Assembly (NCBI RefSeq): GCF_024464185.1
Contig: NZ_JANHAU010000002.1
Location: 124,001 to 188,000 of the forward strand
Direction: 5' to 3'
Source of the DNA: Haloarchaeobius salinus
GTDB lineage: Archaea; Halobacteriota; Halobacteria; Halobacteriales; Natrialbaceae
DNA: 64,000 nt
The notes under the pieces are model-generated. The model made no database searches and had not been told where the DNA came from. It saw only the letters and a program-made list of their open reading frames with translations. Both the position numbers and the translations under genes were made by a program. How positions within the stretch are numbered: the first letter of the stretch is position 1; every line of letters begins with the position of its first letter. Below are positions 1 to 64,000 of the stretch, piece after piece.

Positions 1-1170
1 CCCGAGAACAACACGCTCGTCGCCGTCCAGGGCTACCAGGACGGCGGGAAGGCCCTGGAGGTCACGCCCGACGGCGAGGTGGCGTGGGAGTACACCGAGC
101 CCGACGACGTGTTCGACCTCGAGCTGGTGAACGAGTCGACGGTGCAGGTGTCGACGGCGTCCACGGTCCCCGACTCGGAATGTCCCGAGCCGTACGCCAG
201 TGACGGCTACGACGGCTGCGTGCGGAACGCGCTCCAGCACGTCGACCGCGGCACGAACGACGTGGTCTGGGAGTACGCCTGGTACGACGTGGAGAAGCAC
301 GAGCACGAGCTGCACGACGCCGACCGGTACGTCGTCGATGGCGAGGCGCGCTACGTGATGGCCGACATGGGCAACGACCGCGTGTTCGCCGTCGACCACG
401 ACGGGAACGTGCTCTGGGAGTGGTACGCCACGGACGACTACGAGATGCCCGACGGGATGGGCCCGGAGGGCGACTGGACGCACGTGAACGACGTGGACCG
501 GGTCGAGCCGGGCGTGTTCCAGATCAGCCTGCGGAACTTCGACACGGTCGCCAACCTGCACGTCGACGACAACGGCTCCGTCTCTGTCGAGCCCGTGGTC
601 GGCCCGAACGACTTCCACGCCGACGACGAGGGGCCGCTGTACGAGCAGCACAACCCCGACCGGCTCGCGGACGGCTCGCTCATCGTCGCCGACAGCGAGC
701 ACGACCGCATCGTCGAGTTCGGCCCCGACGGCGAGATCGTCTGGGAGGTCGGCGGCAGCGCCAAGTTCGACTGGCCGCGCGACGGCGACCGGCTCCCGGA
801 CGGCGACACGCTCGTCACCGACTCCTACAACGACCGCGTCGTGGAGGTGACCCCCGACGGTGAGGTCGTCTGGGCGGTGCACGTCGGCAACCTGGTCTAC
901 GAGGCCGACCGCGTCACCACGCCGGCGACCGCGAGCGACGGGAGCAACCCGCGGCCGTCGGCCACCCAGGGCGACTTCGAGTCCTCGATGAACGACGCGA
1001 ACGTCGTCTCGGAGTACCTCGCGTTCGGCATCGCCGTCTCGAAGTACGTCCTGCCCTACGCCGTCGCCGAACAGCTGTACTGGCTGCTCGGCGCTGTCTT
1101 CTCGCTGCTGCTCGCGGGCGTCGAGCGCTACCGGGCGTCGTCGCGCTCGCTGTCGCTGCCGTCGCGCTGA
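1..1170 (+). CDS. Arylsulfotransferase-like beta-propeller protein, 5' end missing
   Basis: The reading frame is open from base 1, so the N-terminus lies outside the window; 389 codons remain. The protein is a string of propeller blades with repeated motifs of the type 'VEVTPDGEVVW' and 'DRIVEFGPDGEIVWE', plus several H/D-rich stretches. This is typical of the ASST/Arylsulfotran_2 families, which are usually secreted or membrane-anchored. The last 50 residues hold hydrophobic segments (around YVLPYAVAEQLYWLLGAVFS), consistent with a membrane anchor and a short basic tail. The 3' end overlaps the convergent gene by 43 bp. Sulfotransferase activity is not shown here: haloarchaeal members are annotated by fold only, and the catalytic region may lie upstream of base 1. 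Confidence 0.75.
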   Translation, partial: PENNTLVAVQGYQDGGKALEVTPDGEVAWEYTEPDDVFDLELVNESTVQVSTASTVPDSECPEPYASDGYDGCVRNALQHVDRGTNDVVWEYAWYDVEKHEHELHDADRYVVDGEARYVMADMGNDRVFAVDHDGNVLWEWYATDDYEMPDGMGPEGDWTHVNDVDRVEPGVFQISLRNFDTVANLHVDDNGSVSVEPVVGPNDFHADDEGPLYEQHNPDRLADGSLIVADSEHDRIVEFGPDGEIVWEVGGSAKFDWPRDGDRLPDGDTLVTDSYNDRVVEVTPDGEVVWAVHVGNLVYEADRVTTPATASDGSNPRPSATQGDFESSMNDANVVSEYLAFGIAVSKYVLPYAVAEQLYWLLGAVFSLLLAGVERYRASSRSLSLPSR

Positions 1171-1856
1171 CCGTCCCCGTCGCGCTCCCGACGGACGAGC
1201 AGCGCCTCGAGGTCGTCCAGCAGGTCCGGCAGCACCAGCCGTGCGTCGGGGTCGAACGCGAACAGCGTCCCGTCCGCCGGGTCACCACCGGGGGCGACGT
1301 AGACGAGCGTCTCGTCGTCGGTCGCGACGACCACGCTCGCCGGCTCCGTGCCGTCCACGTCGAGCGCACGGCCGAGCCGCCGACACCGGGCTCGTGCGTC
1401 GCCCGCCGACGGCTCGTCCGACCCGTCCCGCTCGTAGACCACGGTCACCGCGTCGTCCACGCGGTGGGCGACGGTCCGGAGGCCGAACTCGCTCCGGGTG
1501 CGGACGAGCCGGACGAGCAGGTCGTCCGTGTACGGGGCGACGCCCGCGATAGCGGCAAGCTCCTCGGTGCGGGTACCGCCCTGGCGGTGGAGGCGCTGCA
1601 TGTACGCCAGCGCGAGGTCCTTGGCCTCCGCGAGGGTCTCCGTGCGGCCCAGCGTCAGCGGCGTCCAGTAGTCGTCGCCGAACAGCCGGTGGACGCGGAC
1701 GAGGTAGCCACTCGCGGTCATCTCGCTGGCGCGGCCGCTGTGGGAGTCGTACCGCGGGAGGATGCTCAGTGCCAGCTCGCGTGGCTCGTGGAAGTACTCG
1801 GCACCGTTCCGCCCCTCGTACTCGCGGACCCAGCCCGGCGGCAGGTCCGCGTCCAT
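1128..1856 (-). CDS. Uncharacterised haloarchaeal protein (242 aa)
   Basis: I do not recognise a domain. The protein is acidic and soluble, with no signal peptide or membrane segment. It opens with 'MDADLPPGWVREYEGRNGAEYF' cut short here at residue 20: MDADLPPGWVREYEGRNGAE. The middle contains a basic helix (LALAYMQRLHRQGG) and the C-terminus is rich in D, E, R and S. The start codon lies one base from the stop of the archaemetzincin gene, so the two form one transcript with this gene second. Its last 43 bp overlap the end of the convergent beta-propeller gene. Codon use matches the neighbours. Position suggests co-expression with amzA but gives no function. Confidence 0.7.
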   Translation of the reverse strand: MDADLPPGWVREYEGRNGAEYFHEPRELALSILPRYDSHSGRASEMTASGYLVRVHRLFGDDYWTPLTLGRTETLAEAKDLALAYMQRLHRQGGTRTEELAAIAGVAPYTDDLLVRLVRTRSEFGLRTVAHRVDDAVTVVYERDGSDEPSAGDARARCRRLGRALDVDGTEPASVVVATDDETLVYVAPGGDPADGTLFAFDPDARLVLPDLLDDLEALLVRRERDGDGQRDGSDSERDDAR

Positions 1857-2378
1857 CTACAGGACCTTCCGCTGGCAGGTCCCACAGAGGTTCTCCTCCT
1901 TCACGTCGACCTCGCGGACCGTCGGGGAGAAGTTCATCACACAGCGCTTGTTGTCGCAGTGTTCGAGGCCCATCGTGTGGCCGATCTCGTGGACGATCTC
2001 CTTGCGGATACGGTCCTCGAAGATGTCCTCGGAGCTGCGGTTCGAGAAGCCGCCGTCGCTGGAGGTCTGGAGCCGGTACGTCGAGACGACGCTCCCGCTC
2101 CCGTCGAGGTAGGCGAGGCCGAACACGTAGTTCCGCCGGCGATAGAACAGGTCCTTCGGCGTGATGCCGATGTTCTTCTCGCCCGTCCCGACCTGCTCCG
2201 CGAGCTGGATGAACTCCTCGGCGGAGTACTGCTTCCTGTTCTGGTCGTACGCGTCGCTCGGGAGCGGCTGTGGCTCGTGGATCGTCACGTCACAGTCGTA
2301 CACCGACCTGAGTCCCTCCGAAGCCGCACGCTTGACGGCGGCGGAGACGTCCCCGACGGGGACGATGTCGACGAGCAT
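1857..2378 (-). CDS. amzA: Archaemetzincin, zinc metalloprotease
   Basis: The 173-aa protein carries the full archaemetzincin signature: HEIGHTMGLEHC at 130-141 (HExxHxxGxxH zinc site), followed by Cys at 141, 146, 165 and 168, which in the family bind a second structural zinc. The natural substrate of archaeal members is unknown. The start at 2378 was chosen because it gives the family N-terminus (MLVDIVPVGDV) and lies about 27 nt from a TATA-like box at 2403-2410. A much longer frame upstream is an antisense shadow of the UPF0146 gene. The gene is divergent from UPF0146 and leads into the 242-aa gene. Confidence 0.93.
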   Translation of the reverse strand: MLVDIVPVGDVSAAVKRAASEGLRSVYDCDVTIHEPQPLPSDAYDQNRKQYSAEEFIQLAEQVGTGEKNIGITPKDLFYRRRNYVFGLAYLDGSGSVVSTYRLQTSSDGGFSNRSSEDIFEDRIRKEIVHEIGHTMGLEHCDNKRCVMNFSPTVREVDVKEENLCGTCQRKVL

Positions 2379-2402
2379 GGAAAACCGTAAGACTGCCCGG
2401 GC

Positions 2403-2410
2403 TATAAATA
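2403..2410 (-). promoter_or_regulatory. TATA-like box for amzA (leaderless)
   Basis: The A/T octamer 'tataaata' stands out in GC-rich DNA, centred about 28 nt upstream of the amzA ATG on the minus strand. This predicts a transcript starting at or next to the start codon. The box lies only about 10 nt from the divergent UPF0146 GTG, too close to serve that gene leaderlessly. Confidence 0.6.
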
Positions 2411-2417
2411 TCCCGCC

Positions 2418-2822
2418 GTGGTCCCCGACTCGACCCCCGCGCTGGTCGATCGACTCGCCCGCTTCGAGCGGGTCGTCGAGGTGGGTGTGGGCAACCGGGC
2501 CGACGTGGCCAGCGGACTCGCCGAACGGGGTGTCTCCGTCACCGCGACGGACGTCCACGACCGACCGGTTCCCCCCGGCGTACGCTTCGTCCGCGACGAC
2601 GTCACCGACCCCGACCCGTCGGTGTACGCCGACGCCGAGGCCGTCTACGCGCTGAACTGCCCGCCCGAGCTGCAGCGCGCTGTCGCCGCGGTCGCCCGCG
2701 AGGCCGGGGCCGCCTGCTTTCTCACCACGCTCGGCGGCGACCCCACGGCGGTTCCGGCGACGCCCGAGATGCTTCCGGGCGACACCCTGTTCGTCGTCGA
2801 CGACGGACCCGGACGACGGTGA
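2418..2822 (+). CDS. UPF0146 family protein
   Basis: This 134-aa acidic protein matches the UPF0146 family: an N-terminal Rossmann-like half (VVEVGVGNRADVASGLAERG, residues about 19-38) resembling the SAM-binding core of methyltransferases, then 'ATDVHDRPVP' and 'YALNCPPELQRAV'. No catalytic residues are established for the family. GTG is the only start that keeps the family N-terminus. It is divergent from amzA, and the HAD gene follows after 58 bp. The function is unknown; a degenerate or minimal methyltransferase fold is plausible. Confidence 0.8.
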   Translation: MVPDSTPALVDRLARFERVVEVGVGNRADVASGLAERGVSVTATDVHDRPVPPGVRFVRDDVTDPDPSVYADAEAVYALNCPPELQRAVAAVAREAGAACFLTTLGGDPTAVPATPEMLPGDTLFVVDDGPGRR

Positions 2823-2880
2823 TGACCGCCCGTGACGGGCGTCCGGTAGGTCCATTACCCGGGGGCACAGATGGCGAGGC

Positions 2881-3750
2881 ATGCAGGTGGACACGGTCGT
2901 CCTCGACGTCGACGGCGTGCTCGTCGATGTCTCCGACTCCTACCGGCGTGCCATCGTGGACGCCGTCGAGCACGTCTACGGCGAGACAATCGACCGTGCG
3001 GACGTGCAGGCGTTCAAGGACGCCGAGGGGTTCAACAACGACTGGGAGCTGACGTACGCGGCCGCGCTGTTCGTCCTCGCGAAACGGGAGGGACTCGAAC
3101 TCACCCTCGAGGAGTTCACCGGCGAGATACGCGAACACGGCGGCGGGCTCGAGGCGGCCGAGCTCGTCGTCGGCAGCGAGGTCGGCGCGAAGGCGCTCGA
3201 CGCCGTCCACGGGGCGTGGGACACCGAGCGCCTGCGGGACGTGTTCCAGCAGCTCTACCTCGGCAGCGACCGCTACCGCGAGCTCGAGGGCGGCGAGCCG
3301 GACATGGACCACGCGGGCTACATCGAGGACGAGCCCATCATCGCCACTCCCGAGACAGTCGAGACGCTGACGGCGAACTGGAACGTCGGTATCGTCACCG
3401 GCCGCCCCGCCGCCGAGGCCGACATCGCGCTGGAGCGTGTGGGCCTCGACGTCCCCGACGAGCACCGCTTCACGATGGACGACTGGGAGGCCGGCAAGCC
3501 CGACCCCCACGCGCTCGTCACGCTCGCCGAGCGCTTCGAGTCGGACTCGCTCGTCTTCGTCGGCGACACCATCGACGACGTCCAGACCGCACGCAACGCC
3601 GCCGCCGAGGACGGCAGCCGCGAGTACCACGCCGTCGGCGTGCTCAGCGGCGGCCTCTCCGGCGTCTCCGGCAAGGAGAAGTTCGTCGCCTACGGTGCGG
3701 AGGCCATCCTCGACGACGTGACGCTCCTGCCCGACCTGCTGGAGACGTAA
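2881..3750 (+). CDS. HAD-superfamily hydrolase (TIGR01548-like)
   Basis: HAD motif I is at the very N-terminus ([11 protein letters not shown]; Asp9 nucleophile and Asp11). Motif II is in 'VGIVTGRP' and motif III/IV in 'GKPDPHALV' and '[13 protein letters not shown]'. The 289-aa length includes a large helical cap between motifs I and II. These features fit the HAD-IA subgroup typified by TIGR01548, a phosphatase-like family of unknown substrate common in haloarchaea. A TATA-like 'tccattaccc' ends about 27 nt before the ATG, so the mRNA is probably leaderless. The gene appears monocistronic. Confidence 0.85.
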
Positions 3751-3804
3751 TCGCCCGCCGACGGCTAGCCAGCCTTTTGTATCACCGTCGCCCAGCCCCA
3801 CCTG

Positions 3805-4212
3805 ATGGGTACCCGACTTCGACGACTCGGATGGGCGCTCCCGATCGGCATCGCTCCCGCCGCGGTCGGCGGGGCGACGCTCAGTCCCCCCGACCCGTTC
3901 ACGAACATCGCCTACGTCGCTGCGGCCTTCGCCGTCACGCTCCTGCTCGGCTACCACGTCGCGACCATCGAGACCCCCGCCGACGAGGCGTCGCCGGACC
4001 CCGACCGCCTCTGGCTGTTCGCCGGCACGCTCCTCGTGTTCCTCATCGTCGCCGGTGCGGTCTTCACCCGCGTCGAGGCCGGCCTGCTCTGGGACCTGCC
4101 GCAGGGCCAGCAGCTCGCCGCCGTCGCCGGTATCGTCGGCGGCCTGTTCCTGCTCGCCGAACTGTTCATCTACTACGGCCCGTACGACCGGCTGTACGAC
4201 GTGTTCCGGTGA
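3805..4212 (+). CDS. Four-helix membrane protein of unknown function
   Basis: The 135-aa protein has about four hydrophobic segments (near residues 9-25, 37-53, 68-87 and 105-122) joined by short acidic loops, with a basic N-terminus (MGTRLRRLGW). I recognise no domain. The start is supported by a TATA-like 'cttttgtatc' about 27 nt upstream. It sits between two other single-gene units on the same strand and need not be functionally linked to them. Confidence 0.7.
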   Translation: MGTRLRRLGWALPIGIAPAAVGGATLSPPDPFTNIAYVAAAFAVTLLLGYHVATIETPADEASPDPDRLWLFAGTLLVFLIVAGAVFTRVEAGLLWDLPQGQQLAAVAGIVGGLFLLAELFIYYGPYDRLYDVFR

Positions 4213-4306
4213 CTGACTGTTTCAGAGAGCCTCCCGACTGGTTCGAGGACGCTACGAATCCCGAGCAGCATCTTTTTTCTCCGCTGGCGACGTACGTCCC
4301 GTCAGT

Positions 4307-4561
4307 ATGGGCCAGACCATCTTCGGGCAGTTCTCGCTGCTGGTGACGCTCGCGTTCGCGCTGCCGGCGATGGCGGCGGGCGTCGACCTCTTCTTCGTCC
4401 AGGGGAACACCACCTGGGGCGGGGCGCTCATCGGCATCGGTATCCTGATGATCCTGATGGAGAGGTACGTCGACAACCCGTTCGACGCGGGCAGCATCGT
4501 CGGCGAGACGGTCGTCGAGGCGGCGGTGAAGGAGCCCGACGAGGGCGAGGACGCGGAGTAG
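4307..4561 (+). CDS. Small two-helix membrane protein
   Basis: 84 aa with two predicted membrane helices (about residues 8-27 and 37-52), followed by a soluble acidic tail ending EPDEGEDAE. Small proteins of this layout are conserved in haloarchaea as domains of unknown function; I cannot assign a role. A T-rich stretch (4268-4280) about 30 nt upstream could be the promoter. The gene is convergent with the M24-like gene, 18 bp away. Confidence 0.65.
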   Translation: MGQTIFGQFSLLVTLAFALPAMAAGVDLFFVQGNTTWGGALIGIGILMILMERYVDNPFDAGSIVGETVVEAAVKEPDEGEDAE

Positions 4562-4579
4562 ACGGCGCGGGCGGTCGAC

Positions 4580-5674
4580 TCAGGGCGAGAGCGAGCGGGG
4601 GAACGCACCCAGCAACTCCCCGCCATCTTCGGTGACGGCGACGAGGTCGGCGAGACGGACGGTGCCTTCTGCGGGGTCGGAGACACGCACGTCGAGCGCG
4701 AGCACCGCGCCGACGGGGAGCTCGTCGGTCGCGTCGAGCGTGGGCCGTTCGTGGCGTTCGAGGCCGACGCCGTACCCACCCGAGTCGGGCGACGGTTCGA
4801 AGCCGTAGGCGGTCACCTCGGCGTCGAGCTCGGTCACCACGGAATCGCCCCCGTCGGGTGAGAGCTGGGGGATGGCGGCGTCGAGTGCACCCTCGGCGGC
4901 GAGCTGTGCGCGGCGGGTCCAGCCGCCGTCGCCGTCGACGACGAACGTGCGGACGAGCCGGCCGTGGTAGCCGTCGGGGCCCTGCGGTGCGAGGTCGACG
5001 ACGACCGTCTGTCCGGGTTCGATGGTGGTCTCGGAGCGGGGCGTCGCGGGCTCGCCGTCGACGCCGATGGCGGTGTAGCCGGACAGCATCCCCTCGGCGG
5101 CGACGGCGGCGTCGACCTCGCGGCGGAGTCGGAGCGCGGTCAGGGGGGCGTCCTCCCAGTCGAGGCGACCCTCGTGGACGTGGGTCGCATCGAGCACGGC
5201 GGCGGCCCGGCGCATCCCGGCGCAGGCCGCGGACTGCACCGTCGACTGGCGGAGGCGCTCGGCGTCGGTCTTTGCGACCCGTGCGTCCTCGACGACGGCC
5301 GTGGACGCGACCTCGTACCCCGATTGCTCGAGGTAGAGCGCGGCGTCGTGCGGGACGGTTCTCGGGGTGAGCACGGTGCCCGACAGCCCGAGGTCGTCGA
5401 GCACGGCGGCGACGCGCTCGCCCGTCGGGATCTCCCCGCCGGCGGGGAGCACGCTGTCGCCGGGGAACGACTCGCGGGCGGCGGCCGGAGCGTCGGCGGC
5501 GAGCAGCATCGCGGACTCGGCGGTGACGACGACGGCGAGTTCGCCGTCGACGCGGCCGGCGCGGCCGAGGTACCGGAGCGTCGGGTCGTCCTCGCGGCCG
5601 ACGTGGACGAACGCGGCGGCGTCGCGGTCGCGGAGCTCCTCGCGGACGTGCTCGAACGGAACGGGAAGCGTCAT
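4580..5674 (-). CDS. M24 (creatinase/prolidase-fold) protein with degenerate metal site
   Basis: The 364-aa protein has a creatinase-like N-terminal half (1-130) and a pita-bread M24 half (140-364). Active M24 enzymes bind two metals through D, D, H, E, E. Here the first Asp remains (Asp227 in VVVDLAP). The other positions read Arg239 (GRLVRTF), Tyr301 (GGYGVGL), Asp328 (LALDVRV) and Ala342 (VRLADLV). The nearby His308 is kept. The fold appears intact and the frame is open, so this looks like a conserved non-enzymatic protein or one with changed chemistry, not a pseudogene. It starts 3 bp after the stop of the helicase gene, so the two are co-transcribed. Confidence 0.85.
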   Translation of the reverse strand: MTLPVPFEHVREELRDRDAAAFVHVGREDDPTLRYLGRAGRVDGELAVVVTAESAMLLAADAPAAARESFPGDSVLPAGGEIPTGERVAAVLDDLGLSGTVLTPRTVPHDAALYLEQSGYEVASTAVVEDARVAKTDAERLRQSTVQSAACAGMRRAAAVLDATHVHEGRLDWEDAPLTALRLRREVDAAVAAEGMLSGYTAIGVDGEPATPRSETTIEPGQTVVVDLAPQGPDGYHGRLVRTFVVDGDGGWTRRAQLAAEGALDAAIPQLSPDGGDSVVTELDAEVTAYGFEPSPDSGGYGVGLERHERPTLDATDELPVGAVLALDVRVSDPAEGTVRLADLVAVTEDGGELLGAFPRSLSP

Positions 5675-5677
5675 GTG

Positions 5678-7519
5678 TCAGTCGGCGGCCTCGAGGGGCT
5701 CGCTCGCCAGCTCGGCGAGTTCGTCCGTGGTGGCCCCGGTGAGCTCGTTGTTCAACAGCACGTCGATGGGGAGCGTGGGGGCACCGCTGACGAGGTTCTC
5801 GAGCAGTACGAGCCGTTCGCGGGCGCGGGACATCCCGACGTAGAACACCCGGCGCTCGTTGTCGGTCAGCACCGGCACGGGCGAGGTGGTCTTCGTGAAC
5901 TCGATGTCGTCGGAGAGGGCGTCCTCGTCGACGGTGGCGACCATCTGTTCGACGACCTTCTCGGTGAGGTCGGTGCCGACGAACACGTGGTCGGCCTCGC
6001 GACCCTTCGCGGAGTGGATGGTGCCGACGCGGACGGCGTCGCGCTCCATGCCGCGGTACTCCTGGGTCGCGAAGTACGCCTTCATCGACTTGCGCTGGAA
6101 GGACGTGACCTTCCGGACCATGTCCGACGCGGAGGCGGGACCGGGCATGAACGGGACGAAGTCGGTGACGAGGCTCGGGTCGACGTCGAGTTCGGTGAGG
6201 TCCTCGACGCCCGCGTCCTCCTGTTCGGCGTCGATGGCGTCGAACAGGTCGTCGCGCTCGTTCGTGCCGAACGCGGAGTCGGCGAGCATGTCGGCGAGGC
6301 GGCGGGCCTGCAGGCCGTTGATGTCGTCGTCCTCGTCGAGCGCCTCGACCGCGGTGACGTAGTCGTCGAGCCGGTCGGTCCACATGCGCTGGTCGGTCAG
6401 GGACTTGAACGGGATGCCCTCGCTGATGAACTCGTCGATGAACTGGAACATCTGGTAGCGCGCCCGGAACAGCACCATCACGGTGCCGTCGTCGTTCTGG
6501 ACGGTGCGGCGGACGTTCCGGACCAGGTCGAGCATCGAGGGGTTCTCGATGGCCTCGACGGTGCCGCCCTCCTTGCGCGGCTTGAGGTCCTTGTCCTGAC
6601 GCTTGTCGATGTGGCGGATCTCGCGGTTGACGACGTTCAGGATGCGCGAGGGCAGCCGGTAGGAGTTCGGGAGGATGACGTCCTCGTCGGGGTCGGCCTC
6701 GAGCAGGAGGTCGGGGTCCGCGCCCTGCCAGGCGTAGACGACCTGGTCGTCGTCACCGGCGATGAGCACGCTGTCCATGTGGGGTTTCCACTCCTCGTAC
6801 ACCTCGTGCTGGAGGGTCGTGATGTCCTGGAACTCGTCGATGACGAGGTGGTCGACGCTGGGCAGCAGCGAACGCTGCTTCACGCGTTCGAGCATGTCCG
6901 CGAAGCCGGTGAGGTCGTGCTCGCCCTTGTAGTTCCGCCAGGCGCGGATGACCTCGGGGACGTCGATGCGGTCGTCGTCCGAGGGCCACGTCGGCGTGTA
7001 CTTGTTGCCGTCCTGTGCGTTCGGGTCGATATCCGGCGGGAGGCGGACCTCCTCGACGTTCCACTGGAAGGGCACGTCGTACCAGTCGGCGACGTCGCGC
7101 TCGGTCCGCTGGAGCCACTGCGAGGTGGCGATAATCTTGTTCCCGATGGTGGTCGAGCGGGCGGTCCGGCGGCCCGCGCCGCCGTACTCGTCCTCGTACT
7201 CGATGCCGTACTCCTCGCAGAACTCCTCCTTGTCGGACTCGCTGACGACGTCGCCGCGGGAGAGGTTCAGCAGCTCGTACGCCTTCGCGTGCATCGTACA
7301 GACGTTGCCCTGCAGAGAGCGGGGGTTGATATCGAGTCGCTCGGCGAGTCGCTCGCGGACCTCGGCGGCGGCGGCGCGGGTGTAGGAGACGACGAGGATG
7401 TCGCGGTGGGTGACGTCCTCTCGTTCGAGCAGTTCCTCGACGCGGTCGAGGAGGGCTGTCGTCTTCCCACTCCCCGGCCCACCGAACAGGCGGGTGAGTT
7501 TCGTGTCGGCGTCGCTCAT
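5678..7519 (-). CDS. UvrD/PcrA-type superfamily 1 DNA helicase
   Basis: The 613-aa protein shows SF1A helicase motifs in order: Walker A GGPGSGKTT (13-21), motif Ia (VVSYTRAAAAEV), Walker B DEFQD (228-232), motif III GDDDQVVYAW (255-264), motif V TIHSAKGREADHVFV and motif VI YVGMSRARERLVL near the C-terminus. It probably unwinds DNA 3'-5' using ATP during repair or replication restart. A TATA-like 'cgtataag' (7543-7550) sits about 27 nt upstream of the ATG, predicting a leaderless mRNA. It is the first gene of an operon with the degenerate M24 gene. It is shorter than bacterial UvrD (about 720 aa), as usual for haloarchaeal members. Confidence 0.9.
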   Translation of the reverse strand: MSDADTKLTRLFGGPGSGKTTALLDRVEELLEREDVTHRDILVVSYTRAAAAEVRERLAERLDINPRSLQGNVCTMHAKAYELLNLSRGDVVSESDKEEFCEEYGIEYEDEYGGAGRRTARSTTIGNKIIATSQWLQRTERDVADWYDVPFQWNVEEVRLPPDIDPNAQDGNKYTPTWPSDDDRIDVPEVIRAWRNYKGEHDLTGFADMLERVKQRSLLPSVDHLVIDEFQDITTLQHEVYEEWKPHMDSVLIAGDDDQVVYAWQGADPDLLLEADPDEDVILPNSYRLPSRILNVVNREIRHIDKRQDKDLKPRKEGGTVEAIENPSMLDLVRNVRRTVQNDDGTVMVLFRARYQMFQFIDEFISEGIPFKSLTDQRMWTDRLDDYVTAVEALDEDDDINGLQARRLADMLADSAFGTNERDDLFDAIDAEQEDAGVEDLTELDVDPSLVTDFVPFMPGPASASDMVRKVTSFQRKSMKAYFATQEYRGMERDAVRVGTIHSAKGREADHVFVGTDLTEKVVEQMVATVDEDALSDDIEFTKTTSPVPVLTDNERRVFYVGMSRARERLVLLENLVSGAPTLPIDVLLNNELTGATTDELAELASEPLEAAD

Positions 7520-7542
7520 TGCAGATATACTGGAGGCCGATA

Positions 7543-7550
7543 CGTATAAG
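7543..7550 (-). promoter_or_regulatory. TATA-like box for helicase-M24 operon
   Basis: On the minus strand the sequence reads CTTATACG, centred about 27 nt before the helicase ATG at 7519, giving a leaderless transcript. Confidence 0.55.
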
Positions 7551-7636
7551 AGCCGTGGGTTCGTCCGACGGCCAGAACCGTACGCCAGCGACCCTGTGTG
7601 GCGGCGCTGTGGGGAGTCGAGCTATCGCGAGGAAAC

Positions 7637-7795
7637 CTAGTTGTTCCGGGGGGACCGCGCCTCTCGAACGTCGCTGCCGTCGCGGATCTTGTCCTTGCAG
7701 TTGGGGCAGACGCGCGGATCGTCGATGCCGCGTGGTGTGAACACTCGCGCGTACGCCTCGGTGACGAAGGACCCGCAGTTCTGACATTCCGGCAT
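7637..7795 (-). CDS. Two-CxxC zinc-finger micro-protein (52 aa)
   Basis: Translation from ATG 7795 gives a 52-aa protein with CQNC (Cys4, Cys7) and CPNC (Cys30, Cys33), a four-cysteine zinc ribbon, and a basic tail ending SPRNN. It resembles the small DUF7563-type zinc-finger proteins of haloarchaea, whose biochemical role is not defined; from the fold they could bind nucleic acid or protein. An A/T-rich 'ggaattatg' (7819-7827) lies about 27 nt upstream and supports the start and a leaderless mRNA. A second zinc-finger micro-protein lies 153 bp further on, on the same strand. Confidence 0.8.
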   Translation of the reverse strand: MPECQNCGSFVTEAYARVFTPRGIDDPRVCPNCKDKIRDGSDVREARSPRNN

Positions 7796-7948
7796 TTGAA
7801 TCTCCAAGACTGTCTGATGGAATTATGTTTAATAACGTTACCGCCAAACCGCCCGTGTTGCCGCGTCTCACGTATCTGACAACACACCGCACGCCAGCGG
7901 TCCACTCGCACGTCGCTCGCTCACAAGAGGAGGGGCGCTAACCGACGG

Positions 7949-8134
7949 TCACGCCGGGGTCGGCTCCCAGCCACAGACCGTGCAGTCGTCGGCGGACTCG
8001 TCGTGCAGCGCCATGCAGTCGGGACACTGTAGCTTGTTGTAGTTCCGTTCCCACCCTACTCGCTCTGTTTCGTGACCGCGGTCCGAGAGGAATTCGTCGA
8101 ACACGTCGTCACCGGAGTCGGGTGCGGACGCCAT
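7949..8134 (-). CDS. HVO_0416-like zinc-finger protein (61 aa)
   Basis: A 61-aa acidic protein with an N-terminal helix (DDVFDEFLSDRGH) and a C-terminal zinc ribbon CPDC...CTVC (Cys37, 40, 51, 54). This matches the haloarchaeal family named after HVO_0416 of Haloferax, whose function is not established. The TATA-like 'ttaaatt' around 8158-8164 is about 27 nt before the ATG and also lies in the space shared with the divergent ubaA gene. Confidence 0.82.
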   Translation of the reverse strand: MASAPDSGDDVFDEFLSDRGHETERVGWERNYNKLQCPDCMALHDESADDCTVCGWEPTPA

Positions 8135-8271
8135 GTGCTATGGTACAGCACACCACGTTAAATTCGTTGTGGTGAGACACTCGTTGCCAAACATAGCCGT
8201 TGCGTTCCACTGGCTCCCAGCCCGGCCATCCGAGCGTGAGAGTTTTTCACTCGGGGCACGAACCCGACCCC

Positions 8272-9084
8272 ATGACCGACCTCTCGCTCTCGCCGACCCA
8301 GCTGGACCGCTACTCCCGGCACGTCATCATGGACGAGGTCGGTCCCGACGGCCAGGCGAACCTGCTCGACGCCTCGGTCTGCTGTGTCGGTGCCGGCGGG
8401 CTCGGCTCGCCCGTCCTCGCCTACCTCGCCGCCGCCGGCGTCGGCCGCATCGGCATCGTCGACGACGACACCGTCGAGCGCTCGAACCTCCAGCGGCAGG
8501 TCGTCCACGGCGACGACGACGTCGGCCGCCCGAAGGTCGACAGCGCGGCCGAGTTCGTCGAGAACCTGAACCCCGACATCACCGTCGACCGCCACGAGCT
8601 CCGGGTCGACGCGGACACCGTCGGGGACCTCGTCGCCGACTACGACCTCGTCGTCGACGGCTCGGACAACTTCCCGACCCGGTACGTGATCAACGACGCC
8701 TGCGTCCTCGCTGGAAAACCGTTCGTCCACGGCGCAATCTACCGGTTCGAGGGGCAGGCGACGACGTACCTGCCGGACGGCCCCTGCTACCGCTGCGTCT
8801 TCCCCGAGGCCCCCGAACCCGGCACGGTCCCGGACTGCGCGACGACCGGCGTCCTCGGTGTGCTCCCGGGCGTCGTCGGCGGCATCATGGCCACCGAGGT
8901 CGTCAAGCACTTCGTGCCGGTCGGCGACCCGCTGGACGACCGGATGCTCGTCTACGACGCCGCCGACATGACCACCGACGAGGTGCCCGTCGCGAAGAAC
9001 CCCGACTGCCCGGTGTGTGGCGACGAACCGACCGTGCGGTCGCTGGGTGACGTGAGCTACTCGGGGACGTGTGCGGTGGAGTGA
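8272..9084 (+). CDS. ubaA: E1-like SAMP-activating / MoeB-ThiF family enzyme
   Basis: The 270-aa protein has the E1-like adenylation core: nucleotide loop GAGGLGSPV (40-48), VDDDTVERSNLQRQ (63-76) for Mg-ATP and substrate tail binding, and catalytic Cys189 in PDCATTG. A structural zinc site is formed by CYRC (172/175) and CPVC (246/249). In Haloferax the single MoeB-like protein UbaA activates ubiquitin-like SAMPs for protein tagging and for sulfur transfer to molybdopterin and tRNA thiolation; the same dual role is inferred here. The start was chosen at the conserved MTDLSLSPTQLDRYSRH. A T-rich box 'agtttttcac' lies 27 nt upstream. Confidence 0.88.
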   Translation: MTDLSLSPTQLDRYSRHVIMDEVGPDGQANLLDASVCCVGAGGLGSPVLAYLAAAGVGRIGIVDDDTVERSNLQRQVVHGDDDVGRPKVDSAAEFVENLNPDITVDRHELRVDADTVGDLVADYDLVVDGSDNFPTRYVINDACVLAGKPFVHGAIYRFEGQATTYLPDGPCYRCVFPEAPEPGTVPDCATTGVLGVLPGVVGGIMATEVVKHFVPVGDPLDDRMLVYDAADMTTDEVPVAKNPDCPVCGDEPTVRSLGDVSYSGTCAVE

Positions 9085-9093
9085 GGGGGCGGC

Positions 9094-10359
9094 TCAGGCT
9101 CGGAGTGCCCGCACCTCTCCGTCGGTCGCGACGTACAGCGTCTCGCCAGCGACGGCGAGTTCGGGCCGCTCGTTGACGGGCCGTCGCCAGAGCTCCTCAC
9201 CTGTCTCGGCGTCGAGCGCGACGAGTGAGTTCGCCAGATTCCGGTACGGTCCCGTGTAGACGGTGCCGTCTGCGACGACCGGCGACCGTGGGTCGGCATC
9301 GGGCTGGAACCGCCATTGCACCTCGCCGTCGTGTGTCACCGCGGCGACGACGCCGTCCTGTCTCAGCGTGCCCGTCCGCACGTCGGCCGTGGCGACGTAT
9401 GCGGTCCCGTCGGCGACGGCGGGTGTCCGGAGTCCCTGATCGAACGGGACCGTCACCGTCTGGACACCGTGTTCGGGGTTCGTGTCGTACACGGTCAGTC
9501 GACTCTGGGGCAGGTCATCGTCCTCGAAAACCCGATATTCGCCGCGGTAGACGAGACCGTCGTCGACGACCGGACTGTCAGTCGTCTCGTAGCCCAGGTA
9601 GTCGTTCTCCCACCGTCGTTCGAGACGGCGGTCGTCGACGGCCAGGGCAGAGAAGACTCGGTCCCCACCGTACAGCACGCTGCCGTCGGTCGCGACACGG
9701 TGTAGCCCCTCACGCTCCAGTCGGTCGACCACCTCCCCGGTGTCGGCGTGGAGGCACCGCACCTCGTCCGGGCCGAACAGGAACACCCAGCCCTCGCGCT
9801 CCACGAGGTCGTAGTCCCACACGTCGAAGTTACCGAGTCTGGTCGACCAGACCAGTTCCCCGTCGAAGGAGTCTAGCGCGACGATCCCGTCCCCGTTCCC
9901 GGCGTAGACCCTTCCCATGACGTACTCCAGGTTTCCCCCGTTCCCCCGGGTGGACCATCGCCAGCCCTGCTCGCCGGTCTCGGGGTCCAAGGCGACGACC
10001 GTCCCCGAGAGGTCCGCCAGCACCCACCCGCCTGCCACGATCAGGTTGTCGAAGTTGCCGCCGAGGGTGCTCACGTCCTCGGTCCAGACGGCCGACGGCT
10101 CCTCCCGGGGCGGCGACGCGAACGGGTTGTGACCGGTCCGTGCGAAGCCGTACTGTTCGGTCGGCCAGTCGTCCGGATTCGGCGTCCAGTTGGCGGGCAC
10201 CTGACGCTCCGGCGGCTCGACCCCGTCGCCGAGCAGCGTGTCGACGGTCGAACAGCCCGCGAGGGCACCGATACCGACGGTCGAGGCCGAGGCGAGGAAC
10301 GTGCGACGGAGGGAACTCGGAGTGGAGGGTGTGTCGGACGGCACACGATGGAAAACCAT
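9094..10359 (-). CDS. PQQ-like beta-propeller lipoprotein
   Basis: A 421-aa secreted protein. The N-terminus has twin arginines (SSLRRTFLASAS) and a lipobox LAGC with Cys36, so Tat export and lipid anchoring are likely. The rest is a PQQ-type propeller: repeats such as 'VVALDPETGEQGWRW' and 'LVALDAETGEELWRR', each with the Trp-docking pattern. BamB- or dehydrogenase-like proteins share this fold; no catalytic calcium or PQQ site is evident, so a scaffolding or extracellular binding role is as likely as enzymatic activity. The start was set at MVFHRV (10359). It diverges from mutL. Confidence 0.8.
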   Translation of the reverse strand: MVFHRVPSDTPSTPSSLRRTFLASASTVGIGALAGCSTVDTLLGDGVEPPERQVPANWTPNPDDWPTEQYGFARTGHNPFASPPREEPSAVWTEDVSTLGGNFDNLIVAGGWVLADLSGTVVALDPETGEQGWRWSTRGNGGNLEYVMGRVYAGNGDGIVALDSFDGELVWSTRLGNFDVWDYDLVEREGWVFLFGPDEVRCLHADTGEVVDRLEREGLHRVATDGSVLYGGDRVFSALAVDDRRLERRWENDYLGYETTDSPVVDDGLVYRGEYRVFEDDDLPQSRLTVYDTNPEHGVQTVTVPFDQGLRTPAVADGTAYVATADVRTGTLRQDGVVAAVTHDGEVQWRFQPDADPRSPVVADGTVYTGPYRNLANSLVALDAETGEELWRRPVNERPELAVAGETLYVATDGEVRALRA

Positions 10360-10424
10360 TGGTAACGGCAAGTGTCTTTCCCCGGACCACAGCACGTATT
10401 GCGTTCGCACCCGACCCGACGCAC

Positions 10425-12617
10425 ATGCCCGACACGGACATCCGGAAGCTCGACCAGGCGACGGTCGAGCGCATCGCCGCCGGCGAGGTCGTCGAGCGCC
10501 CGGCGTCGGTGGTGAAGGAGCTCGTCGAGAACAGCCTCGACGCCGACGCGACCCGGGTCGACGTCGCCGTGGAGAACGGCGGGGTCGACGGCGTGACGGT
10601 CGCGGACGACGGCGTGGGGATGACGGAGGCCGACGTGCGCGCCGCGGTCCGCGAACACACGACGAGCAAGATACGCGACATCGACGACCTCGAAGGTGGG
10701 GTGGGTACGCTCGGCTTCCGGGGGGAGGCGCTGCACACCATCGGGGCGGTCTCCAGAACGACGATCCGAACGAAGCCGCGGGACACCGACGACGGCCCGG
10801 CGGAGGGAACCGAACTCGTCTACGAGGGCGGCGAGGTGCAGTCCGTCGGACCGGTCGGCAGACCGGCCGGGACGACCATCGAGGTCGCGGAGCTGTTCTT
10901 CAACACGCCGGCACGGAAGAAGTACCTGAAGACCCGCGCGACGGAGTTCAGCCACGTCAACCGCGTCGTGACGCGCTACGCGCTGGCGAACCCCGACGTG
11001 GCCGTCTCGCTAGAGCACGACGGCCGGGAGGTGTTCGGGACGACCGGGCAGGGCGACCTGCGCTCGGCGGTCCTCGCCGTCTACGGCAAGGAGGTCGCGC
11101 AGGCGATGGAGTCCGTCGACGCCCCGGACCTCGACGACGGCCCGCTCGACGCCGTCTCGGGACTGGTCTCGCACCCGGAGACGACCCGGAGCACCCGCGA
11201 GTACGTCTCGACGTTCGTCAACGGCCGGTTCGTCACCTCGAAGCCCGTCCGGGACGCGGTGCTCTCGGCGTACGACGGTCAGCTCGCCGGCGACCGCTAC
11301 CCGTTCGTCGTGCTCGACCTCTCGGTCGACCCCGGCGAGGTCGACGTGAACGTCCACCCGCGCAAGATGGAGGTGCGGTTCTCCGATGAGGCGGGCGTGC
11401 GCCGGCAGGTCCACGCCGCCGTCGAGGACGCGCTGCTCGACGCCGGCCTCCTCCGGTCGTCGGCCCCGCGCGGGAAGTCGAAGGCTCCGGAGGCGGACGT
11501 GCGGCCCGAGGCGGCGACCGACGTGACGGAAACCGCCGATACCGCGGAACCGACCACCGGGACGGACGAGACGGCGGCCAGCGCCGGGGATACCGCGTCT
11601 CGGGACACCCGGAACCGCGTGTCGTCGACGGAGCACCCGGCCCAGTCGCGGCCGGCCGGCGAGTCCTCGTCGCCATCGACGCCCGCAGCCGATGCCGGGT
11701 CGTCGACGCCGGCCGCCGACACGGAGCCCGCATCGACGGCGGAGCCGACCACGTCGACCGAGCCCACCGAATCGACCGACGAAACGACCGACGCGCCGGA
11801 CTGGGGGACCACCGAGACGCGCGAGCGGCCGACCGACCTCGGCGAGTTCGGTCCCGGTGACTCCCAGTCGTCGGGCGGCTGGCCGGACCCGCCGTCGTCG
11901 AGCGAGCACGCGGGACCGGCCACACCGGAATCGGCGGACGACCGCAAGTTCGGCGGCGAGCGCACCCAGACGACGTTGACCGGCGAGGACGCCACCGAAC
12001 GGACCGACTACGACGCGCTCCCCCGGCTGGAGGTGCTCGGACAGTACCGCGACACGTACTTCGTCGCCACCTCGCCCGACGGCCTCGTCCTCGTCGACCA
12101 GCACGCCGCCGACGAGCGGGTCAACTACGAGCGGCTCCGGGCGCAGTTCGAGGAGGGCGCGACCGCCCAGACCCTGGCCGAGCCGGTCGAACTCGAGCTC
12201 ACCGCCGGGGAGGCCGCGGCGTTCCCGGACTACCGCGAGGCGCTCTCCGCACTCGGCTTCCGCGCCGAGCGGACGGGCGACCGGACGGTGGCCGTGACCG
12301 CGGTCCCCGCCGTCTTCCGGAAGACGCTCGACCCCGAGGACCTGCGGGACGTGCTCGCCGGCTTCGTCGCCGAGGGGGCCGACGGCGAGGCGACCGTGGA
12401 CGAGCTGGCCGACGAGTTCGTCGCCGACCTCGCCTGCTACCCCTCGATCACGGGCAACACGTCGCTGACCGAGGGCTCCGTGGTCGGCCTGCTCGCGGCG
12501 CTCGACGACTGCGAGAACCCGTGGGCCTGCCCGCACGGCCGCCCGACGCTCGTCTCGTTCCCCGACGACGAGATCGAGGCGCGCTTCGAGCGCGACTACC
12601 CGGGCCACGGTGGGTAG
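10425..12617 (+). CDS. mutL: DNA mismatch repair protein MutL, endonuclease type
   Basis: The 730-aa protein has a GHKL ATPase N-terminus (VVKELVENSLDA near 29-40, ADDGVGM, GFRGEALHTI, FFNTPARKKYL), a long low-complexity linker rich in T, S, P, E and D (about 344-531), and a C-terminal domain (532-730). The C-terminus carries DQHAADERVNYE at about 558, which fits the DQHA(X)2E(X)4E nicking motif, plus ACYPSI and CPHGRP. This predicts a strand-nicking MutL as in Bacillus and eukaryotes, unlike E. coli MutL. The start at MPDTDIRKLD fits a TATA-like box 27 nt upstream. rtcA follows after 2 bp. No mutS is adjacent in this window. Confidence 0.92.
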   Translation: MPDTDIRKLDQATVERIAAGEVVERPASVVKELVENSLDADATRVDVAVENGGVDGVTVADDGVGMTEADVRAAVREHTTSKIRDIDDLEGGVGTLGFRGEALHTIGAVSRTTIRTKPRDTDDGPAEGTELVYEGGEVQSVGPVGRPAGTTIEVAELFFNTPARKKYLKTRATEFSHVNRVVTRYALANPDVAVSLEHDGREVFGTTGQGDLRSAVLAVYGKEVAQAMESVDAPDLDDGPLDAVSGLVSHPETTRSTREYVSTFVNGRFVTSKPVRDAVLSAYDGQLAGDRYPFVVLDLSVDPGEVDVNVHPRKMEVRFSDEAGVRRQVHAAVEDALLDAGLLRSSAPRGKSKAPEADVRPEAATDVTETADTAEPTTGTDETAASAGDTASRDTRNRVSSTEHPAQSRPAGESSSPSTPAADAGSSTPAADTEPASTAEPTTSTEPTESTDETTDAPDWGTTETRERPTDLGEFGPGDSQSSGGWPDPPSSSEHAGPATPESADDRKFGGERTQTTLTGEDATERTDYDALPRLEVLGQYRDTYFVATSPDGLVLVDQHAADERVNYERLRAQFEEGATAQTLAEPVELELTAGEAAAFPDYREALSALGFRAERTGDRTVAVTAVPAVFRKTLDPEDLRDVLAGFVAEGADGEATVDELADEFVADLACYPSITGNTSLTEGSVVGLLAALDDCENPWACPHGRPTLVSFPDDEIEARFERDYPGHGG

Positions 12618-12619
12618 CG

Positions 12620-13630
12620 ATGCGGACCATCGACGGCGGCGACGGCGGGGGGCAGGTCCTCCGGTCGGCCCTCTCGCTCGCGGCCGTCCGTGGCGAGCCG
12701 GTCCGGGTCGAGAACGTTCGCGGGGACCGTCCGAACCCCGGACTCAAACACCAGCATCTCGCCGGACTCTCCGCCATCGCGACGGTCTGTGACGCCACGG
12801 TCGAGGGCGACGACCTCGGCAGCGAGACGGTCGTCTTCGACCCCGGCGAGCCCGAGCCCGGGTGCTACGCCGTCGACGTGGGCACTGCGGGGGCCGTCAC
12901 GCTCGTCTTCGAGACCCTGCTCCCGCTCTCGGCGACCCTCGACGGCCCGCTGTCGGTGACCGCGACCGGCGGGACCGACGTGGCGTGGTCGCCGGCGCTC
13001 GACTACTACGAGCGGGTCCGGCTGCCGCTCGCGCGTCGGGCCGGCCTCCACGCCGCCCTCGAAACCGACCGACGGGGGTTCTACCCGGAGGGCGGCGGCG
13101 AGGCGACGCTGCACGTCGCGCCGGGCGACCCGCGACCGCTCTCGCTCACGGGTCGCGGCGAACTCCGCTGTGTCCGCGTGCGCTCGGTCGCCTCCGCCGA
13201 CCTCGCCGACGCCGACGTGGCGGCGCGACAGGCGACCGCGGCGACAGATGCGCTGCGGGGAGCCGTCGCCGCACCGGTCCGGGAGCGCACCGTCACGACC
13301 GTCGACGCCCGGTCGACGGGCTCGGCCGTCCTGGTCGTGTTGGACTACGAGGACACCGTCGCCGGGTTCGATGCGCTCGGGGAGCCCGGTCGCCCGGCCG
13401 AGGACGTGGCGGAGGCGGCCGTCGACGACGCCGTGGCGTTCCACCGTGGACGGGGGACCGTCGACGCCCACGCCGGGGACCAGCTCGTCCTCCCCCTCGC
13501 ACTCGGTGGTGGGAGGGGCCGGCTCCCGCGAGTTACCGACCACGTCGAGACGAACGTCGCCGTCGCGCAGGGGTTCGGCTACGACGTCTCCCTCGACGAG
13601 CGCGACGGTGGCGTGCGTCTGTCGGGCTGA
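12620..13630 (+). CDS. rtcA: RNA 3'-terminal phosphate cyclase
   Basis: The 336-aa protein begins with the family signature IDGGDGGGQVLRSALSLA and contains RPNPGLKHQHL, RGFYPEGGGE and DAHAGDQLVLPLAL. His284 in the last motif corresponds to the nucleophile that is adenylated in RtcA. The enzyme converts RNA 3'-phosphate to a 2',3'-cyclic phosphate using ATP; its biological use in haloarchaea is unsettled. It starts 2 bp after the mutL stop and is therefore probably translated from the same mRNA, an association more likely positional than functional. Confidence 0.9.
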   Translation: MRTIDGGDGGGQVLRSALSLAAVRGEPVRVENVRGDRPNPGLKHQHLAGLSAIATVCDATVEGDDLGSETVVFDPGEPEPGCYAVDVGTAGAVTLVFETLLPLSATLDGPLSVTATGGTDVAWSPALDYYERVRLPLARRAGLHAALETDRRGFYPEGGGEATLHVAPGDPRPLSLTGRGELRCVRVRSVASADLADADVAARQATAATDALRGAVAAPVRERTVTTVDARSTGSAVLVVLDYEDTVAGFDALGEPGRPAEDVAEAAVDDAVAFHRGRGTVDAHAGDQLVLPLALGGGRGRLPRVTDHVETNVAVAQGFGYDVSLDERDGGVRLSG

Positions 13631-13685
13631 CACCTCCACCCCGGCTTTCGATCCGATACGCCGACGACGGCGGCTGGAGGGGACA

Positions 13686-13692
13686 CTTATAC
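13686..13692 (+). promoter_or_regulatory. TATA-like box ahead of the kdgK leader ORF
   Basis: 'cttatac' is centred about 27 nt before ATG 13716, not before the kdgK ATG at 13760. By the spacing seen at other genes here, transcription should begin at the first codon of the 15-codon leader ORF. Confidence 0.55.
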
Positions 13693-13715
13693 CGGTGCCG
13701 TCCGTTCGGCCGCAC

Positions 13716-13763
13716 ATGAGTGCTGTGAGCCAGTCGGCGGCGACGCCGGGAGGGTACCGATGA
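13716..13763 (+). CDS. Candidate leader mini-ORF overlapping kdgK start (15 aa)
   Basis: ATG at 13716 opens a 15-codon frame (MSAVSQSAATPGGYR) ending in TGA at 13761-13763, which overlaps the kdgK ATG as ATGA. A GGGAGGG Shine-Dalgarno-like run at about 13748-13754 lies inside it, 6 nt before the kdgK start. The predicted transcription start coincides with its ATG. This fits a leaderless leader peptide coupled to kdgK translation, but translation is not proven and a chance ORF is possible. Confidence 0.45.
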   Translation: MSAVSQSAATPGGYR

Positions 13764-14716
13764 GCGACGACCTCGTCACGTTCGGCGAGTCCATGCTGCG
13801 GCTCTCGCCGCCGGGGAACGAGCGGGTGGAGACGACCGGGCAGCTGGACGTCCACGCCGCCGGTGCCGAGTCGAACACGGCCATCGCGGCCGAGCGACTC
13901 GGCGCGAAGGCGGCCTGGATGTCGAAGCTCCCCGACACGCCGCCGGGTCGTCGCATCGCGAACGGCATCCGCAAGCACGACATCACGACGGACGTGGTCT
14001 GGTCCGAGGACGGCCGCCCGGGGGCGTACTACCTCGAACACGCGGGCAAGCCCCGCGGGACGAACGTCGTCTACGACCGCGCCGACTCCGAGTTCTCGAC
14101 GGCCGCCGCCGAGGAGTTCAACCTCGACCGGGTGCGCGACGCGACCGCCTTCTACACGACCGGCATCACGCCCGCGCTCTCCGAGCAGATGCGCGAGACG
14201 ACCGTCAACATGCTGAGCGTCGCCCGCAACGCCGGCACGATGGTCGCCTTCGACGTGAACTACCGGCGCAAGCTCTGGTCGCCCGAGGCGGCCCGGAACA
14301 CCATCACGCGGCTGTTCCCGGCCATCGACGTGCTCGTCATCGCGGCGAAGGACGCCGAGGCGGTGCTCGACTACGACGGCGAGCCGACCCAGCTCGCCCA
14401 CCACCTCGCCTCGGAGTACGAGTTCCGCACCGTCGTCGTCACCCGTGGCGAACACGGCGCGGTCGCCATCCACGACAACGTCGTCCACGAGCAGGACGCC
14501 TTCGAGACCGACACGCACGACCCCATCGGCTCCGGTGACGCCTTCACGGGTGCGTTCCTCGCCCGCCGGCTCTCGGGCGACGACGTCGCTCGCTCGCTGA
14601 AGTACGCCACCGCGACCGCCGCGCTCAAGCGGACCATCCCCGGCGACGTGGCCACCGTCACCAAGTCCGAGGTCGAGGCCATCGTCGGCGACCGCACCGA
14701 GGACATCTCGCGCTGA
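13760..14716 (+). CDS. kdgK: PfkB-family sugar kinase, probable 2-keto-3-deoxygluconate kinase
   Basis: The 318-aa protein has the PfkB layout: N-terminal FGESMLRLSPPGN (sugar-binding region of KDG kinases), AGAESNTAIA, and the anion-hole/catalytic motif DPIGSGDAFTGAF with Asp260 as base. The FGE(S/I)MLRL(S/T)PPG opening is characteristic of KDG kinases, which act in the haloarchaeal semi-phosphorylative Entner-Doudoroff route. I prefer that substrate over fructose or ribose, but the call rests on family resemblance. The ATG overlaps the stop of the upstream mini-ORF and has a good Shine-Dalgarno, unusual for this leaderless-rich window. No other pathway gene is adjacent. Confidence 0.82.
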   Translation: MSDDLVTFGESMLRLSPPGNERVETTGQLDVHAAGAESNTAIAAERLGAKAAWMSKLPDTPPGRRIANGIRKHDITTDVVWSEDGRPGAYYLEHAGKPRGTNVVYDRADSEFSTAAAEEFNLDRVRDATAFYTTGITPALSEQMRETTVNMLSVARNAGTMVAFDVNYRRKLWSPEAARNTITRLFPAIDVLVIAAKDAEAVLDYDGEPTQLAHHLASEYEFRTVVVTRGEHGAVAIHDNVVHEQDAFETDTHDPIGSGDAFTGAFLARRLSGDDVARSLKYATATAALKRTIPGDVATVTKSEVEAIVGDRTEDISR

Positions 14717-14788
14717 CGCCGGCCCGCGTTCCTCGGAACCTGAGACCGGTGTCGTCTGTTTAATGTGTTCCCGTGCGTAGCATCGCGT

Positions 14789-15271
14789 ATGACCTACGTC
14801 GTCCCGTTCGACGACCAGCGCCTCTCTCGTGTCGCGCTCGACCGTGCGCAGTCGTACGCGAGCCTGACCGACGAGCGCGTCGTCGCCGTCTCGGTCGTCC
14901 CGAGAAACCCCGGCTACGCCACGGAGCGCGGCTGGCTCGCCCCCGACGAGAGCTTCGACGTGCGGCTGGTGCTCGACCGACTCGCGGAGAAGGTCGACAG
15001 CATCGCACCCGAAGCCGAGTTCGAGTACGTCCTCGCGGACCGGTACGCGTCGCCGGGGACCATCTCCTCGAAGATCCGCCGCAGGGCCCGGAACATGGAC
15101 GCGACCGTCGTCTTCGTCGGGAGCGAGAACGCCGGTCGGATGCTGACCACGCTCCGGAGCGTCGGCCACAGCGTCGCGGCCGACGACACCTACGACGTCC
15201 ACATCGTCCGACACGACCGGGCGACCGGCGTGCCGGCGCTCGACGAGTACTCGAACCTGTTCGAGGAGTGA
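14789..15271 (+). CDS. UspA-like universal stress domain protein
   Basis: The 160-aa protein has the Usp alpha/beta fold: strand 1 'TYVVPFDDQRLSRVALDRA', VVAVSVVPRN, a central helix with LVLDRLAEKVDSI, and a C-terminal 'TVVFVGSENAGRML...SVGHSVAADDTYDVHIVR'. The usual ATP-binding GxxGxRG(S/T) loop is replaced by GSENAGRM, so nucleotide binding is uncertain. The start is placed at MTYVVPF, 27 nt after a TATA-like 'gtttaatg'. It appears monocistronic. Confidence 0.72.
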   Translation: MTYVVPFDDQRLSRVALDRAQSYASLTDERVVAVSVVPRNPGYATERGWLAPDESFDVRLVLDRLAEKVDSIAPEAEFEYVLADRYASPGTISSKIRRRARNMDATVVFVGSENAGRMLTTLRSVGHSVAADDTYDVHIVRHDRATGVPALDEYSNLFEE

Positions 15272-15376
15272 CCACGTCCGGCCGAACCAGTTGGTAGCAG
15301 TCGTACTTCCATCGGGTGGTTCCAACCCCGATTAGGCGACCGTTATTCCCACCGGTCCGGTCTTGTGGCCGGTGCG

Positions 15377-15668
15377 ATGGATCGGATGGCACCGCTGCTG
15401 GCCGCGCTGCTGGTCGTCGCCTCCGCCGCAACCCACAGCAGCCGCAGTCACGGCCGATCGACCCGAGACGCACGCAGAAGGCCACGCTGGCGCACACGTC
15501 AGCTACGACGTGCAGGGCGACGCGGTCGTCGACTACACCGTCGACAACGAGACGATGGTGGAGTCGATGCACGTCGAGTCCCGGTCGAACTACGAGAGTC
15601 GGGCGGGCGTGAGCCGCGGGATCCTCGACGGACTGTTCCGGGACGCCGCAGAACAGGTCGAAGGATAG
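15377..15668 (+). pseudogene. Frameshifted small secreted-protein gene
   Basis: ATG 15377 opens a convincing signal peptide (MDRMAPLLAALLVVASAA), but this frame then turns into arginine-rich nonsense. The next frame continues smoothly as AAAVTADRPETHAEGHAGAH and on to an acidic mature domain ending at TAG 15666-15668. Removing one C from the CCC run at 15432-15434 joins them into a 96-aa protein with an unbroken signal peptide and mature chain. Either a one-base insertion has inactivated the gene or the run is a sequencing error. A TATA-like 'cgttattccc' (15341-15350) remains upstream. I do not recognise the mature domain. Confidence 0.6.
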
Positions 15669-15731
15669 ACACTGTGTTCCCGAGGCCCAGGTTTATAGGC
15701 CGTTAATGCGTGTTAGCTCGTGTCCATACGT

Positions 15732-15739
15732 GTTTATAT
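15732..15739 (+). promoter_or_regulatory. TATA box for hsp20
   Basis: 'tttatata' is a strong TATA element centred about 27 nt before ATG 15762, so the small heat-shock mRNA should be leaderless. The surrounding 15730-15748 region is nearly all A/T in a GC-rich genome. Confidence 0.65.
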
Positions 15740-15761
15740 AGATATAAGTCGTCTATCTGGT

Positions 15762-16208
15762 ATGGCATTCAGAACCTTCGACGACATGGACAGCATGTTC
15801 GACCAGATGGACCAGATGTTCGACGACATGCGAGCGAGCTGGATGGGCATGACACCCCAGCTCGAGTCCGGCAACGGCTCCGACCTCGTGACCGCCGACG
15901 CGAGCGCGACCAGCCTCACCGAGCGCGACGGCAGCTACGTGTTCGTGATGGACCTGCCCGGCTTCGAACGCGAGGACATCGAGCTCACCTTCCGCGATGG
16001 TCTCCTCCACATCGACGCTGTCACCGAGATCGACCACGACTCGGAGTTCGTGTCGATGCACCAGTCGCGCCGCAGCAGCGAGCACGTCCGCATCCCCGGC
16101 GAGATCGTCGGCGAGGAGATCGAGGCGACCTACCGCAACGGCGTCCTCGAGGTCCACCTCCCCATGCTCGAGAGCGAGGACGACTACCACATCTCCATCC
16201 AGGACTGA
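15762..16208 (+). CDS. Hsp20 / alpha-crystallin small heat-shock protein
   Basis: The 148-aa protein has a Met/Asp-rich N-terminal arm (residues 1-45, repeated 'MDxMFDQMDQMFDDM' pattern), an alpha-crystallin domain (about 50-140, with VFVMDLPGFEREDIELTFRD and the signature 'YRNGVLEVHLPML') and a very short tail. It lacks a clear IxI motif at the end (HISIQD may serve). It should be an ATP-independent holdase for unfolding proteins. The start MAFRTFDDMD is supported by the strong TATA box 27 nt upstream. The Met-rich arm is typical of haloarchaeal members. Confidence 0.9.
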   Translation: MAFRTFDDMDSMFDQMDQMFDDMRASWMGMTPQLESGNGSDLVTADASATSLTERDGSYVFVMDLPGFEREDIELTFRDGLLHIDAVTEIDHDSEFVSMHQSRRSSEHVRIPGEIVGEEIEATYRNGVLEVHLPMLESEDDYHISIQD

Positions 16209-16397
16209 GCGCCCCAGTACGGCGTAACCGCCCCGAGCGTGCACGACGGGGCCGTCGCCGCTGATGGACGCCACGGTTCGCTCTTCGGTGATCTCTTTGA
16301 CGCGGATTTTGGTTTCTGCCCCTTCGTATATTCAAACTATCTTTCTCGGAATGGAATCATTAGTTAACTTTACTCTATTGGCCGATGAGCGAGAGGT

Positions 16398-16634
16398 ATG
16401 CGCGCACATCTGAGTACTGCCGTGATGCTCCTCGGGCTCGTCGTGACCGTCGGCTCCGGCTGGTACATCGCCAAGGGGCCCTTCTTCGGCTTCGCGACGC
16501 CTTCGCTGCCCGCCGTTCTCGGCGCGACCGGCGTCTTCGTCTTCGGCATCATCGTCTTCGGCTGGGGGCTGAGCAGTCGCATCGACGCCGGACGTGGCAC
16601 CGAGCGCGTCGTCCCGAGCAACGAGAAGGTCTAG
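16398..16634 (+). CDS. Small two-helix membrane protein (78 aa)
   Basis: Two hydrophobic segments (about 6-23 and 36-57) with a short polar C-terminus ending SNEKV. No domain is recognised; similar two-helix proteins are common and unassigned in haloarchaea. The 180-bp region before it is distinctly A/T-rich (16311-16380), and an A/T stretch near 16363-16374 is correctly placed for a leaderless start. The last 4 bp overlap the end of the convergent cetZ gene. Confidence 0.65.
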   Translation: MRAHLSTAVMLLGLVVTVGSGWYIAKGPFFGFATPSLPAVLGATGVFVFGIIVFGWGLSSRIDAGRGTERVVPSNEKV

Positions 16635-17794
16635 AACAGCGGCGTCAGCTCCTCGTCACCGTCGTCCAGCAGCGCCTCCAGGTTCGCGTCCGACTGCGAG
16701 CGGATCTCATCCAAGTTCTCCATCGCCTCGATGGCGACCTGCTGGAGCCCCTTGATGCGGGGCACGTCGGTCACGCCCGACAGCAGCACCACGCAGGCGA
16801 CCGAGTGCTCGTCCGGCAACGGGTAGTCGCCGCCGCGGATCTCCATCGAGCCGGTCTGCTCCTCCAGCCACCGCCGGCCGTGCTCGATACCCTTCCGGTT
16901 GAGGTACGCCGGCGGCCCGGCCATCACGAGCAGCCCGCGCTCCACGCCGTTGAGCTCGCAGGGCAGCGTGAGCCGCCCGAGCGCCGCCTTCCGGACCAGC
17001 GACGTGATGCGGTTCGTCGTGTCCGTCTCGTCCAGTTCCTTCTTCGAGAACCGCGAGAACAGCCCGCCCTTCCCGCGCTCTATGTGGTCGACCGCGTAGC
17101 CGATGGTGGAGACGCCGCCGCTGCCGAGCGTGTTGATGATCTCGGAGGCGTCGACGACCGATTCGCCGACCGCACCACCCTCGTCGACCTCGCCCGCGCC
17201 GAACAGCACCGCGAGCCGACGTACCAGCTCCTCGTTGATGTCGGCGTACCCCTCCCCCAGTGACTCGCCCGTGTGTCGCCAGGACTCGTTGTCGAAGACG
17301 ATGAGGTTGTCCACCTCGCGGACGAACGTCTGGAACGACCGCGCCGCGTTCAGCGTGTACAGCCCGCCCTCGTCCGAGCCCGGGAGGATACCCAGCCCGT
17401 AGACGGGTTCGGCGTACAGTCGCTTCAGGTGCTTCGCCAGCACCGGCGCGCCGCCCGACCCCGTCCCGCCGCCGAGCCCGGCGACGATCATGAACGCGTC
17501 GATCTCGTGGACCGGCACGTCGTCGAGCGCCGCCTGTATCTCCTCGATGTCCTCCTCGGCGATCTCCGCGCCGAGCTCGTTGTCCGCGCCGACGCCGTGG
17601 CCCTTCACCCTGGTCTGCCCGATGAGCACCTGCCGGTCCTTCGGGACGTGCTTCACCCCGCGAAGGTCGGCCTCGGCGGTGTTCACCGCGATGGCCGCCC
17701 GGACGGTCTTCCCACGGGTCTGCCGGTCGAACTCGAGGAAGCGGTCGACGACCTTCCCGCCCGCCTGCCCGAAGCCGATCATCGCGAGCTTCAC
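16631..17794 (-). CDS. cetZ: CetZ tubulin-superfamily cytoskeletal GTPase
   Basis: The 387-aa protein begins KLAMIGFGQAGGKVVD and has the tubulin/FtsZ GTP signature GGGTGSGG at 108-115, followed by 'PVYGLGILPGSDEGGLYTLNA' type sequence (VYGLGILPGSDEGG) and a C-terminal domain with ACVVLLSGV. The family forms GTP-dependent filaments that control haloarchaeal cell shape and motility. The start is GTG 17794, where CetZ proteins normally begin; no in-frame ATG precedes it. A mini-ORF ends over this GTG (GTGA). It lies downstream of nusA on the same strand with its own predicted promoter. I do not assign a CetZ subgroup. Confidence 0.9.
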   Translation of the reverse strand: MKLAMIGFGQAGGKVVDRFLEFDRQTRGKTVRAAIAVNTAEADLRGVKHVPKDRQVLIGQTRVKGHGVGADNELGAEIAEEDIEEIQAALDDVPVHEIDAFMIVAGLGGGTGSGGAPVLAKHLKRLYAEPVYGLGILPGSDEGGLYTLNAARSFQTFVREVDNLIVFDNESWRHTGESLGEGYADINEELVRRLAVLFGAGEVDEGGAVGESVVDASEIINTLGSGGVSTIGYAVDHIERGKGGLFSRFSKKELDETDTTNRITSLVRKAALGRLTLPCELNGVERGLLVMAGPPAYLNRKGIEHGRRWLEEQTGSMEIRGGDYPLPDEHSVACVVLLSGVTDVPRIKGLQQVAIEAMENLDEIRSQSDANLEALLDDGDEELTPLF

Positions 17795-17835
17795 CGTCGG
17801 GCCACCCCCGGGAACCGCCTCGATACTGTACTCAT
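17791..17835 (-). CDS. Candidate leader mini-ORF overlapping cetZ start (14 aa)
   Basis: ATG at 17835 opens 14 codons (MSTVSRRFPGVARR) ending in TGA at 17793-17791, which overlaps the cetZ GTG start as GTGA. A TATA-like TATTTATC at 17868-17861 lies about 29 nt upstream of this ATG, so the first codon is at or next to the predicted transcription start. GGGGGTGG just before the cetZ GTG could act as a ribosome-binding site. Expression is inferred only. Confidence 0.42.
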   Translation of the reverse strand: MSTVSRRFPGVARR

Positions 17836-17860
17836 GGTGACCAGTTACGTCCCCCGTGCA

Positions 17861-17868
17861 GATAAATA
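17861..17868 (-). promoter_or_regulatory. TATA-like box for cetZ
   Basis: 'gataaata' (TATTTATC on the minus strand) lies about 29 nt before the mini-ORF ATG at 17835 and about 70 nt before the cetZ GTG. The cetZ mRNA should therefore carry a leader of about 40 nt. Confidence 0.55.
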
Positions 17869-17975
17869 CAGACGCCGACTGAAGGTACTGATTGAACCGG
17901 GTGGTAGCTGCGATGTCACCCTGTCCCACGACAGGTCACGACGCGATCTGACCCCTGGAGAAAATCAGCCCGAAT

Positions 17976-18395
17976 CTACGCCAGCTGGATGTCGTCCACG
18001 TCGAAGTGCCGTTTCGCCAGCTCGCGTGCGGTGTCGATGTTCCGGCCGTCCGCGCCGATGGCGACGCCGGTGTCGGCCTCGTCGACCTCGGCGTAGGCGA
18101 CGGTGTCGCCGTTCTCGCTGATGGTGACGTGGTACACCGCCGCCGGGGCGAGCGCGTTCGCGACGAAGTCCGCCGCGGTGTCGGCGTCCTCGACGAGTTT
18201 CACGTCGCGGCCGAGGCGTTCCTCGACCTCGGCGACGTGCTGGCCGCCCGGACCGATGGCGGTACCCATATCGCCGGCGGCGACGAGGACGACGACGCGG
18301 TCGTCCTCGACCAGGCAGTCCCGACCGCTCGCGCCGGTGACCTCCTCGAACAGTCCGAGGATACGCAGCGCCTCGTCCGTCAGCGTGACCGCCAT
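17976..18395 (-). CDS. nusA: NusA-like transcription factor
   Basis: The 139-aa archaeal NusA consists of two KH domains only: GTAIGPGGQHVAEVEERLG (first KH loop) and GVAIGADGRNIDTARELAK (second). It lacks the N-terminal RNAP-binding and S1 domains of bacterial NusA. It binds RNA and is thought to act in elongation or termination. It is the last gene of the RNA polymerase operon; its ATG overlaps the rpoA2 stop (TGATG). A T-rich stretch follows on the minus strand (17960-17968) and could end the transcript. In most haloarchaea rpsL comes next; here it does not. Confidence 0.92.
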   Translation of the reverse strand: MAVTLTDEALRILGLFEEVTGASGRDCLVEDDRVVVLVAAGDMGTAIGPGGQHVAEVEERLGRDVKLVEDADTAADFVANALAPAAVYHVTISENGDTVAYAEVDEADTGVAIGADGRNIDTARELAKRHFDVDDIQLA

Positions 18396-19597
18396 CAGTC
18401 AGCTTGCGAGGACCGGTTGACCGACCCCATCTTGAGGTTCACGTCGCCGGTGCCGAGCTTGATGGGCTTGCCGACGATGACGTTCTCGGTGACGCCGTTG
18501 AGGTCGTCGACCTCGCCGTGGATGGCGGCGTCGAGCAGGTGGTTGACCGTGACCTCGAACGCCGCACGCGCGAGGACGGACTCCTTCGAGCCGGAGATGC
18601 CGTGGCGGCCGATGGACTCGATCTCGCCGCGGTTGGTCATGATGTCCGCGACGAGCATCAGGTGTCGGACGTTCACGTCGTCCAGCCCCTGCTCCTCGAG
18701 GGTGGTCTTCGTCTCCTCGATGATGGTCTCGCGGGCCGCCTCGATGCCGAGCTCGGAGTGGATCTCGTGGATGTTGTTGCAGGTGGTCCGCGAGGCGTCG
18801 ACGCCCTCGATGGAGAGCACGTCCCCGAACGCGGAGCCCTCGGTGTAGAGGACGAACTCCTCGCCGTCTTCCTTCTCCTCCTTGCGGATGACGACGCGGG
18901 CGATCTCCTCGATGCCCTTGAACGTCACGTCGCGCAGCTCCTCGACGAGCTGGAGCAGGTCGCGGTACGACGGCTCCTCGGGGCCGAACTCGACGCTCGT
19001 GCCCTGCTGGACCGTCTTGACACCGAGGGAGTCCTCGATGATGTCGGCGACCTCGCCGGCGATCTCGTCGACGCTGTCGACGGTCGGCCAGCGCTCCTGG
19101 AGCGTGTCCGGGTTGAGGTCGATGTGGACGCGCATGTCGGCGACGTTCGTGGAGATGTCGCCGAGCGCGAGTATCTTCGTCGCCTCGATCTTCCAGACGA
19201 CCTCGTGGGCCTTCTCGCGGTCCGTCGCGTACTCGTCCTCGAGGTGGACCGTCATGGTCGGCGTGTCGGGCGTCTTCCGGGCGTCGACCAGCTCGATGAG
19301 CCGGGGCAGGCCCTGGGTGACGTCGATCTCCGCGACGCCCGCGTAGTGGAACGTGTTCATCGTCAGCTGCGTGCCCGGCTCCCCGATGGACTGGGCGCTG
19401 ACGGTGCCGACGGGGTCGAGCGCGTCGACCCGCGTGTCGAGGTAGCGGTGTTCGACGGCGCGGGCGATCTCGTCCGCCTGCTCGACGGAGGCGTCACGCG
19501 CCTCGACCGCCTGGTACACCTCTGCCTTCAGCTCCTCGGGCAGCTCGGTGTCCTCGACGACGGCCTCGACGTCGGCGGAGACGTCGAACTCAGTCAT
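18395..19597 (-). CDS. rpoA2: DNA-directed RNA polymerase subunit A''
   Basis: The 400-aa subunit corresponds to the C-terminal part of the largest subunit (beta' of bacteria). Recognisable segments are [25 protein letters not shown] cut to [18 protein letters not shown] (trigger loop and bridge-helix end), [12 protein letters not shown] and [20 protein letters not shown]. The start at [10 protein letters not shown] (19597) overlaps the end of rpoA1 by 8 bp (ATGACTGA), consistent with translational coupling. With A' it forms the clamp and part of the active centre. Confidence 0.95.
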
Positions 19598-22523
19598 CGG
19601 ACTCCACCTCCGTGAGGAGGTCGGGGTTGCGACGTGACTCGCCGTGCTCGGAGAGGTTCGTCGGCAGCGCCTTGTCGCCGAGGAACTCCGCCTTGGAGTC
19701 CTCGCTCTCGAACTCCGCCTCGAGCACGCGGTCGGCGATCTGCTCGACGTCGATGCCGTGTTCGTCGTCGTAGGCGACCTTCGTCGGCGAGGTGCCGTCC
19801 TCGCCGAACTCGAACTGGACGATGTTGTCGCTGGTGTCACGCACGGTGCCGTCGTACTGCGTCTCCAGCTCGGACAGGGCGTTGATGAGCCGGCGCTGGA
19901 GGTAGCCGGACTTCGAGGTCCGGACCGCCGTGTCGACCAGGCCCTCGCGGCCGCCCATCGCGTGGAAGAAGAACTCCCGCGGGGTCAGGCCGCCGGTGTA
20001 GGAGTGCTCGACGAAGCCGTGTGCCTCCGCGGAGAGGTCGTTCGGCTTGTAGTGGCTCAGCGTGCGGTCCTCGTAGCCGCGGCTGATGCGCGAGCCACGG
20101 ACTGCCTGCTGACCGACACAGCCGGCCATCTGGGTCAGGTTGAGCATCGACCCACGCGCACCGGAGTTGGCCATGACGACGGCGGGGTTGTCGTCCTCGA
20201 AGTGCTCCTCGGCGATGTCGCCGGCGTTGTCACGCGCCTTGCCGAGCGTCTGCATGATCTTCATCTCCAGCGTCTCGTCGACGGTCCGGCCGGGTAGCGA
20301 CTCCAGCTCGCCGGCGTCGTACGTCTCGATGAGCTCCTGGACGCGGTCGTAGGCGTCCTCGATGGTCTCGTCGATGCGCGCCTGGGCCTCGCCCGGGATG
20401 GTCTCGTCGTCGATCCCGATGGAGAACCCGAAGTGCATGATCGAGCGCATCGCCAGCGTGGCGACCTCGTTGATGAACTGTCGGGCGCGGGTGAGGCCGT
20501 ACACCTTCGCGATGGTGTCGACGACCTCGCCGCCGAACGCGCCGACGCCGTCCTCGTCGATGGTGCCGGAGACCAGCTGGCCGTCCTCGATGACGACCTC
20601 GTCGCCGGTGTTCGACTGGAACTCCAGGTTGAGGTCGTCGGGCAGCAGCTCGGAGAACAGCTGGCGACCGGTCCAGTACGGACGGTCGTCATCGTCGACG
20701 CCTGCCTCCTCGGGCAGCTCGTCGATGCGGGTCGCACGCAGCAGGTCGAGCGCCTGCGTCTCGTTGAACTGCGGGTTCGTGTGGGTGAGCAGGTACGTCC
20801 CGGAGATGTGGTCCTGGATGGCCCCGATGATGTTCTCGCCGAAGCGCGGGCTGAGGATCTGCTCCTGCACGCGCATGAGGACGCGCGCCTCGGCGCGGGC
20901 CTCCTCGTTCTGCAGCGCGTGCATGTTCATCTCGTCGCCGTCGAAGTCGGCGTTGTACGGCGGACAGACGACGGTGTTCAGGCGGAACGTCTTGTACGGC
21001 ATCACCACGACCTCGTGGGCCATGATGGACATCCGGTGCAGCGAGGGCTGCCGGTTGAACACGACGATGTCGCCGTCGATGAGGTGTCGGTTGACCTCCC
21101 AGCCGGGCTCTACCTTCTCCGAGAGCTCCTCGCAGTTCTTCTCGGTCACCTTCAGGCGGCGACCGTCCGGCCGTCGGACGTAGTTCGCGCCCGGGTGGCT
21201 CTCGGGCCCGTTGCTGACGTAGCGCCGGGCGTCCTCTAAGTTCCGCTCGGTGACGTTCATCGTCTGGGTCATCTCCGTCGCGACCCGGTCCGGCACGCCG
21301 ACCTCGTTCAGCGAGAGCGTCGGGTCCGGGCTGATGACGGTCCGGGCGGAGAAGTTCACGCGCTTGCCGGACAGGGAGCCACGGAAGCGGCCCTCCTTGC
21401 CCTTCAGGCGCTGGGACAGCGTCTTCAGGGGCCGACCGGAGCGATGCCGCGCCGGCGGCGTCCCCGATATCTCGTTGTCCATGAACGTCGTGACGTGGTA
21501 CTGGAGCAGCTCCCAGAGGTCCTCGATGATGAGCTGGGGCGCACCCGCCTCGCGGTTCTCCATGAACCGCTGGTTGATGCGGATGATGTCGACCAGCTTG
21601 TGGGTCAGGTCGTCCTCGGAGCGCTGGCCGTTGTCCAGCGTGATCGAGGGCCGTGCGGTCACCGGCGGCACCGGCAGCACGGTCAGGATCATCCACTCCG
21701 GCCGTGACTTCTCGGAGCTGATGCCGAGCACCTCGATGTCCTCGTCCGGGATGTCCTCGAACCAGTCGCGGATGTCCGAGGGCATCAGCTTGTTCATGTC
21801 CTCCTCGGTGAGGTCGATGTCGAGCGCCTTCTCCAGCGCCTTCCGGTCCGACTCGCGCGGGCGGAACTCGCCCGAGAGGATCTGGTTGACCCGGGAGAGC
21901 TCGATGCCGGTCTCGTTCGCGAGCGCCTCGCGGCCCATCGGCTCGTCGTCGTCCTCGCCGGGCTGCATCGCCGCGGCGATGCGCTGGGAGTACTCCGAGG
22001 TCAGCACCTGCTGGACCTCGTAGTACGTCGTCGGCTTCTCGTGCTGGATGTCGAACTGGATCTCGCCGCAGAACGGACAGCGGTCCTTCTTCCGGGCCTG
22101 CCGGATGGCCGCCTTCGTCACGTCGTTGAGGTCGCGACCCAGCTTGCGCGTCTGGTCGAGCTGGCCGCGGAACTCATCGCGCTCGTCCTCGGTGAGACAG
22201 AGCCGGGCGCACTCGCGGCAGGTGCCACGGAGCAGTCGCCGGATGAGCTTCGTGAAGCCGACGTGGATGACGGGCGCGGCCAGCTCGATGTGGCCGAAGT
22301 GCCCGTTGCACGACCCCGAGTGCTGGCCGCAGGTCTTGCACTCCAGCCCGGGGTCGATGACGCCCAGGCGCGGGTCCATCAGCCCCATGTCGATGGGGAA
22401 GCCGTCGTCGTCGTACGTGTCCGCCGTGATGATCTTCGTGGCGGACATGTCCCGGTACTCCTCCGGGTCCATCAGCCCGAAGTCGATCTCGCCGATCTCC
22501 TTTGGTGTCTGTGAGCTTGCCAT
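19590..22523 (-). CDS. rpoA1: DNA-directed RNA polymerase subunit A'
   Basis: The 977-aa subunit has an N-terminal zinc cluster (CKTCG..., [12 protein letters not shown]), a second CxxC pair ([14 protein letters not shown]), the switch and clamp region ([20 protein letters not shown] cut to [18 protein letters not shown]), and the absolutely conserved catalytic loop [10 protein letters not shown] (about residues 522-531) whose aspartates hold the active-site Mg. The C-terminus ends where A'' begins, as usual in Archaea. It starts 1 bp after rpoB1. Confidence 0.97.
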
Positions 22524-22524
22524 G

Positions 22525-24354
22525 TTAGACTGCGTCCTCCAGTTCGAGTCGCGGGGCGATGCCGAGTGCCTTCATCTCGTCCAGCAGGAGCTTGAAGGCG
22601 TAGCTCATCTCTATCTCGTGGATGTCGGTCTCCTCGCCGCAGTTCGGGCAGTACACCCGACGCTGGTCGACGTTCTCGACCGCGCTCATCCCACACTGCC
22701 CGCAGACGTGGATGAACTCGCGGTCGGACTCGTCGAGCAGGCGCTCCTTGAGCGCCATCGCCGCGCCATGCCCGATGAGCACGTCGCGCTCCATCTCCCC
22801 GACGCGCAGGCCACCCTCGCGGGCACGGCCCTCGGTCGGCTGCCGGGTGAGCACCTGCACCGGCCCGCGCGAACGGGCGTGCAGCTTGTTCGAGACCATG
22901 TGGTACAGCTTCTGGTAGAAGATGACCCCGACGAAGATCTCGGCGTCGATCTTCTCGCCGGTGACGCCGGAGTAGAGGGTCTCCTTGCCCGAGGACTTGA
23001 AGCCGGCCTCCTCGAGCCCGTCGCGGAGCTCGTGCTCGTCCTCACCGGTGAAGGGGGTCCCGTCGACACGGCGGCCCTCCAGCGCGCCGATCTTGCCGCC
23101 CAGCATCTCCAGCACGTGGCCGACCGTCATCCGCGACGGCAGCGCGTGCGGGTTGACGATGAGGTCCGGGACGACGCCCTCCTGCGTGAAGGGCATGTCC
23201 TCCTGGGGTGCGATGTGGCCGACGACACCCTTCTGTCCGTGCCGGGACGCGAACTTGTCGCCCATCTCCGGGATGCGCTCGTCGCGCACGGACACCTTCG
23301 AGAGCTTCGAGCCGTCCTCGCCCTCCATCAGCGTGACCGTGTCGACGACGCCGGATTCACCGGAACGCATCGTCACGCTCGTCTCACGTCGCTTCTGCGG
23401 GGAGAGGCCGCCCATGTCGTCGGGCTCCTCCAGGAACCGCGGCGGCGAGGTCTTCCCGAGCAGCACGTCGTTCTCGCCGACGCGCGTCTCCGGGTTGACC
23501 AGGCCGTCCTCGTCGAGGTGCGTGTACGCGTCCTCGCCGCGTGCACCGCGCACGTCCTGGCTCGGGATCTCGAACCGGTCCTCCTGCCCGCCGGGGTAGC
23601 GCCGTTCCTCGCCCTCGTAGGTGCGGAAGAAGTGCGACCGGGCGAGTGCGCGGTCGACCGACCCCTGGTTGAGCACGAGCGCGTCCTCGATGTTGAACCC
23701 CTCGTAGCTCATCACGGCGACGACGAAGTTCTGTGCCGCGGGTCGCTCGTCGTAGCCGATCTGCTCGGTGGTCTGGGTCTTGACCATCGAGAGCTGCGGG
23801 TAGTGCAGCAGGTGCTGGCGCGTGTCCGGCCGGATGCGGTAGTTCGCGCTCGGCAGCCCGAGCGACTGCTTGATCATCCCCGCACCCATCGTGATGCGCG
23901 GCGACGCGTTGTGCTCCGGGTACGGGATCATGCCCGCACCGATGCCGAAGATGAGCTGCGGGTCGACCTCGAGGTGCGTGTGGTCCTCGGTGAGGTCCTC
24001 GCGGTCGACGGCGACGTAGATGTCCTCCTCCTCCTCGGCGTCGATGAACTCGACGTGGCCGTGCTCGACGAGGTCGTCGAACTGCAGTTCGCCGTTGCGG
24101 ACCGCCTCGATCTCCTCCTCGGAGATGCGGGTCTCGCCGTTCTCGACGACCAGCAGCGGGCGACGTGCCCGGCCGGCGTCCGCGTTGACGATGACCTCGC
24201 GGGTGCGGTCCTTCACGGAGACGTTCACCATCTCGCTCACCTCGCCGAGCCGGCGGGCCTCGCGGATCTGCTCCGCGAGCTCGTGCGGCTCGGGGTGTGT
24301 CCCGACCAGACTACCGTTGACGTATACCTTCGCTTCGCGCTGTTGACTTGCCAT
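22525..24354 (-). CDS. rpoB1: DNA-directed RNA polymerase subunit B'
   Basis: The 609-aa subunit is the C-terminal half of the second-largest subunit. It contains [36 protein letters not shown] (conserved active-centre region), [18 protein letters not shown] and a C-terminal zinc ribbon CGQCG...CPNCGEE. Splitting of B into B'' and B' is the rule in haloarchaea and methanogens. It begins 3 bp after the rpoB2 stop and ends 1 bp before rpoA1. Confidence 0.97.
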
Positions 24355-24357
24355 GTG

Positions 24358-25923
24358 TTAGTCGTCCGCGGGTGTTTCCTGGCCCTGTCCTTCGAGCCCG
24401 GGGATACCCTTGACCCCCATCGACGCCAGTTCTCGTTTGAGTCCCTGTTCGTCCTCGATGTTCTGTGACAGCTCCATCGCCTGGGCGAAGTTCTTCACCA
24501 GCCCACAGTTCGGCCCCTCGGGCGTCTCGGAGGGACAGATGCGACCCCACTGGGTCGCGTGCAGGTCACGCGCCTCGAAGTGGGGCTGGCTGCGCGACAG
24601 CGGCGAGCGCAGCCGGCGCAGGTGCGACAGCACGCCCATGAAGTCGGTCCGGTCGACCAGCTGGCTCACGCCGGAGCGGCCGCCGACCCAGTTCCCCGTC
24701 GCGATGGGGTGCTCCAGGCGCTCGGTGAGCACGTCCGAACGAACGACCGTACTGACCGAGAGCTGCCGGTTGCGCATGTTGGCGCGCTCGAGCTGGTACT
24801 TCACGTCGCGTGCCAGCTTGTTCAGCGCCGTCCGGAACAGGTCCTTCATCAGGTCGCCGGAGACCTTCAGACGCTTGTTCGCGTAGTGGTCCTTGTCGTC
24901 GGACTCGCGCCGTCCGAGCGCGAGTTCGAAGCAGGCCTCCGCCATCCGGCAGAGGTAGTACGACTTGTTGATGCGGACGTCCTCCTCCTCGACGCCCTCC
25001 TCGTGGAGGTGCGGCAGGAGGTACCGGTCGATGACGTAGTTCGCCCGCTTGAGCTGGTAGTTCTTCCCCTGGCCGGAGGCGACGCGCTTGCCCAGCGTCT
25101 CGATGGCCTCCTCCTGGCTCTGGACCTCCGCGGCCTCCAGGTTCTCCAGCATGTACTTGACGACCTCCGGGTCGTCGCTGACGCGGTGGACGATCTCCTC
25201 GTCCGACTCCAGCCCGAGTGCGCGCACGAGCGTGACGAAGTTGATGCTCCCCGACACGGACGGGAACGACACCTCGAGCAGGCCCTCGCGGTTGCGCTCA
25301 CAGAGCACCAGTGCGCGGTAGCCCCGGCGCTGCGAGAAGGTCTTCGCGACCTGAATCTCGTCGCCGTACTTCGTGTCGTACTCGGCGAGGATCTTGTTCG
25401 GTGCGAGGTCCTCGCTCGTCATCAGCACGCGCTCGGAGCCGTTGACGATGAAGTAGCCACCGGGGTCGGCGGGGTCCTCGCCGATCTCGATGAGCTCCTC
25501 GTCCGAGAAGCCCGCGATGTTGCACTTCTCCGAGCCGACCATGATGGGCATCCGGCCGATCTTGGTCTCGGTGGAGTCGACGACCCGCTCCTCGCCCTCC
25601 TCGCCCTTCACGATGGACATCTCCATGAAGACGGGCGCGGAGTACGTGATGTTCCGGAGGCGTGCCTCCTGCGGGTAGAGCAGTTCCTCGGAGCCGTCGG
25701 CCTCCCGCACGCGTGGGGTCACGACGCGGACGTCGCCCAGCTCGACGTGGACGGGCTCCTCGCCCTCCTTGTCGCCGATGTCCGTGTCGATGGTCTCCTT
25801 CTCGTCCACGACGCGTTGCATCCCCCGGTTGAGGAACGCGTTGAACGAGCGGAAGTGGTGTTCTGCGAGTCTGTCCTTCGAGAAGTACTCACGCGAAATC
25901 GCGCGTCGGTTTGCTCTGTCCAT
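24358..25923 (-). CDS. rpoB2: DNA-directed RNA polymerase subunit B''
   Basis: The 521-aa subunit is the N-terminal half of the second-largest subunit: FLNRGMQRVVDE, GYFIVNGSERVLMTSEDLAPN (cut to YFIVNGSERVLMTSEDLAPN), RRLRSPLSRSQPHFEARDLH and the highly conserved GRICPSETPEGPNCGLVKNF. It begins 4 bp after rpoH. The lobe and protrusion domains it forms contact downstream DNA and the RNA-DNA hybrid. Confidence 0.97.
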   Translation of the reverse strand: MDRANRRAISREYFSKDRLAEHHFRSFNAFLNRGMQRVVDEKETIDTDIGDKEGEEPVHVELGDVRVVTPRVREADGSEELLYPQEARLRNITYSAPVFMEMSIVKGEEGEERVVDSTETKIGRMPIMVGSEKCNIAGFSDEELIEIGEDPADPGGYFIVNGSERVLMTSEDLAPNKILAEYDTKYGDEIQVAKTFSQRRGYRALVLCERNREGLLEVSFPSVSGSINFVTLVRALGLESDEEIVHRVSDDPEVVKYMLENLEAAEVQSQEEAIETLGKRVASGQGKNYQLKRANYVIDRYLLPHLHEEGVEEEDVRINKSYYLCRMAEACFELALGRRESDDKDHYANKRLKVSGDLMKDLFRTALNKLARDVKYQLERANMRNRQLSVSTVVRSDVLTERLEHPIATGNWVGGRSGVSQLVDRTDFMGVLSHLRRLRSPLSRSQPHFEARDLHATQWGRICPSETPEGPNCGLVKNFAQAMELSQNIEDEQGLKRELASMGVKGIPGLEGQGQETPADD

Positions 25924-25927
25924 TCTG

Positions 25928-26155
25928 TCAGTCCACCACGAGTCGGTACACGACCGCTGTGTCTGTCGTTCGCGATTCTCGGATGATCTTCACCACGTCA
26001 CCCATCTCCGCCTCGTCTGGGAGCGCCGGGTCGGTGCGCTTGATCTTCGGAAGGTCCGTCCTGTCGATGTCGTACTCGTCGAGCACGTCGCCGAGCTCGT
26101 CCTCGTCGAGGACGACGTGCTCCGGCACGAGTTCGTGTTGGCTTACGTCTACCAT
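25928..26155 (-). CDS. rpoH: DNA-directed RNA polymerase subunit H (Rpo5)
   Basis: The 75-aa protein is the archaeal homologue of the C-terminal domain of eukaryotic Rpb5, with [13 protein letters not shown]...[11 protein letters not shown] and the C-terminal [11 protein letters not shown]...YRLVVD. It assembles at the jaw of RNA polymerase. It is the promoter-proximal gene of rpoH-B2-B1-A1-A2-nusA. The ATG is overlapped by a short upstream GTG frame (26149-26190). Confidence 0.95.
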
Positions 26156-26220
26156 GGTTGTGTCTGACCGGAGAGAGAAGCTGCTGTCACGAGATACTAC
26201 AGGGCACTACCGGCGGGAGG

Positions 26221-26229
26221 CATTTAACG
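26221..26229 (-). promoter_or_regulatory. TATA-like box for the RNA polymerase operon
   Basis: ACGTTAAAT on the minus strand is the only A/T-rich box in the 280 bp between rpoH and the tRNA. Standard spacing puts the transcription start near 26199, giving a leader of about 45 nt, longer than for most genes in this window. The leader includes a 13-codon GTG frame that overlaps the rpoH ATG. Confidence 0.5.
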
Positions 26230-26432
26230 TTTGCCAAGTACGCGCGCGAGCTTCCGCTATCGGTGCCCGCCTCGGCGGCGGGTGCGAACCCGCGGTCGGG
26301 ACGACGCGAACGATCTCAGTTTCGTCCTGACGATTGCGCTACGACCCTAAAGCGTTTGTGCCGCGGTGGACACACGCACACGTCCGCCGATTGGAAAGCC
26401 TTAAGCGTACAACCCGGGTACGATAGGGTGAA

Positions 26433-26505
26433 GCCCGGGTGGTGTAGTGGCCCATCATACGACCCTGTCACGGTCGTGACGCGGGTTCAAATCCCGCCTC
26501 GGGCG
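26433..26505 (+). tRNA. tRNA-Asp (GTC), copy 1
   Basis: The 73-nt gene folds into a full cloverleaf: acceptor GCCCGGG pairs with CTCGGGC (one G-U), discriminator G, anticodon loop CTGTCAC with GTC at 26467-26469 in a 5-bp stem, and T-arm GGGTTCAAATCCC. CCA is not encoded. An A/T box 'ccttaagcg' about 30-35 nt upstream could be its promoter. It is identical to copy 2. Confidence 0.96.
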
Positions 26506-26639
26506 TATTCTGCTGGCGCAACCGAACGAGGGGCGCTAGCGACGAGTGAGTCCGCGCCAGCGAATCGCCGCGAAGGGATTTGAACTAGCGAGCACGCAGC
26601 GAGGACCGTGCGAGTGAAGTTCAGATCCCGCCTCGGGCG
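26506..26639 (+). repeat. Hairpin-rich unit ending in a tRNA-Asp 3'-end copy (unit 1)
   Basis: This 134-bp unit directly follows tRNA-Asp copy 1. It contains a hairpin with an 8-bp stem (GCTGGCGC/GCGCCAGC), a conserved loop core GCGCTAGCGACGA, then GGGATTTGAAC (26575-26585), which pairs with GTTCAGATCCC. It ends in gttcagatcccgcctcgggc (from 26619), a near copy of the tRNA T-arm and 3' acceptor half. Unit 2 after the second tRNA has the same plan. Confidence 0.75.
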
Positions 26640-26719
26640 CTTCGCTTTCTCCTCTTCGAGCGAGACGTCGCTCTCATCGACGGCCAACAGTTCAAATCGA
26701 ATGCCGACCCAACGCCGGC

Positions 26720-27139
26720 GTGAATCCCTCCCGACGTGGCGACGAGACCGAAGCAGTTCTCCTCGCGCGACTTCTCGACCGTGGTTGTTCCGTCGCTGTC
26801 CCGTTCGGCGACAGCGACCGGTACGACCTGCTCGTCGACGACGACGGCGACCTGTTCCGGGTGCAGTGCAAGACCGGGAGCTGGGTGAACGGGACGGTAC
26901 GGTTCAAATTGTACAGTTCGACAGTGGCTGACGGAGAGCGCGTCGACACCGTTTACACCGCTGACGAGGTGGACGCGTACGCTGTGTACTCCTCGGAGAC
27001 CGATACGGCGTACTGGGTGCCCCTCTCGGAAACCGGGAGCGGCGAGATGCGATTGCGCGTCGAGGAACCGGAGGCGAAGGCACCGCGGTCACGTCTGAAC
27101 TGGGCGAGCGAGTACCTGCTGTCCGAACGATTCGATTGA
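26720..27139 (+). CDS. PD-(D/E)XK endonuclease-like protein (PDDEXK_5 type)
   Basis: The 139-aa protein matches the small nuclease family often called group I intron-associated PD-(D/E)XK: Glu11 in GDETEA, Asp36 in RYDLLVD, and the QxK version of the (D/E)XK motif in RVQCKTG (Gln49, Lys51), followed by SEYLL near the end. The GTG start fits a TATA-like 'ttcaaat' 27 nt upstream. It lies between two identical tRNA-Asp genes. No intron is visible, so its target is unknown; a selfish or recombination role at the tRNA is possible. Confidence 0.78.
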   Translation: MNPSRRGDETEAVLLARLLDRGCSVAVPFGDSDRYDLLVDDDGDLFRVQCKTGSWVNGTVRFKLYSSTVADGERVDTVYTADEVDAYAVYSSETDTAYWVPLSETGSGEMRLRVEEPEAKAPRSRLNWASEYLLSERFD

Positions 27140-27206
27140 CGAGGGGTATCGGTCCGAATCGACACCGATTAATAAGTCCAGCCGGAACGAGGAGATGCGT
27201 TCGAAG

Positions 27207-27279
27207 GCCCGGGTGGTGTAGTGGCCCATCATACGACCCTGTCACGGTCGTGACGCGGGTTCAAATCCCGCCTCGGGCG
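27207..27279 (+). tRNA. tRNA-Asp (GTC), copy 2
   Basis: Identical over all 73 nt to the copy at 26433-26505, with GTC anticodon at 27241-27243. The upstream sequence differs (A/T-rich 'gattaataagtcc', 27168-27180), so each copy has its own promoter. No CCA is encoded. Confidence 0.96.
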
Positions 27280-27414
27280 CTTTCTCAGCGGACAACGTGA
27301 GTGAGGAGCGCTAGCGACGAACGAACCGTCTGCTGAGAAACGCCACGAAGGGATTTGAACTAGCGAGCACGCAGCGATGACCGTGCGAGTGAAGTTCAGA
27401 TCCCGCCTCGGGCG
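27280..27414 (+). repeat. Hairpin-rich unit ending in a tRNA-Asp 3'-end copy (unit 2)
   Basis: 135 bp, same plan as unit 1. Its outer hairpin uses a different stem sequence (TTTCTCAGCGGAC pairing with GTCTGCTGAGAAA, one mismatch), the same loop core GCGCTAGCGACGA, then GGGATTTGAAC at 27350-27360 and the tRNA-like ending from 27394 to 27414. Confidence 0.75.
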
Positions 27415-27500
27415 GCTTCTGCTGGCGCGACTGAACGTGGAGCGCCAGCGAGGTGTGTCTGCGCCAGCAAATCACAGGAATCTGAAACAGCGAGCGGGCG
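27415..27500 (+). repeat. Degenerate third hairpin unit
   Basis: Directly after unit 2 comes a third hairpin (TGCTGGCGC ... GCGCCAGCA) with loop core GAGCGCCAGCGA and a weak remnant of the GGGATTTGAAC segment ('ggaatctgaaac'). No tRNA-like ending is recognisable. It looks like an older, decayed copy. Confidence 0.5.
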
Positions 27501-27556
27501 CTGGTCGGGGCACGTACGGAGGGAGTTCGCGTCGGGCGCGCGAACGCGTCAGGGAA

Positions 27557-27970
27557 TCACTGCTGGTCGGCGCTTCGCTCCGCCCAGATACGCCAGTCGC
27601 CACCGTCGGTGCGGAGCTCGTAGACGAGGGAGTACGAATCCGACCGCTCGCCGTCCGGTCCGGTGACGGTGAGGTCGACGCGGACCTCGGCCACGTCGTC
27701 GTCCGAGGTGAGCACCTCGGTGTCGTCGATACTGATGTCGACCTCGGCACTCTCGGAGGTGGACCCCTCGGTCACCTCCTGGCCGGGTGTCTCGGGATGG
27801 AGGAGTTCGTTCGCGCGTTCGTGGTTGCCGGCGTCGAGTGCCTCGATGAAGGCGACCGTTGTCGCCTCGGGGTCGTCGCCGGCCCCGTCACCGCCGCCGA
27901 GGAGTCCGGTACAGCCGGCGAGTGCGGTCAGTGAGAGTGTACTCGCGGTCAGGTAGGTCCGTCGTCGCAT
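27557..27970 (-). CDS. Small lipoprotein, NTF2-like/DUF4878-like fold likely
   Basis: 137 aa. The N-terminus MRRRTYLTASTLSLTALAGC gives a lipobox with Cys20, so membrane-anchored on the outside. After a Gly/Asp linker the domain starts with TTVAFIEALDAGNHERANEL and ends with VYELRTDGGDWRIW, the pattern of DUF4878/NTF2-like lumazine-binding lipoproteins that often bind small ligands. No ligand can be named. The start codon was chosen by the signal peptide; frames that begin earlier add an implausible extension. Confidence 0.75.
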   Translation of the reverse strand: MRRRTYLTASTLSLTALAGCTGLLGGGDGAGDDPEATTVAFIEALDAGNHERANELLHPETPGQEVTEGSTSESAEVDISIDDTEVLTSDDDVAEVRVDLTVTGPDGERSDSYSLVYELRTDGGDWRIWAERSADQQ

Positions 27971-28103
27971 GTGGATTCGGTCGGCAGGGAGTGACAAAAG
28001 TGTACGTATTCTATCCTGTTCGCCGGTCACCGATACCGAGCGCCAGTGCCCGCCGGCCGGGTTGACTCTAATCCTTTAGTACCCCTGCGACGTAACGGGG
28101 GGC

Positions 28104-31100
28104 ATGGCAATGGACGGGTTCGGCGAGACGGTGACGGGGTCGCCGACCGTCGAGGAGGTGTCGGTGCTGTTCGTGGACAACGACGCCGACTTCGCTGCGG
28201 TCTCGAAGACGATGCTGGAGCGGTCGGACGAGAGCATCTCGGTGACGGTCGTCCCGAACGGGGCGGCGGCCATCGAGGTGGTCGAGGACCCGGGTCGGCA
28301 GGTCGACTGCATCGTCAGCGACTACGACATGCCGGAGATGGACGGGCTGGCGCTGCTGGAGGCGGTCCGCGAGCGGGACGACCGGCTGCCGTTCGTGCTG
28401 TTCACCGGGAAGGGGAGCGAGGAGATCGCGAGCGACGCCATCGCGGCGGGCGTGACCCAGTACCTGCAGAAGAAGCCGGGTCGCGAGCGGTACGCGCTGC
28501 TGGGCAACCAGATCCGGAACGCGGTGTCGCAGTACCGGACCCAGAGCGCCCTCCAGGACCGGGTCCGCCAGCAGGAGGCGGTGGCGACCATCGGCCAGCA
28601 GGCGCTGAACGAGCCACAGTTGGACGTGCTGTTCGAGACGACGGTCCGCCGGGTCGCACGGGCGCTCGACGTGAGCCACGTCCGCATCCTCTCGCTCCCG
28701 GAGTCGGACGAGGACCTCCGAACGGAGGCGGCGGTCGGATGGCGGCCGGACGCGCCGCCGTCGGGGCAGGCCCGGTACGCGGTCACCGACGGGAACCCGG
28801 TCGTCGTCGTCGACGACCTGTCGTCCGAGGAGCGGTTCGACACGAGCGACGCGGCCGGGGTGGAGGAGCTCCGGAGCGGAGCGTGCGCGACGGTCGGCCT
28901 GCGCGGCTTCGACTGGGGCGTGCTCGAGGCGCACGCCCGGAGCCATCGGCGGTTCACGCAGGACGACGTGACGTTCCTCCAGAACGTGGCGACGGTGCTC
29001 GCGAGCGCCATCGAGCGCAACGTCATCGAGGGGGAGCGTCGGGAGAGCAGCGAACGGTACCGGACGCTGGTCGAGGTGTCGCCGAGCGCGGTCGTCGTGC
29101 ACAGAGACGGCGACCTCGTCTACACGAACCCGGCGTTCGTCTCGCTCGTCGGGGCCGACGACGAGACGGAGCTGCTGGGCTCCGAGCTGGCGTCGCTGGT
29201 GCATCCGGAGGACGAGGATACCGTCACGACCGCGATGTCGCGGACCATGGCGGGCGAGGCCGAGCCGACGCGCCGGGAGCGACGGATCGTCGGCCACGAC
29301 GGGTCGGTCGTCCACGTCGAGATGACCTCCCGGGCCATCGAGTACGAGGGCGAGCGGGCGGTGCTGACGGTGGCGACCGACGTGACCGAGCGCAAGCGCT
29401 ACGAGCAGACGCTCGATACGCTGCACGAGACCTCGCGGGACCTGATGCGGGCGGAGACGCAGGCGGACATCTGCGAGACGGCGGCGGAGACCGCGGCGGA
29501 CCTGCTGGGGCTGAGCGCGCTCGTCGTCTACACGTTCGAGAGCGACACCGGCACCCTCGAACCCGCGGCGACGACCCCGAGCACGAGCGACCTGCTGGGG
29601 TCGCCGCCGACGGTCGAGCGCGGGGCGGGCTACGTCTGGGAGACGTTCAGCACGGGGGAGTCGCGGTACTTCCCGGACGTCGCGGACGAGCCGGGGGCGC
29701 TCGACGACGTGGTCGAGAGCCAGCTGGTGATCCCGCTCGGTACCCACGGGGCGCTGGTGGCGGTCTCGGACGCCGTCGAGGGGTTCGAGGAGTCGACCAT
29801 CGAGCTGTTGCACATCCTGGCGGCGAACACCGAGGCGGCGATGGACCGGGCCGAGCGCGAGCAGCTGCTGCGGGACCACGACAGCCGGCTGACCCGGCAG
29901 AACGAGGAGCTCCGGAAGCTGAACCACACGAACAAGATCGTCCGCGACGTGAACCGCGCGGTCGCGCAGGCGTCGACGAGACGCGAGATCGAGCAGGCGG
30001 TGTGTGAACGGCTGGCCGAGGCGGAGCCGTACGTCGCCGTCTGGGTGGCCGAGGCGGAGGGGCCGAACGGGGCGATGACACCGCTCGCGTGGGCGGACAC
30101 CGACACGGACTACGTCGACCGGATCGCAGACGACCTGGACGGACCGACACCCGAGGGGAACCTCGTCCGGCAGGCTGCCGACGAACAGGAGGTCGTCGTC
30201 GTCGAGGACGTGCTGACGGACGAGTGGAGCGAGCGCCGGACGGAGGCGCTCACGTACGGCTTCCAGACGGTGGTGGCCGTGCCGCTGGTGGACAACGAGC
30301 GCGTCTACAGCGTTCTCGTGTTGCACGTCGCGACGCCCGAGACGGTGACCGAACAGGAGCTGGCGGTGCTCGGCGAGCTGGGCGAGACCATCGGCTACGC
30401 CATCCACGCCGTCGAGCGGACCCGTGCACTCGTCACCGACAGTGTGGTCGAACTGGAGTTCGAGGTGGCCGACGAGCGGTTCACGTTCTCGCGGCTGTCG
30501 GCGGCTGTCGGCGGGTCGATCCGCCTCGACGGCGCGGTCGCCCGCCCCGACGGGACGCACCTCTGTTTCGTCCGGACGGAGGGTATCGATGCGGAGCTCG
30601 TCGAGACGACGCTCGCGGACTGGTCGTCGGTGCCCTCGGTGACCTGCATCAACGAGGACGGCGACACGGCGCTGTTCGAGATCCGGCTGACCGAGCCGCG
30701 GCTGTTCGAGCTGCTCCGGGAGTACGACGGCACCATCCGGTCGCTGTCGGCCACGGACGGTGTGGTGACGCTCGTGGTCGAGCTCCCACAGGGAGGTGAC
30801 ACGCGCGGGCTGTGGAACGACCTGAGCGAATCCTACCCGACGACGGAGCTCGCGGCCCGGCGGGAGACGAGCCAGAGCAACCGCCAGCACCGCGACCAGC
30901 GGTCGTGGGTCGAGAGCGAGCTGACCGAGCGGCAGTTCGAGGCGCTCCAGACCGCGTACTACGCCGGTTTCTACGCCTGGCCACGGGAGGTGACGGGGGA
31001 GGTGCTCGCCGACGCGCTCGACGTCACGCCACCGACGTACCACTACCATCTGCGTGCGGCCGAGCGGAAGCTCGTGAGTGGGGTGTTCGAGTCCGGCTCT

Positions 31101-31106
31101 AACTGA
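28104..31106 (+). CDS. Bat-like multi-domain sensor/transcription regulator (REC-GAF-PAS-GAF-GAF-HTH_10)
   Basis: The 1000-aa protein carries a receiver domain (about 18-130; phospho-acceptor Asp in CIVSDYDMPEMDG, Lys in YLQKKPG), a GAF domain (165-310), a PAS domain (320-430, RYRTLVEVSPSAVVVHRDGD cut), two more GAF domains (about 450-590 and 630-770), a Bat-specific linker and a C-terminal HTH_10 (LTERQFEALQTAYYAGFYAW and TYHYHLRAAERKL). This is the architecture of bacterio-opsin activator-type regulators, which sense light, redox or oxygen. No opsin gene is in this window, so the target is unknown. The start has a TATA-like 'cctttagtacc' 27 nt upstream. Confidence 0.88.
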   Translation: MAMDGFGETVTGSPTVEEVSVLFVDNDADFAAVSKTMLERSDESISVTVVPNGAAAIEVVEDPGRQVDCIVSDYDMPEMDGLALLEAVRERDDRLPFVLFTGKGSEEIASDAIAAGVTQYLQKKPGRERYALLGNQIRNAVSQYRTQSALQDRVRQQEAVATIGQQALNEPQLDVLFETTVRRVARALDVSHVRILSLPESDEDLRTEAAVGWRPDAPPSGQARYAVTDGNPVVVVDDLSSEERFDTSDAAGVEELRSGACATVGLRGFDWGVLEAHARSHRRFTQDDVTFLQNVATVLASAIERNVIEGERRESSERYRTLVEVSPSAVVVHRDGDLVYTNPAFVSLVGADDETELLGSELASLVHPEDEDTVTTAMSRTMAGEAEPTRRERRIVGHDGSVVHVEMTSRAIEYEGERAVLTVATDVTERKRYEQTLDTLHETSRDLMRAETQADICETAAETAADLLGLSALVVYTFESDTGTLEPAATTPSTSDLLGSPPTVERGAGYVWETFSTGESRYFPDVADEPGALDDVVESQLVIPLGTHGALVAVSDAVEGFEESTIELLHILAANTEAAMDRAEREQLLRDHDSRLTRQNEELRKLNHTNKIVRDVNRAVAQASTRREIEQAVCERLAEAEPYVAVWVAEAEGPNGAMTPLAWADTDTDYVDRIADDLDGPTPEGNLVRQAADEQEVVVVEDVLTDEWSERRTEALTYGFQTVVAVPLVDNERVYSVLVLHVATPETVTEQELAVLGELGETIGYAIHAVERTRALVTDSVVELEFEVADERFTFSRLSAAVGGSIRLDGAVARPDGTHLCFVRTEGIDAELVETTLADWSSVPSVTCINEDGDTALFEIRLTEPRLFELLREYDGTIRSLSATDGVVTLVVELPQGGDTRGLWNDLSESYPTTELAARRETSQSNRQHRDQRSWVESELTERQFEALQTAYYAGFYAWPREVTGEVLADALDVTPPTYHYHLRAAERKLVSGVFESGSN

Positions 31107-31389
31107 TTAGTGTCGGCCAGCACTGAGCACTAACAGGATAGAATAAAGTGTTAATCCGATACCATCCCTACTATCAGTCGGCGAAACAGCAGCGAACCGC
31201 TGTCGCCACCCCCATACTCCCCCCAACCCCCCCTTCCTGAAGCACTACCCGACGAGAGGCGTCACTGTGGCGATGCTCGAGCCGGGCGCGTGGACTGTCG
31301 CAGAAAGAGCGACCAAACCGCCGTCACCGGTGTGACCGGCGGTGGCGGTGTCGAGGTCGGCGGGCGTCAGCTCCGTTCGGTGCGGGTGG

Positions 31390-33264
31390 TCAGCTCCGCT
31401 CGCCGATGGTGGCCTGGGTGTACTTCTGACGGCTGCCACCGCTGGCCCCGTACGGGTCGATGTCGACCCAGTCGTACACGAAGCGCTCGTCCGTACGATG
31501 GTAGCACGGCAGGAGCACCATATCTTCCCAGTTCGCCTCCTCCATCTGGACGTAGGCGTCGCCACGGGTCGAGGCGGCCTGCTCGTTCGGTGCCTGGTTG
31601 TTCTGGACGGTCTCCCAGGCGCTGTTCATCTGGTCGACCGCGCCGCCCTCCACGTCGTCCCAGTCGACGTACGCCCCGCGGGCACCGCCCTCGCGGTCGG
31701 TGTCGGTGAGGTCGGGGACGAGCTGGCCCCAGAAGTTGTCCGGGGCGGGCCAGTCCATCGACCAGCCCAGCGAGTAGGCGGCGAGGTTCCCGTTGCGACC
31801 GCGGTTGAGCAGCGTCGCGAACGGGGCCTCCTCGAGGTTCATGTTGATGTGGGCGTTCACCAGCTTGTCGCGGAGGAGGGTACCAAGACCCTGCCACGTC
31901 GGCGACTCGTAGGTCGTGAACGTGATCTCGTACTGGTTGTTCGAGCCGTAGCCGGCATCCTCCATCACCTGCCGGGCGTCCTCGAGACGCGTCTCGCCGT
32001 AGCCGTAGGGGTAGTTCTGCTCGGCGTGTTCGTCGTACGCGCTGGTGCCGCCGGGGTAGATGCGCGGCGGGCTGAAGTGGTACGCGGGCTCGCCCCGGCC
32101 CTTGAACACCTGGTCGACGCCCTCGTGCTGGTCCATCGCGTACGCGATGGCCTGCCGCACGGGCTTGGGGACGTTCTTGGCGTTCAGACCGATGTAGAAC
32201 GTGTTGATGGTTGGTACGGCGGCGTACTCGACCGTCTCGCCGTTCTGCATGGGGCCGTAGGTACCGAGCTGTCGTCCGGCCTCGTCCTCGTCCTCGATGG
32301 AGACGAGGCTGGGGTCGTACTTCGAGGTCGGCATCGGTGGAAGGTCCGCGTTCTTGTTCTGGCCGTAGTTGTACAGCGCGTCGGTGTCGGTGATGATCTG
32401 CCAGTGGACGCCACCGATGAGCGGCCCGTCACCGTGGTAGTCGTCGAACCGGCTGACCTCGGCCATGGTGTTCGTCTCCCAGTTCTCGAACGTGAACGGG
32501 CCGGCGCTGATGGGGTTGTTCCGCGCGAACTCGTCGTAGCCAATCTCGCCGTCGTAGCCGGGGGTGTCGTCGACGAGCCCCTCGGGAATCGCACCGAAGG
32601 CGGTGTACGCGAGCATCTCGAGCGTCGAGTGGAACGGCGCGGCGAGCTGGATCTCGAGCGTCGTCTCGTCGACGGCCGTGACGCCGAGGCTGCCGGGCGC
32701 GTACTGCTCGACCTCCTCGCCCTCGTCGTTCGTGACGGTCTCCATCTCGTGCTCGATACCCATCGCGGACGTGACGAAGTACGCCCGGCGCGAGTTCGGC
32801 GAGGCGGTGAGTCGCTCGAACGAGTAGACGAAGTCCGAGGCCGTGACGGTGTCGCCGTTGTGGAACGTCGCGTCCTCCTTGAGGGTGAACGTGTACGTGG
32901 TGTAGTCCTCGGATACCTCGTAGTCCGTCGACAGGAGCGGCTCGACCTCGATCTCGCCGTTCGGATAGTTCATCAGCCCGTCGAACACCTGCTGGATGAC
33001 CCGCCCGTTCGCGGTGTCGGTCGAGGCGATGGGGTCCAGCGTACTCATCGTCGCGTTTGTGAGCTGGAGGGTCCGGTCGCTCTCCTCGAAGCCGTCGTCC
33101 TCCTCGGTCCCGGTTCCGGTCCCGGGGTCGTCGGTGCCCTGGGTCTCGGTTCCGCCCGGGTCTTCGTTGTTGTCGCCCGTACAGCCCGCGAGGGCCAGGG
33201 CCGTCGCTGCGCCGCCGGTCGCCTTCAGGAACTTCCGGCGCTGGAGGGACTGGTCGTCTGACAT
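31390..33264 (-). CDS. ABC transporter substrate-binding lipoprotein, family 5 (peptide/nickel type)
   Basis: The 624-aa protein has a twin-arginine signal (RRKFLKATGG) with lipobox LAGC, Cys28, then an Asp/Thr/Gly-rich linker and a complete SBP_bac_5 fold (TYTFTLKEDATFHNGDTVTA, AISAGPF-type NPISAGPFTFENWE, RQAIAYAMDQ, WSMDWPAPDNFW). It should capture oligopeptides or similar ligands outside the cell. No permease or ATPase gene is adjacent, so it is an orphan that must share a transporter encoded elsewhere. The gene has a leader of about 50 nt with an inverted repeat at the predicted transcription start, so it may be regulated. Confidence 0.9.
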   Translation of the reverse strand: MSDDQSLQRRKFLKATGGAATALALAGCTGDNNEDPGGTETQGTDDPGTGTGTEEDDGFEESDRTLQLTNATMSTLDPIASTDTANGRVIQQVFDGLMNYPNGEIEVEPLLSTDYEVSEDYTTYTFTLKEDATFHNGDTVTASDFVYSFERLTASPNSRRAYFVTSAMGIEHEMETVTNDEGEEVEQYAPGSLGVTAVDETTLEIQLAAPFHSTLEMLAYTAFGAIPEGLVDDTPGYDGEIGYDEFARNNPISAGPFTFENWETNTMAEVSRFDDYHGDGPLIGGVHWQIITDTDALYNYGQNKNADLPPMPTSKYDPSLVSIEDEDEAGRQLGTYGPMQNGETVEYAAVPTINTFYIGLNAKNVPKPVRQAIAYAMDQHEGVDQVFKGRGEPAYHFSPPRIYPGGTSAYDEHAEQNYPYGYGETRLEDARQVMEDAGYGSNNQYEITFTTYESPTWQGLGTLLRDKLVNAHINMNLEEAPFATLLNRGRNGNLAAYSLGWSMDWPAPDNFWGQLVPDLTDTDREGGARGAYVDWDDVEGGAVDQMNSAWETVQNNQAPNEQAASTRGDAYVQMEEANWEDMVLLPCYHRTDERFVYDWVDIDPYGASGGSRQKYTQATIGERS

Positions 33265-33308
33265 ACACCCACCGGTTCGGTCTTTCGTGTCAAAAAGCGA
33301 CCGTAAGC

Positions 33309-33324
33309 ACTAGTGGGTTCTAGT
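33309..33324. promoter_or_regulatory. Inverted repeat at the predicted start of the binding-protein mRNA
   Basis: ACTAG at 33309-33313 and CTAGT at 33320-33324 are inverted, 6 nt apart, and straddle the start site predicted (about 33314) from the TATA box. This is a plausible operator. CTAG is generally rare in haloarchaeal DNA, which makes two in 16 bp stand out. Confidence 0.4.
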
Positions 33325-33336
33325 CCAAAAGAAAAT

Positions 33337-33344
33337 CTTATAAG
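33337..33344 (-). promoter_or_regulatory. TATA box for the orphan substrate-binding protein
   Basis: 'cttataag' is a palindromic TATA element about 75 nt from ATG 33264. It sits in an unusually A/T-rich patch (about 33325-33405), in sharp contrast to flanking DNA. The 287-bp gap up to the next gene holds nothing else that I can identify. Confidence 0.55.
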
Positions 33345-33551
33345 TGGAAATAGAAGCAGGAAATAGACAAAAGTTAAAATATCATTTTACCTTCTCCGGA
33401 AAAGACGAAGCGGCAGCTGTCGACAGGAGCGAGCTGGTCTGAAGCGCAGTCGCGGAGGCCGAATCGAGGTGGGGATGACAGCAGGCGGCGTTCCTGTCGA
33501 CAGTAGAATCATAGACGGGACGGGTATTAAGGCCGGTGAAGGGTCAAAACA

Positions 33552-34586
33552 TCACTTGAGACTTCGACCCGTCGCGCTGGCCGTCGGGCTCCCGCCGTCG
33601 TGGGGTGTGCGTCGTTCGCGGACCTGCACGGCGTGGAGCCGCTCGGTAGCGTCGTCGACCACCCTGACCTCGCCCGGTTCGGTCGGCATCCGCTCGGTCA
33701 GGTCCGCGTCGACGTACGAGGGGCGCGCCCGTGCCAGTGCCTCCCGGTCCCGTCGGTCGGTGAGTCGGTGGGCGACGAGGATATCGGCCTGCGACGCGGC
33801 CACAGCTGGCAGCGCGCTCGGTCGCTGGGTCGCCGCGACGAGGCTCACGCCGGGCTGTCGACCGCGCGTGAGCAGCGTCCGCAGCGCCGGTGCTGCGACG
33901 CCGTCGAAGAACGCGTGTGCCTCGTCGACCAGCAGCCACGGGAGCCGGGCGACCGTCCCCTGCACCCGTGCCCGGTAGAGCGCCGTCGCCGTCGCCCGGA
34001 CCACCGCGTTCGCCGCCGCCGTCGGCAGTCCCGACACGTCGAGCACCGTCGCGGTCCCCGACGAGAGCGCGCTCGCGTCGAGCCCGTCCGGGTCGAACAC
34101 GTCCCACGACGCCGCGAGGTCGAGGTGGTTCCGGGCCGCGCGCCGGGCCGCCCTGTCGCAGTCGAGGTCGGTCAGCGTCGCCCCGATCTCGTCGATGGTC
34201 GTTCCCGTCGCCGCCGCCCGCCAGAGTACGGCCCCGCCGGGCGATTCGGTGCCGAGTCCGACGAGTTCGCACCACGCCGTCGGCGGGAGTGCGTCCGGGT
34301 CGACCCGTGGCTCGGCCACGACTGTTGCGGACCCGTCGGCCGCCAGCGTCCCGAACACACCCATCGGATCGACGACGACCGGCGCGACGCCCCGGGCCGC
34401 CGCCAGCCCCTCTGCCAGCACCCCGAGCGTGTAGGACTTGCCGTAACCCCGCTTGCCGACGACGAGCGCGGCGTGCGGGGACTCGCAGTCGAGTCCCACC
34501 GACGCGCCCGCGCTCCCGTCCGGCGCGCGGTAGCGTCCGAACTCGACCGTCGCACCCGACCCGCCGTCGCGTCCGATGACCACCAT
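33552..34586 (-). CDS. HerA-like P-loop ATPase
   Basis: 344 aa from ATG 34586. Walker A is GKRGYGKS (44-51), Walker B LLVDEAHAFF (about 217-226), and a downstream polar motif ATQRPSALP matches the HerA/FtsK class of ring ATPases. Typical HerA partners NurA or Mre11/Rad50 are not adjacent, so a role in DNA end processing is only one option; other HerA-like proteins act in plasmid transfer or defence. A TATA-like half-site at 34607-34618 predicts a leaderless transcript at the chosen ATG. An earlier in-frame ATG exists, but it would run through the promoter. Confidence 0.82.
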   Translation of the reverse strand: MVVIGRDGGSGATVEFGRYRAPDGSAGASVGLDCESPHAALVVGKRGYGKSYTLGVLAEGLAAARGVAPVVVDPMGVFGTLAADGSATVVAEPRVDPDALPPTAWCELVGLGTESPGGAVLWRAAATGTTIDEIGATLTDLDCDRAARRAARNHLDLAASWDVFDPDGLDASALSSGTATVLDVSGLPTAAANAVVRATATALYRARVQGTVARLPWLLVDEAHAFFDGVAAPALRTLLTRGRQPGVSLVAATQRPSALPAVAASQADILVAHRLTDRRDREALARARPSYVDADLTERMPTEPGEVRVVDDATERLHAVQVRERRTPHDGGSPTASATGRSLK

Positions 34587-34606
34587 GCCCCCTCTGGCCC
34601 CGGGAT

Positions 34607-34618
34607 GGTACTTGAACG
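34607..34618 (-). promoter_or_regulatory. Promoter half-site for HerA-like gene
   Basis: GGTACTTGAACG on the plus strand is the left arm of an inverted repeat whose right arm (34639-34650) serves the divergent gene. It is centred 26 nt from the HerA-like ATG. Confidence 0.5.
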
Positions 34619-34638
34619 GTCGGACCGGGGCCGGCGAG

Positions 34639-34650
34639 CGTTCAAATACC
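34639..34650 (+). promoter_or_regulatory. Promoter half-site for the pilin-like gene
   Basis: CGTTCAAATACC is the inverted counterpart of 34607-34618 (one mismatch), centred 26 nt before GTG 34671. Confidence 0.5.
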
Positions 34651-34670
34651 ATCGCGGGCCCAACCACGGC

Positions 34671-35117
34671 GTGCGACTCACACCACTCCGGCGCGACGAC
34701 CGCGCCATCGAAGGACTGCCCATCCGACTCGTCATCGCCCTCGTCGTCGGCGTCGCCAGCCTCTCCGTGATGATGAACATGATCTCCGGCATCGGCGGCC
34801 TCGCGGTCACCGAGGTCGACGCCCAGCCGACGCCCGACGTCATCACGCCGGGCGAGCAGACCGTCGACATCCGTGTCGTCGACAGCGACGGCACCCCCGT
34901 CGAGGGCGCGACCGTCGTCGTGAAGGGCGCGAGTGCCCGGCTCGACGGTATCGAGACCGCGAGCACCGGCGAGAACGGCACCGCCGAGATCGAGATCGAC
35001 CCGTCGCTCGGGCCGAACCAGGCGGAGGGGACGCTCGAGATAGACATCAAACCGCCCGCAGGCAGCGAGTACGCCGACCAGCGCGCGAACACGGTCATCC
35101 TCGTGGTCGAGGAGTAG
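34671..35117 (+). CDS. Secreted Ig-like protein with pilin-type N-terminus
   Basis: The 148-aa protein begins with a short polar leader (RRDDRAIEGLPIRL) followed by a long hydrophobic helix (IALVVGVASLSVMMNMISGI). This resembles class III (pilin-like) signal sequences, though no prepilin-peptidase site is certain. Residues 55-148 form an Ig-like/carboxypeptidase-regulatory-like domain (VDIRVVDSDGTPVEGATVVV) and the protein ends with VILVVEE. It is probably anchored on the cell surface. GTG is used as start, supported by the promoter half-site 26 nt upstream. It is divergent from the HerA-like gene and convergent with, and abutting, the next. Confidence 0.72.
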   Translation: MRLTPLRRDDRAIEGLPIRLVIALVVGVASLSVMMNMISGIGGLAVTEVDAQPTPDVITPGEQTVDIRVVDSDGTPVEGATVVVKGASARLDGIETASTGENGTAEIEIDPSLGPNQAEGTLEIDIKPPAGSEYADQRANTVILVVEE

Positions 35118-36215
35118 TCACTCCACGGTGAACGCGACCGACTCCATCTCGAAGAACGCAGTCTCGTACCCCTCGTGTCTGGCGACCTGTGGCGGTGTCA
35201 GCACCGGGACGGCGAGCCTGTCGCCGGATTCGAGGGTCGGTATCGGCGTCCCGTAGTGGGGACCGAGCACCGGGTCGACCGTCCGCGACAGCGTGCGCTC
35301 GACGGCCGGCCCGCCACGCCGGTCGGGCTCGACACGCGCCCGGAGCCCCATCCCCGGGAGCACGAGCTCGTTGTGGGGCGTCCGTGCGAGCACCGCGAGG
35401 TAGGCGTCACCGTCGCTGGCGTCGTCTCCACGGTCCTCGCGACCGATCTCCAGCCGCGCCACTGCGTCACCGGTGAGCTGGAGAACGTCGAGGACCGCGC
35501 CGTCGGTCGTCGCCCGGCCGAGGTGCTGGCCCGGGAGCGCGTCGATGGTCGGCGCGACGGCCGCGGGGACGCCCGGAGCGTCGGCCGTCGGCAGCGCCCC
35601 GTCGTTCCCGGCGTCGCCGAGCCGTCGGCGGTCGATCGCGTCCCGTTCGTCGCGGGCGTACGCCAGTTCGAAGTCGGTGCTCGCCGACCCCTCGAAGCGC
35701 CCGGTGAACGCGCCGGTCCGGCGGATGGCGAGGCCGCCCACGCGCACGCGAACGGTGTAGTTCCCATCGCCGGGGAGCGAGACGTTGTCCCCGTAGTGGA
35801 AGCCGAGTCGCTGGGAGAGCATCGCGTACACCGCCTCCTGGACGACCGGCTCGCCGTCCCGGAGCACCTCGACGGTCAGCCCCACGTCGGGGAGGACGAC
35901 ACCCGTCTCTCTGTCCCAGACGAGCGTCATGAGGTGGACCGAGTCCGCGGACGCCACCGAGCGGCGGTACCGCTCCCGGCCGACGACCTCCCAGAACCGG
36001 CTCGGGTAGCTGTAGAGCAGACCGAAGCGATAGTCGCCGGCGTCGCGGGTGCCGACGACCCGGACACCGCCCGAACTCGTCGGGCGGTAGACACCGCTCG
36101 GCGGGTCGTCGAGCACCGGCGGCGGCCACGCGTCGTCGTCCCCCAGCACCGCACAGCCGGCGACCCCCACCGTCGTCGTGCCGGCCATCGCGGCGAGGAA
36201 CGTCCTGCGACGCAT
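35118..36215 (-). CDS. Lipoprotein with Tp34/iron-transport-like domain (DUF7350-type)
   Basis: The 365-aa protein starts MRRRTFLAAMAGTTTVGVAG and has a lipobox VAGC (Cys21). Residues 40-180 resemble periplasmic P19/Tp34 metal-binding proteins: an Ig fold with FHYGDNVSLPGDGNYTVRVR. The C-terminal half is a second beta-rich region (LVLPGMGLRARVE). P19/Tp34 proteins bind copper or iron for uptake; metal ligands are plausible from HLMTLVWD and FHYGDN but not certain. The divergent neighbour is halocyanin, so a redox/metal theme is possible. Start chosen by signal peptide and TATA-like box. Confidence 0.72.
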   Translation of the reverse strand: MRRRTFLAAMAGTTTVGVAGCAVLGDDDAWPPPVLDDPPSGVYRPTSSGGVRVVGTRDAGDYRFGLLYSYPSRFWEVVGRERYRRSVASADSVHLMTLVWDRETGVVLPDVGLTVEVLRDGEPVVQEAVYAMLSQRLGFHYGDNVSLPGDGNYTVRVRVGGLAIRRTGAFTGRFEGSASTDFELAYARDERDAIDRRRLGDAGNDGALPTADAPGVPAAVAPTIDALPGQHLGRATTDGAVLDVLQLTGDAVARLEIGREDRGDDASDGDAYLAVLARTPHNELVLPGMGLRARVEPDRRGGPAVERTLSRTVDPVLGPHYGTPIPTLESGDRLAVPVLTPPQVARHEGYETAFFEMESVAFTVE

Positions 36216-36303
36216 CGTCCCGGCTTCGACGCGCGACGGGATAGCAGTTGTGCCACGCTACCGCGCACCAAGCTATTTGTACGGGTTGACCGTCGGACCG
36301 AGC

Positions 36304-36744
36304 ATGCAGCGACGACGCGTCCTCGCGGGACTGGCGGCGGTGACGGGCTCGCTGGCCGGCTGTCTCGGCGGCGGTCGTGCGGGCGGGACTGGCGGCCCCA
36401 ACGACTCCTACGGCGACTGGTTCGACGGCGTGGACAACTACGACGGCGAGGTCGACCGGACCGGCGAGTCCGAGACGACCGTACTGGTCGGTGCCGACGA
36501 CGGGCTCGCGTTCGAGCCGGCGGCCGTGCGTCTCTCGCCCGGGACGACGGTGGTCTGGGAGTGGACCGGCGACGGCGGCGCGCACAACGTGCAGGCCGAA
36601 GCCGGCGGGTTCGAGAGCGACCTCGTCGACGACGAGGGCCACACGTTCGAGCACACCTTCTCGGAGCCGTCGCTCGTCCGGTACGTCTGCGACCCGCACC
36701 GCGACCTCGGGATGCGCGGTGGGGTGCGTGTCGTCGAGGAGTGA
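36304..36744 (+). CDS. Halocyanin-like blue copper lipoprotein
   Basis: The 146-aa protein has a lipobox LAGC (Cys20) after a short RRR signal and a plastocyanin-type cupredoxin domain. The four type 1 copper ligands are all present: His94 (GGAHNVQAE), Cys129 (VRYVCDPHRD), His132 and Met137 (GMRGG). Halocyanins are membrane-anchored one-electron carriers in haloarchaeal respiration. A TATA-like 'ctatttgtac' precedes the ATG by 27 nt. The adjacent NosD-like gene faces the same way but has its own promoter. Confidence 0.92.
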   Translation: MQRRRVLAGLAAVTGSLAGCLGGGRAGGTGGPNDSYGDWFDGVDNYDGEVDRTGESETTVLVGADDGLAFEPAAVRLSPGTTVVWEWTGDGGAHNVQAEAGGFESDLVDDEGHTFEHTFSEPSLVRYVCDPHRDLGMRGGVRVVEE

Positions 36745-36798
36745 GGCCGCGGGCGACCGGGGTGTCTGGGTCGGTCACCGCGGGCGTGGTGTCTGGTA

Positions 36799-36808
36799 AC
36801 AATTATGT
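36799..36808 (+). promoter_or_regulatory. TATA-like box ahead of the NosD-like gene
   Basis: 'acaattatgt' is the only A/T-rich box between halocyanin and the NosD-like gene. Usual spacing places the start near 36831, about 40 nt before the gene and 8 nt before a mini-ORF. Confidence 0.45.
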
Positions 36809-36838
36809 CGGAATGCGTCGTTGTCTGCTAGGACACGG

Positions 36839-36880
36839 ATGATCGAACGCATCACATCAGGGGGGAGGCGATGGCGCTGA
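36839..36880 (+). CDS. Candidate leader mini-ORF overlapping NosD-like start (13 aa)
   Basis: ATG 36839 opens 13 codons (MIERITSGGRRWR) and ends at TGA 36878-36880, so the last 10 nt overlap the start of the downstream gene. A strong GGGGGGAGG Shine-Dalgarno run lies inside it, 2-5 nt from the ATG at 36871. Predicted transcription starts about 8 nt before the mini-ORF. Translation is not shown. Confidence 0.38.
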   Translation: MIERITSGGRRWR

Positions 36881-38124
36881 GCCGCCGTCGGCTGCTGCGA
36901 CTCGCCGGCACGGTCGGCGTCGCGGGGAGCATCGGGGGAGCTGCACTGGCACAGGGGGGCGACGGCGGACGCTATCCGGCGGACCAGCCACGACGCGAGC
37001 CGCCACGCGAGTACGACGACTACACCGTCCACCGCGTCCCCGGGGCGTACGACAGCATCCAGGCCGCCGTCGAGGCCGCCGAACCGCGCGACCTCGTGCT
37101 CGTCGGGCCGGGCATCTATCGGGAGGCGGTTCGCGTGACGGACACGCCGCGGCTCACCATCCGCGGCACGGACCGCAACGAGGTCATCCTCGACGGCGAG
37201 TTCCGCCGGGAGGACGGGATTCTGTCGACGGTCGACGACGTGGTCGTCGAGAACATGACCGCCCGCAACTACCAGCGCAACGGCTTCTTCTGGTCGAGCG
37301 TGACCGGCTGGCGGGGGTCGTACCTCACCGCGTACAACAACCGCGTCTACGGCATCTACAACATCGACTCGACCCACGGTCGCTACGACAACTGCTACGC
37401 GTCGGGCCACACCGACTCGGGGTTCTACATCGGCCAGTGCAAGCCCTGCTACGCCCGCATCGAGGACGTCCGCTCGGAGCACAACGCCATCGGCTACTCC
37501 GGCACCAACGCGGGCGGCTACCTCACGGTCGCGAACTCGGTCTGGCGGCACAACAAGGCCGGCGTCGTCCCGAACACGCTCGACTCGGAGGCCGACCCGC
37601 CGCAGGACGCCGCCCGTATCGAGGGCAACCTCGTCGAGCACAACAGCAACGACGATGCACCCGACGCCGCGTTCGGCTACGCGACCAGCGGCGTCGGCAT
37701 CTCCGTCGCCGGCGGCATCAACAACGAGGTGTTCGACAACGAGGTACGCGGGCACGCCAACTACGGCATCGCGGTGCTCCCGATGATCGACGAGAACCTC
37801 TACCAGCCACGGAACAACCTCGTCCGCGGGAACACCGTCTCCGAGTCGGGCCGGGTCGACCTCGCCCTCGGCGCGCCACAGGCCGGCGGCAACCGCTTCG
37901 TCGACAACGAGGCGAACAGCAGCCGTCCGGGACACCTCACCGGCGGCCTCCGCCTGCTCGGTGGCGACCCCGCCGTCACGGCGGCGCTGGTCGAACAGTA
38001 CCTCCAGCTGGAGAACGGCGACGCGCCGATGGGCGACTGGCAGGACGCGCCGGAGCCGCCGTTCGACGAGCTGGAGTCGATGCCGGACCCGGAACGAGCG
38101 CCGAGGGAGGCGGTGCGTCGCTGA
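36871..38124 (+). CDS. Tat-exported right-handed beta-helix (NosD-like) protein
   Basis: The 417-aa protein has a Tat signal (MALSRRRLLRLAGTVGVAGS) with likely cleavage after GAALA. Residues about 50-370 form parallel beta-helix coils of the NosD/pectate-lyase type (VPGAYDSIQAAVEAAEPRDL, GIYREAVRVTDTPRLTIRG, repeated N-rich turns). NosD helps nitrous-oxide reductase maturation in denitrifiers, but no nosZ, nosF or nosY is here, so a general carbohydrate-binding or lyase-like surface role is equally possible. It overlaps the next gene (TGATG) and is probably coupled to it. Confidence 0.78.
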   Translation: MALSRRRLLRLAGTVGVAGSIGGAALAQGGDGGRYPADQPRREPPREYDDYTVHRVPGAYDSIQAAVEAAEPRDLVLVGPGIYREAVRVTDTPRLTIRGTDRNEVILDGEFRREDGILSTVDDVVVENMTARNYQRNGFFWSSVTGWRGSYLTAYNNRVYGIYNIDSTHGRYDNCYASGHTDSGFYIGQCKPCYARIEDVRSEHNAIGYSGTNAGGYLTVANSVWRHNKAGVVPNTLDSEADPPQDAARIEGNLVEHNSNDDAPDAAFGYATSGVGISVAGGINNEVFDNEVRGHANYGIAVLPMIDENLYQPRNNLVRGNTVSESGRVDLALGAPQAGGNRFVDNEANSSRPGHLTGGLRLLGGDPAVTAALVEQYLQLENGDAPMGDWQDAPEPPFDELESMPDPERAPREAVRR

Positions 38125-38582
38125 TGTCGACCGTCGACTCCCTCAGAGAGCGCGTCCGCTCGCCCTTCGAGCAGCGCCACGATGCGGCGACCACGGCGCT
38201 CGTCGCCGGCTGGGCGCTCGTGCTCGGCCTCGTCGCGGGCTGGGTCGTCGCGGACTTCGAGGTTCGGCAGCTCACGACCGTCGTCGTCGCGCTGGCGGCC
38301 GGAATCCTCCTGTACGGGCGGGAGACGCCCCGGGATATCGTCGCGGGCGGGCTGTACATGCTCGCCGCGCTGGTCGCGCTGTTCCCGGTCGCGTACGAGC
38401 TCCACGTCTTCACCGTCACCGGGATGGCCGGCGTCGACAGCCCGTGGACGCACGTGCTCACGGTCAGCGACCTGCTGCTGTTCGTGCTGTTCCTCGCGGT
38501 CGCGGCGGTGCCGGCGCTGCTGGGCTTCCTGGTGGGGAACTGGACGGCGGTCCGGGGTCGGCTCGCGGGGATTCGGTCCTAG
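38124..38582 (+). CDS. Four-helix membrane protein, partner of NosD-like gene
   Basis: 152 aa with a basic, Arg-rich N-terminus followed by four hydrophobic segments (about 24-42, 47-65, 72-92 and 110-135). No domain is recognised. Its ATG overlaps the stop of the NosD-like gene, so the two are translated from one mRNA. It overlaps the convergent methyltransferase by 4 bp. A membrane partner of the exported beta-helix protein is a reasonable inference from position only. Confidence 0.68.
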   Translation: MSTVDSLRERVRSPFEQRHDAATTALVAGWALVLGLVAGWVVADFEVRQLTTVVVALAAGILLYGRETPRDIVAGGLYMLAALVALFPVAYELHVFTVTGMAGVDSPWTHVLTVSDLLLFVLFLAVAAVPALLGFLVGNWTAVRGRLAGIRS

Positions 38583-39307
38583 TCCCAGTCGATCCACTCG
38601 TGCTCCCAGCCGTTCCCGAGTGCGGTCTGGGCGCGCTCCCTATCCTCGCGGTCGGTCCGGTTGCGTTCGAGCGCACCCGCCTGCTCGCCCTCGACGAGCA
38701 GCGGCGCGAACGCGACGGGGCCGTGCTCGTCGACGACCTCGCCGTCTGCGTCGACGGAGACGAGCGTCTGTCCGGCCGCGCCGCGGGGCATGACGAGCCG
38801 CCCGTCGTCGGCCAGCTGGGAGACGAGCGCACGCGGGGGTTCGACGGCCGCGGCCTCCACGAGCACCCGGTCGAACGGTGCGTACTCGGCGAGGCCGTGG
38901 GTGCCGTCGCGGCAGTCGACGAGTACCTCGCCGTAGCCGGCGTCCGCGAGGTTCGAGCGGGCGTCGTAGACGACGCGGCGGGTGATGTCCACCGCGTGGA
39001 CGTTGCGCGCCCCGGCGAGTTCGGCGGCGACCGCGCTCGTGTAGCCGACGCCCGCGCCGACGACGAGCACCGCGTCGCCGTCCTCGACGCGGAGCGCCTC
39101 GAACAGCCGTGCGACCGAGCTCGGCGAGAGGATGCGGGTGCCGGCGTGCTCGTGCGACTGGTCGCTGTACGCGCGTTTCTCCTCGGGGACGAACTCGTGG
39201 CGGGGGACCTCCCGCAGTGCGAGGCCGACCGCGTCGCTCTCCACGACGGCCTTCGCGTCGTGTTCGAGGCTGTCGACCATGTCGTCCCGCAGCGCCGCCT
39301 GCTCCAT
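38579..39307 (-). CDS. PCMT-like methyltransferase, divergent
   Basis: 242 aa. Its core matches protein-L-isoaspartate O-methyltransferases: LREVPRHEFVPEEKR at the front, ILSPSSVARLFEAL, then VLVVGAGVGYTSAV (SAM loop, normally EVGTGSGY) and a C-terminal MPRGAAGQTLV. Compared with the canonical neighbour at 40379, the SAM loop and the 'TISAPHMVA' active-site segment are altered, so specificity may differ. The gene is probably leaderless: a TATA-like TTCTTAACG overlaps the stop of the upstream methyltransferase gene. Confidence 0.75.
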   Translation of the reverse strand: MEQAALRDDMVDSLEHDAKAVVESDAVGLALREVPRHEFVPEEKRAYSDQSHEHAGTRILSPSSVARLFEALRVEDGDAVLVVGAGVGYTSAVAAELAGARNVHAVDITRRVVYDARSNLADAGYGEVLVDCRDGTHGLAEYAPFDRVLVEAAAVEPPRALVSQLADDGRLVMPRGAAGQTLVSVDADGEVVDEHGPVAFAPLLVEGEQAGALERNRTDREDRERAQTALGNGWEHEWIDWD

Positions 39308-39330
39308 GCTCGAAGCTCCGTGATGCGCCG

Positions 39331-40326
39331 TTAAGAATCTCGCGCCTGCCCCAGCACCGCCTGCCGGTCCGTCCCCGGCACGTCGCGCACCTGTACCGCC
39401 CGCAGTCCCGCGGCTTCGAACCAGTCGCGGTAGTTCGCGGGCTCGTGTGCCTCGCCGGAGCCGAGCGCGAGCCGGTGGACTGTCCTCGCACGCGCGGCGG
39501 GCGAGCGCCCGCGAAGGTAATCCACGACCACGAGCCAGCCGCCCGGCGCGAGCGCGTCGGCCGCCGCCGCGACGAGCCGCCGGTTCGCCGCCGCCGAGCG
39601 GTCGCTGGTCCGGAGCGGGACGAACGCGCAGTCGACGCCGTCGACGGGGAGTGCGGTGGAACCCCCTTCGTCGCTCGTCTCGGTGTTGCTCCCCTCGTCG
39701 TCGGGGAGCTCCCACGTCACCGACTCGACGGGCTCCCGGGCGAGCAGCGACGCCGACGCGTCGAGCCGGTCGGTGCTGTCGAGCAGCGTCACGTCGTAGC
39801 CCCGGCGGGCGAACTCGACGGCGTAGGTGCCCGGTGCGCCGCCGATATCGACGACCCGGCCGTCGGGCGCGACGTGCTGGGCGGCGGTGACGCACGCCCG
39901 GACGGTGGCCTCGTCGGTTGCCTGCACGCGGCCGAGGCGGTTTCGGGTCCACGCGGTCGTGGTGCCGTCGGGTGCCTGCTCGGTGGCGTCGTCGTCGCCG
40001 ACCGGTGGGCCCCCGCCGCGCATCGTCTCGGGAAGTTGACCGAGCGCGTCGAGGTCGTCGAGTTCGGCCGGGAAGCGCCCCACCGAGCGGAGGTCCGCCG
40101 CCGCGAGGAAGCCCAGCGCGCGGTTCGTCGGCTCGTAGACGCCGCCCACGTCGCGGAAGAAGCCGGCGTCGGCGAGCCCCTCGACGGCGAGGCGGGCCGC
40201 GCGCTCGGTCACGTCCGTCCGTTCGGCGACCTCGCTCGGCGTGTCGGCGTCGGAGAGCAGCGCGTCGAGTACGCCCGTCTCGCGGGCGGCCCACAGCAGG
40301 AACAGCGTCTCCCGGTCGTCGGTCAT
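39331..40326 (-). CDS. Class I O-methyltransferase with winged-helix N-terminus
   Basis: The 331-aa protein has an N-terminal winged-helix dimerisation domain (ETGVLDALLSDADTPSEVAE, residues 15-75) like plant/bacterial small-molecule O-methyltransferases, then a SAM-binding Rossmann domain with VVDIGGAPGTYAVEFARRGY (motif I, about 147-166) and LLDSTDRL. A catalytic His is not evident. The substrate is unknown. The promoter AGTTATTCC (40350-40358) is centred 27 nt before the ATG. It lies between two PCMT-like genes on the same strand. Confidence 0.8.
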   Translation of the reverse strand: MTDDRETLFLLWAARETGVLDALLSDADTPSEVAERTDVTERAARLAVEGLADAGFFRDVGGVYEPTNRALGFLAAADLRSVGRFPAELDDLDALGQLPETMRGGGPPVGDDDATEQAPDGTTTAWTRNRLGRVQATDEATVRACVTAAQHVAPDGRVVDIGGAPGTYAVEFARRGYDVTLLDSTDRLDASASLLAREPVESVTWELPDDEGSNTETSDEGGSTALPVDGVDCAFVPLRTSDRSAAANRRLVAAAADALAPGGWLVVVDYLRGRSPAARARTVHRLALGSGEAHEPANYRDWFEAAGLRAVQVRDVPGTDRQAVLGQARDS

Positions 40327-40378
40327 GGTCGGGGCGACGCCCCGGAGGGGAATAACTCCGGCTACTGCCCGCGGTCGG

Positions 40379-41005
40379 TCACTGCATCCGGACGAACCGC
40401 ACGCCGCCCCGGTCCTCGCGGTCGAGCGAGCCGTCTGCCCGCCGGGTCGCGTGGACGAGCGTCTGGCGGTCGGTGCCGATGGGGGCGAGGACGACCCCGC
40501 CCGGCCGTACCTGCTCGACGACGGATTCGGGGAGCTCCGGTGCAGCGCAGGTCAGGTACGCGGCGTCGTAGGGCGCGTGCTCGGCCCAGCCCTCGCGACC
40601 GTCGCCCGCTCTGATTCCGATGTCGTCGTAGCCCAGCCGGTCCAGCCGCTCGCGGGCCTCGCTGGCGAGTCGGTCGCTGTACTCGACGGAGAAGACGTTC
40701 TCCGGGCCGACGACCTCCGCGGTGACGGCGGCGTGGTAGCCACAGCCGGTGCCGACCTCGAGCACCCGCTCGCCGGGCGAGAGGCCGAGCGCATCGACCA
40801 TGATGGCGACCATGTGCGGTGCGCTGATGGTCGCGCCGTCGCCGATGGGCAACGGGCGGTCGGCGTACGCCTCGCTCCGGCGTGATTCGGGGACGAACTC
40901 GTGTCTCGGGACCGCCCGCATCGCGTCGAGCGTGGACTCCCGCTCGATGTCGCTCCGGCGGGCGAGCCGGTCGACCAGCGACTCCCGGGCGGCCTCGAAG
41001 CTCAT
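40379..41005 (-). CDS. pcm: Protein-L-isoaspartate O-methyltransferase
   Basis: The 208-aa protein has the full PCMT pattern: AMRAVPRHEFVPESRRSEAY, the active-site segment GDGATISAPHMVAIM, motif I VLEVGTGCGYHAAV, FSVEYSDRLA and a C-terminal GGVVLAPIGTDRQTLV. It repairs damaged aspartyl residues in proteins using SAM. It follows the zinc-finger gene by 1 bp, so the two are in one operon transcribed from 41660. Confidence 0.9.
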   Translation of the reverse strand: MSFEAARESLVDRLARRSDIERESTLDAMRAVPRHEFVPESRRSEAYADRPLPIGDGATISAPHMVAIMVDALGLSPGERVLEVGTGCGYHAAVTAEVVGPENVFSVEYSDRLASEARERLDRLGYDDIGIRAGDGREGWAEHAPYDAAYLTCAAPELPESVVEQVRPGGVVLAPIGTDRQTLVHATRRADGSLDREDRGGVRFVRMQ

Positions 41006-41006
41006 C

Positions 41007-41660
41007 TCACCAGGCGGACCAGGCGGTGGTCTCCTCGTCCCACGCGTAGACGCGCTTCGTGTCCTTCGCGATGACCGTGTCGCCGTCGTGGTCGAGCTTG
41101 TCGTGATAGTAGCCCTCCGCGTCGGCGCGCACCGCGATCCCGCTGATGGTGAACTCGTCGTTGTCGAACGTCTCCGTCTCGCCGACGACGAACTCGTAGT
41201 CGCCGGGGACGTACACGCGCTCCGAGCGCGTCTCGTTGTTGCGGCCGTCGCGCGGGTGGATGGTCACGTTGACCCCGACGTTCCCGACTGCACGGGTCCA
41301 GAACGTCTCCACGTCGCCCGCCTCCGCCTCCTCGACCCGGCGCTCGCCGTCGAGCTCGAGGCTCGTGATGCGGACCGTCATGATGGCCTCGTCGGTGTCG
41401 AGGATGAACTCCTCGCCCGTCGCGACCGTCTCGTCGACCGGGGCCTCCACCGTCGCGGTGAAGGAGTCCCCGTCCTGACTGACGACGACGTCGACCTCGA
41501 CCGTCTCGTCCGGTTCGACCCGCTCCTTGTGGACGTGCCCGCACTCCGTACAGCGGACCGTGTACATCTGCCCGCGCTCCTTCAGCACCTCGTGCGCCCG
41601 TTCGAACTCGGGCGAACACGAGGGACAGGGGAGCGCGAGCCTGTCGGCGACTTCGCTCAT
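41007..41660 (-). CDS. HVO_0476-like zinc-finger protein
   Basis: The 217-aa protein has an N-terminal zinc ribbon (CPSC Cys12/15, CTEC Cys37/40) followed by a beta-rich acidic domain of about 170 residues with two repeats (VEVDVVVSQDG..., VFDTDEAIMTVRITSLE-like). This matches the haloarchaeal family named after HVO_0476, of unknown function. The start was set at MSEVADRLALPC because of TATA-like CTTTTACC 27 nt upstream; earlier in-frame starts lie beyond the promoter. It heads the operon with pcm, 1 bp apart. Confidence 0.82.
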   Translation of the reverse strand: MSEVADRLALPCPSCSPEFERAHEVLKERGQMYTVRCTECGHVHKERVEPDETVEVDVVVSQDGDSFTATVEAPVDETVATGEEFILDTDEAIMTVRITSLELDGERRVEEAEAGDVETFWTRAVGNVGVNVTIHPRDGRNNETRSERVYVPGDYEFVVGETETFDNDEFTISGIAVRADAEGYYHDKLDHDGDTVIAKDTKRVYAWDEETTAWSAW

Positions 41661-41786
41661 ACCCGTTTCTACAGGGCGACGCGGTAAAAGCCGTCGGACC
41701 TCTCGTGTGCGTGCTGGTGATTGTCTCGGACGGGCGTCTGTTCGGCTGAGTCTGCCGCAGTTTTCGAGGGGTACACCGGAACTGGG

Positions 41787-41905
41787 AACAGCCAGAAAGC
41801 CCCGAGGCTGTCGGCTTGGGGGCTTCGCTGCGCTCCTCACTCCGTTGCGGTGCTTGCGTCAGCCGCCTTCGCCGACAGCCTCGCCCCTTTCAGTCCCACC
41901 CCGCA
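41787..41905 (+). repeat. Dispersed stem-loop repeat, truncated copy A1
   Basis: Starts AACAGCCAGAAAGCCCC, then a hairpin with a perfect 13-bp stem (CGAGGCTGTCGGC at 41803-41815 and GCCGACAGCCTCG at 41871-41883), then CCCCTTTCAGTCCCACCCC. Outside the 13-bp stem, GAAAG and CTTTC can pair with CCC on both sides left open. The 3' part found in the other copies is missing. Confidence 0.78.
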
Positions 41906-41960
41906 ACCGGTTGATTCCCGGAGCGGCGCACCTGTCAGGCGGGTGCGTCTGAGCCCGGTC

Positions 41961-42200
41961 GGCCGGGTGGCGGGCGGCTTGCGAGCGTGCCGGAGGCCGC
42001 GAGCCGCCACCCGTGCGAGGGATGAGAAGCGCAGCGAACCGAGCATCGCAATCGGCTGCGGAGGCGGGAGGTGCGGTGCGGAGCCGTGGCGGGATTGAAA
42101 GGGGCCGGGCGCTCGCCAACCGAGACAACGCAAGCACCGCAGCGGAGCGAGGAGCACAGCGAGTCGCAGGAGGCGAGCGGCCGGGGGCTTTCTGGCTGTT
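41961..42200 (-). repeat. Dispersed stem-loop repeat, full copy A2
   Basis: Read on the minus strand from 42200: AACAGCCAGAAAGCCCC, stem CCGGCCGCTCGCC (42184-42172) pairing with GGCGAGCGCCCGG (42117-42105, one mismatch), then CCCTTTCAATCCCGCC and about 100 bp of GC-rich sequence ending near GCCACCCGGC. It aligns along its length with copy B at 51312-51560, but its stem sequence is different. Confidence 0.75.
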
Positions 42201-42478
42201 CTTGACACAAGCGAGTCCCACGACCGAGGGGGCGTTCAGAGTTCTCGAATCACCAGTGCAGCCACCAACAGAGTACCGACCACATCACGAGAATACAGAC
42301 AGCACACCAACCAGCACACCCGAACACACCAAAACGCCAAACGAACGGGTCTGCGAACAGCTTTCGAGATAAGGAGCGCGCAGAGCGCGTAACTCGAACC
42401 CCCGAAACGGCCTCAGATTCCTCCTTCGACCCCTCTCGCGCTCGCTGGGGCCGTAACTCGCGGGTGCAAAAGGGTGCG

Positions 42479-42486
42479 CTTAAGTG
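42479..42486 (+). promoter_or_regulatory. TATA-like box for rpsL-rps7
   Basis: 'cttaagtg' is centred about 29 nt before ATG 42512, giving an almost leaderless mRNA for the ribosomal protein operon. Confidence 0.5.
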
Positions 42487-42511
42487 CCTCCGTAAGATAC
42501 CGACTGGTACT

Positions 42512-42940
42512 ATGGCGAACGGCAAATACGCCGCGCGCAAGCTCAAGAAGGACCGCCAGAACCACCGGTGGTCCGACTCCGAGTACGCTCGACGCGAGCG
42601 CGGACTCCGCAAGAAGTCCGACCCGCTCGAGGGCGCGCCCCAGGGTCGAGGTATCGTGCTGGAGAAGGTCGGCATCGAGGCGAAGCAGCCGAACTCCGCG
42701 ATTCGGAAGTGCGTCCGTGTCCAGCTGATCAAGAACGGCAAGCAGGTCACGGCGTTCTGCCCGGGCGACGGTGCCATCTCGTTCATCGACGAGCACGACG
42801 AGGTCACCATCGCCGGCATCGGTGGGGCGAAGGGTCGCGCGATGGGCGACCTCTCCGGCGTGAACTACAAGGTCGAGAAGGTCAACGGCGTCGCGATGCT
42901 CGAACTCGTCCGCGGGAACGCGGAGAAGCCGGTGCGCTAA
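42512..42940 (+). CDS. rpsL: 30S ribosomal protein S12 (uS12)
   Basis: The 142-aa protein begins [15 protein letters not shown] and contains [20 protein letters not shown] (decoding-site loop; the PNSA segment is nearly invariant), [14 protein letters not shown] and [15 protein letters not shown]. It sits at the A site and monitors codon-anticodon pairing. rps7 follows after 2 bp. In other haloarchaea it usually follows nusA, which here is about 24 kb away on the other strand. Confidence 0.96.
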
Positions 42941-42942
42941 CC

Positions 42943-43557
42943 ATGTCTGCCGAAGACACACCCGAGCCGGACAAGCCGGCGGGCACGGACGACGAGGGCG
43001 CACGCGCCCAGCTGTTCGGCACGTGGGACGTGACCGATATCGAGTACAACGACCCCTCCACCGAGCGCTACATCTCGGTGACGCCGGTCGCGCACACGAT
43101 GGGTCGGCACTCCTCGAAGCAGTTCAAGAAGTCCGAGATCTCCATCGTCGAGCGGCTCATCAACCGCCTGATGCAGACCGAGGAGAACACGGGCAAGAAG
43201 CAGAAGGCGATCCAGATCGTCCGCGAGGGCTTCGAACAGATCCACGAGCGCACCGACGAGAACCCCATCCAGGTGCTCGTCACCGCCGTCGAGAACGCGG
43301 CCCCGCGCGAGGAGACCGTCCGCCTGAAGTACGGTGGCATCTCGGTCCCGAAGGCCGTCGACGTCGCGCCGCAGCGTCGCGTCGACCAGGCCCTGCTGTT
43401 CCTGGCCGACGGCACCTACAAGGACTCGTTCAAGACGCCGACGTCCGCCGCCGAGGCGCTGGCCAACCAGCTCGTCGGCGCGGCGAACTACGACGTCCAG
43501 ACGTACGCCATCAGCCAGAAGGAAGAGAAGGAACGCGTCGCGGCCGCGGCACGCTAA
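42943..43557 (+). CDS. rps7: 30S ribosomal protein S7 (uS7)
   Basis: The 204-aa protein has an acidic haloarchaeal N-terminal extension (SAEDTPEPDKPAGTDDEG) followed by the S7 core: GRHSSKQFKKSEISIVERL, GKKQKAIQIVREGFE, ENAAPREETVRLKYGG and the C-terminal RRVDQALLFLADGTYKDSF. It organises the 16S rRNA 3' domain head. fusA does not follow directly: about 5.4 kb of unrelated genes lie between. Confidence 0.96.
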   Translation: MSAEDTPEPDKPAGTDDEGARAQLFGTWDVTDIEYNDPSTERYISVTPVAHTMGRHSSKQFKKSEISIVERLINRLMQTEENTGKKQKAIQIVREGFEQIHERTDENPIQVLVTAVENAAPREETVRLKYGGISVPKAVDVAPQRRVDQALLFLADGTYKDSFKTPTSAAEALANQLVGAANYDVQTYAISQKEEKERVAAAAR

Positions 43558-43653
43558 CGTTCTCTCTATCTCCCGTTCTCAACCTGTCCGGAGCCGTCGG
43601 CTCGCCGGTCGGATAGCACGAAGTATTTACCTGTCCTGTCGATAGCACGTGGT

Positions 43654-44979
43654 ATGGCATCGAACCCTCCATCCCGCCGCCAGTTCCTCGCGGCGGCCGC
43701 GGCGGCCGGGCTGGCCGGCTGTCTCTCGGACGTCACCGGCACCGACGGTACACCCACCGACCCACCCACGTCGGCGTACGACCCGACGGTCGACGACGCC
43801 GAGTGGCCCCGGTACGACGAGGACTGGGACGCGCCGACGGACTCGCCGCTCGACTACGAGTACGAGACGGAGGTACTGGTCGAGAACCTCGAGATCCCGT
43901 GGGACATCTCCTTCACGGGCGAGGACGAGCTGTTCCTGACCGAACGCACCGGCACCATCCGGCGGTTCGAGTCGGGCGACGTGGTCGACGTGGTCGAGCC
44001 CGAGGAGGCCATCGACGCGGGGGCCATCGACGACCCGAGCGAGCAGACCTGGTGGGTCGAGGGCGGGGAGGGTGGCCTGCTCGGCGTCGCGGCGCACCCG
44101 GACTACCCGGAGCCGCCGCTGGTGTACGCGTACTACACGTATCAGGAGGACGGCACCGCCAAGAACAAGGTTTCGTCGTTCGACGCCTCGGCCGAGGACC
44201 CGCAGTCGACGGTGACGCCCATCGTCGAGGGCATCCCGGGTGAGACGTACCACGACGGCGGCCGCATCGCGTTCGGACCGGAGGGGAACCTCTGGATCAC
44301 GACCGGTGACGCGGGGACGGCCTCGCGCAGCCAGAACATGGACTCGCTCGGCGGGAAGGTGCTCCGCGTCACGGCCTCGGGCGACCCGGTCGACGGCAAC
44401 GCCGAGGGCGGCGACGCGCGGATCTTCTCGCTGGGCCACCGCAACCCCCAGACGATCACGTGGCTGCCGGACGCGACGCCGGTCGCGGCCGAGCACGGCC
44501 AGACCGCCCAGGACGAGGTGAACCTGCTCTCGCCCGGCTGGAACGGCGGCTGGCCCGAGGCCCGGACCGCCGACGAGTACCCCGGCAGCGACTACAACCG
44601 GCCTGTCGCCCATACGGGGACGTCCACGTGGGCCCCGAGCGGCGGCGTCTTCTACACCGGCGACAGCGTCCCCGGTCTGCAGAACCGCCTGCTCCTCGGC
44701 GGGCTCCACAGCCAGCGCATCAACGTCGTCACGCTCTCGCCGCCGGACGCCGACCTGCCGCCCGCGGCGAACGGACGGCGGCACGATGCGGACTGGATGG
44801 ACAACGGCTACGTGGCCACCTCGCACCACCTGTTCGAGGACGAGTTCGGCCGCATCCGTCACGTCGAGCAGGGGCCGGACGGCGACCTCTACTTCATCAC
44901 CTGCAACCGCGACGGCCGCGCCGAGGGGGACTTCCCCAAGGAGAACGGCGACCGACTCGTTCGCGTGCGGCAGGTCTGA
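43654..44979 (+). CDS. PQQ-dependent sugar dehydrogenase-like (GDH/ASD) lipoprotein
   Basis: The 441-aa protein has a Tat-like signal (SRRQFLAAAAAAG) and lipobox LAGC (Cys23), then a six-bladed propeller of the soluble glucose/aldose dehydrogenase type: LEIPWDISFTGEDELFLTER (blade 1), GGEGGLLGVAAHPDY, YHDGGRIAFGPEGNLWITTGDA, SLGHRNPQT and a C-terminal PDGDLYFIT. The catalytic His corresponds to YHDGG. It should oxidise sugars outside the cell with PQQ; PQQ genes are not here. A TATA-like 'agtatttacc' gives a leaderless start. Confidence 0.85.
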   Translation: MASNPPSRRQFLAAAAAAGLAGCLSDVTGTDGTPTDPPTSAYDPTVDDAEWPRYDEDWDAPTDSPLDYEYETEVLVENLEIPWDISFTGEDELFLTERTGTIRRFESGDVVDVVEPEEAIDAGAIDDPSEQTWWVEGGEGGLLGVAAHPDYPEPPLVYAYYTYQEDGTAKNKVSSFDASAEDPQSTVTPIVEGIPGETYHDGGRIAFGPEGNLWITTGDAGTASRSQNMDSLGGKVLRVTASGDPVDGNAEGGDARIFSLGHRNPQTITWLPDATPVAAEHGQTAQDEVNLLSPGWNGGWPEARTADEYPGSDYNRPVAHTGTSTWAPSGGVFYTGDSVPGLQNRLLLGGLHSQRINVVTLSPPDADLPPAANGRRHDADWMDNGYVATSHHLFEDEFGRIRHVEQGPDGDLYFITCNRDGRAEGDFPKENGDRLVRVRQV

Positions 44980-45051
44980 GCTGTCGGTTCGCTGGTTCTC
45001 CACCGTTCGTAAACCGGTACGCTATTACCGGTTGACGGGCATTCGAGGCGT

Positions 45052-45705
45052 ATGTCCGACTCGCACGAATCGGTCGACCTCGTCGCCGACGAGACCGTCG
45101 AGCGGCTCGCACTGGCGGCGGTCGTCGCGGCGCTGACCGCCGCGCTCGCACAGGTGTCGATCCCCGTGCCGGGGCTGCCCGCGCCGGTGTCCTTCCAGCC
45201 GTTCGGGGTGTACGCCGCCGGGCTGTTGCTCGGCGCGCGCTGGGGCGGGTTCTCGATGCTGCTGTACCTGCTCACCGGCGCGGCCGGCGTGCCGGTGTTC
45301 TCGGACGGCGGTGCGGGGCTCGGCTACGCCCTCGGCCCGACGGGCGGCTACCTCGTCGGCTACGTCGTCGCGGCAGTGGTCATCGGGCTGGTCGCCCACG
45401 GTGGGCTCGACGCGGAGCGGCCGTCGGCGGTGCCGACGTGGCGGCAGTCCCTCGCGCTGTTCGTCGGCATCGCCGTCATCTACGCGCTGGGGGTGCCCTG
45501 GCTCGCGGAGACGACGGAGTACTCGCTGTCGGCGTCGATGGCGGTCCCGCTCGACGTGCCGTTCGTCGGGCTGTCGGGGCCGACGGTGACGATGCCGGAG
45601 GCGGTCGTCGTCGGGGCGGCCGTCTTCCTGCCCGGTGACGTGCTGAAGATCGCGGCGACGCTGGGCGTCGTCCGGTCCGGCCAACTCGACGCGCTCGCCG
45701 AATGA
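45052..45705 (+). CDS. bioY: Biotin ECF transporter S component BioY
   Basis: The 217-aa membrane protein has six hydrophobic segments and the BioY signatures PVPGLPAPVSFQPFGVYAAG (cut), GARWGGFSMLLYLLTGAAGVPVF-like (GGFSMLLYLLTGAAGVPVF) and ALGPTGGYLVGYVVAA near residue 100. BioY binds biotin and delivers it to the energising BioMN module. It is first in bioY-bioM-bioN; the stop overlaps the bioM start (ATGA). TATA-like 'cgctattacc' sits 27 nt before the ATG. No biotin-synthesis gene or BirA-type repressor site is visible nearby. Confidence 0.93.
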   Translation: MSDSHESVDLVADETVERLALAAVVAALTAALAQVSIPVPGLPAPVSFQPFGVYAAGLLLGARWGGFSMLLYLLTGAAGVPVFSDGGAGLGYALGPTGGYLVGYVVAAVVIGLVAHGGLDAERPSAVPTWRQSLALFVGIAVIYALGVPWLAETTEYSLSASMAVPLDVPFVGLSGPTVTMPEAVVVGAAVFLPGDVLKIAATLGVVRSGQLDALAE

Positions 45706-46403
45706 TCCGCGTCGAGAACCTCTCGCACAGCTACGGCGACACGCAGGTGCTCGACGGCGTGTCGACGACCGTCGACGACGGCGCGTTCGTCCTCCTCGTC
45801 GGCGCGAACGGCAGCGGGAAGACGACGCTCGTCCGGCAGTGCAACGGCCTGCTCGAACCCGACGCCGGCCGGGTGCTCGTCGACGGCACGCCCGTCCACG
45901 AGGACCTCGTGCGCGCCCGGACCCGCGTCGGGATGGTGTTCCAGCACCCCCGCGACCAGCTCGTCGCCGCGACCGTCGGCGCGGACGTGGCGTTCGGGCC
46001 GGAGAACCTCGGTCTGGACCGCGAGACGGTCGACGCCCGGGTCGCGGACGCCCTCGACGCCGTCGGGATGGCCGGCCGCGAGGACGAACGCGTCGACGAG
46101 CTCTCCGGCGGCGAGGAGGCCCGGGTCGCAATCGCCGGCGCGCTGGCCATGGAGCCTGCGCACCTGATACTCGACGAACCGCTCGCCGGGCTGGACGCGA
46201 CCGGCCGCGAGTCCGTCCGATCCCGGCTCGAGGCCCTGCACGCCGACGGGGCGAGTGTCGTCGTCGTCACGCACGACCTGCGCGAGTGGTTCACCATCGC
46301 GGACCGCGTCGTCGCACTCGACGACGGGCGCATCGTCGCGGACGGCCCACCCGAGACCGTGCGCGATGCGCTGGCGGACGTGGCCGTGGACGTCCCGGAA
46401 TGA
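45702..46403 (+). CDS. bioM: Biotin ECF transporter ATPase BioM
   Basis: The 233-aa ABC ATPase shows Walker A GANGSGKT (34-41), Q-loop FQHPRDQLVA, signature LSGGEEARVAIAGAL, Walker B LILDEPLAG and H-loop VVVTHDL. It powers uptake by BioY with BioN. The start overlaps bioY by ATGA and the stop overlaps bioN by ATGA, a tight translational coupling. Confidence 0.93.
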   Translation: MIRVENLSHSYGDTQVLDGVSTTVDDGAFVLLVGANGSGKTTLVRQCNGLLEPDAGRVLVDGTPVHEDLVRARTRVGMVFQHPRDQLVAATVGADVAFGPENLGLDRETVDARVADALDAVGMAGREDERVDELSGGEEARVAIAGALAMEPAHLILDEPLAGLDATGRESVRSRLEALHADGASVVVVTHDLREWFTIADRVVALDDGRIVADGPPETVRDALADVAVDVPE

Positions 46404-47125
46404 TCCGCTACACGCCCGGCGGGACGCTCGCCCACCGCCTCGACGCGCGCTCGAAGCTCCTGTTCCAGTTCGGCTTCGCCCTCGCCGCGTTCGCGAGCCC
46501 GACGCCGCGCTGGCTCGCCGCGACGGCGGTCGTCGCGGGGCTCACGCTCGTCGCGTCGCGCACCTCGCCCGTCACCGTCGTCCGCACCTACTGGTTCGTG
46601 TTCGTGCTCCTGTTCAGCGGTCCGGCGCTCGACCTCGTCGCGCTCTCGCCACCCCGACTCACCCCCGGGCGGGCGGTCGCCCCGACGCTCGACGTTGGTC
46701 GGGTCGCCCTCGTGCTGTTCGTCGGCGCGGCGTACGTCCGCACGACGCCAATCCGCGAGACGCGGGCGACCATCCAGCGGTACGTCCCCGGGAAGCCCGG
46801 TCGCCTGCTCGGCGTCGGCGTCGCGCTCACCGCCCGGTTCCTGCCGGTGCTCCGCCGGGACCTGCTCGCGACCCGGACCGCGATGCGTGCCCGCCTCGGC
46901 GGCCAGCGCCCGGTGACCGACCGGCTGGGACGCCTCGGCCGCGTCGGGCTCGCGCGGGCGTTCGAGCGCGCCGACCACCTGACGCTGGCGCTCCGTGCAC
47001 GCTGTTTCTCGTGGCAGCCGACGCCACCGACGTTCCGGTTCACCCCTGCCGACGCGGTCGTCTCGCTCGCCGGCGTCGGGCTGGCGGCGGCGGGGCTGGC
47101 GGTCACGCTCGGCCTGTGGCCCTGA
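46400..47125 (+). CDS. bioN: Biotin ECF transporter T component BioN
   Basis: The 241-aa membrane protein has about five to six helices and the EcfT family pattern: HRLDARSKLLFQFGFALAA near the front and, in the C-terminal cytoplasmic helices, short Ala-Arg motifs (TARFLPVLRRDLLATRTAMRAR and LTLALRARCFSW) that couple to the ATPase. It completes the BioYMN transporter. The stop is 8 bp from the convergent ferredoxin gene. Confidence 0.9.
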   Translation: MIRYTPGGTLAHRLDARSKLLFQFGFALAAFASPTPRWLAATAVVAGLTLVASRTSPVTVVRTYWFVFVLLFSGPALDLVALSPPRLTPGRAVAPTLDVGRVALVLFVGAAYVRTTPIRETRATIQRYVPGKPGRLLGVGVALTARFLPVLRRDLLATRTAMRARLGGQRPVTDRLGRLGRVGLARAFERADHLTLALRARCFSWQPTPPTFRFTPADAVVSLAGVGLAAAGLAVTLGLWP

Positions 47126-47133
47126 GAAGCGAG

Positions 47134-47775
47134 TCAGCTCGTCCGCGACGGCAGCTGGAGCTCCTCCAGCCCCGGCAGGTCCTTCACGTTGTAGACCACC
47201 TGCAGGTCGTCGCTCACCGGCGTCCCGATGCAGGAGAGCTGGATGCCCTGCGCGACGAGCTCGTCGGAGAGGACGTTGTCGACGGTCATCTCCAGCTCGC
47301 CGCCGACGACCAGCACCGCGCAGTTCGCACACGCCCCGCCGCGACAGGAGAACGGCCAGTCGAACCCCGCGCCCTCGGCGGCCTCGAGCAGGTAGTCGCC
47401 GGGCTCGACCGTCAGTTCCCCGTACGCGTCGTCGTCGAGGCCCGCCCGCCGCGCCTTCCGGAACAGCTCGTCGTCGCCGAGCTCCCAGCCGTTCGCCACG
47501 ACGGCCTCGTAGTCGAGGTACTCGACGTGCACGTTCGGGTCCGGCTCCGGGGCGGACTCCGCCGCGGTCGCCGGCTCGTCGGTCCCGTTCGTCTCGTACC
47601 AGCTCTCCGCGGTCCCCTCGACGATGGTCTCGTAGGCCGACTGCACCAGCTGGAACTCGCGCGCGGACCCACCCTGGTCCGGGTGGACCTCCTTCACCCG
47701 ACGCCGGTACGCCTGATGCACCGTCTCCTCGTCGGCGTCGCGGTCGACCTGCAACACGTCGAAGGGCGAGGGCAC
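47134..47775 (-). CDS. 2Fe-2S ferredoxin with N-terminal J domain
   Basis: 213 aa from GTG 47775. Residues 1-50 are a DnaJ-type J domain: PSPFDVLQVDRDADEETVHQ and the invariant HPD at 31-33. Residues 80-213 are a plant-type 2Fe-2S ferredoxin with Cys144, 149, 152 and 182 (CRGGACANC ... C). The combination suggests electron transfer coupled to DnaK-assisted assembly or delivery; this haloarchaeal fusion is known but its role is not. GTG is chosen because it follows a TATA-like CTTATTAC (47798-47805) by 27 nt, while longer frames extend across the promoter. Confidence 0.87.
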   Translation of the reverse strand: MPSPFDVLQVDRDADEETVHQAYRRRVKEVHPDQGGSAREFQLVQSAYETIVEGTAESWYETNGTDEPATAAESAPEPDPNVHVEYLDYEAVVANGWELGDDELFRKARRAGLDDDAYGELTVEPGDYLLEAAEGAGFDWPFSCRGGACANCAVLVVGGELEMTVDNVLSDELVAQGIQLSCIGTPVSDDLQVVYNVKDLPGLEELQLPSRTS

Positions 47776-47797
47776 GCGTACCGCTAGCGATATCAGC

Positions 47798-47805
47798 GTA
47801 ATAAG
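47798..47805 (-). promoter_or_regulatory. TATA-like box for the J-domain ferredoxin
   Basis: CTTATTAC on the minus strand is centred about 27 nt before GTG 47775, supporting a leaderless transcript with a GTG start. Confidence 0.55.
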
Positions 47806-47952
47806 TCTCTCCCACTCAGCAAGGTCTGCTGACTGGTCGGTGGGTCTGCGACTCGGTGAATCGGACGGTCTGGAAGCACCGTCAGCCGTGGGAACCGCTT
47901 CTGTCACGGGTAGCCAGGAAGCCCCGATGGTAGTGAGACACTCTGGGACCAC

Positions 47953-48006
47953 ACACAGCCAGGACGCCCCCGTCGGCTCGACTCCCGCGGGTCGCTGCGG
48001 TCCTCA
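47953..48006 (+). repeat. Dispersed stem-loop repeat, truncated copy C
   Basis: ACAGCCAGGACGCCCC followed by ctcgactcccgcgggtcgct and tgcggtcctc matches the 5' half of copy B (51312-), including the segment just inside the hairpin. It stops at the end of the zincin-like gene; a weaker scrap (agccaggaagccccga) lies 45 bp to the left. The stop codon of the gene (TGA, 48004-48006) falls within the repeat. Confidence 0.6.
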
Positions 48007-48756
48007 GTCCGCGGCCTGCTGTCCGCCCAGCGCGAACGCGCGGGTGACGTCGACGAGCGCCTTGCGGTACTCGCTCTCGGTCGGGTCGTCGACGAGCGAG
48101 ACGAACCGCTCCTTGAACTGGTCGAGGCCCACGTCGGGGGCATCACTGGCGGCGGCGGCGGCGAGGTCGTACAGCCGGTGGTCGGGGCCGGCGAGGTCGT
48201 GCCGCTCGACGAGCGCGAGCGCGAAGGCGGCGTTGACCGCGGTGATGTCCGGGTCGGAACCGGGGTTCGCGGGGACGAGACCGCCGCGGAAGGGCCTGGG
48301 CTGGTCGGCGACCGCGGCGGCGAGCCCGGACTCGAGGAAGGACACCAGCTTGTCGGCCGAGGCGACGCGCATCGTGATGTCGTCGGCGTAGATGTCCTTC
48401 ATGTGGTTGGCGATCTGGTAGCACTGCGCGACCTTGTGGCGCTCGACGCTGTTGCCGGCGAGTCCGAGGAACAGCGCCTCCTCGGTCGACTGGGTGTGCG
48501 ACGGGTGGGATTCCTCGTAGCGGACCATGTGGGCGAACTCGTGGAGCGCGAGCTCGCGGGCCATCGCGCTCGTGGCCGCCCGCTTCGAGATGTTGAGGAC
48601 GTGGTGGTCGTCGTAGTGACCCGTCCACGTTCGCTCGTCGGGGTTCTCCCTGACGTGGACCCGGACCGGCAGGTCGAGGTCGCACTCGGTCTCGAAGACG
48701 TCCCTGGCGCTGAGAAACGGGGCGGTCGGTCCGCCGTCCTGCACGCGAACCTCCAT
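48004..48756 (-). CDS. DUF5781-like protein with HExxH zincin motif
   Basis: 250 aa from ATG 48756. The protein is soluble and contains LHEFAHMVRYE (His72-Glu73...His76), an HExxH zinc-protease motif, preceded by a helix (AATSAMARELA) as in zincins, with helical regions after it. A third zinc ligand is not obvious. Haloarchaeal relatives are annotated only as a domain of unknown function and often lie beside the EF-2 gene, as here (divergent). Upstream in-frame starts (48786, 48900) are possible; 48756 gives the most conserved-looking N-terminus. Confidence 0.75.
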   Translation of the reverse strand: MEVRVQDGGPTAPFLSARDVFETECDLDLPVRVHVRENPDERTWTGHYDDHHVLNISKRAATSAMARELALHEFAHMVRYEESHPSHTQSTEEALFLGLAGNSVERHKVAQCYQIANHMKDIYADDITMRVASADKLVSFLESGLAAAVADQPRPFRGGLVPANPGSDPDITAVNAAFALALVERHDLAGPDHRLYDLAAAAASDAPDVGLDQFKERFVSLVDDPTESEYRKALVDVTRAFALGGQQAAD

Positions 48757-48944
48757 GTACACCAGTATCACGTTTCTCAGGGGCATGAGCGTTGCGGCTG
48801 TGTTACGAGTTGCCGTGACCGTCCCGTTCCGGTGCCCGTTCGTTTCACCGTCGTGGACCGTGTGTACAGTTGTCGCACGAACGTCCGAATCGTGGGCCAA
48901 CGACCGGCTATTCGTGGGGTTCCGCCCCGACGGAAAACACTACC

Positions 48945-48954
48945 CTTTTGAACC
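48945..48954 (+). promoter_or_regulatory. TATA-like box for fusA
   Basis: 'cttttgaacc' is centred 27 nt before the fusA ATG at 48976, so the EF-2 mRNA is predicted to be leaderless. Confidence 0.5.
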
Positions 48955-48975
48955 TTGTGCCGGTATCAGGCATCA

Positions 48976-51165
48976 ATGGGTAGACGCAAGAAGATCGTCG
49001 ACGAGTGCGAGCGACTGATGGACGAGCCGGAGCAGATCCGGAACATCGCCATCGCCGCACACGTCGACCACGGCAAGACAACGCTCACAGACAACCTCCT
49101 CGCGGGCACGGGCATGATCGCCGACGAAGGCGAGGCGACCAAGCTCATGATGGACACCGAGGAGGACGAGCAGGAGCGTGGGATCACCATCGACGCGGCG
49201 AACGTCTCGATGACCCACGAGTACGACGACCAGAACCACCTCATCAACCTCATCGACACCCCCGGCCACGTCGACTTCGGTGGCGACGTCACCCGCGCGA
49301 TGCGTGCGGTCGACGGTGCGCTCGTCGTCGTCGACGCCGTCGAGGGCGCGATGCCCCAGACGGAGACCGTCGTCCGGCAGGCCCTCCGCGAGGGCGTGAA
49401 GCCGGCGCTGTTCATCAACAAGGTCGACCGCCTCATCAGCGAGCTTCAGGAGGGGCCCCAGGAGATGCAGGAGCGCCTCCAGAAGGTCATCGCCGACGTG
49501 AACGAGCTCATCCGCGGGATGACCGAGGACATGGACGACGTCGACGACTGGACCGTCTCCGTCGAGGACGGCACCGTCGCGTTCGGCTCCGCCCTCTACA
49601 TGTGGGGCGTCTCCGTCACCTCGATGCAGCGCACCGGGCTCGACTTCGGCGACATCATCGACATGGAGCGCAACGACCAGCGCCAGGAGCTCCACGAGAA
49701 GACGCCGCTCTCGAACGTCGTCCTCGACATGGTCGTCGAGCACTTCCCGAACCCCGTCGACGCCCAGCCCCGGCGTGTCCCGCGCATCTGGCGCGGCGAC
49801 GACGACCTCGACATCGCAGAGCAGATGCGCCTCGTCGACGACGAGGGTGAGGTCGTCCTGATGGTCACCGACATCGGGATGGACCCCCACGCCGGCGAGA
49901 TCGCGACCGGCCGCGTCTTCTCCGGGACCGTCGAGAAGGGCCAGGAGCTCTACGTCTCCGGGACCGCGGGCAAGAACCGCGTCCAGTCCGTCGGTATCTA
50001 CATGGGCGGCGAGCGCGAGGAGGTCGAACACGTCCCGGCAGGCAACATCGCGGCCGTCACCGGTCTGCGCGACGCCATCGCCGGCTCCACCGTCTCCTCC
50101 GTGGAGATGACCCCGTTCGAGTCCATCGAGCACATCTCCGAGCCGGTCATCACGAAGTCCGTCGAGGCGAAGAGCATGGACGACCTGCCGAAGCTCATCG
50201 AGACGCTGCGTCAGGTCTCCAAGGAGGACCCGACGATCCAGATCGAGATCAACGAGGACACCGGCGAGCACCTCATCTCCGGGCAGGGCGAGCTCCACCT
50301 GGAGGTCATCACCCAGCGCATCGAGCGTAACCAGGGCATCCCGGTCACGACCGGTGAGCCCATCGTCGTCTACCGCGAGGCACCGCGCCAGGCGACCGAG
50401 GAGGTCGAGGGCATCTCGCCGAACCGCCACAACCGGTTCTACCTCACCCTCGAGCCGATGAGCGAGGATATCGTCGAGAAGATCCGCCTCGGCGAGGTCT
50501 CGATGGACATGCCCGAGCAGGAGCGCCGCGAGGCCCTCCAGGAGGCCGGCATGGACAAGGACTCCTCCCAGAACGTCGAGCACATCTACGGCACCAACAT
50601 CCTGCTCGACGACACGAAGGGTATCCAGCACCTCAACGAGACGATGGAGCTCGTCATCGAGGGGCTCGAGGAGGCCCTCGAGGACGGCCCGCTCGCCGCG
50701 GAGCCCGTCCAGGGCGCACTCCTGCGCCTGAAGGACGCCCGCCTGCACGAGGACACCATCCACCGCGGTCCGGCACAGGTCATCCCGGCGGTCCGGAACG
50801 CCGTCCACCGTGCCCTCATCCACTCCGGCGTCGCGCTGCTGGAGCCGATGCAGGACGTCCGCATCGACGTGCCCAACGAGCACATGGGTGCGGCCTCCGG
50901 CGAGATCCAGGGCCGCCGTGGCCGCGTCGACGACATGTACCAGGAGGGCGACCTCATGGTCGTCGAGGGCATCGCGCCCGTCGACGAGATGATCGGCTTC
51001 TCCTCGGACATCCGCTCCGCGACCGAGGGCCGCGCCTCGTGGAACACCGAGAACGCCGGCTTCGAGTTCATGTCCGACTCGCTCCAGAAGGACAAGATCA
51101 TGGAGATCCGCGAGCGCAAGGGCATGAAGCTGGAGCTGCCCGAGGGCGCGGACTACCTGAACTGA
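48976..51165 (+). CDS. fusA: Elongation factor 2 (aEF-2)
   Basis: The 729-aa protein is complete: [15 protein letters not shown]..., G1 [11 protein letters not shown]3 [13 protein letters not shown]4 NKVD, and domains II-V. The C-terminal segment [13 protein letters not shown] contains the His that archaea and eukaryotes modify to diphthamide. It translocates the ribosome using GTP. Here it forms its own transcription unit with a T-rich tail, whereas in many haloarchaea it follows rpsL-rps7 more closely. Confidence 0.97.
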
Positions 51166-51167
51166 GG

Positions 51168-51202
51168 CTTCGCGTTCTTTCAGTTTCTTCTGCGGTTCTT
51201 TC
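51168..51202 (+). terminator. Pyrimidine/T-rich region after fusA
   Basis: Directly after the stop, 'gttctttcagtttcttctgc' and 'ggttctttcg' provide several T runs in a GC-rich genome. Archaeal terminators are typically U-rich without a hairpin, so this is a plausible end of the fusA mRNA. Confidence 0.4.
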
Positions 51203-51266
51203 GACCCGTTCGGGAGTGGCGAGACTGGGTGTCGGTTTCTGGGGTACTGGTGTCGCTGGAGACCGC

Positions 51267-51280
51267 AACAGCCAGAAAGT
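51267..51280 (+). repeat. Fragment of the dispersed repeat terminus
   Basis: AACAGCCAGAAAGT matches the first 13 bases of the repeat (AACAGCCAGAAAG), followed by unrelated sequence. It lies 45 bp before the full copy B, like the paired scraps near copy C. Confidence 0.45.
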
Positions 51281-51311
51281 GCATTTTGCCACGGGAACTG
51301 GTTGAACCACG

Positions 51312-51560
51312 AACAGCCAGAAAGCCCCGAGCGTCTCGACTCCTGCGGCTCGTTGCGGTCCTCGTTCCTGCGGTCCTTACTTCGCCGAAGTTCGTCGAGA
51401 CGCTCGCCCCTTTCAGTCCCGCCCGCCGCGACCGTACCGCACCTCACGCCTCCCCAGCCTCTTCGCTCGGTCGCAGGCTCCCTCGCTCATCCCTCGCGCG
51501 GATGGCTCGTGGCCTCGCTGGCGCTCGGCACACCCGCCAGCCGCGCGCCACCCGGCTGGT
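51312..51560 (+). repeat. Dispersed stem-loop repeat, full copy B
   Basis: AACAGCCAGAAAGCCCC start; perfect 13-bp stem CGAGCGTCTCGAC (51328-51340) with GTCGAGACGCTCG (51394-51406); then CCCCTTTCAGTCCCGCC and a GC-rich 3' part with CTCATCCCTCGCGCGG, ending near GCCACCCGGC. The 475-bp gap between fusA and the next lipoprotein gene holds this, the short fragment at 51267, and no gene. Confidence 0.78.
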
Positions 51561-51610
51561 TCGGAAACCAACGGCCAGAACGACCCCGGCAGGCTCACTC
51601 AGGCCGGATG

Positions 51611-51617
51611 CTTATCA
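51611..51617 (+). promoter_or_regulatory. TATA-like box for the 151-aa lipoprotein
   Basis: 'cttatca' is centred 27 nt before ATG 51641 and separates this gene from the repeat region. An earlier in-frame ATG at 51609 would lie before the box. Confidence 0.5.
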
Positions 51618-51640
51618 GGCACGACCCGGTGCTGTCACCA

Positions 51641-52096
51641 ATGGAACGTCTGCCCTCCAGGCGACGACTGCTCGGGTCGGTCCCGGCCAGCGTCGTGCTG
51701 CTCGGCGGCTGTCTCGGCGGTTCGGACGAGGACGACAGTCCTCCGAACCTCGGCGCGGTCGAGCTCCGCAACAGCCACGACCGCGCCCACGATGTGCGGG
51801 TGACGGTGCTCGACGACGGCGAGACGGTGTACGAACGCACGGTTTCGCTCGATGCCGCGTCGGACGGCGAGGTGACGGGACGAGTGCTGACGGGCGGGTT
51901 CGACGCGGTCGCGGGCGGGCTCACCGTCGAGTACGCGGTCGACGGCGGCGAGAGGGAACGGGTTCGGACGGCCGAACTCGGCGAGGAGTCGTGTTACGTG
52001 CTGCTGATTCGAATCGGGGACGCCGGCGACGTCTCGACGTTCGCCACGACCGGGTACGAGTGCGCGACGACTCAGAACGGCAGGATGCGGTCGTAG
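51641..52096 (+). CDS. Small lipoprotein, uncharacterised
   Basis: 151 aa. MERLPSRRRLLGSVPASVVL carries twin arginines and leads to the lipobox LGGC, so the protein is likely Tat-exported and lipid-anchored. The mature part is a single beta-sandwich-like domain (AVELRNSHDRAHDVRVTVLD, GGLTVEYAVDGGERERVRTA) typical of small haloarchaeal surface lipoproteins. No function is assignable. Its last 25 bp overlap the convergent small membrane-protein gene. Confidence 0.72.
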   Translation: MERLPSRRRLLGSVPASVVLLGGCLGGSDEDDSPPNLGAVELRNSHDRAHDVRVTVLDDGETVYERTVSLDAASDGEVTGRVLTGGFDAVAGGLTVEYAVDGGERERVRTAELGEESCYVLLIRIGDAGDVSTFATTGYECATTQNGRMRS

Positions 52097-52293
52097 AGGG
52101 CGTCGATGCGGTCGTTGATGGGGTCGGGCTGGCGCGAGCCCCACGGGTACCGGGAGAAGTAGTAGCCACAGGCGATGATGATACCGACGGTCTGGGCCAA
52201 CGAGGCGGACGCGACGGGCGCGATTAGCAGGATGCCGGCGATGGCGAGCACGCTCGCGACCACGACCTCGACCATCTGGCGAGCGACGGACAT
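52072..52293 (-). CDS. Small two-helix membrane protein (73 aa)
   Basis: From ATG 52293: MSVARQMVEVVVASVLAIAG, then a second hydrophobic segment, and a conserved-looking polar tail GYYFSRYPWGSRQPDPINDR. No family recognised. A longer in-frame extension exists upstream but is Arg/Pro-rich and unlikely. It overlaps the end of the convergent lipoprotein gene by 25 bp. Confidence 0.62.
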   Translation of the reverse strand: MSVARQMVEVVVASVLAIAGILLIAPVASASLAQTVGIIIACGYYFSRYPWGSRQPDPINDRIDALYDRILPF

Positions 52294-52400
52294 ACGCGAG
52301 GGTTCGGGCGACGGGTCAAGAAGCCACCGGACCCGGCCGTCGCGGGGTGTGACCGTGTCACGACGGCGGGACAGTGGTGAGACTTGCACGTGGCTGAAGG

Positions 52401-52407
52401 CTTATGT
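52401..52407 (+). promoter_or_regulatory. TATA-like box ahead of the ACT-hom operon leader
   Basis: 'cttatgt' is centred 27 nt before ATG 52431, not before the ACT-protein start at 52465. The transcript should begin with the mini-ORF. Confidence 0.52.
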
Positions 52408-52430
52408 CCGCCCCGGCGAACAGCGTAGAC

Positions 52431-52472
52431 ATGAAGCGACGACGCCCGGTGTCGGGTGAGAGCGATGGCTGA
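52431..52472 (+). CDS. Candidate leader mini-ORF overlapping ACT-protein start (13 aa)
   Basis: ATG 52431 opens 13 codons (MKRRRPVSGESDG) ending at TGA 52470-52472; the last 8 nt overlap ATG 52465 of the ACT gene (ATGGCTGA). GGGTGAG lies 6-7 nt before the downstream start. The peptide is not rich in Thr, Met, Ile or Lys codons, so classic amino-acid attenuation is unlikely. Translation is inferred only. Confidence 0.42.
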   Translation: MKRRRPVSGESDG

Positions 52473-52995
52473 TGTCGCCGAGACGCGGCGCGCGTACACG
52501 GTCCGTCTGGAGCTCGTCGACGAGCCCGGCGAGCTGATGCGTGCCCTCCGGCCCATCGCGGAGAACGGCGGCAACCTCCTGTCGGTGTTCCACGAGCGCG
52601 GCAACCTGACACCGCGGGGGAACATCCCGGTCGAGGTGGACCTGGAGTGTTCGCCGGGCCGGTTCGACGACGTCGTGGCGGGGCTGCGCGACGCGGGCGT
52701 GACGGTGATACAGGCGGGCGAGGACGGCTACGCCGAGGAGGTGACGCTGCTGCTCGTCGGCCACCTCGTCGAGACCGACCTCTCGGACACGCTGGAGACG
52801 GTCGAGGGCTGCAGCGGCGCGTCGGTGACGGACTTCTCGCTCGACGCGCCGGCCGGCACGGACGAGCAGTCGAGCGCGCGTCTCCGGCTCGCGGTCGACC
52901 CGCCACAGGTCGACGAGGTGCTGTCGGTCGTCCGCGACGTGGCCGACCGGAAGGGGCTGCAGGTCGTGGAGCCGCTCGTGGAGGGTGGGCGATGA
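52465..52995 (+). CDS. ACT-domain amino-acid-binding protein
   Basis: The 176-aa protein has an N-terminal ACT domain (residues 8-80: YTVRLELVDEPGELMRALRP..., NLLSVFHERGN) with the Gly turn between strand 1 and helix 1 that forms the ligand site, and a second ACT-like half (about 90-170). ACT domains bind amino acids and regulate enzymes. Overlap with hom (ATGA) suggests that it is a regulatory partner for homoserine dehydrogenase, which lacks its own ACT domain here. The start follows a mini-ORF. Confidence 0.85.
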   Translation: MADVAETRRAYTVRLELVDEPGELMRALRPIAENGGNLLSVFHERGNLTPRGNIPVEVDLECSPGRFDDVVAGLRDAGVTVIQAGEDGYAEEVTLLLVGHLVETDLSDTLETVEGCSGASVTDFSLDAPAGTDEQSSARLRLAVDPPQVDEVLSVVRDVADRKGLQVVEPLVEGGR

Positions 52996-53936
52996 GACTG
53001 GCCGTCGTCGGTGCCGGCGCTGTCGGGCGCTCGGTCGTCGACCTGGCTGGCGAGTACGGTCACACGGTCACCGCGGTCGCCGATTCCACGGGTGCAGCTA
53101 TCGACCCCGACGGACTCGACCCGGAGGCGGTGCTCTCGCGGAAGTCGACCCGGGGGAGCGTCGGCGGCGCGGACCCCGAGGACGCGCTCGCGGCCGAGTA
53201 CGACGCACTCGTCGAGGCGACGCCGACGACGCTCGACGACGCGGAGCCGGGGTTCTCGCACGTCAGGGGGGCACTCGACCGGGACCGACACGTCGTGCTC
53301 GCGAACAAGGGACCGGTCGCGGAGCGCTACGGCGAGGTGCGCCGGCTCGAAGCCGAGAGCGAGGGCGAGGTGCTGTTCGAGGCGACCGTCGCCGGCGCGA
53401 TCCCGGTGCTCGGCACCATCGCGGACTACGGCTCCGACCAGGTGACGGCGGCCCGGGGCGTGCTCAACGGGACGGCGAACTTCATCCTCTCGCGGATGGC
53501 CGCCGAGGGACTCGACTACGAGCACGTGCTCGCGGAGGCACAGGACCTCGGCGTCGCCGAGGCGGACCCGGCGTTCGACGTCGAGGGGACCGACGCCGCC
53601 CTCAAGTGCGTCATCCTCGCGAACGTCCTCGGCGACGAGGAGTACACGCTCGCCGACGCCGAGGTGTCCGGTATCGTCGACATCCCGCCGAGTGCGCTCT
53701 CGCTCGCACAGGCGGACGGCCGGACGGTCCGGCTCGTCGGCGAGGCGACGCCCGACGGCATCCGCGTCGGGCCACGCCTCGTCCCAATGGAGAGCCCACT
53801 CGCCGTGGGTGGCACCGAGAACATCGTCCAACTGGAGACGAACCACGCGGGCACGCTCGCGTTGCGCGGGCGCGGCGCTGGCGGCGACGAGACCGCGAGT
53901 GCGGTACTCGCGGACGTCGCGCGGCTGGACCGTTGA
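52992..53936 (+). CDS. hom: Homoserine dehydrogenase
   Basis: The 314-aa enzyme has an N-terminal NAD(P) Rossmann motif (LAVVGAGAVGRSVVDLAGEY), ANKGPVAERY in the nucleotide/active region, and the homoserine-binding signature GVLNGTANFILSRM...EAQDLGVAEADPAFDVEGTDAA-type stretch (key Lys in DAALKCVILANV). It makes homoserine from aspartate semialdehyde for Thr and Met synthesis. There is no C-terminal ACT domain; the adjacent ACT protein probably supplies feedback control. The start overlaps it by ATGA. Confidence 0.93.
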   Translation: MRLAVVGAGAVGRSVVDLAGEYGHTVTAVADSTGAAIDPDGLDPEAVLSRKSTRGSVGGADPEDALAAEYDALVEATPTTLDDAEPGFSHVRGALDRDRHVVLANKGPVAERYGEVRRLEAESEGEVLFEATVAGAIPVLGTIADYGSDQVTAARGVLNGTANFILSRMAAEGLDYEHVLAEAQDLGVAEADPAFDVEGTDAALKCVILANVLGDEEYTLADAEVSGIVDIPPSALSLAQADGRTVRLVGEATPDGIRVGPRLVPMESPLAVGGTENIVQLETNHAGTLALRGRGAGGDETASAVLADVARLDR

Positions 53937-54022
53937 ATCGCCGTCGGTGAGCGGGGGACCGTGTGTCGGTGTGACACAAACCGCAAGACGGCGACGCGGT
54001 CGGCAGGAGTCCGTATCGAAAT

Positions 54023-54032
54023 GGTTTTAACC
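54023..54032 (+). promoter_or_regulatory. TATA-like box for tuf-rps10
   Basis: 'ggttttaacc', a 10-bp palindrome, sits about 55 nt before the tuf ATG. Usual spacing predicts a start near 54055 and a leader of about 27 nt with GTGAGATAA just before the ATG. Confidence 0.5.
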
Positions 54033-54082
54033 GTTTCTGCCGAAAGATTCCCACACAGCGCCTCTGCGCGTGAGATAAAACA

Positions 54083-55348
54083 ATGAGCGACAAACCACAC
54101 CAGAACCTGGCCATCATCGGCCACGTCGACCACGGCAAGAGCACACTTGTCGGACGCCTCCTCTTCGAGACGGGGAGCGTCCCGGAGCACGTAATCGAGC
54201 AGTACCGAGAGGAAGCAGAAGAGAAGGGCAAGGGCGGCTTCGAGTTCGCCTACGTCATGGACAACCTCGCCGAGGAGCGAGAGCGTGGTGTCACCATCGA
54301 CATCGCCCATCAGGAGTTCGACACCGACGAGTACTACTTCACCATCGTCGACTGTCCGGGCCACCGTGACTTCGTCAAGAACATGATCACGGGTGCCTCG
54401 CAGGCCGACAACGCGGTGCTCGTCGTCGCCGCAGACGACGGTGTCGCGCCCCAGACCCGAGAGCACGTCTTCCTGGCACGCACGCTGGGTATCGGCGAGC
54501 TCATCATCGGCGTCAACAAGATGGACCTCGTCGACTACGACGAGGACAAGTACAAGGGTGTCAAGGAGGAGGTCAACAAGCTCCTCAAGCAGGTCCAGTT
54601 CCGGTCCGACGACGCCACGTACATCCCGATCTCCGCCTTCGAGGGCGACAACATCGCCGAGCGGTCCGAGAACACGGACTGGTACGACGGCGAGATCCTC
54701 CTCGAGGCACTCAACAGCCTGCCGGAGCCGGAGCCGCCGACGGACGCGCCGCTCCGCCTGCCGATCCAGGACGTCTACACCATCTCCGGTATCGGTACCG
54801 TCCCCGTCGGACGTATCGAGACCGGCGTGATGAACACGGGCGACATGGTCTCCTTCCAGCCCAGCGACGTGGGCGGCGAGGTCAAGACCATCGAGATGCA
54901 CCACGAGGAGGTCCCCAAGGCCGAGCCCGGCGACAACGTCGGGTTCAACGTCCGCGGCATCGGCAAGGACGACATCCGCCGTGGCGACGTCTGTGGCCCC
55001 GCCGACGACCCGCCGACGGTCGCCGAGACGTTCAAGGCACAGATCGTCGTGATGCAGCACCCGAGCGTCATCACGGCCGGTTACACGCCGGTCTTCCACG
55101 CCCACACCGCACAGGTCGCGTGTACCATCGAGAGCCTCGACGCCAAGATCGACCCGGCATCGGGCGAGGTCGCGGAGGAGAACCCCGACTTCATCCAGTC
55201 CGGCGACGCGGCGAAGGTCACCGTCCGCCCGCAGAAGCCCCTCAGCATCGAGCCGGCCGGCGAGATCTCCGAGCTCGGCAGCTTCGCGGTGCGTGACATG
55301 GGCCAGACCATCGCCGCCGGTCAGGTCCTGAGCGTCAACGAGAAGTAA
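54083..55348 (+). CDS. tuf: Elongation factor 1-alpha (aEF-1A)
   Basis: The 421-aa protein has G1 GHVDHGKST near the N-terminus, the switch region [17 protein letters not shown]3 [13 protein letters not shown]4 NKMD and the three-domain architecture ending in [20 protein letters not shown]. It delivers aminoacyl-tRNA to the ribosome with GTP. rps10 follows after 4 bp, the conserved archaeal pair. Confidence 0.97.
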
Positions 55349-55352
55349 ACAG

Positions 55353-55661
55353 ATGCAACAGGCACGCGTCCGTCTCGCGGGCACCAGCCCCGACGACCTC
55401 GACAACATCTGCGACGACGTTCGCGAGATCGCGAACAAGACCGGCGTCTCGCTGTCGGGACCGATTCCGCTCCCGACCAAGACGCTGGAGATCCCGACTC
55501 GCAAGTCCCCCGACGGCGAGGGGACCGCGACCTGGGAGCACTGGGAGATGCGCGTCCACAAGCGCCTGATCGACCTCGACGCCGACGAACGTGCGCTTCG
55601 TCAGCTGATGCGGATTCAGGTGCCGAACGACGTCAGCATCGAGATCGTCCTCGAGGACTGA
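55353..55661 (+). CDS. rps10: 30S ribosomal protein S10 (uS10)
   Basis: The 102-aa protein is a complete S10: [40 protein letters not shown] and [19 protein letters not shown] (the L-x-P loop and RNA-contacting beta hairpin). It is co-transcribed with tuf. A pyrimidine-rich run 'ttctctctctcgc' follows and may end the operon. Confidence 0.95.
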
Positions 55662-55756
55662 GGACGCTGCCGACGGCTTCTCTCTCTCGCGCAGCGCCGT
55701 CGGTCGACGCGCGGTCGACCCCCTCAGTTTAGTGGCTACAGGACTCCACTGAATTT

Positions 55757-56374
55757 ATGTCCCGCGGGAGCCCGACCCTCGACACGCTCGTCGTCTTCGC
55801 GGTGGTCTTCGCCTTCCAGCAGCTCGTGGTGGGTCTCTTCGGGATTTTCGGCGCGTGGCGACCCGTCTACGCCTTCCTGTTCGTCCTCGACTCACCCGTC
55901 TCGCAGCCGTGGACGTTCGTCACGAGCGTCTACGCGCATGCCGGCCTCGGTCACCTCCTGTCGAACGCCGTCGCGCTCGTGCTCGTCGGGTTCATCCTCG
56001 AACGGTACACGACCCGGTTGCGGTTCCACCTCTTTTTCGTCTGTACCGGCGCGTTCGCCGGCTTCGTTCAGGTTCTCCTGACCGACGCCCCCGGCGTCCT
56101 CGGCGCGAGCGGTGCCGTGTTCGCACTGTACGGCTACGTCCTCGGCGGGAACCGACTGACCGACGGTCTGCTCCGGAACCTCGACATCCCGACGTGGGCC
56201 GAGTACGGCGTCTTCCTCGTCGTCGCGCTCGTGGTCACCGTCGCGACCGGCGCTCCCGGCGTCGCGCTGCTCGCGCACTTCACCGGCTTCCTCGTCGGCG
56301 TCGCCGCCGGCCGCGTCAACCTGCTCGCCGTGTCACGCTCTGCCCCGTCCGGCACCCGAAAGGAAAGGTACTAA
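55757..56374 (+). CDS. Rhomboid-family intramembrane protease
   Basis: The 205-aa protein has six hydrophobic segments. Catalytic features are present: HAGLGHLLSN (His61, His66, Asn70) in one helix, the nucleophile motif GASGA (Ser118) and the partner His174 in LLAHFTG. It should cleave transmembrane substrates inside the membrane; haloarchaeal substrates are mostly unknown. A TATA-like 'agtttagtgg' is centred 27 nt before the ATG. tRNA-Ala follows 33 bp downstream. Confidence 0.88.
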   Translation: MSRGSPTLDTLVVFAVVFAFQQLVVGLFGIFGAWRPVYAFLFVLDSPVSQPWTFVTSVYAHAGLGHLLSNAVALVLVGFILERYTTRLRFHLFFVCTGAFAGFVQVLLTDAPGVLGASGAVFALYGYVLGGNRLTDGLLRNLDIPTWAEYGVFLVVALVVTVATGAPGVALLAHFTGFLVGVAAGRVNLLAVSRSAPSGTRKERY

Positions 56375-56407
56375 TACGCACCACGGGCAAGCATTGGATG
56401 CGTTCGC

Positions 56408-56479
56408 GGGCTTGTAGATCAGCGGTAGATCGCTTCCTTCGCAAGGAAGAGGCCCTGGGTTCAAATCCCAGCAAGTCCA
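56408..56479 (+). tRNA. tRNA-Ala (CGC)
   Basis: The 72-nt cloverleaf has acceptor GGGCTTG pairing with CAAGTCC (one G-U), discriminator A, anticodon loop TTCGCAA in stem CTTCC/GGAAG giving anticodon CGC, and T-arm TGGGTTCAAATCCCA. CCA is not encoded. A downstream inverted-arm element begins 90 bp later. Confidence 0.93.
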
Positions 56480-56849
56480 CTGCGATTCTCGACGGACTAC
56501 ACAGCGAGCCACGCAGCTCCGCGAGTTCACCCCGTGAGAACGCTGTCGCTCGTGGGTCCAGGTCCCTGTAGAATGCCTCACTACGAGCCCTTGTCGCGAG
56601 AAGCACTTAAAGCGAGGCTGGGACGTGTGGATGCTGGTGTCCCCGACGAAGCCCGTTCAGTCCCCCACAGGTCGGTGTCGCCGCACGGGTGGATGCCGGC
56701 GGGCCCGTCCAGCGGCAGTTCGACGACGGCGTCGTCGCCGGAGAGGCGTGCTCGTCTCTTTAAGTACTTCTCGCGACAAGGGCTCGTAGTGAAGCATTCT
56801 CGGGGACGCTGCACACCCGTCGAGCCGTGCGTCTGCCGGTTCAGACACC
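56480..56849. other. 370-bp gene-free region beside tRNA-Ala
   Basis: Open frames are spurious. The only structure is the inverted-arm element at 56570-56800. The 90 bp after the tRNA contain nothing that I recognise. Confidence 0.6.
56570..56800. repeat. 231-bp element with 43-bp inverted arms (MITE-like or RNA locus)
   Basis: The left arm (56570-56612) and right arm (56758-56800) are inverted copies with 41 of 43 bases matching. Both contain CTACGAGCCCTTGTCGCGAG or its reverse, and a CTTTAAG TATA-like box that would fire outwards. The 145-bp centre has two GC hairpins, each with TGGATGC in its loop, and GACGACGGCGTCGTC. No target-site duplication or protein gene is visible. It could be a miniature inverted-repeat element or a non-coding RNA with mirrored promoters. 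Confidence 0.7.
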
Positions 56850-57074
56850 CTAGGCGATGCGGTCCCAGAGGCGCTCGTACCCGTAGTACGTCCCGGTCTT
56901 GACGACGTTGGTCACCAGTCCGATGTTCACCGAGGCCAGCACGTCGTCGGTGACGGCGAAGGCGACGACGACGGTGATGGCGACCATGAGCACGCGGTAC
57001 AGCAGCGTCTTGACGATGGCCCGCGAGCGGAGCTGGTTCGGCGTCCGGGCGAACAGCGAGGAGAACGCACCCAT
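56850..57074 (-). CDS. DUF2061-like small membrane protein
   Basis: The 74-aa protein matches DUF2061: RSRAIVKTLLYRVLMVAITV, a second hydrophobic helix (DVLASVNIGLVTNVVKTGTY) and the characteristic YYGYERLWDRI ending. Two membrane helices. The function of the family is unknown. It is next to the inverted-arm element, whose right-hand promoter would produce antisense RNA towards it. Confidence 0.8.
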   Translation of the reverse strand: MGAFSSLFARTPNQLRSRAIVKTLLYRVLMVAITVVVAFAVTDDVLASVNIGLVTNVVKTGTYYGYERLWDRIA

Positions 57075-57174
57075 ACCGGACAGCTACGGTAGTCGTTCGC
57101 ATGATGGTTGTGGTGGGTTCGTTCCCGCCCGCCGGGAAGCAGAATACGGGTATATCGCCCGAGAGCGCGTATCT

Positions 57175-57609
57175 ATGGGTATGAGAACACTCTCGAAGAC
57201 TCTCGTCGGTCTCGCCGTCGGACTGCTCGCCTTCCTCGTCGCCGGGGTCGCGGTCACCGCTGTCCTCGACCCGCACATCTGGCCGTCGTTGATCGTCGGC
57301 GTCCCCGTCGCCATCACCGTCGGCCTGACCGCCTTCCTCGCGACGGTGGCGATGCTACGCTACCGTGACCACCGTCGGGCGGGCGACCTCGACATCGGCG
57401 TCGTGGCGGCGTACCGGGCGGCGGTCGTGGCCGTCGCTACCTCCGGTGCCGTCGTGCTGCTCGGGACCGCAGCCGTCGTGTTCGGTGTGGGCGAGCTCGG
57501 GATCGCGGTGCTCGTGTTCGGGCTGCCGGCGTGTGTTCTCGTCGCGGCCGGGGTCGCGTACGTCACGGTCCGGCGGACGGTGCTCGCCGGTCAGCCACCG
57601 ACCGCCTGA
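57175..57609 (+). CDS. Four-helix membrane protein, uncharacterised
   Basis: 144 aa with four hydrophobic segments (about 10-30, 36-58, 80-105 and 110-135) and a short polar loop with RYRDHRRAGDLDIG. No family recognised. 'tatatc' (57151-57156) would place transcription at the second ATG (57181), so the true start may be MRTLSKTL. Confidence 0.68.
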   Translation: MGMRTLSKTLVGLAVGLLAFLVAGVAVTAVLDPHIWPSLIVGVPVAITVGLTAFLATVAMLRYRDHRRAGDLDIGVVAAYRAAVVAVATSGAVVLLGTAAVVFGVGELGIAVLVFGLPACVLVAAGVAYVTVRRTVLAGQPPTA

Positions 57610-57621
57610 GGAGCGTGCCGG

Positions 57622-57795
57622 CTACCAGACGGAGCGCTCGTCCTGGTCGACGATATCCTCGTCGACGAGCGCGTAGCAGTTCTCGTAGGGGACGAACGCG
57701 GCGAACGTGCCGTCGATGTAGCACTCGATACCGTGGTCGACGTGCTCGTAGTCGTCGCACTCGATGACACCTTCGGGGAGTACGATGCGGTACAT
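57622..57795 (-). CDS. Small acidic protein, uncharacterised (57 aa)
   Basis: Translation from ATG 57795 gives a compact acidic protein with N-terminal MYRIVLPEGVIECDDYEHVD and a Cys/Tyr/Asp-rich body (YIDGTFAAFVPYENCYALVD, ending RSVW). It has no membrane segment. The beta-rich pattern and codon use look real, and similar 55-60 aa proteins occur in haloarchaea without function. It is separated from the RNase gene by 81 bp on the same strand. Confidence 0.6.
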   Translation of the reverse strand: MYRIVLPEGVIECDDYEHVDHGIECYIDGTFAAFVPYENCYALVDEDIVDQDERSVW

Positions 57796-57876
57796 ACGGG
57801 CAGGTACGACGGCAGCGAGGATAGAAATGACGCCGATGCTGTCACCACGTTGTCCCGTCGGTGCTGGGGGCGGTGT

Positions 57877-59175
57877 TCACTCCTCGTCGTCGGGGTCGTC
57901 GACGACCTCGATGCCGCGGTTGTTGACGGCGTCGGGGTCGAGGCCGACCTCCTGGAGGAACCCCTTGTACTCGCGCTCGCACTGCTCGGCGGCCTTCTGC
58001 TTGTCCGAGGCGCGCGAACAGAGCGCCGCGAGGTCCTCCGGCACGTCGTTCGTGTAGACGATCCAGTGGTTGATGAGGTCGGAGAGCCGCCGGATGGGGC
58101 TCGTGAAGTGGCCGTAGATGTCGAAGTTGAGGGCGTGGTGACCGCCGAAGGGGTCGGACATGTACTTCGCACGGGGCATCACCTTCATCACGGCCCACTG
58201 GATCTTGCCGAGCTGGCGGCCGGGTGCCTGTTCGAGCGTCGCGTTGACGGCCTTCCGGGGGTCGTCCCAGGAGTCGCCCGGGATCGAGACGCCGTCCAAC
58301 TCCTGGATCTCGACGAGGGCCTTGTCCCACTCGTCCGGGGTCGGCTGCGGGTGGACGCGGTACATCGCCTCGACGCCGCGGTTCCACATCAGCTCGTGGG
58401 TCACCGCCTTGTTCGCCTTCAGCATGCACTCCTCGATGATGGTGTGGGCGCGGTCGCGGCGCGGGTTGAGCACGAGCGAGCCGTCCTCCTTGCGCTGCTC
58501 GTGCATCCGGTCGGCCACCTCGAACACAAGCGAGATCTCGTCGTGCAGATCGGCGTCCTCGTCGTCGAGTCGGTCCTCGGTCTGGGTGTAGGTGAGGCGT
58601 TCGTTCGAGTGGATGACGGACTTGTAGATGTCGATGGACTCGTAGCTCAGGTGCTCCTTGTCGAGCTCCATCTCGACGGTGTGGGCCAGCCGGTCCTCCT
58701 CGGGGACGAGCGAGCAGACGGTCTCCGCGAGCGTCGGCGGCAGCATGTGGATGGTGTACGCCGGGAGGTAGACGGTGTTGCCGCGCTCGACGGCCTCCGC
58801 CCACATCGCGCTCTCGGGGTGGACGTAGTGGGTCACGTCGGCGATGTGGACCCATAGCGTGAACGTCTCCTCGTTCTCCCGGATGGAGATGGCGTCGTCG
58901 AAGTCCTGTGCGTCGACCGGGTCGGTGGTCCACGTCGTCAGGTCACGGAGGTCCTCGCGTTCGTCCAGTTCGTCCTGTATCTCCTGCTGGACGCCTTCGG
59001 TGCGTTCTTCTGCTTCCTCCAGCACCTCGGGCGGGAACGCGTCGGCGATCTCGAACTTCTCGAACAGCTCCTCTCGTTTGTTCTCCAGATGGCGCGCGAG
59101 CTCCTCGTCGATCTCGACGGGGCCCTGGCCTTCGGCGGTGCCCGCGGCGGCCTGCGCGCTGGCGTCGTCGGTCAT
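57877..59175 (-). CDS. rnr: RNase R family exoribonuclease, RNB domain only
   Basis: The 432-aa protein is essentially a bare RNB catalytic domain: TTDPVDAQDFDDAIS with the Mg-binding aspartates (Asp85, 91, 93, 94), LWVHIADVTHYV, RGNTVYLP, and FTSPIRRLSDLINHW for RNA binding. The cold-shock and S1 domains of bacterial RNase R are absent. Haloarchaea lack the exosome and use RNase R for 3'-5' RNA decay, so this is probably the main such activity. The N-terminal 80 residues are acidic and helical. Confidence 0.9.
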   Translation of the reverse strand: MTDDASAQAAAGTAEGQGPVEIDEELARHLENKREELFEKFEIADAFPPEVLEEAEERTEGVQQEIQDELDEREDLRDLTTWTTDPVDAQDFDDAISIRENEETFTLWVHIADVTHYVHPESAMWAEAVERGNTVYLPAYTIHMLPPTLAETVCSLVPEEDRLAHTVEMELDKEHLSYESIDIYKSVIHSNERLTYTQTEDRLDDEDADLHDEISLVFEVADRMHEQRKEDGSLVLNPRRDRAHTIIEECMLKANKAVTHELMWNRGVEAMYRVHPQPTPDEWDKALVEIQELDGVSIPGDSWDDPRKAVNATLEQAPGRQLGKIQWAVMKVMPRAKYMSDPFGGHHALNFDIYGHFTSPIRRLSDLINHWIVYTNDVPEDLAALCSRASDKQKAAEQCEREYKGFLQEVGLDPDAVNNRGIEVVDDPDDEE

Positions 59176-59238
59176 GGGCCGGGCTACGAGGGGGGGACGG
59201 GAAAACGTATCGGGGCGTCCGCGTCGCGGGCCGGTCTC

Positions 59239-59529
59239 TCAGTCCGAGTGCTCCCGTGCCTCGACGGTGGCGTCGTGGAAGCGGGCGAGGAACTCCTCCC
59301 GTGGGACCTCGCCGGCACCGAGGTCGACGAGCATGGACTCCAGCCCCTTCCGTGGCTGGTGACAGCACGTCCGGTCGCAGGGCTTGCAGAGGTACTCGAA
59401 CTCCTTGTCCGTGCGCTCCCACCTGTTTCCGTGTTTGTCGTACTCGCGGGCGTCGTCGCGAGGGACCTCGTCGCCGCACGCGATGCACGTCACGGGGCCA
59501 TCGTCGCCGTCTCGCCGGGCACCCCACAT
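59239..59529 (-). CDS. Zinc-ribbon protein of haloarchaea (96 aa)
   Basis: From ATG 59529, 96 aa: CIAC (Cys15/18), then CKPC (48/51) and Cys55/56 form a treble-clef or ribbon site in a short domain with DEVPRDDAREYDKHGNRW between. The C-terminal third is helical and acidic (LEARFHDATVEAREHSD-like tail). I can class it only as a conserved haloarchaeal zinc-binding protein. TATA-like CTTTATAC (59550-59557) is 27 nt before the ATG. Confidence 0.75.
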   Translation of the reverse strand: MWGARRDGDDGPVTCIACGDEVPRDDAREYDKHGNRWERTDKEFEYLCKPCDRTCCHQPRKGLESMLVDLGAGEVPREEFLARFHDATVEAREHSD

Positions 59530-59549
59530 GGTTTGGCCAACGGTGGGCC

Positions 59550-59557
59550 CGTATAAA
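59550..59557 (-). promoter_or_regulatory. TATA-like box for the zinc-ribbon gene
   Basis: CTTTATAC on the minus strand is centred about 25-27 nt before ATG 59529, giving a leaderless mRNA. Confidence 0.55.
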
Positions 59558-59627
59558 GACGTTGCCGCGAGTTTCTCACCCAGTTTAAGTGCGGGCGGCT
59601 GTCGGGACGGCTCCGGGAGAACGACCG

Positions 59628-59634
59628 GTTTATG
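59628..59634 (+). promoter_or_regulatory. TATA-like box for the PUA gene
   Basis: 'gtttatg' is centred about 28 nt before ATG 59659 and supports the chosen start over an earlier in-frame ATG at 59632, which overlaps the box. Confidence 0.52.
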
Positions 59635-59658
59635 CGGTTCCCCGTGGACGGTTCGGGT

Positions 59659-60138
59659 ATGCAGGTGAAGTCCCGACACCATCTCCGCAGCGACGACGTC
59701 AGGGACGTCGAGACCGCCGTGGCGGACGCACTGGGCGTCGACCTCGATGGCGACACGTACGAACTGGTCGAGTTCGAGGACAGCGAGTTCGACGTCGTCC
59801 TCGTCGACGGCGAGCCCCACGTCTTCTACGTCGACGACGAACCGTTCCTCACCGTCGTGGGTGCGAACGCGACCGAGCCGACCCGCCGCGTCGTCACCGT
59901 CGACGCCGGCGCTATCTCGTTCGTCTCCGACGGCGCGGACGTGATGCGCCCCGGTATCGTCGAGGCAGACCCCGACATCGCGCCGGGCGACCTCGTCGTC
60001 ATCGCCGAGGAGACCCACGGCAAGGTGCTCGCGGTCGGCCGCGCGAGGGCCGACGGCGACGACATGGTCGGCGACTCCGGCAAGGTCGTCGAGTCCATCC
60101 ACCACGTCGGCGACGACCTCTTCGAGTTCTCAGGCTGA
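59659..60138 (+). CDS. PUA-domain RNA-binding protein
   Basis: The 159-aa protein has an N-terminal helical part (KSRHHLRSDDVRDVETAVAD) and a C-terminal PUA domain (about 75-150: RRVVTVDAGAISFVSDGADV, RPGIVEADPDIAPGDLVVIA, GKVLAVGRA), the archaeal MCT-1/Tma20-like layout. Eukaryotic homologues bind the ribosome and act in initiation or recycling; the same is inferred here. It overlaps the convergent DUF1028 gene by 9 bp. Confidence 0.85.
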   Translation: MQVKSRHHLRSDDVRDVETAVADALGVDLDGDTYELVEFEDSEFDVVLVDGEPHVFYVDDEPFLTVVGANATEPTRRVVTVDAGAISFVSDGADVMRPGIVEADPDIAPGDLVVIAEETHGKVLAVGRARADGDDMVGDSGKVVESIHHVGDDLFEFSG

Positions 60139-60858
60139 CTCGTCGTCCCCGTCCACCGGGTCCATCCCGTCCTCGTCGTAGGCGTCCTCGTACAGCTCCA
60201 TCGCCATCTCGTAGCCCTCGACGGCGTGCTCGTACGTCTCGCGTAGGTCCGCGATGGGCGTCTCCGTCGCGTCCACACGCAGGTCCTCGTAGTACGGGTC
60301 GACGACGCGCTCCTCGGTCGACTCGACGAGGAGCGCCGCGCTCTGGACGTGCAGCTCCTCCCGTTTGTCGCCGCCCTGCTCGTGGCCCGCCGCGAGCGCG
60401 TCGACGAGCCGCTCGGCGAGCGGGCGGTCCTCGTCCCGGCTCGACTCGTACTCCTCGGCGACCGACTCGACGACCGCCTCGCCGGTCAGCAGGTTGCCCG
60501 CGACGGTGTAGTTCTCGCCCTCGACGTGGCCGTACCAGTCCTTGCACTCCCCGCCGGAGAAGACGAACGTCCCCTCGGCGTCGACGCCGTGGAGCTGGCG
60601 GCTCTCTGCCCCCTCGTCGGCGTTCAGGAGCGACTGCAGGGCGTCTTCGACCGCCAGTCCGTCGTCGAGGTACTCGATGCCCTTCCGGCCGAGTTCGACG
60701 TTGACGAGGCTCTGTGTCGCGACCGCGCCGGACTCGCTGGCGAACGGACAGAGCGTCCCGACGCCCGGGAGTCGAGTCGTCACGGCGACGCCGAAGCGGT
60801 CCTGCTGGTCCCCCTCGTCGTCGGTGTACGTCTCGTGGACGCAGATGCTGAACGTCAT
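60130..60858 (-). CDS. DUF1028 family protein (Ntn-hydrolase-like)
   Basis: 242 aa from ATG 60858. The family pattern is clear: MTFSICVHETY, GVAVTTRLPGVGTLCPFASE, GAVATQSLVNVELG, RQLHGVDAEGTFVFSGGECK and NYTVAGNLLTGEAVV. DUF1028 proteins resemble Ntn hydrolases and are linked to peptide or amide metabolism, but no activity is established. The acidic C-terminal 60 residues are a haloarchaeal extension. The start is supported by a T-rich TATA-like box (60884-60892) 27 nt upstream. Confidence 0.82.
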   Translation of the reverse strand: MTFSICVHETYTDDEGDQQDRFGVAVTTRLPGVGTLCPFASESGAVATQSLVNVELGRKGIEYLDDGLAVEDALQSLLNADEGAESRQLHGVDAEGTFVFSGGECKDWYGHVEGENYTVAGNLLTGEAVVESVAEEYESSRDEDRPLAERLVDALAAGHEQGGDKREELHVQSAALLVESTEERVVDPYYEDLRVDATETPIADLRETYEHAVEGYEMAMELYEDAYDEDGMDPVDGDDESA

Positions 60859-60948
60859 AGCAGGGTGCAGGGTCGAGCCGAGCAAAAAAGCCGGTGTGCC
60901 GGAAGTCGATGCGCGGTCGCGTCCGTGACCGCACCCGTTACGGAGCCG

Positions 60949-62763
60949 TCAGGCCGTGACGGTCTTCGTCTGGCTCGTCGTGTTGCCGGCCGCGTCGGTC
61001 ACGGTCAGCGTGATGTCGTAGTCGCCCGAGCCCTTCTTGTCCTCCAGACGGGCCGAACCGGAGGCACTGGAGCCGCTCACGCCGATGCTCGCCGAGTCGG
61101 CGGTGCCGTTCTGGTCGAGGGTGAGGTCGACCGACGCGAGGTCGCCGTCGGCGTCGGAGACCGCCCAGTCCACGTCGAAGCGCGCCCAGCCGCCGTTGCT
61201 GTTGTTCGCGACGGAGAACCCGTCGATGGCGGGTGCGGTGTCGCCGCCGTCGCCGCCGTTGTCCGTGGTAACCGTGATGCTCGACGTGCTCGTGTTGCCC
61301 GCCGAGTCGGTCGCCGACGCCGCCAGCGTGTTGTCGCCGTCGGAGACGCCGGTGGTGTCCCACGAGTCCTCGTAGTAGCCGGTATCGGCGTTGTAGGCGG
61401 CGCTCCGTGCCGTGCCGCCGTCGACGGTGTAGGTCACGTTCAGCGAGTCGTCGGCGTCCTCGCTATCGGACGCGCTGATCTGGACCGTCACCGTGTCGCT
61501 GACCGTGTCGCCGTCCGTCGGGGTCGCCCAGGAGACGCTGGGTGCGGTGTCGTCGCCCCCGCCCCCACCGCCGGCGGCAGCGACGGCGTTCTCGGCGTCG
61601 AGAAGCCCGTAGCCCTGCTCGTTGTCGCCGAGCCCGATGTCCTCGGCGCTGTCCTGGAGAATCGTGCGGGCCTCGGAGGCGGTCGCGCCCGTCGCCATCA
61701 CCTGTGCGGCCGCGCCGGAGACGTGCGGACACGCCATCGAGGTGCCCGAGAACGTCGCGTAGCCGCTCGGGACCGACGAGTATATGTCGGTGCCCGGTGC
61801 GGCGAGCTCGACCTCCGGACCGGTCGACGAGAAGTCCGAGAGGCTGTCGTCGTCGGCCGTCGAGGAGACCGCGACGACCTCGGGGTACGCCGCGGGGTAG
61901 CCAACGCAGTCCGAACAGGGGCCGTCGTTGCCCGCCGCGGCGACCATAAGCAGACCCTGGTTCGCGGCGTACTGTACCGCGTCCTGGAGCGTCTGGTCGC
62001 CCGAGGACGCCCCGAGCGACATCGAAGCCACGTCGAAGCCCTGGTCGGCGGCCCACTCGATGCCGGCCGCGATGGCCGAGAGCGACCCCGAGCCACAGCC
62101 GTCGAGCACCTTCCCGGCCCAGAGGTTCGCCTGTGTCGAGACGCCGATGACGCCCTCGGTGTTGTTCACCGCGTCGGCGATGCCGGCGCAGTGTGTCCCG
62201 TGGTCGTTGTCGTCGTCCCAGGCGTTGGGACAGTCGTTGCTGTTCGTGTCACAGCCGAACGGGCCACCGCCACCGCCGGCCTCGCCACAGCAGTTGTCGG
62301 TGAAGCACTTCCCGCCCTGGACGTTGTCGGCCAGGTCTGGATGGTCGCTGTCGATGCCCGTGTCGAGGATGGCGACGTCGACTCCGTCGCCGGTGTCACC
62401 GTTGCTGTGTAGTGCGTCGGCGTCGACCCGGTCGACGCCCCACGGAAGCGTCTGAGCGAGCGCGTGGTACTCGCCGTCGTCCTCGACGTACCGGACGTGC
62501 GGGTTGTTCCGGAGCCCCTCGATGGCTTCGGCGGGGAACCGTCCCGCGACGGCCTGCCCGATGTCGTCGAAGTCGAACTCGTGTCTGACCGACGACGCCT
62601 GCTCTTTCGCCGTCTGGAGCCCGTGATCGTCCGACACGCCCACGATCACGTCCTGTGCACCCTCGCCGGCGACGACCTCGCCCGCCATCGTCGTCGCCGC
62701 CAGTCCTGCACCTGCTCCTTTCAGCAATCGCCGTCGGGAAACTCCATTGGTGTCTCTGACCAT
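60949..62763 (-). CDS. Halolysin-like secreted subtilase
   Basis: 604 aa from ATG 62763. A Tat signal (SRRRLLKGAGAGLAATTMAG) is followed by a propeptide (35-105), then an S8 catalytic domain with Asp134 (AILDTGID), His188 (NDHGTHCAG), oxyanion Asn279 and Ser342 (GTSMACPH). Residues about 410-604 are two Ig/cadherin-like repeats separated by a Gly/Asp-rich linker, replacing the C-terminal extension of classic halolysins. Extracellular protein degradation is the expected role. The strong TATA box at 62789-62796 fits a start at or near 62763; the ATG at 62778 is an alternative. Confidence 0.9.
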   Translation of the reverse strand: MVRDTNGVSRRRLLKGAGAGLAATTMAGEVVAGEGAQDVIVGVSDDHGLQTAKEQASSVRHEFDFDDIGQAVAGRFPAEAIEGLRNNPHVRYVEDDGEYHALAQTLPWGVDRVDADALHSNGDTGDGVDVAILDTGIDSDHPDLADNVQGGKCFTDNCCGEAGGGGGPFGCDTNSNDCPNAWDDDNDHGTHCAGIADAVNNTEGVIGVSTQANLWAGKVLDGCGSGSLSAIAAGIEWAADQGFDVASMSLGASSGDQTLQDAVQYAANQGLLMVAAAGNDGPCSDCVGYPAAYPEVVAVSSTADDDSLSDFSSTGPEVELAAPGTDIYSSVPSGYATFSGTSMACPHVSGAAAQVMATGATASEARTILQDSAEDIGLGDNEQGYGLLDAENAVAAAGGGGGGDDTAPSVSWATPTDGDTVSDTVTVQISASDSEDADDSLNVTYTVDGGTARSAAYNADTGYYEDSWDTTGVSDGDNTLAASATDSAGNTSTSSITVTTDNGGDGGDTAPAIDGFSVANNSNGGWARFDVDWAVSDADGDLASVDLTLDQNGTADSASIGVSGSSASGSARLEDKKGSGDYDITLTVTDAAGNTTSQTKTVTA

Positions 62764-62788
62764 GCGGACAGATGTCATGCATCATGGG

Positions 62789-62796
62789 TTATATAA
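62789..62796 (-). promoter_or_regulatory. TATA box for the halolysin-like gene
   Basis: 'ttatataa' within an A/T-rich block is about 29 nt before ATG 62763, predicting a leaderless or nearly leaderless mRNA. Confidence 0.58.
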
Positions 62797-62963
62797 TTAA
62801 CTGTTCCTGGACACAATTTTAGATATCTTTGGTGATTCGTCCACGATGCCGGGGTGCTCGCAAGTGAACTCGGCTCAGCGTCCGAACGTCTCGGAACCGT
62901 CGCCGCGGCTCGTCACCCCGTCTGACGTAAGAACTAAACGCTCGCCACCGTAGGTAGACACCC

Positions 62964-63323
62964 ATGGGCCTCATGAGCAAGATCCTCGGCGGGAACAACT
63001 CTCACAGCACCGAGGACTATCTCGAACTCGACCTCGACGACTTCGATACGGTCTCGGGCGACGCGGCGATGGAGGTACACATCGCCGAGGTCGCTGGACA
63101 GGCCGACGCTATCGACATCAAAGACGCCGTCTACGACGGCGACCTCGTCATCGCCGACATCACCCGCCTGCGAACGGAGGACAGGACGGTCGAGCACATC
63201 GTCGACGAGCTCAGACAGGTCGCCCAGGAGGTCGACGGCGACATCGTCCAGAAGGGCGACGACCAGCTCATCGTCACGCCGACCGGCGTGAAGATCAGCC
63301 GCGAGAAGCTCGGCCGCGACTGA
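62964..63323 (+). CDS. sepF: Cell division protein SepF (archaeal FtsZ anchor)
   Basis: The 119-aa protein has an N-terminal amphipathic membrane-targeting helix (MGLMSKILGG), a short acidic linker and the SepF core (about 35-119: EVHIAEVAGQADAIDIKDAV, DLVIADITRL, IVDELRQVAQEVDGDI, LIVTPTGVKISREKL). In Haloferax SepF anchors FtsZ2 and FtsZ1 at the division ring. Archaeal SepF lacks the Gly residue needed for bacterial-type polymerisation. 'aactaaacg' is centred 27 nt upstream of the ATG. Confidence 0.93.
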   Translation: MGLMSKILGGNNSHSTEDYLELDLDDFDTVSGDAAMEVHIAEVAGQADAIDIKDAVYDGDLVIADITRLRTEDRTVEHIVDELRQVAQEVDGDIVQKGDDQLIVTPTGVKISREKLGRD

Positions 63324-63471
63324 GCGGAACCAGCGTTTATCTCCGAAGCCGCGCCCAGAGCCAGCGTCAGCCACGACTCGGCCGCGCGGTGGTCTGGGCG
63401 GGTGTGCGGTGCGCCCCCGCGCGGGAGCCGACGCACCGCCTGTCCGCCTGAACCGCCAGCGATGCCCTCGT

Positions 63472-63840
63472 TCAGAGGTGGTCCTTCCCGGGGTTCGAGG
63501 AGCCCCAGTCGCCGCGGCCGCCCTCGGTCCGGTCGACCCCCATGATGGACTCCGCCTGCTCGACGCCGAGTGACTCGCCGCTCTCGGGCACCCGAACGGT
63601 CACGTCCTCGATCTCGGGCCACTTCAGCAGCTCCGCCTCGATGTTGCCCGTGGTGATGTCGGCGACGCCACAGCCCGAACAGCCGCCGCCGAGTTCGACG
63701 ACGACCTCGCCGGTCTCCGGGTCTGCCCGCCGGACGGAACTGGTCCCGCCGTGCATCTGGATGATCGGCATCTCGCGCGCCAGCCACTGCTCTACCCGTT
63801 CGGCGAGCGCGTCGTCCGTCTCGGCGGCGTCGGTACTCAT
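63472..63840 (-). CDS. NifU C-terminal-like iron-sulfur cluster protein
   Basis: The 122-aa protein consists of the NifU C-terminal domain: RADPETGEVVVELGGGCSGC with Cys54 and Cys57, and DITTGNIEAELLKWPEIEDV. The CxxC pair binds a transient cluster for transfer to target proteins. The N-terminal scaffold domain of full NifU is absent. The C-terminal 30 residues (GGRGDWGSSNPGKDHL) are an unstructured tail. The start is at MSTDAAETDD. Confidence 0.88.
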   Translation of the reverse strand: MSTDAAETDDALAERVEQWLAREMPIIQMHGGTSSVRRADPETGEVVVELGGGCSGCGVADITTGNIEAELLKWPEIEDVTVRVPESGESLGVEQAESIMGVDRTEGGRGDWGSSNPGKDHL

Positions 63841-63945
63841 CACTCGGGAGTAGGCACTCCGACGGTGAGAAAGCTTTGGGTCCGTGTCGCACGGTTCGAC
63901 AGGAACGACCGTGAGGAACCGCGCTGCTGCTCGCTCGGAACGTCC

Positions 63946-64000
63946 CTACTCGTCGTCCCGGTCGCGGAGGAACCGAGCCGCGCCGAGGCCGAGGCCGGCG
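63946..64000 (-). CDS. C-terminal end of a gene running off the window
   Basis: Reading leftwards from base 64000, the minus strand encodes AGLGLGAARFLRDRDDE and a TAG at 63948-63946. A Gly/Leu/Ala-rich end followed by an arginine/aspartate tail looks like a C-terminal membrane helix. Nothing more can be said because the rest lies outside the window. Confidence 0.4.
   Translation of the reverse strand, partial: AGLGLGAARFLRDRDDE

Follow-up and report, generated by a model that had tools for sequence, protein, structure and literature searches.

A small PDDEXK_5 nuclease gene of Haloarchaeobius salinus, found in a 64,000-nucleotide stretch of contig NZ_JANHAU010000002.1 (positions 124,001 to 188,000; hereafter the window), probably encodes a free-standing homing endonuclease whose cleavage site lies in the anticodon arm of the neighbouring tRNA gene, hosts being spared by compensatory stem alleles or introns. 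On balance, and with more reserve, we also favour a wider proposal, in which free-standing PDDEXK_5 nucleases act as drivers of tRNA-gene evolution in haloarchaea: each clade would cut the anticodon arm of one tRNA gene, hosts would escape through compensatory stem changes or intron gain, and the spread of introns would be promoted from outside the introns themselves.

The tRNA-Asp locus and its nuclease

An earlier note on this DNA, made from the letters alone, had described two identical tRNA-Asp genes flanking a PDDEXK_5 gene, each tRNA being followed by a hairpin unit of about 134 bp that ends in a copy of the tRNA 3′ end, with different regions upstream of the two copies and no integrase. 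All of these points were borne out (Table 1): the genes were recovered with ARAGORN, Rfam and PF11645, and no integrase was seen among the ORFs near the locus. Upstream, on the other strand, lie rpoH and RNA polymerase genes, and downstream there are a small gene that weakly matches SnoaL/DUF4440 and one for a large regulator, judged from sequence reading to be of the GAF/PAS type. An Rfam scan of positions 26100-28000 found no group I intron, and the nuclease gene lies outside the tRNA.

Table 1. Features of the tRNA-Asp locus, numbered from the first letter of the window.
Feature	Position	Strand	Remarks
tRNA-Asp(GTC) gene 1	26433..26505	+	ARAGORN, Rfam
Anticodon arm of tRNA-Asp 1 (CGACC CTGTCAC GGTCG)	26460..26476	+	Proposed cut region
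Base pair of tRNA-Asp 1, canonical 28:42	26461:26475	+	G-C here; tracks nuclease clade
Unit 1 (hairpin A + hairpin B, ends in tRNA-Asp 3′ end copy)	26506..26639	+	
PDDEXK_5 nuclease, 139 aa	26720..27139	+	GTG start; clade Asp-c; E11, D36, Q49, K51 intact
tRNA-Asp(GTC) gene 2	27207..27279	+	Identical to gene 1; ARAGORN, Rfam
Anticodon arm of tRNA-Asp 2	27234..27250	+	Clade-linked G-C pair 27235:27249
Unit 2	27280..27413	+	88% identical to unit 1
Degenerate third unit	~27415..27560 (approximate ends)	+	Tandem to unit 2

The window nuclease matched the PF11645 (PDDEXK_5) family with an E-value of 3.3e-37 (128 bits; cut-off 26.1) and, by profile, the structure of I-Ssp6803I (PDB 2OST; E 8e-14). 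Its AlphaFold model (pLDDT 90) returned 2ost_A-D as the top four Foldseek matches, with E-values down to 5e-10 and TM-scores up to 0.76. The catalytic D and Q-x-K residues (D36, Q49 and K51) are present and align with those of 2OST; across 18 relatives E11, D36 and Q49 are invariant and K51 nearly so. In sequence and predicted structure, the protein is related to the homing endonuclease I-Ssp6803I, and it is intact. The archaeal Hjc Holliday-junction resolvases, members of the same PD-(D/E)XK superfamily, came next after 2OST in the Foldseek search and are weaker structural matches to the window nuclease; to our knowledge, they are not linked to tRNA genes. Intact nucleases gave dN/dS values of 0.06-0.24 (about 0.1 between close species of the window's own genus), and the nuclease is under purifying selection.

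A second PDDEXK_5 gene of the same genome (L113; G000:C1:182400-186000) lies about 140 bp behind tRNA-Pro(tgg) and combines two nuclease-like domains in one ORF, the second domain having no catalytic motif. This two-domain form was also seen at other tRNA-Pro loci.

Association with tRNA genes and turnover

Among 121 distinct haloarchaeal relatives, for which tRNAs were called in 1.5-kb flanks, 118 have a same-strand tRNA gene no more than 1.5 kb away, upstream in 114 and just downstream in four; three have none and no antisense case was found. The 114 upstream genes are tRNA-Asp (76), Pro (18), Lys (10), Asn (9) and Gly (1), the Lys and some of the Asn genes having required intron-aware calling, with confirmation by Rfam. 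In a named genome set, 69 of 70 relatives agreed with this adjacency. A same-strand upstream tRNA is expected by chance in about 1% of cases (57 tRNA hits in 3.85 Mb), and for comparison a tRNA was called within 1.5 kb at 10 of 30 control HNH loci, counting any side or strand and including some doubtful calls. On the nuclease tree the identity of the neighbouring tRNA changes 10 times, versus 43 for shuffled labels: the Lys and the Asn nucleases each make up a single supported clade, and the Asp nucleases fall into three groups (a, b and c), the window nuclease belonging to c.

Viral relatives, from haloviruses and enterobacterial phages, also occur in tRNA regions. The distance from the preceding tRNA-Asn is 2 bp in HSTV-4 and 23 bp in Klebsiella phage FKP10, and the relative in Salmonella phage SM5 likewise lies in a tRNA region; three IMG/VR viral loci had no credible tRNA within the stretch examined. 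An ARAGORN intron call had suggested that the nuclease of the viral contig L311 is intron-encoded, and this was not borne out, Rfam finding no tRNA there. The Salmonella phage protein retrieved no relatives when used as the query of a viral scan, PLSDB gave no match that would indicate plasmid carriage, and all hits outside the order but in the same phylum fell below the cut-off.

Within the order, PF11645 is present in 143 of 293 genomes and some copies contain internal stops. The tRNA-Asp locus is syntenic across the family (rpoH upstream in 20/20 loci checked), and in five Haloarchaeobius genomes the two tRNA-Asp genes enclose a nuclease of clade c. At the equivalent place, with syntenic flanks, genome G270 carries a clade-b nuclease that is 44% identical to that of the window; its left flank shares 97% identity with the one in G261, a member of the same GTDB genus as the window genome. 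In another genus, G169 has the nuclease and G134 a clean empty site, with flank identities of 96% and 89%. A 15-bp direct repeat, CAGGGCACAGCCGAC, bounds the insert in G169 and is represented in G134 by a single copy, CAGGGCACGGCCGAC. Patchy presence, an empty site and replacement at the same locus, by which we recognise a free-standing homing endonuclease, were all found. Together with the tRNA adjacency and the clade-tracking tRNA allele described below, they support the earlier view of a selfish nuclease lying beside its likely target. At one further locus (L295 in G279), a short cold-shock-protein-like ORF separates the nuclease from the second tRNA-Asp gene.

A host-serving role, in which the nuclease would guard tRNA genes by cutting tRNA-integrating elements or resolving hairpin-unit junctions and would be kept by ordinary selection, would agree with the purifying selection on the protein, with the Hjc resolvases standing next to 2OST among its structural matches and with the use of tRNA genes as a common integration target in archaea (PMC8371274). 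We nevertheless consider it unlikely, since about half of the genomes have no copy, stop-containing copies exist, clades have been swapped at one locus, the altered part of the tRNA gene is the anticodon region and not the 3′ end, and hairpin units occur without the nuclease.

Anticodon-arm alleles and introns beside the nucleases

By analogy with I-Ssp6803I, which is cited as targeting the anticodon region of tRNA-fMet (PMC1995217), and from the sequence comparisons below, we infer that the nuclease cleaves the anticodon arm of the tRNA gene. It would recognise the near-palindromic arm of tRNA-Asp and cut DNA carrying a sensitive tRNA allele; repair from a nuclease-bearing donor would then copy the nuclease, its flanks and the linked tRNA allele, and the host would escape self-cutting through an altered arm or an intron in that linked tRNA. 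In tRNA-Asp and tRNA-Pro a compensatory base-pair change would alter both half-sites and leave the tRNA functional, and in tRNA-Lys, tRNA-Arg and many tRNA-Asn genes a short archaeal intron at 37/38 would split the site. That a stem-pair change hits both halves of the palindrome and keeps the tRNA paired fits a symmetric nuclease.

For tRNA-Asp, the pair scored (gene columns 29:43, canonical 28:42) is A-T in 42 of 44 hosts of clade-b nucleases and G-C in 17/18 clade-a and 14/14 clade-c hosts (allele vs. clade, Fisher p 2e-18). The clade-a exception, L065, has a nuclease with a TAG stop, and those of clade b are L076, the most basal member and 1158 bp away from its tRNA, and L152, which carries a third allele. 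All ten genera that contain both b and a/c nucleases were concordant (10/10; sign test 0.002), a linkage that is consistent, at the level of sequence, with copying by repair and co-conversion of the flanks. Both alleles occur in nuclease-free genomes. Mixed tRNA-Asp alleles were found in only three genomes (G164, G145 and G181), none of them with a clearly intact Asp nuclease.

The association of allele with clade could arise without immunity because the two are physically linked and co-inherited as one haplotype. A selfish gene might accordingly rest near tRNAs as a hitch-hiker, with its cut site elsewhere near the locus: Asp nucleases lie 76-1158 bp from their tRNA, a spacing over which co-conversion would carry both, and the G169 insert is downstream of the tRNA and outside the proposed cut site, so that insertion itself would not destroy that site. 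This account has, in our judgement, little probability, slightly less than the host-serving one. Among the hosts of clades a, b and c, only the anticodon-stem pair 28:42 follows the nuclease clade, and variants in the acceptor stem of that tRNA show no such pattern; the introns found with the Lys, Arg and Asn clades likewise sit in the anticodon loop; and the anticodon region is the target reported for the characterised member of the family (PMC1995217). Linkage alone could explain the allele association, but would not easily account for changes being confined, in several tRNAs, to the anticodon arm.

In tRNA-Pro, the consensus stem CGGGC was present in 0/11 genomes with the nuclease and in 49/103 without it (within-family permutation p 2.5e-4). 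In this sample CGGGC is found in each of the 19 further members of the window's family, and the window genome, which bears the Pro-linked nuclease L113, has CAGCG; its tRNA-Pro differs outside the anticodon arm too.

Introns at 37/38 were found beside the nuclease in tRNA-Lys (10/10), tRNA-Arg(tct) (2/2) and tRNA-Asn (seven loci), the Lys and Arg counts being taken at nuclease-adjacent loci. In four genomes that share a GTDB genus, Lys nuclease and Lys intron occur together. In the window genome the tRNA genes for Lys, Arg(tct) and Asn are intronless, and in Haloferax volcanii, where a control search did not find PF11645, tRNA introns are confined to Trp, Met and Gln (PMC7714728). The stem of tRNA-Asn occurs as CCTGG, CCACG, CCTCG, CTCCG and CGTGG among 94 genomes; it also varies in genomes in which no Asn-linked nuclease was found, and some Asn-nuclease hosts have neither an intron nor a special stem.

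The route by which archaeal tRNAs gain introns has been described as unknown (PMC4090602). Nuclease clades that each go with a single tRNA, and with an intron or a changed stem precisely in its anticodon arm, reduce that question to a simple cleavage test. If true, the proposed cleavage would show a selfish nuclease using an essential gene as its target, and paired changes in a palindromic stem that preserve the tRNA yet change both DNA half-sites.

I-Ssp6803I shares with the window nuclease a PF11645-like sequence, the fold, the catalytic D and Q-x-K and a link to a tRNA gene and to its anticodon region. It differs in being encoded by the group I intron of Synechocystis tRNA-fMet, a location that is a feature of I-Ssp6803I itself and not of the whole PF11645 family, whereas the window nuclease is archaeal and free-standing beside its tRNA; here, stem alleles or short archaeal introns would take the place of the group I intron, and several tRNAs would be targeted according to clade. 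The closest parallels to the haloarchaeal nuclease are SegB (PMC13096335) and collaborative homing (PMC3984707). SegB, a GIY-YIG enzyme of T-even phages, is likewise free-standing, lies beside tRNA genes and is reported to cut within them; it is, however, a phage gene of an unrelated nuclease family that cuts more widely, at 83 sites of the T6 genome, and it is not known to have tRNA alleles tied to nuclease clades. In collaborative homing, the nuclease is encoded outside the intron and its site is the intron insertion site, as would hold here for Lys, Arg and Asn, but the present introns are short, archaeal, protein-spliced tRNA introns and not group I ribozymes. Our literature search, in which subscription journals were thinly covered, found no paper describing the nuclease-tRNA association, and its novelty is provisional.

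HNH genes were observed beside tRNA-Gln(ttg), which has an anticodon-loop intron of 30-32 nt in 4/5 cases, and, within the same set of loci (L331-L334, L329 and L327), another HNH gene adjoins an intron-bearing tRNA-Glu call; they are possibly a second tRNA-linked homing family. A cluster of about 12 unusual tRNA genes in the window genome (L115; G000:C2:921692-925779) has a virus-like look.

Hairpin units behind tRNA genes

The two complete units of the window align with 88% identity over 112 nt and share one architecture: a GC-rich hairpin is followed by an inverted T-arm copy, a loop and GTTCAGATCCCGCCTCGGGCG, which in each unit equals the tRNA 3′ end with one mismatch. Both fold better than shuffled sequences (z -3.2 and -7.0). 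In the window genome a tRNA's own 3′ end recurs downstream in 16 of 62 tRNA calls (≤4 mismatches; about 17 of the 62 calls sit in one tRNA cluster), compared with 4% when each tRNA was searched against the region downstream of a different one, and most copies are offset by 77-177 bp. Units occur there behind tRNA-Glu, Met, Leu, Arg, Gly, Lys and others, and behind the first four of these the tRNA's own 3′ end again follows the inverted T-arm. They also stand behind tRNA-Asp in the nuclease-free genomes G036, G117, G134 and G087 and were found at 0/17 tRNA-Pro loci, at most of which the nuclease is present. The hairpin/3′-end units are a separate, widespread trailer feature of haloarchaeal tRNA genes.

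The earlier note had gone further and taken tRNA, hairpin unit and nuclease for a minimal selfish unit that moves as one and duplicates tRNA ends. Units do flank the nuclease in the window and in G261, and a 3′-end copy is found at many tRNA-Asp loci of the order, but units and nuclease are separable both ways, which contradicts this reading and leaves it highly improbable. Units as a component of the nuclease element were rejected on account of their presence behind other tRNAs and in nuclease-free genomes and by their absence from the tRNA-Pro loci. Duplication of tRNA-Asp by the nuclease was discarded as well, the gene being present in one to four copies irrespective of the nuclease, and because of this independence the joint loss of the nuclease, one tRNA-Asp and one unit that the note had envisaged was not seen. 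As to what the note would have held against its own view, two unit-bearing tRNA-Asp genes without a nuclease do exist (for example in G117), and the nuclease is rare in unrelated contexts.

In haloarchaea, integration into a tRNA gene is usually marked by copies of the tRNA 3′ end (PMC3119063), and the copies at this locus might be read as decayed attR remnants with the nuclease as leftover cargo. We give this no more credence than the joint element, since the short offsets and the same two-hairpin design recur at many tRNAs, no integrase lies nearby and the nuclease keeps its place next to tRNAs in different families. A tRNA-integrating element with a tyrosine recombinase was likewise rejected, there being no nearby integrase ORF and the 3′-end copies being separable from the nuclease.

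Many haloarchaeal tRNA genes, among them L004, L006, L008, L009 and others of the window genome, precede two-hairpin units that close with a copy of the respective tRNA's own 3′ end. Behind tRNA-Asp in other genomes the units form tandem arrays, sometimes with differing hairpins (L082, L053 and G087).
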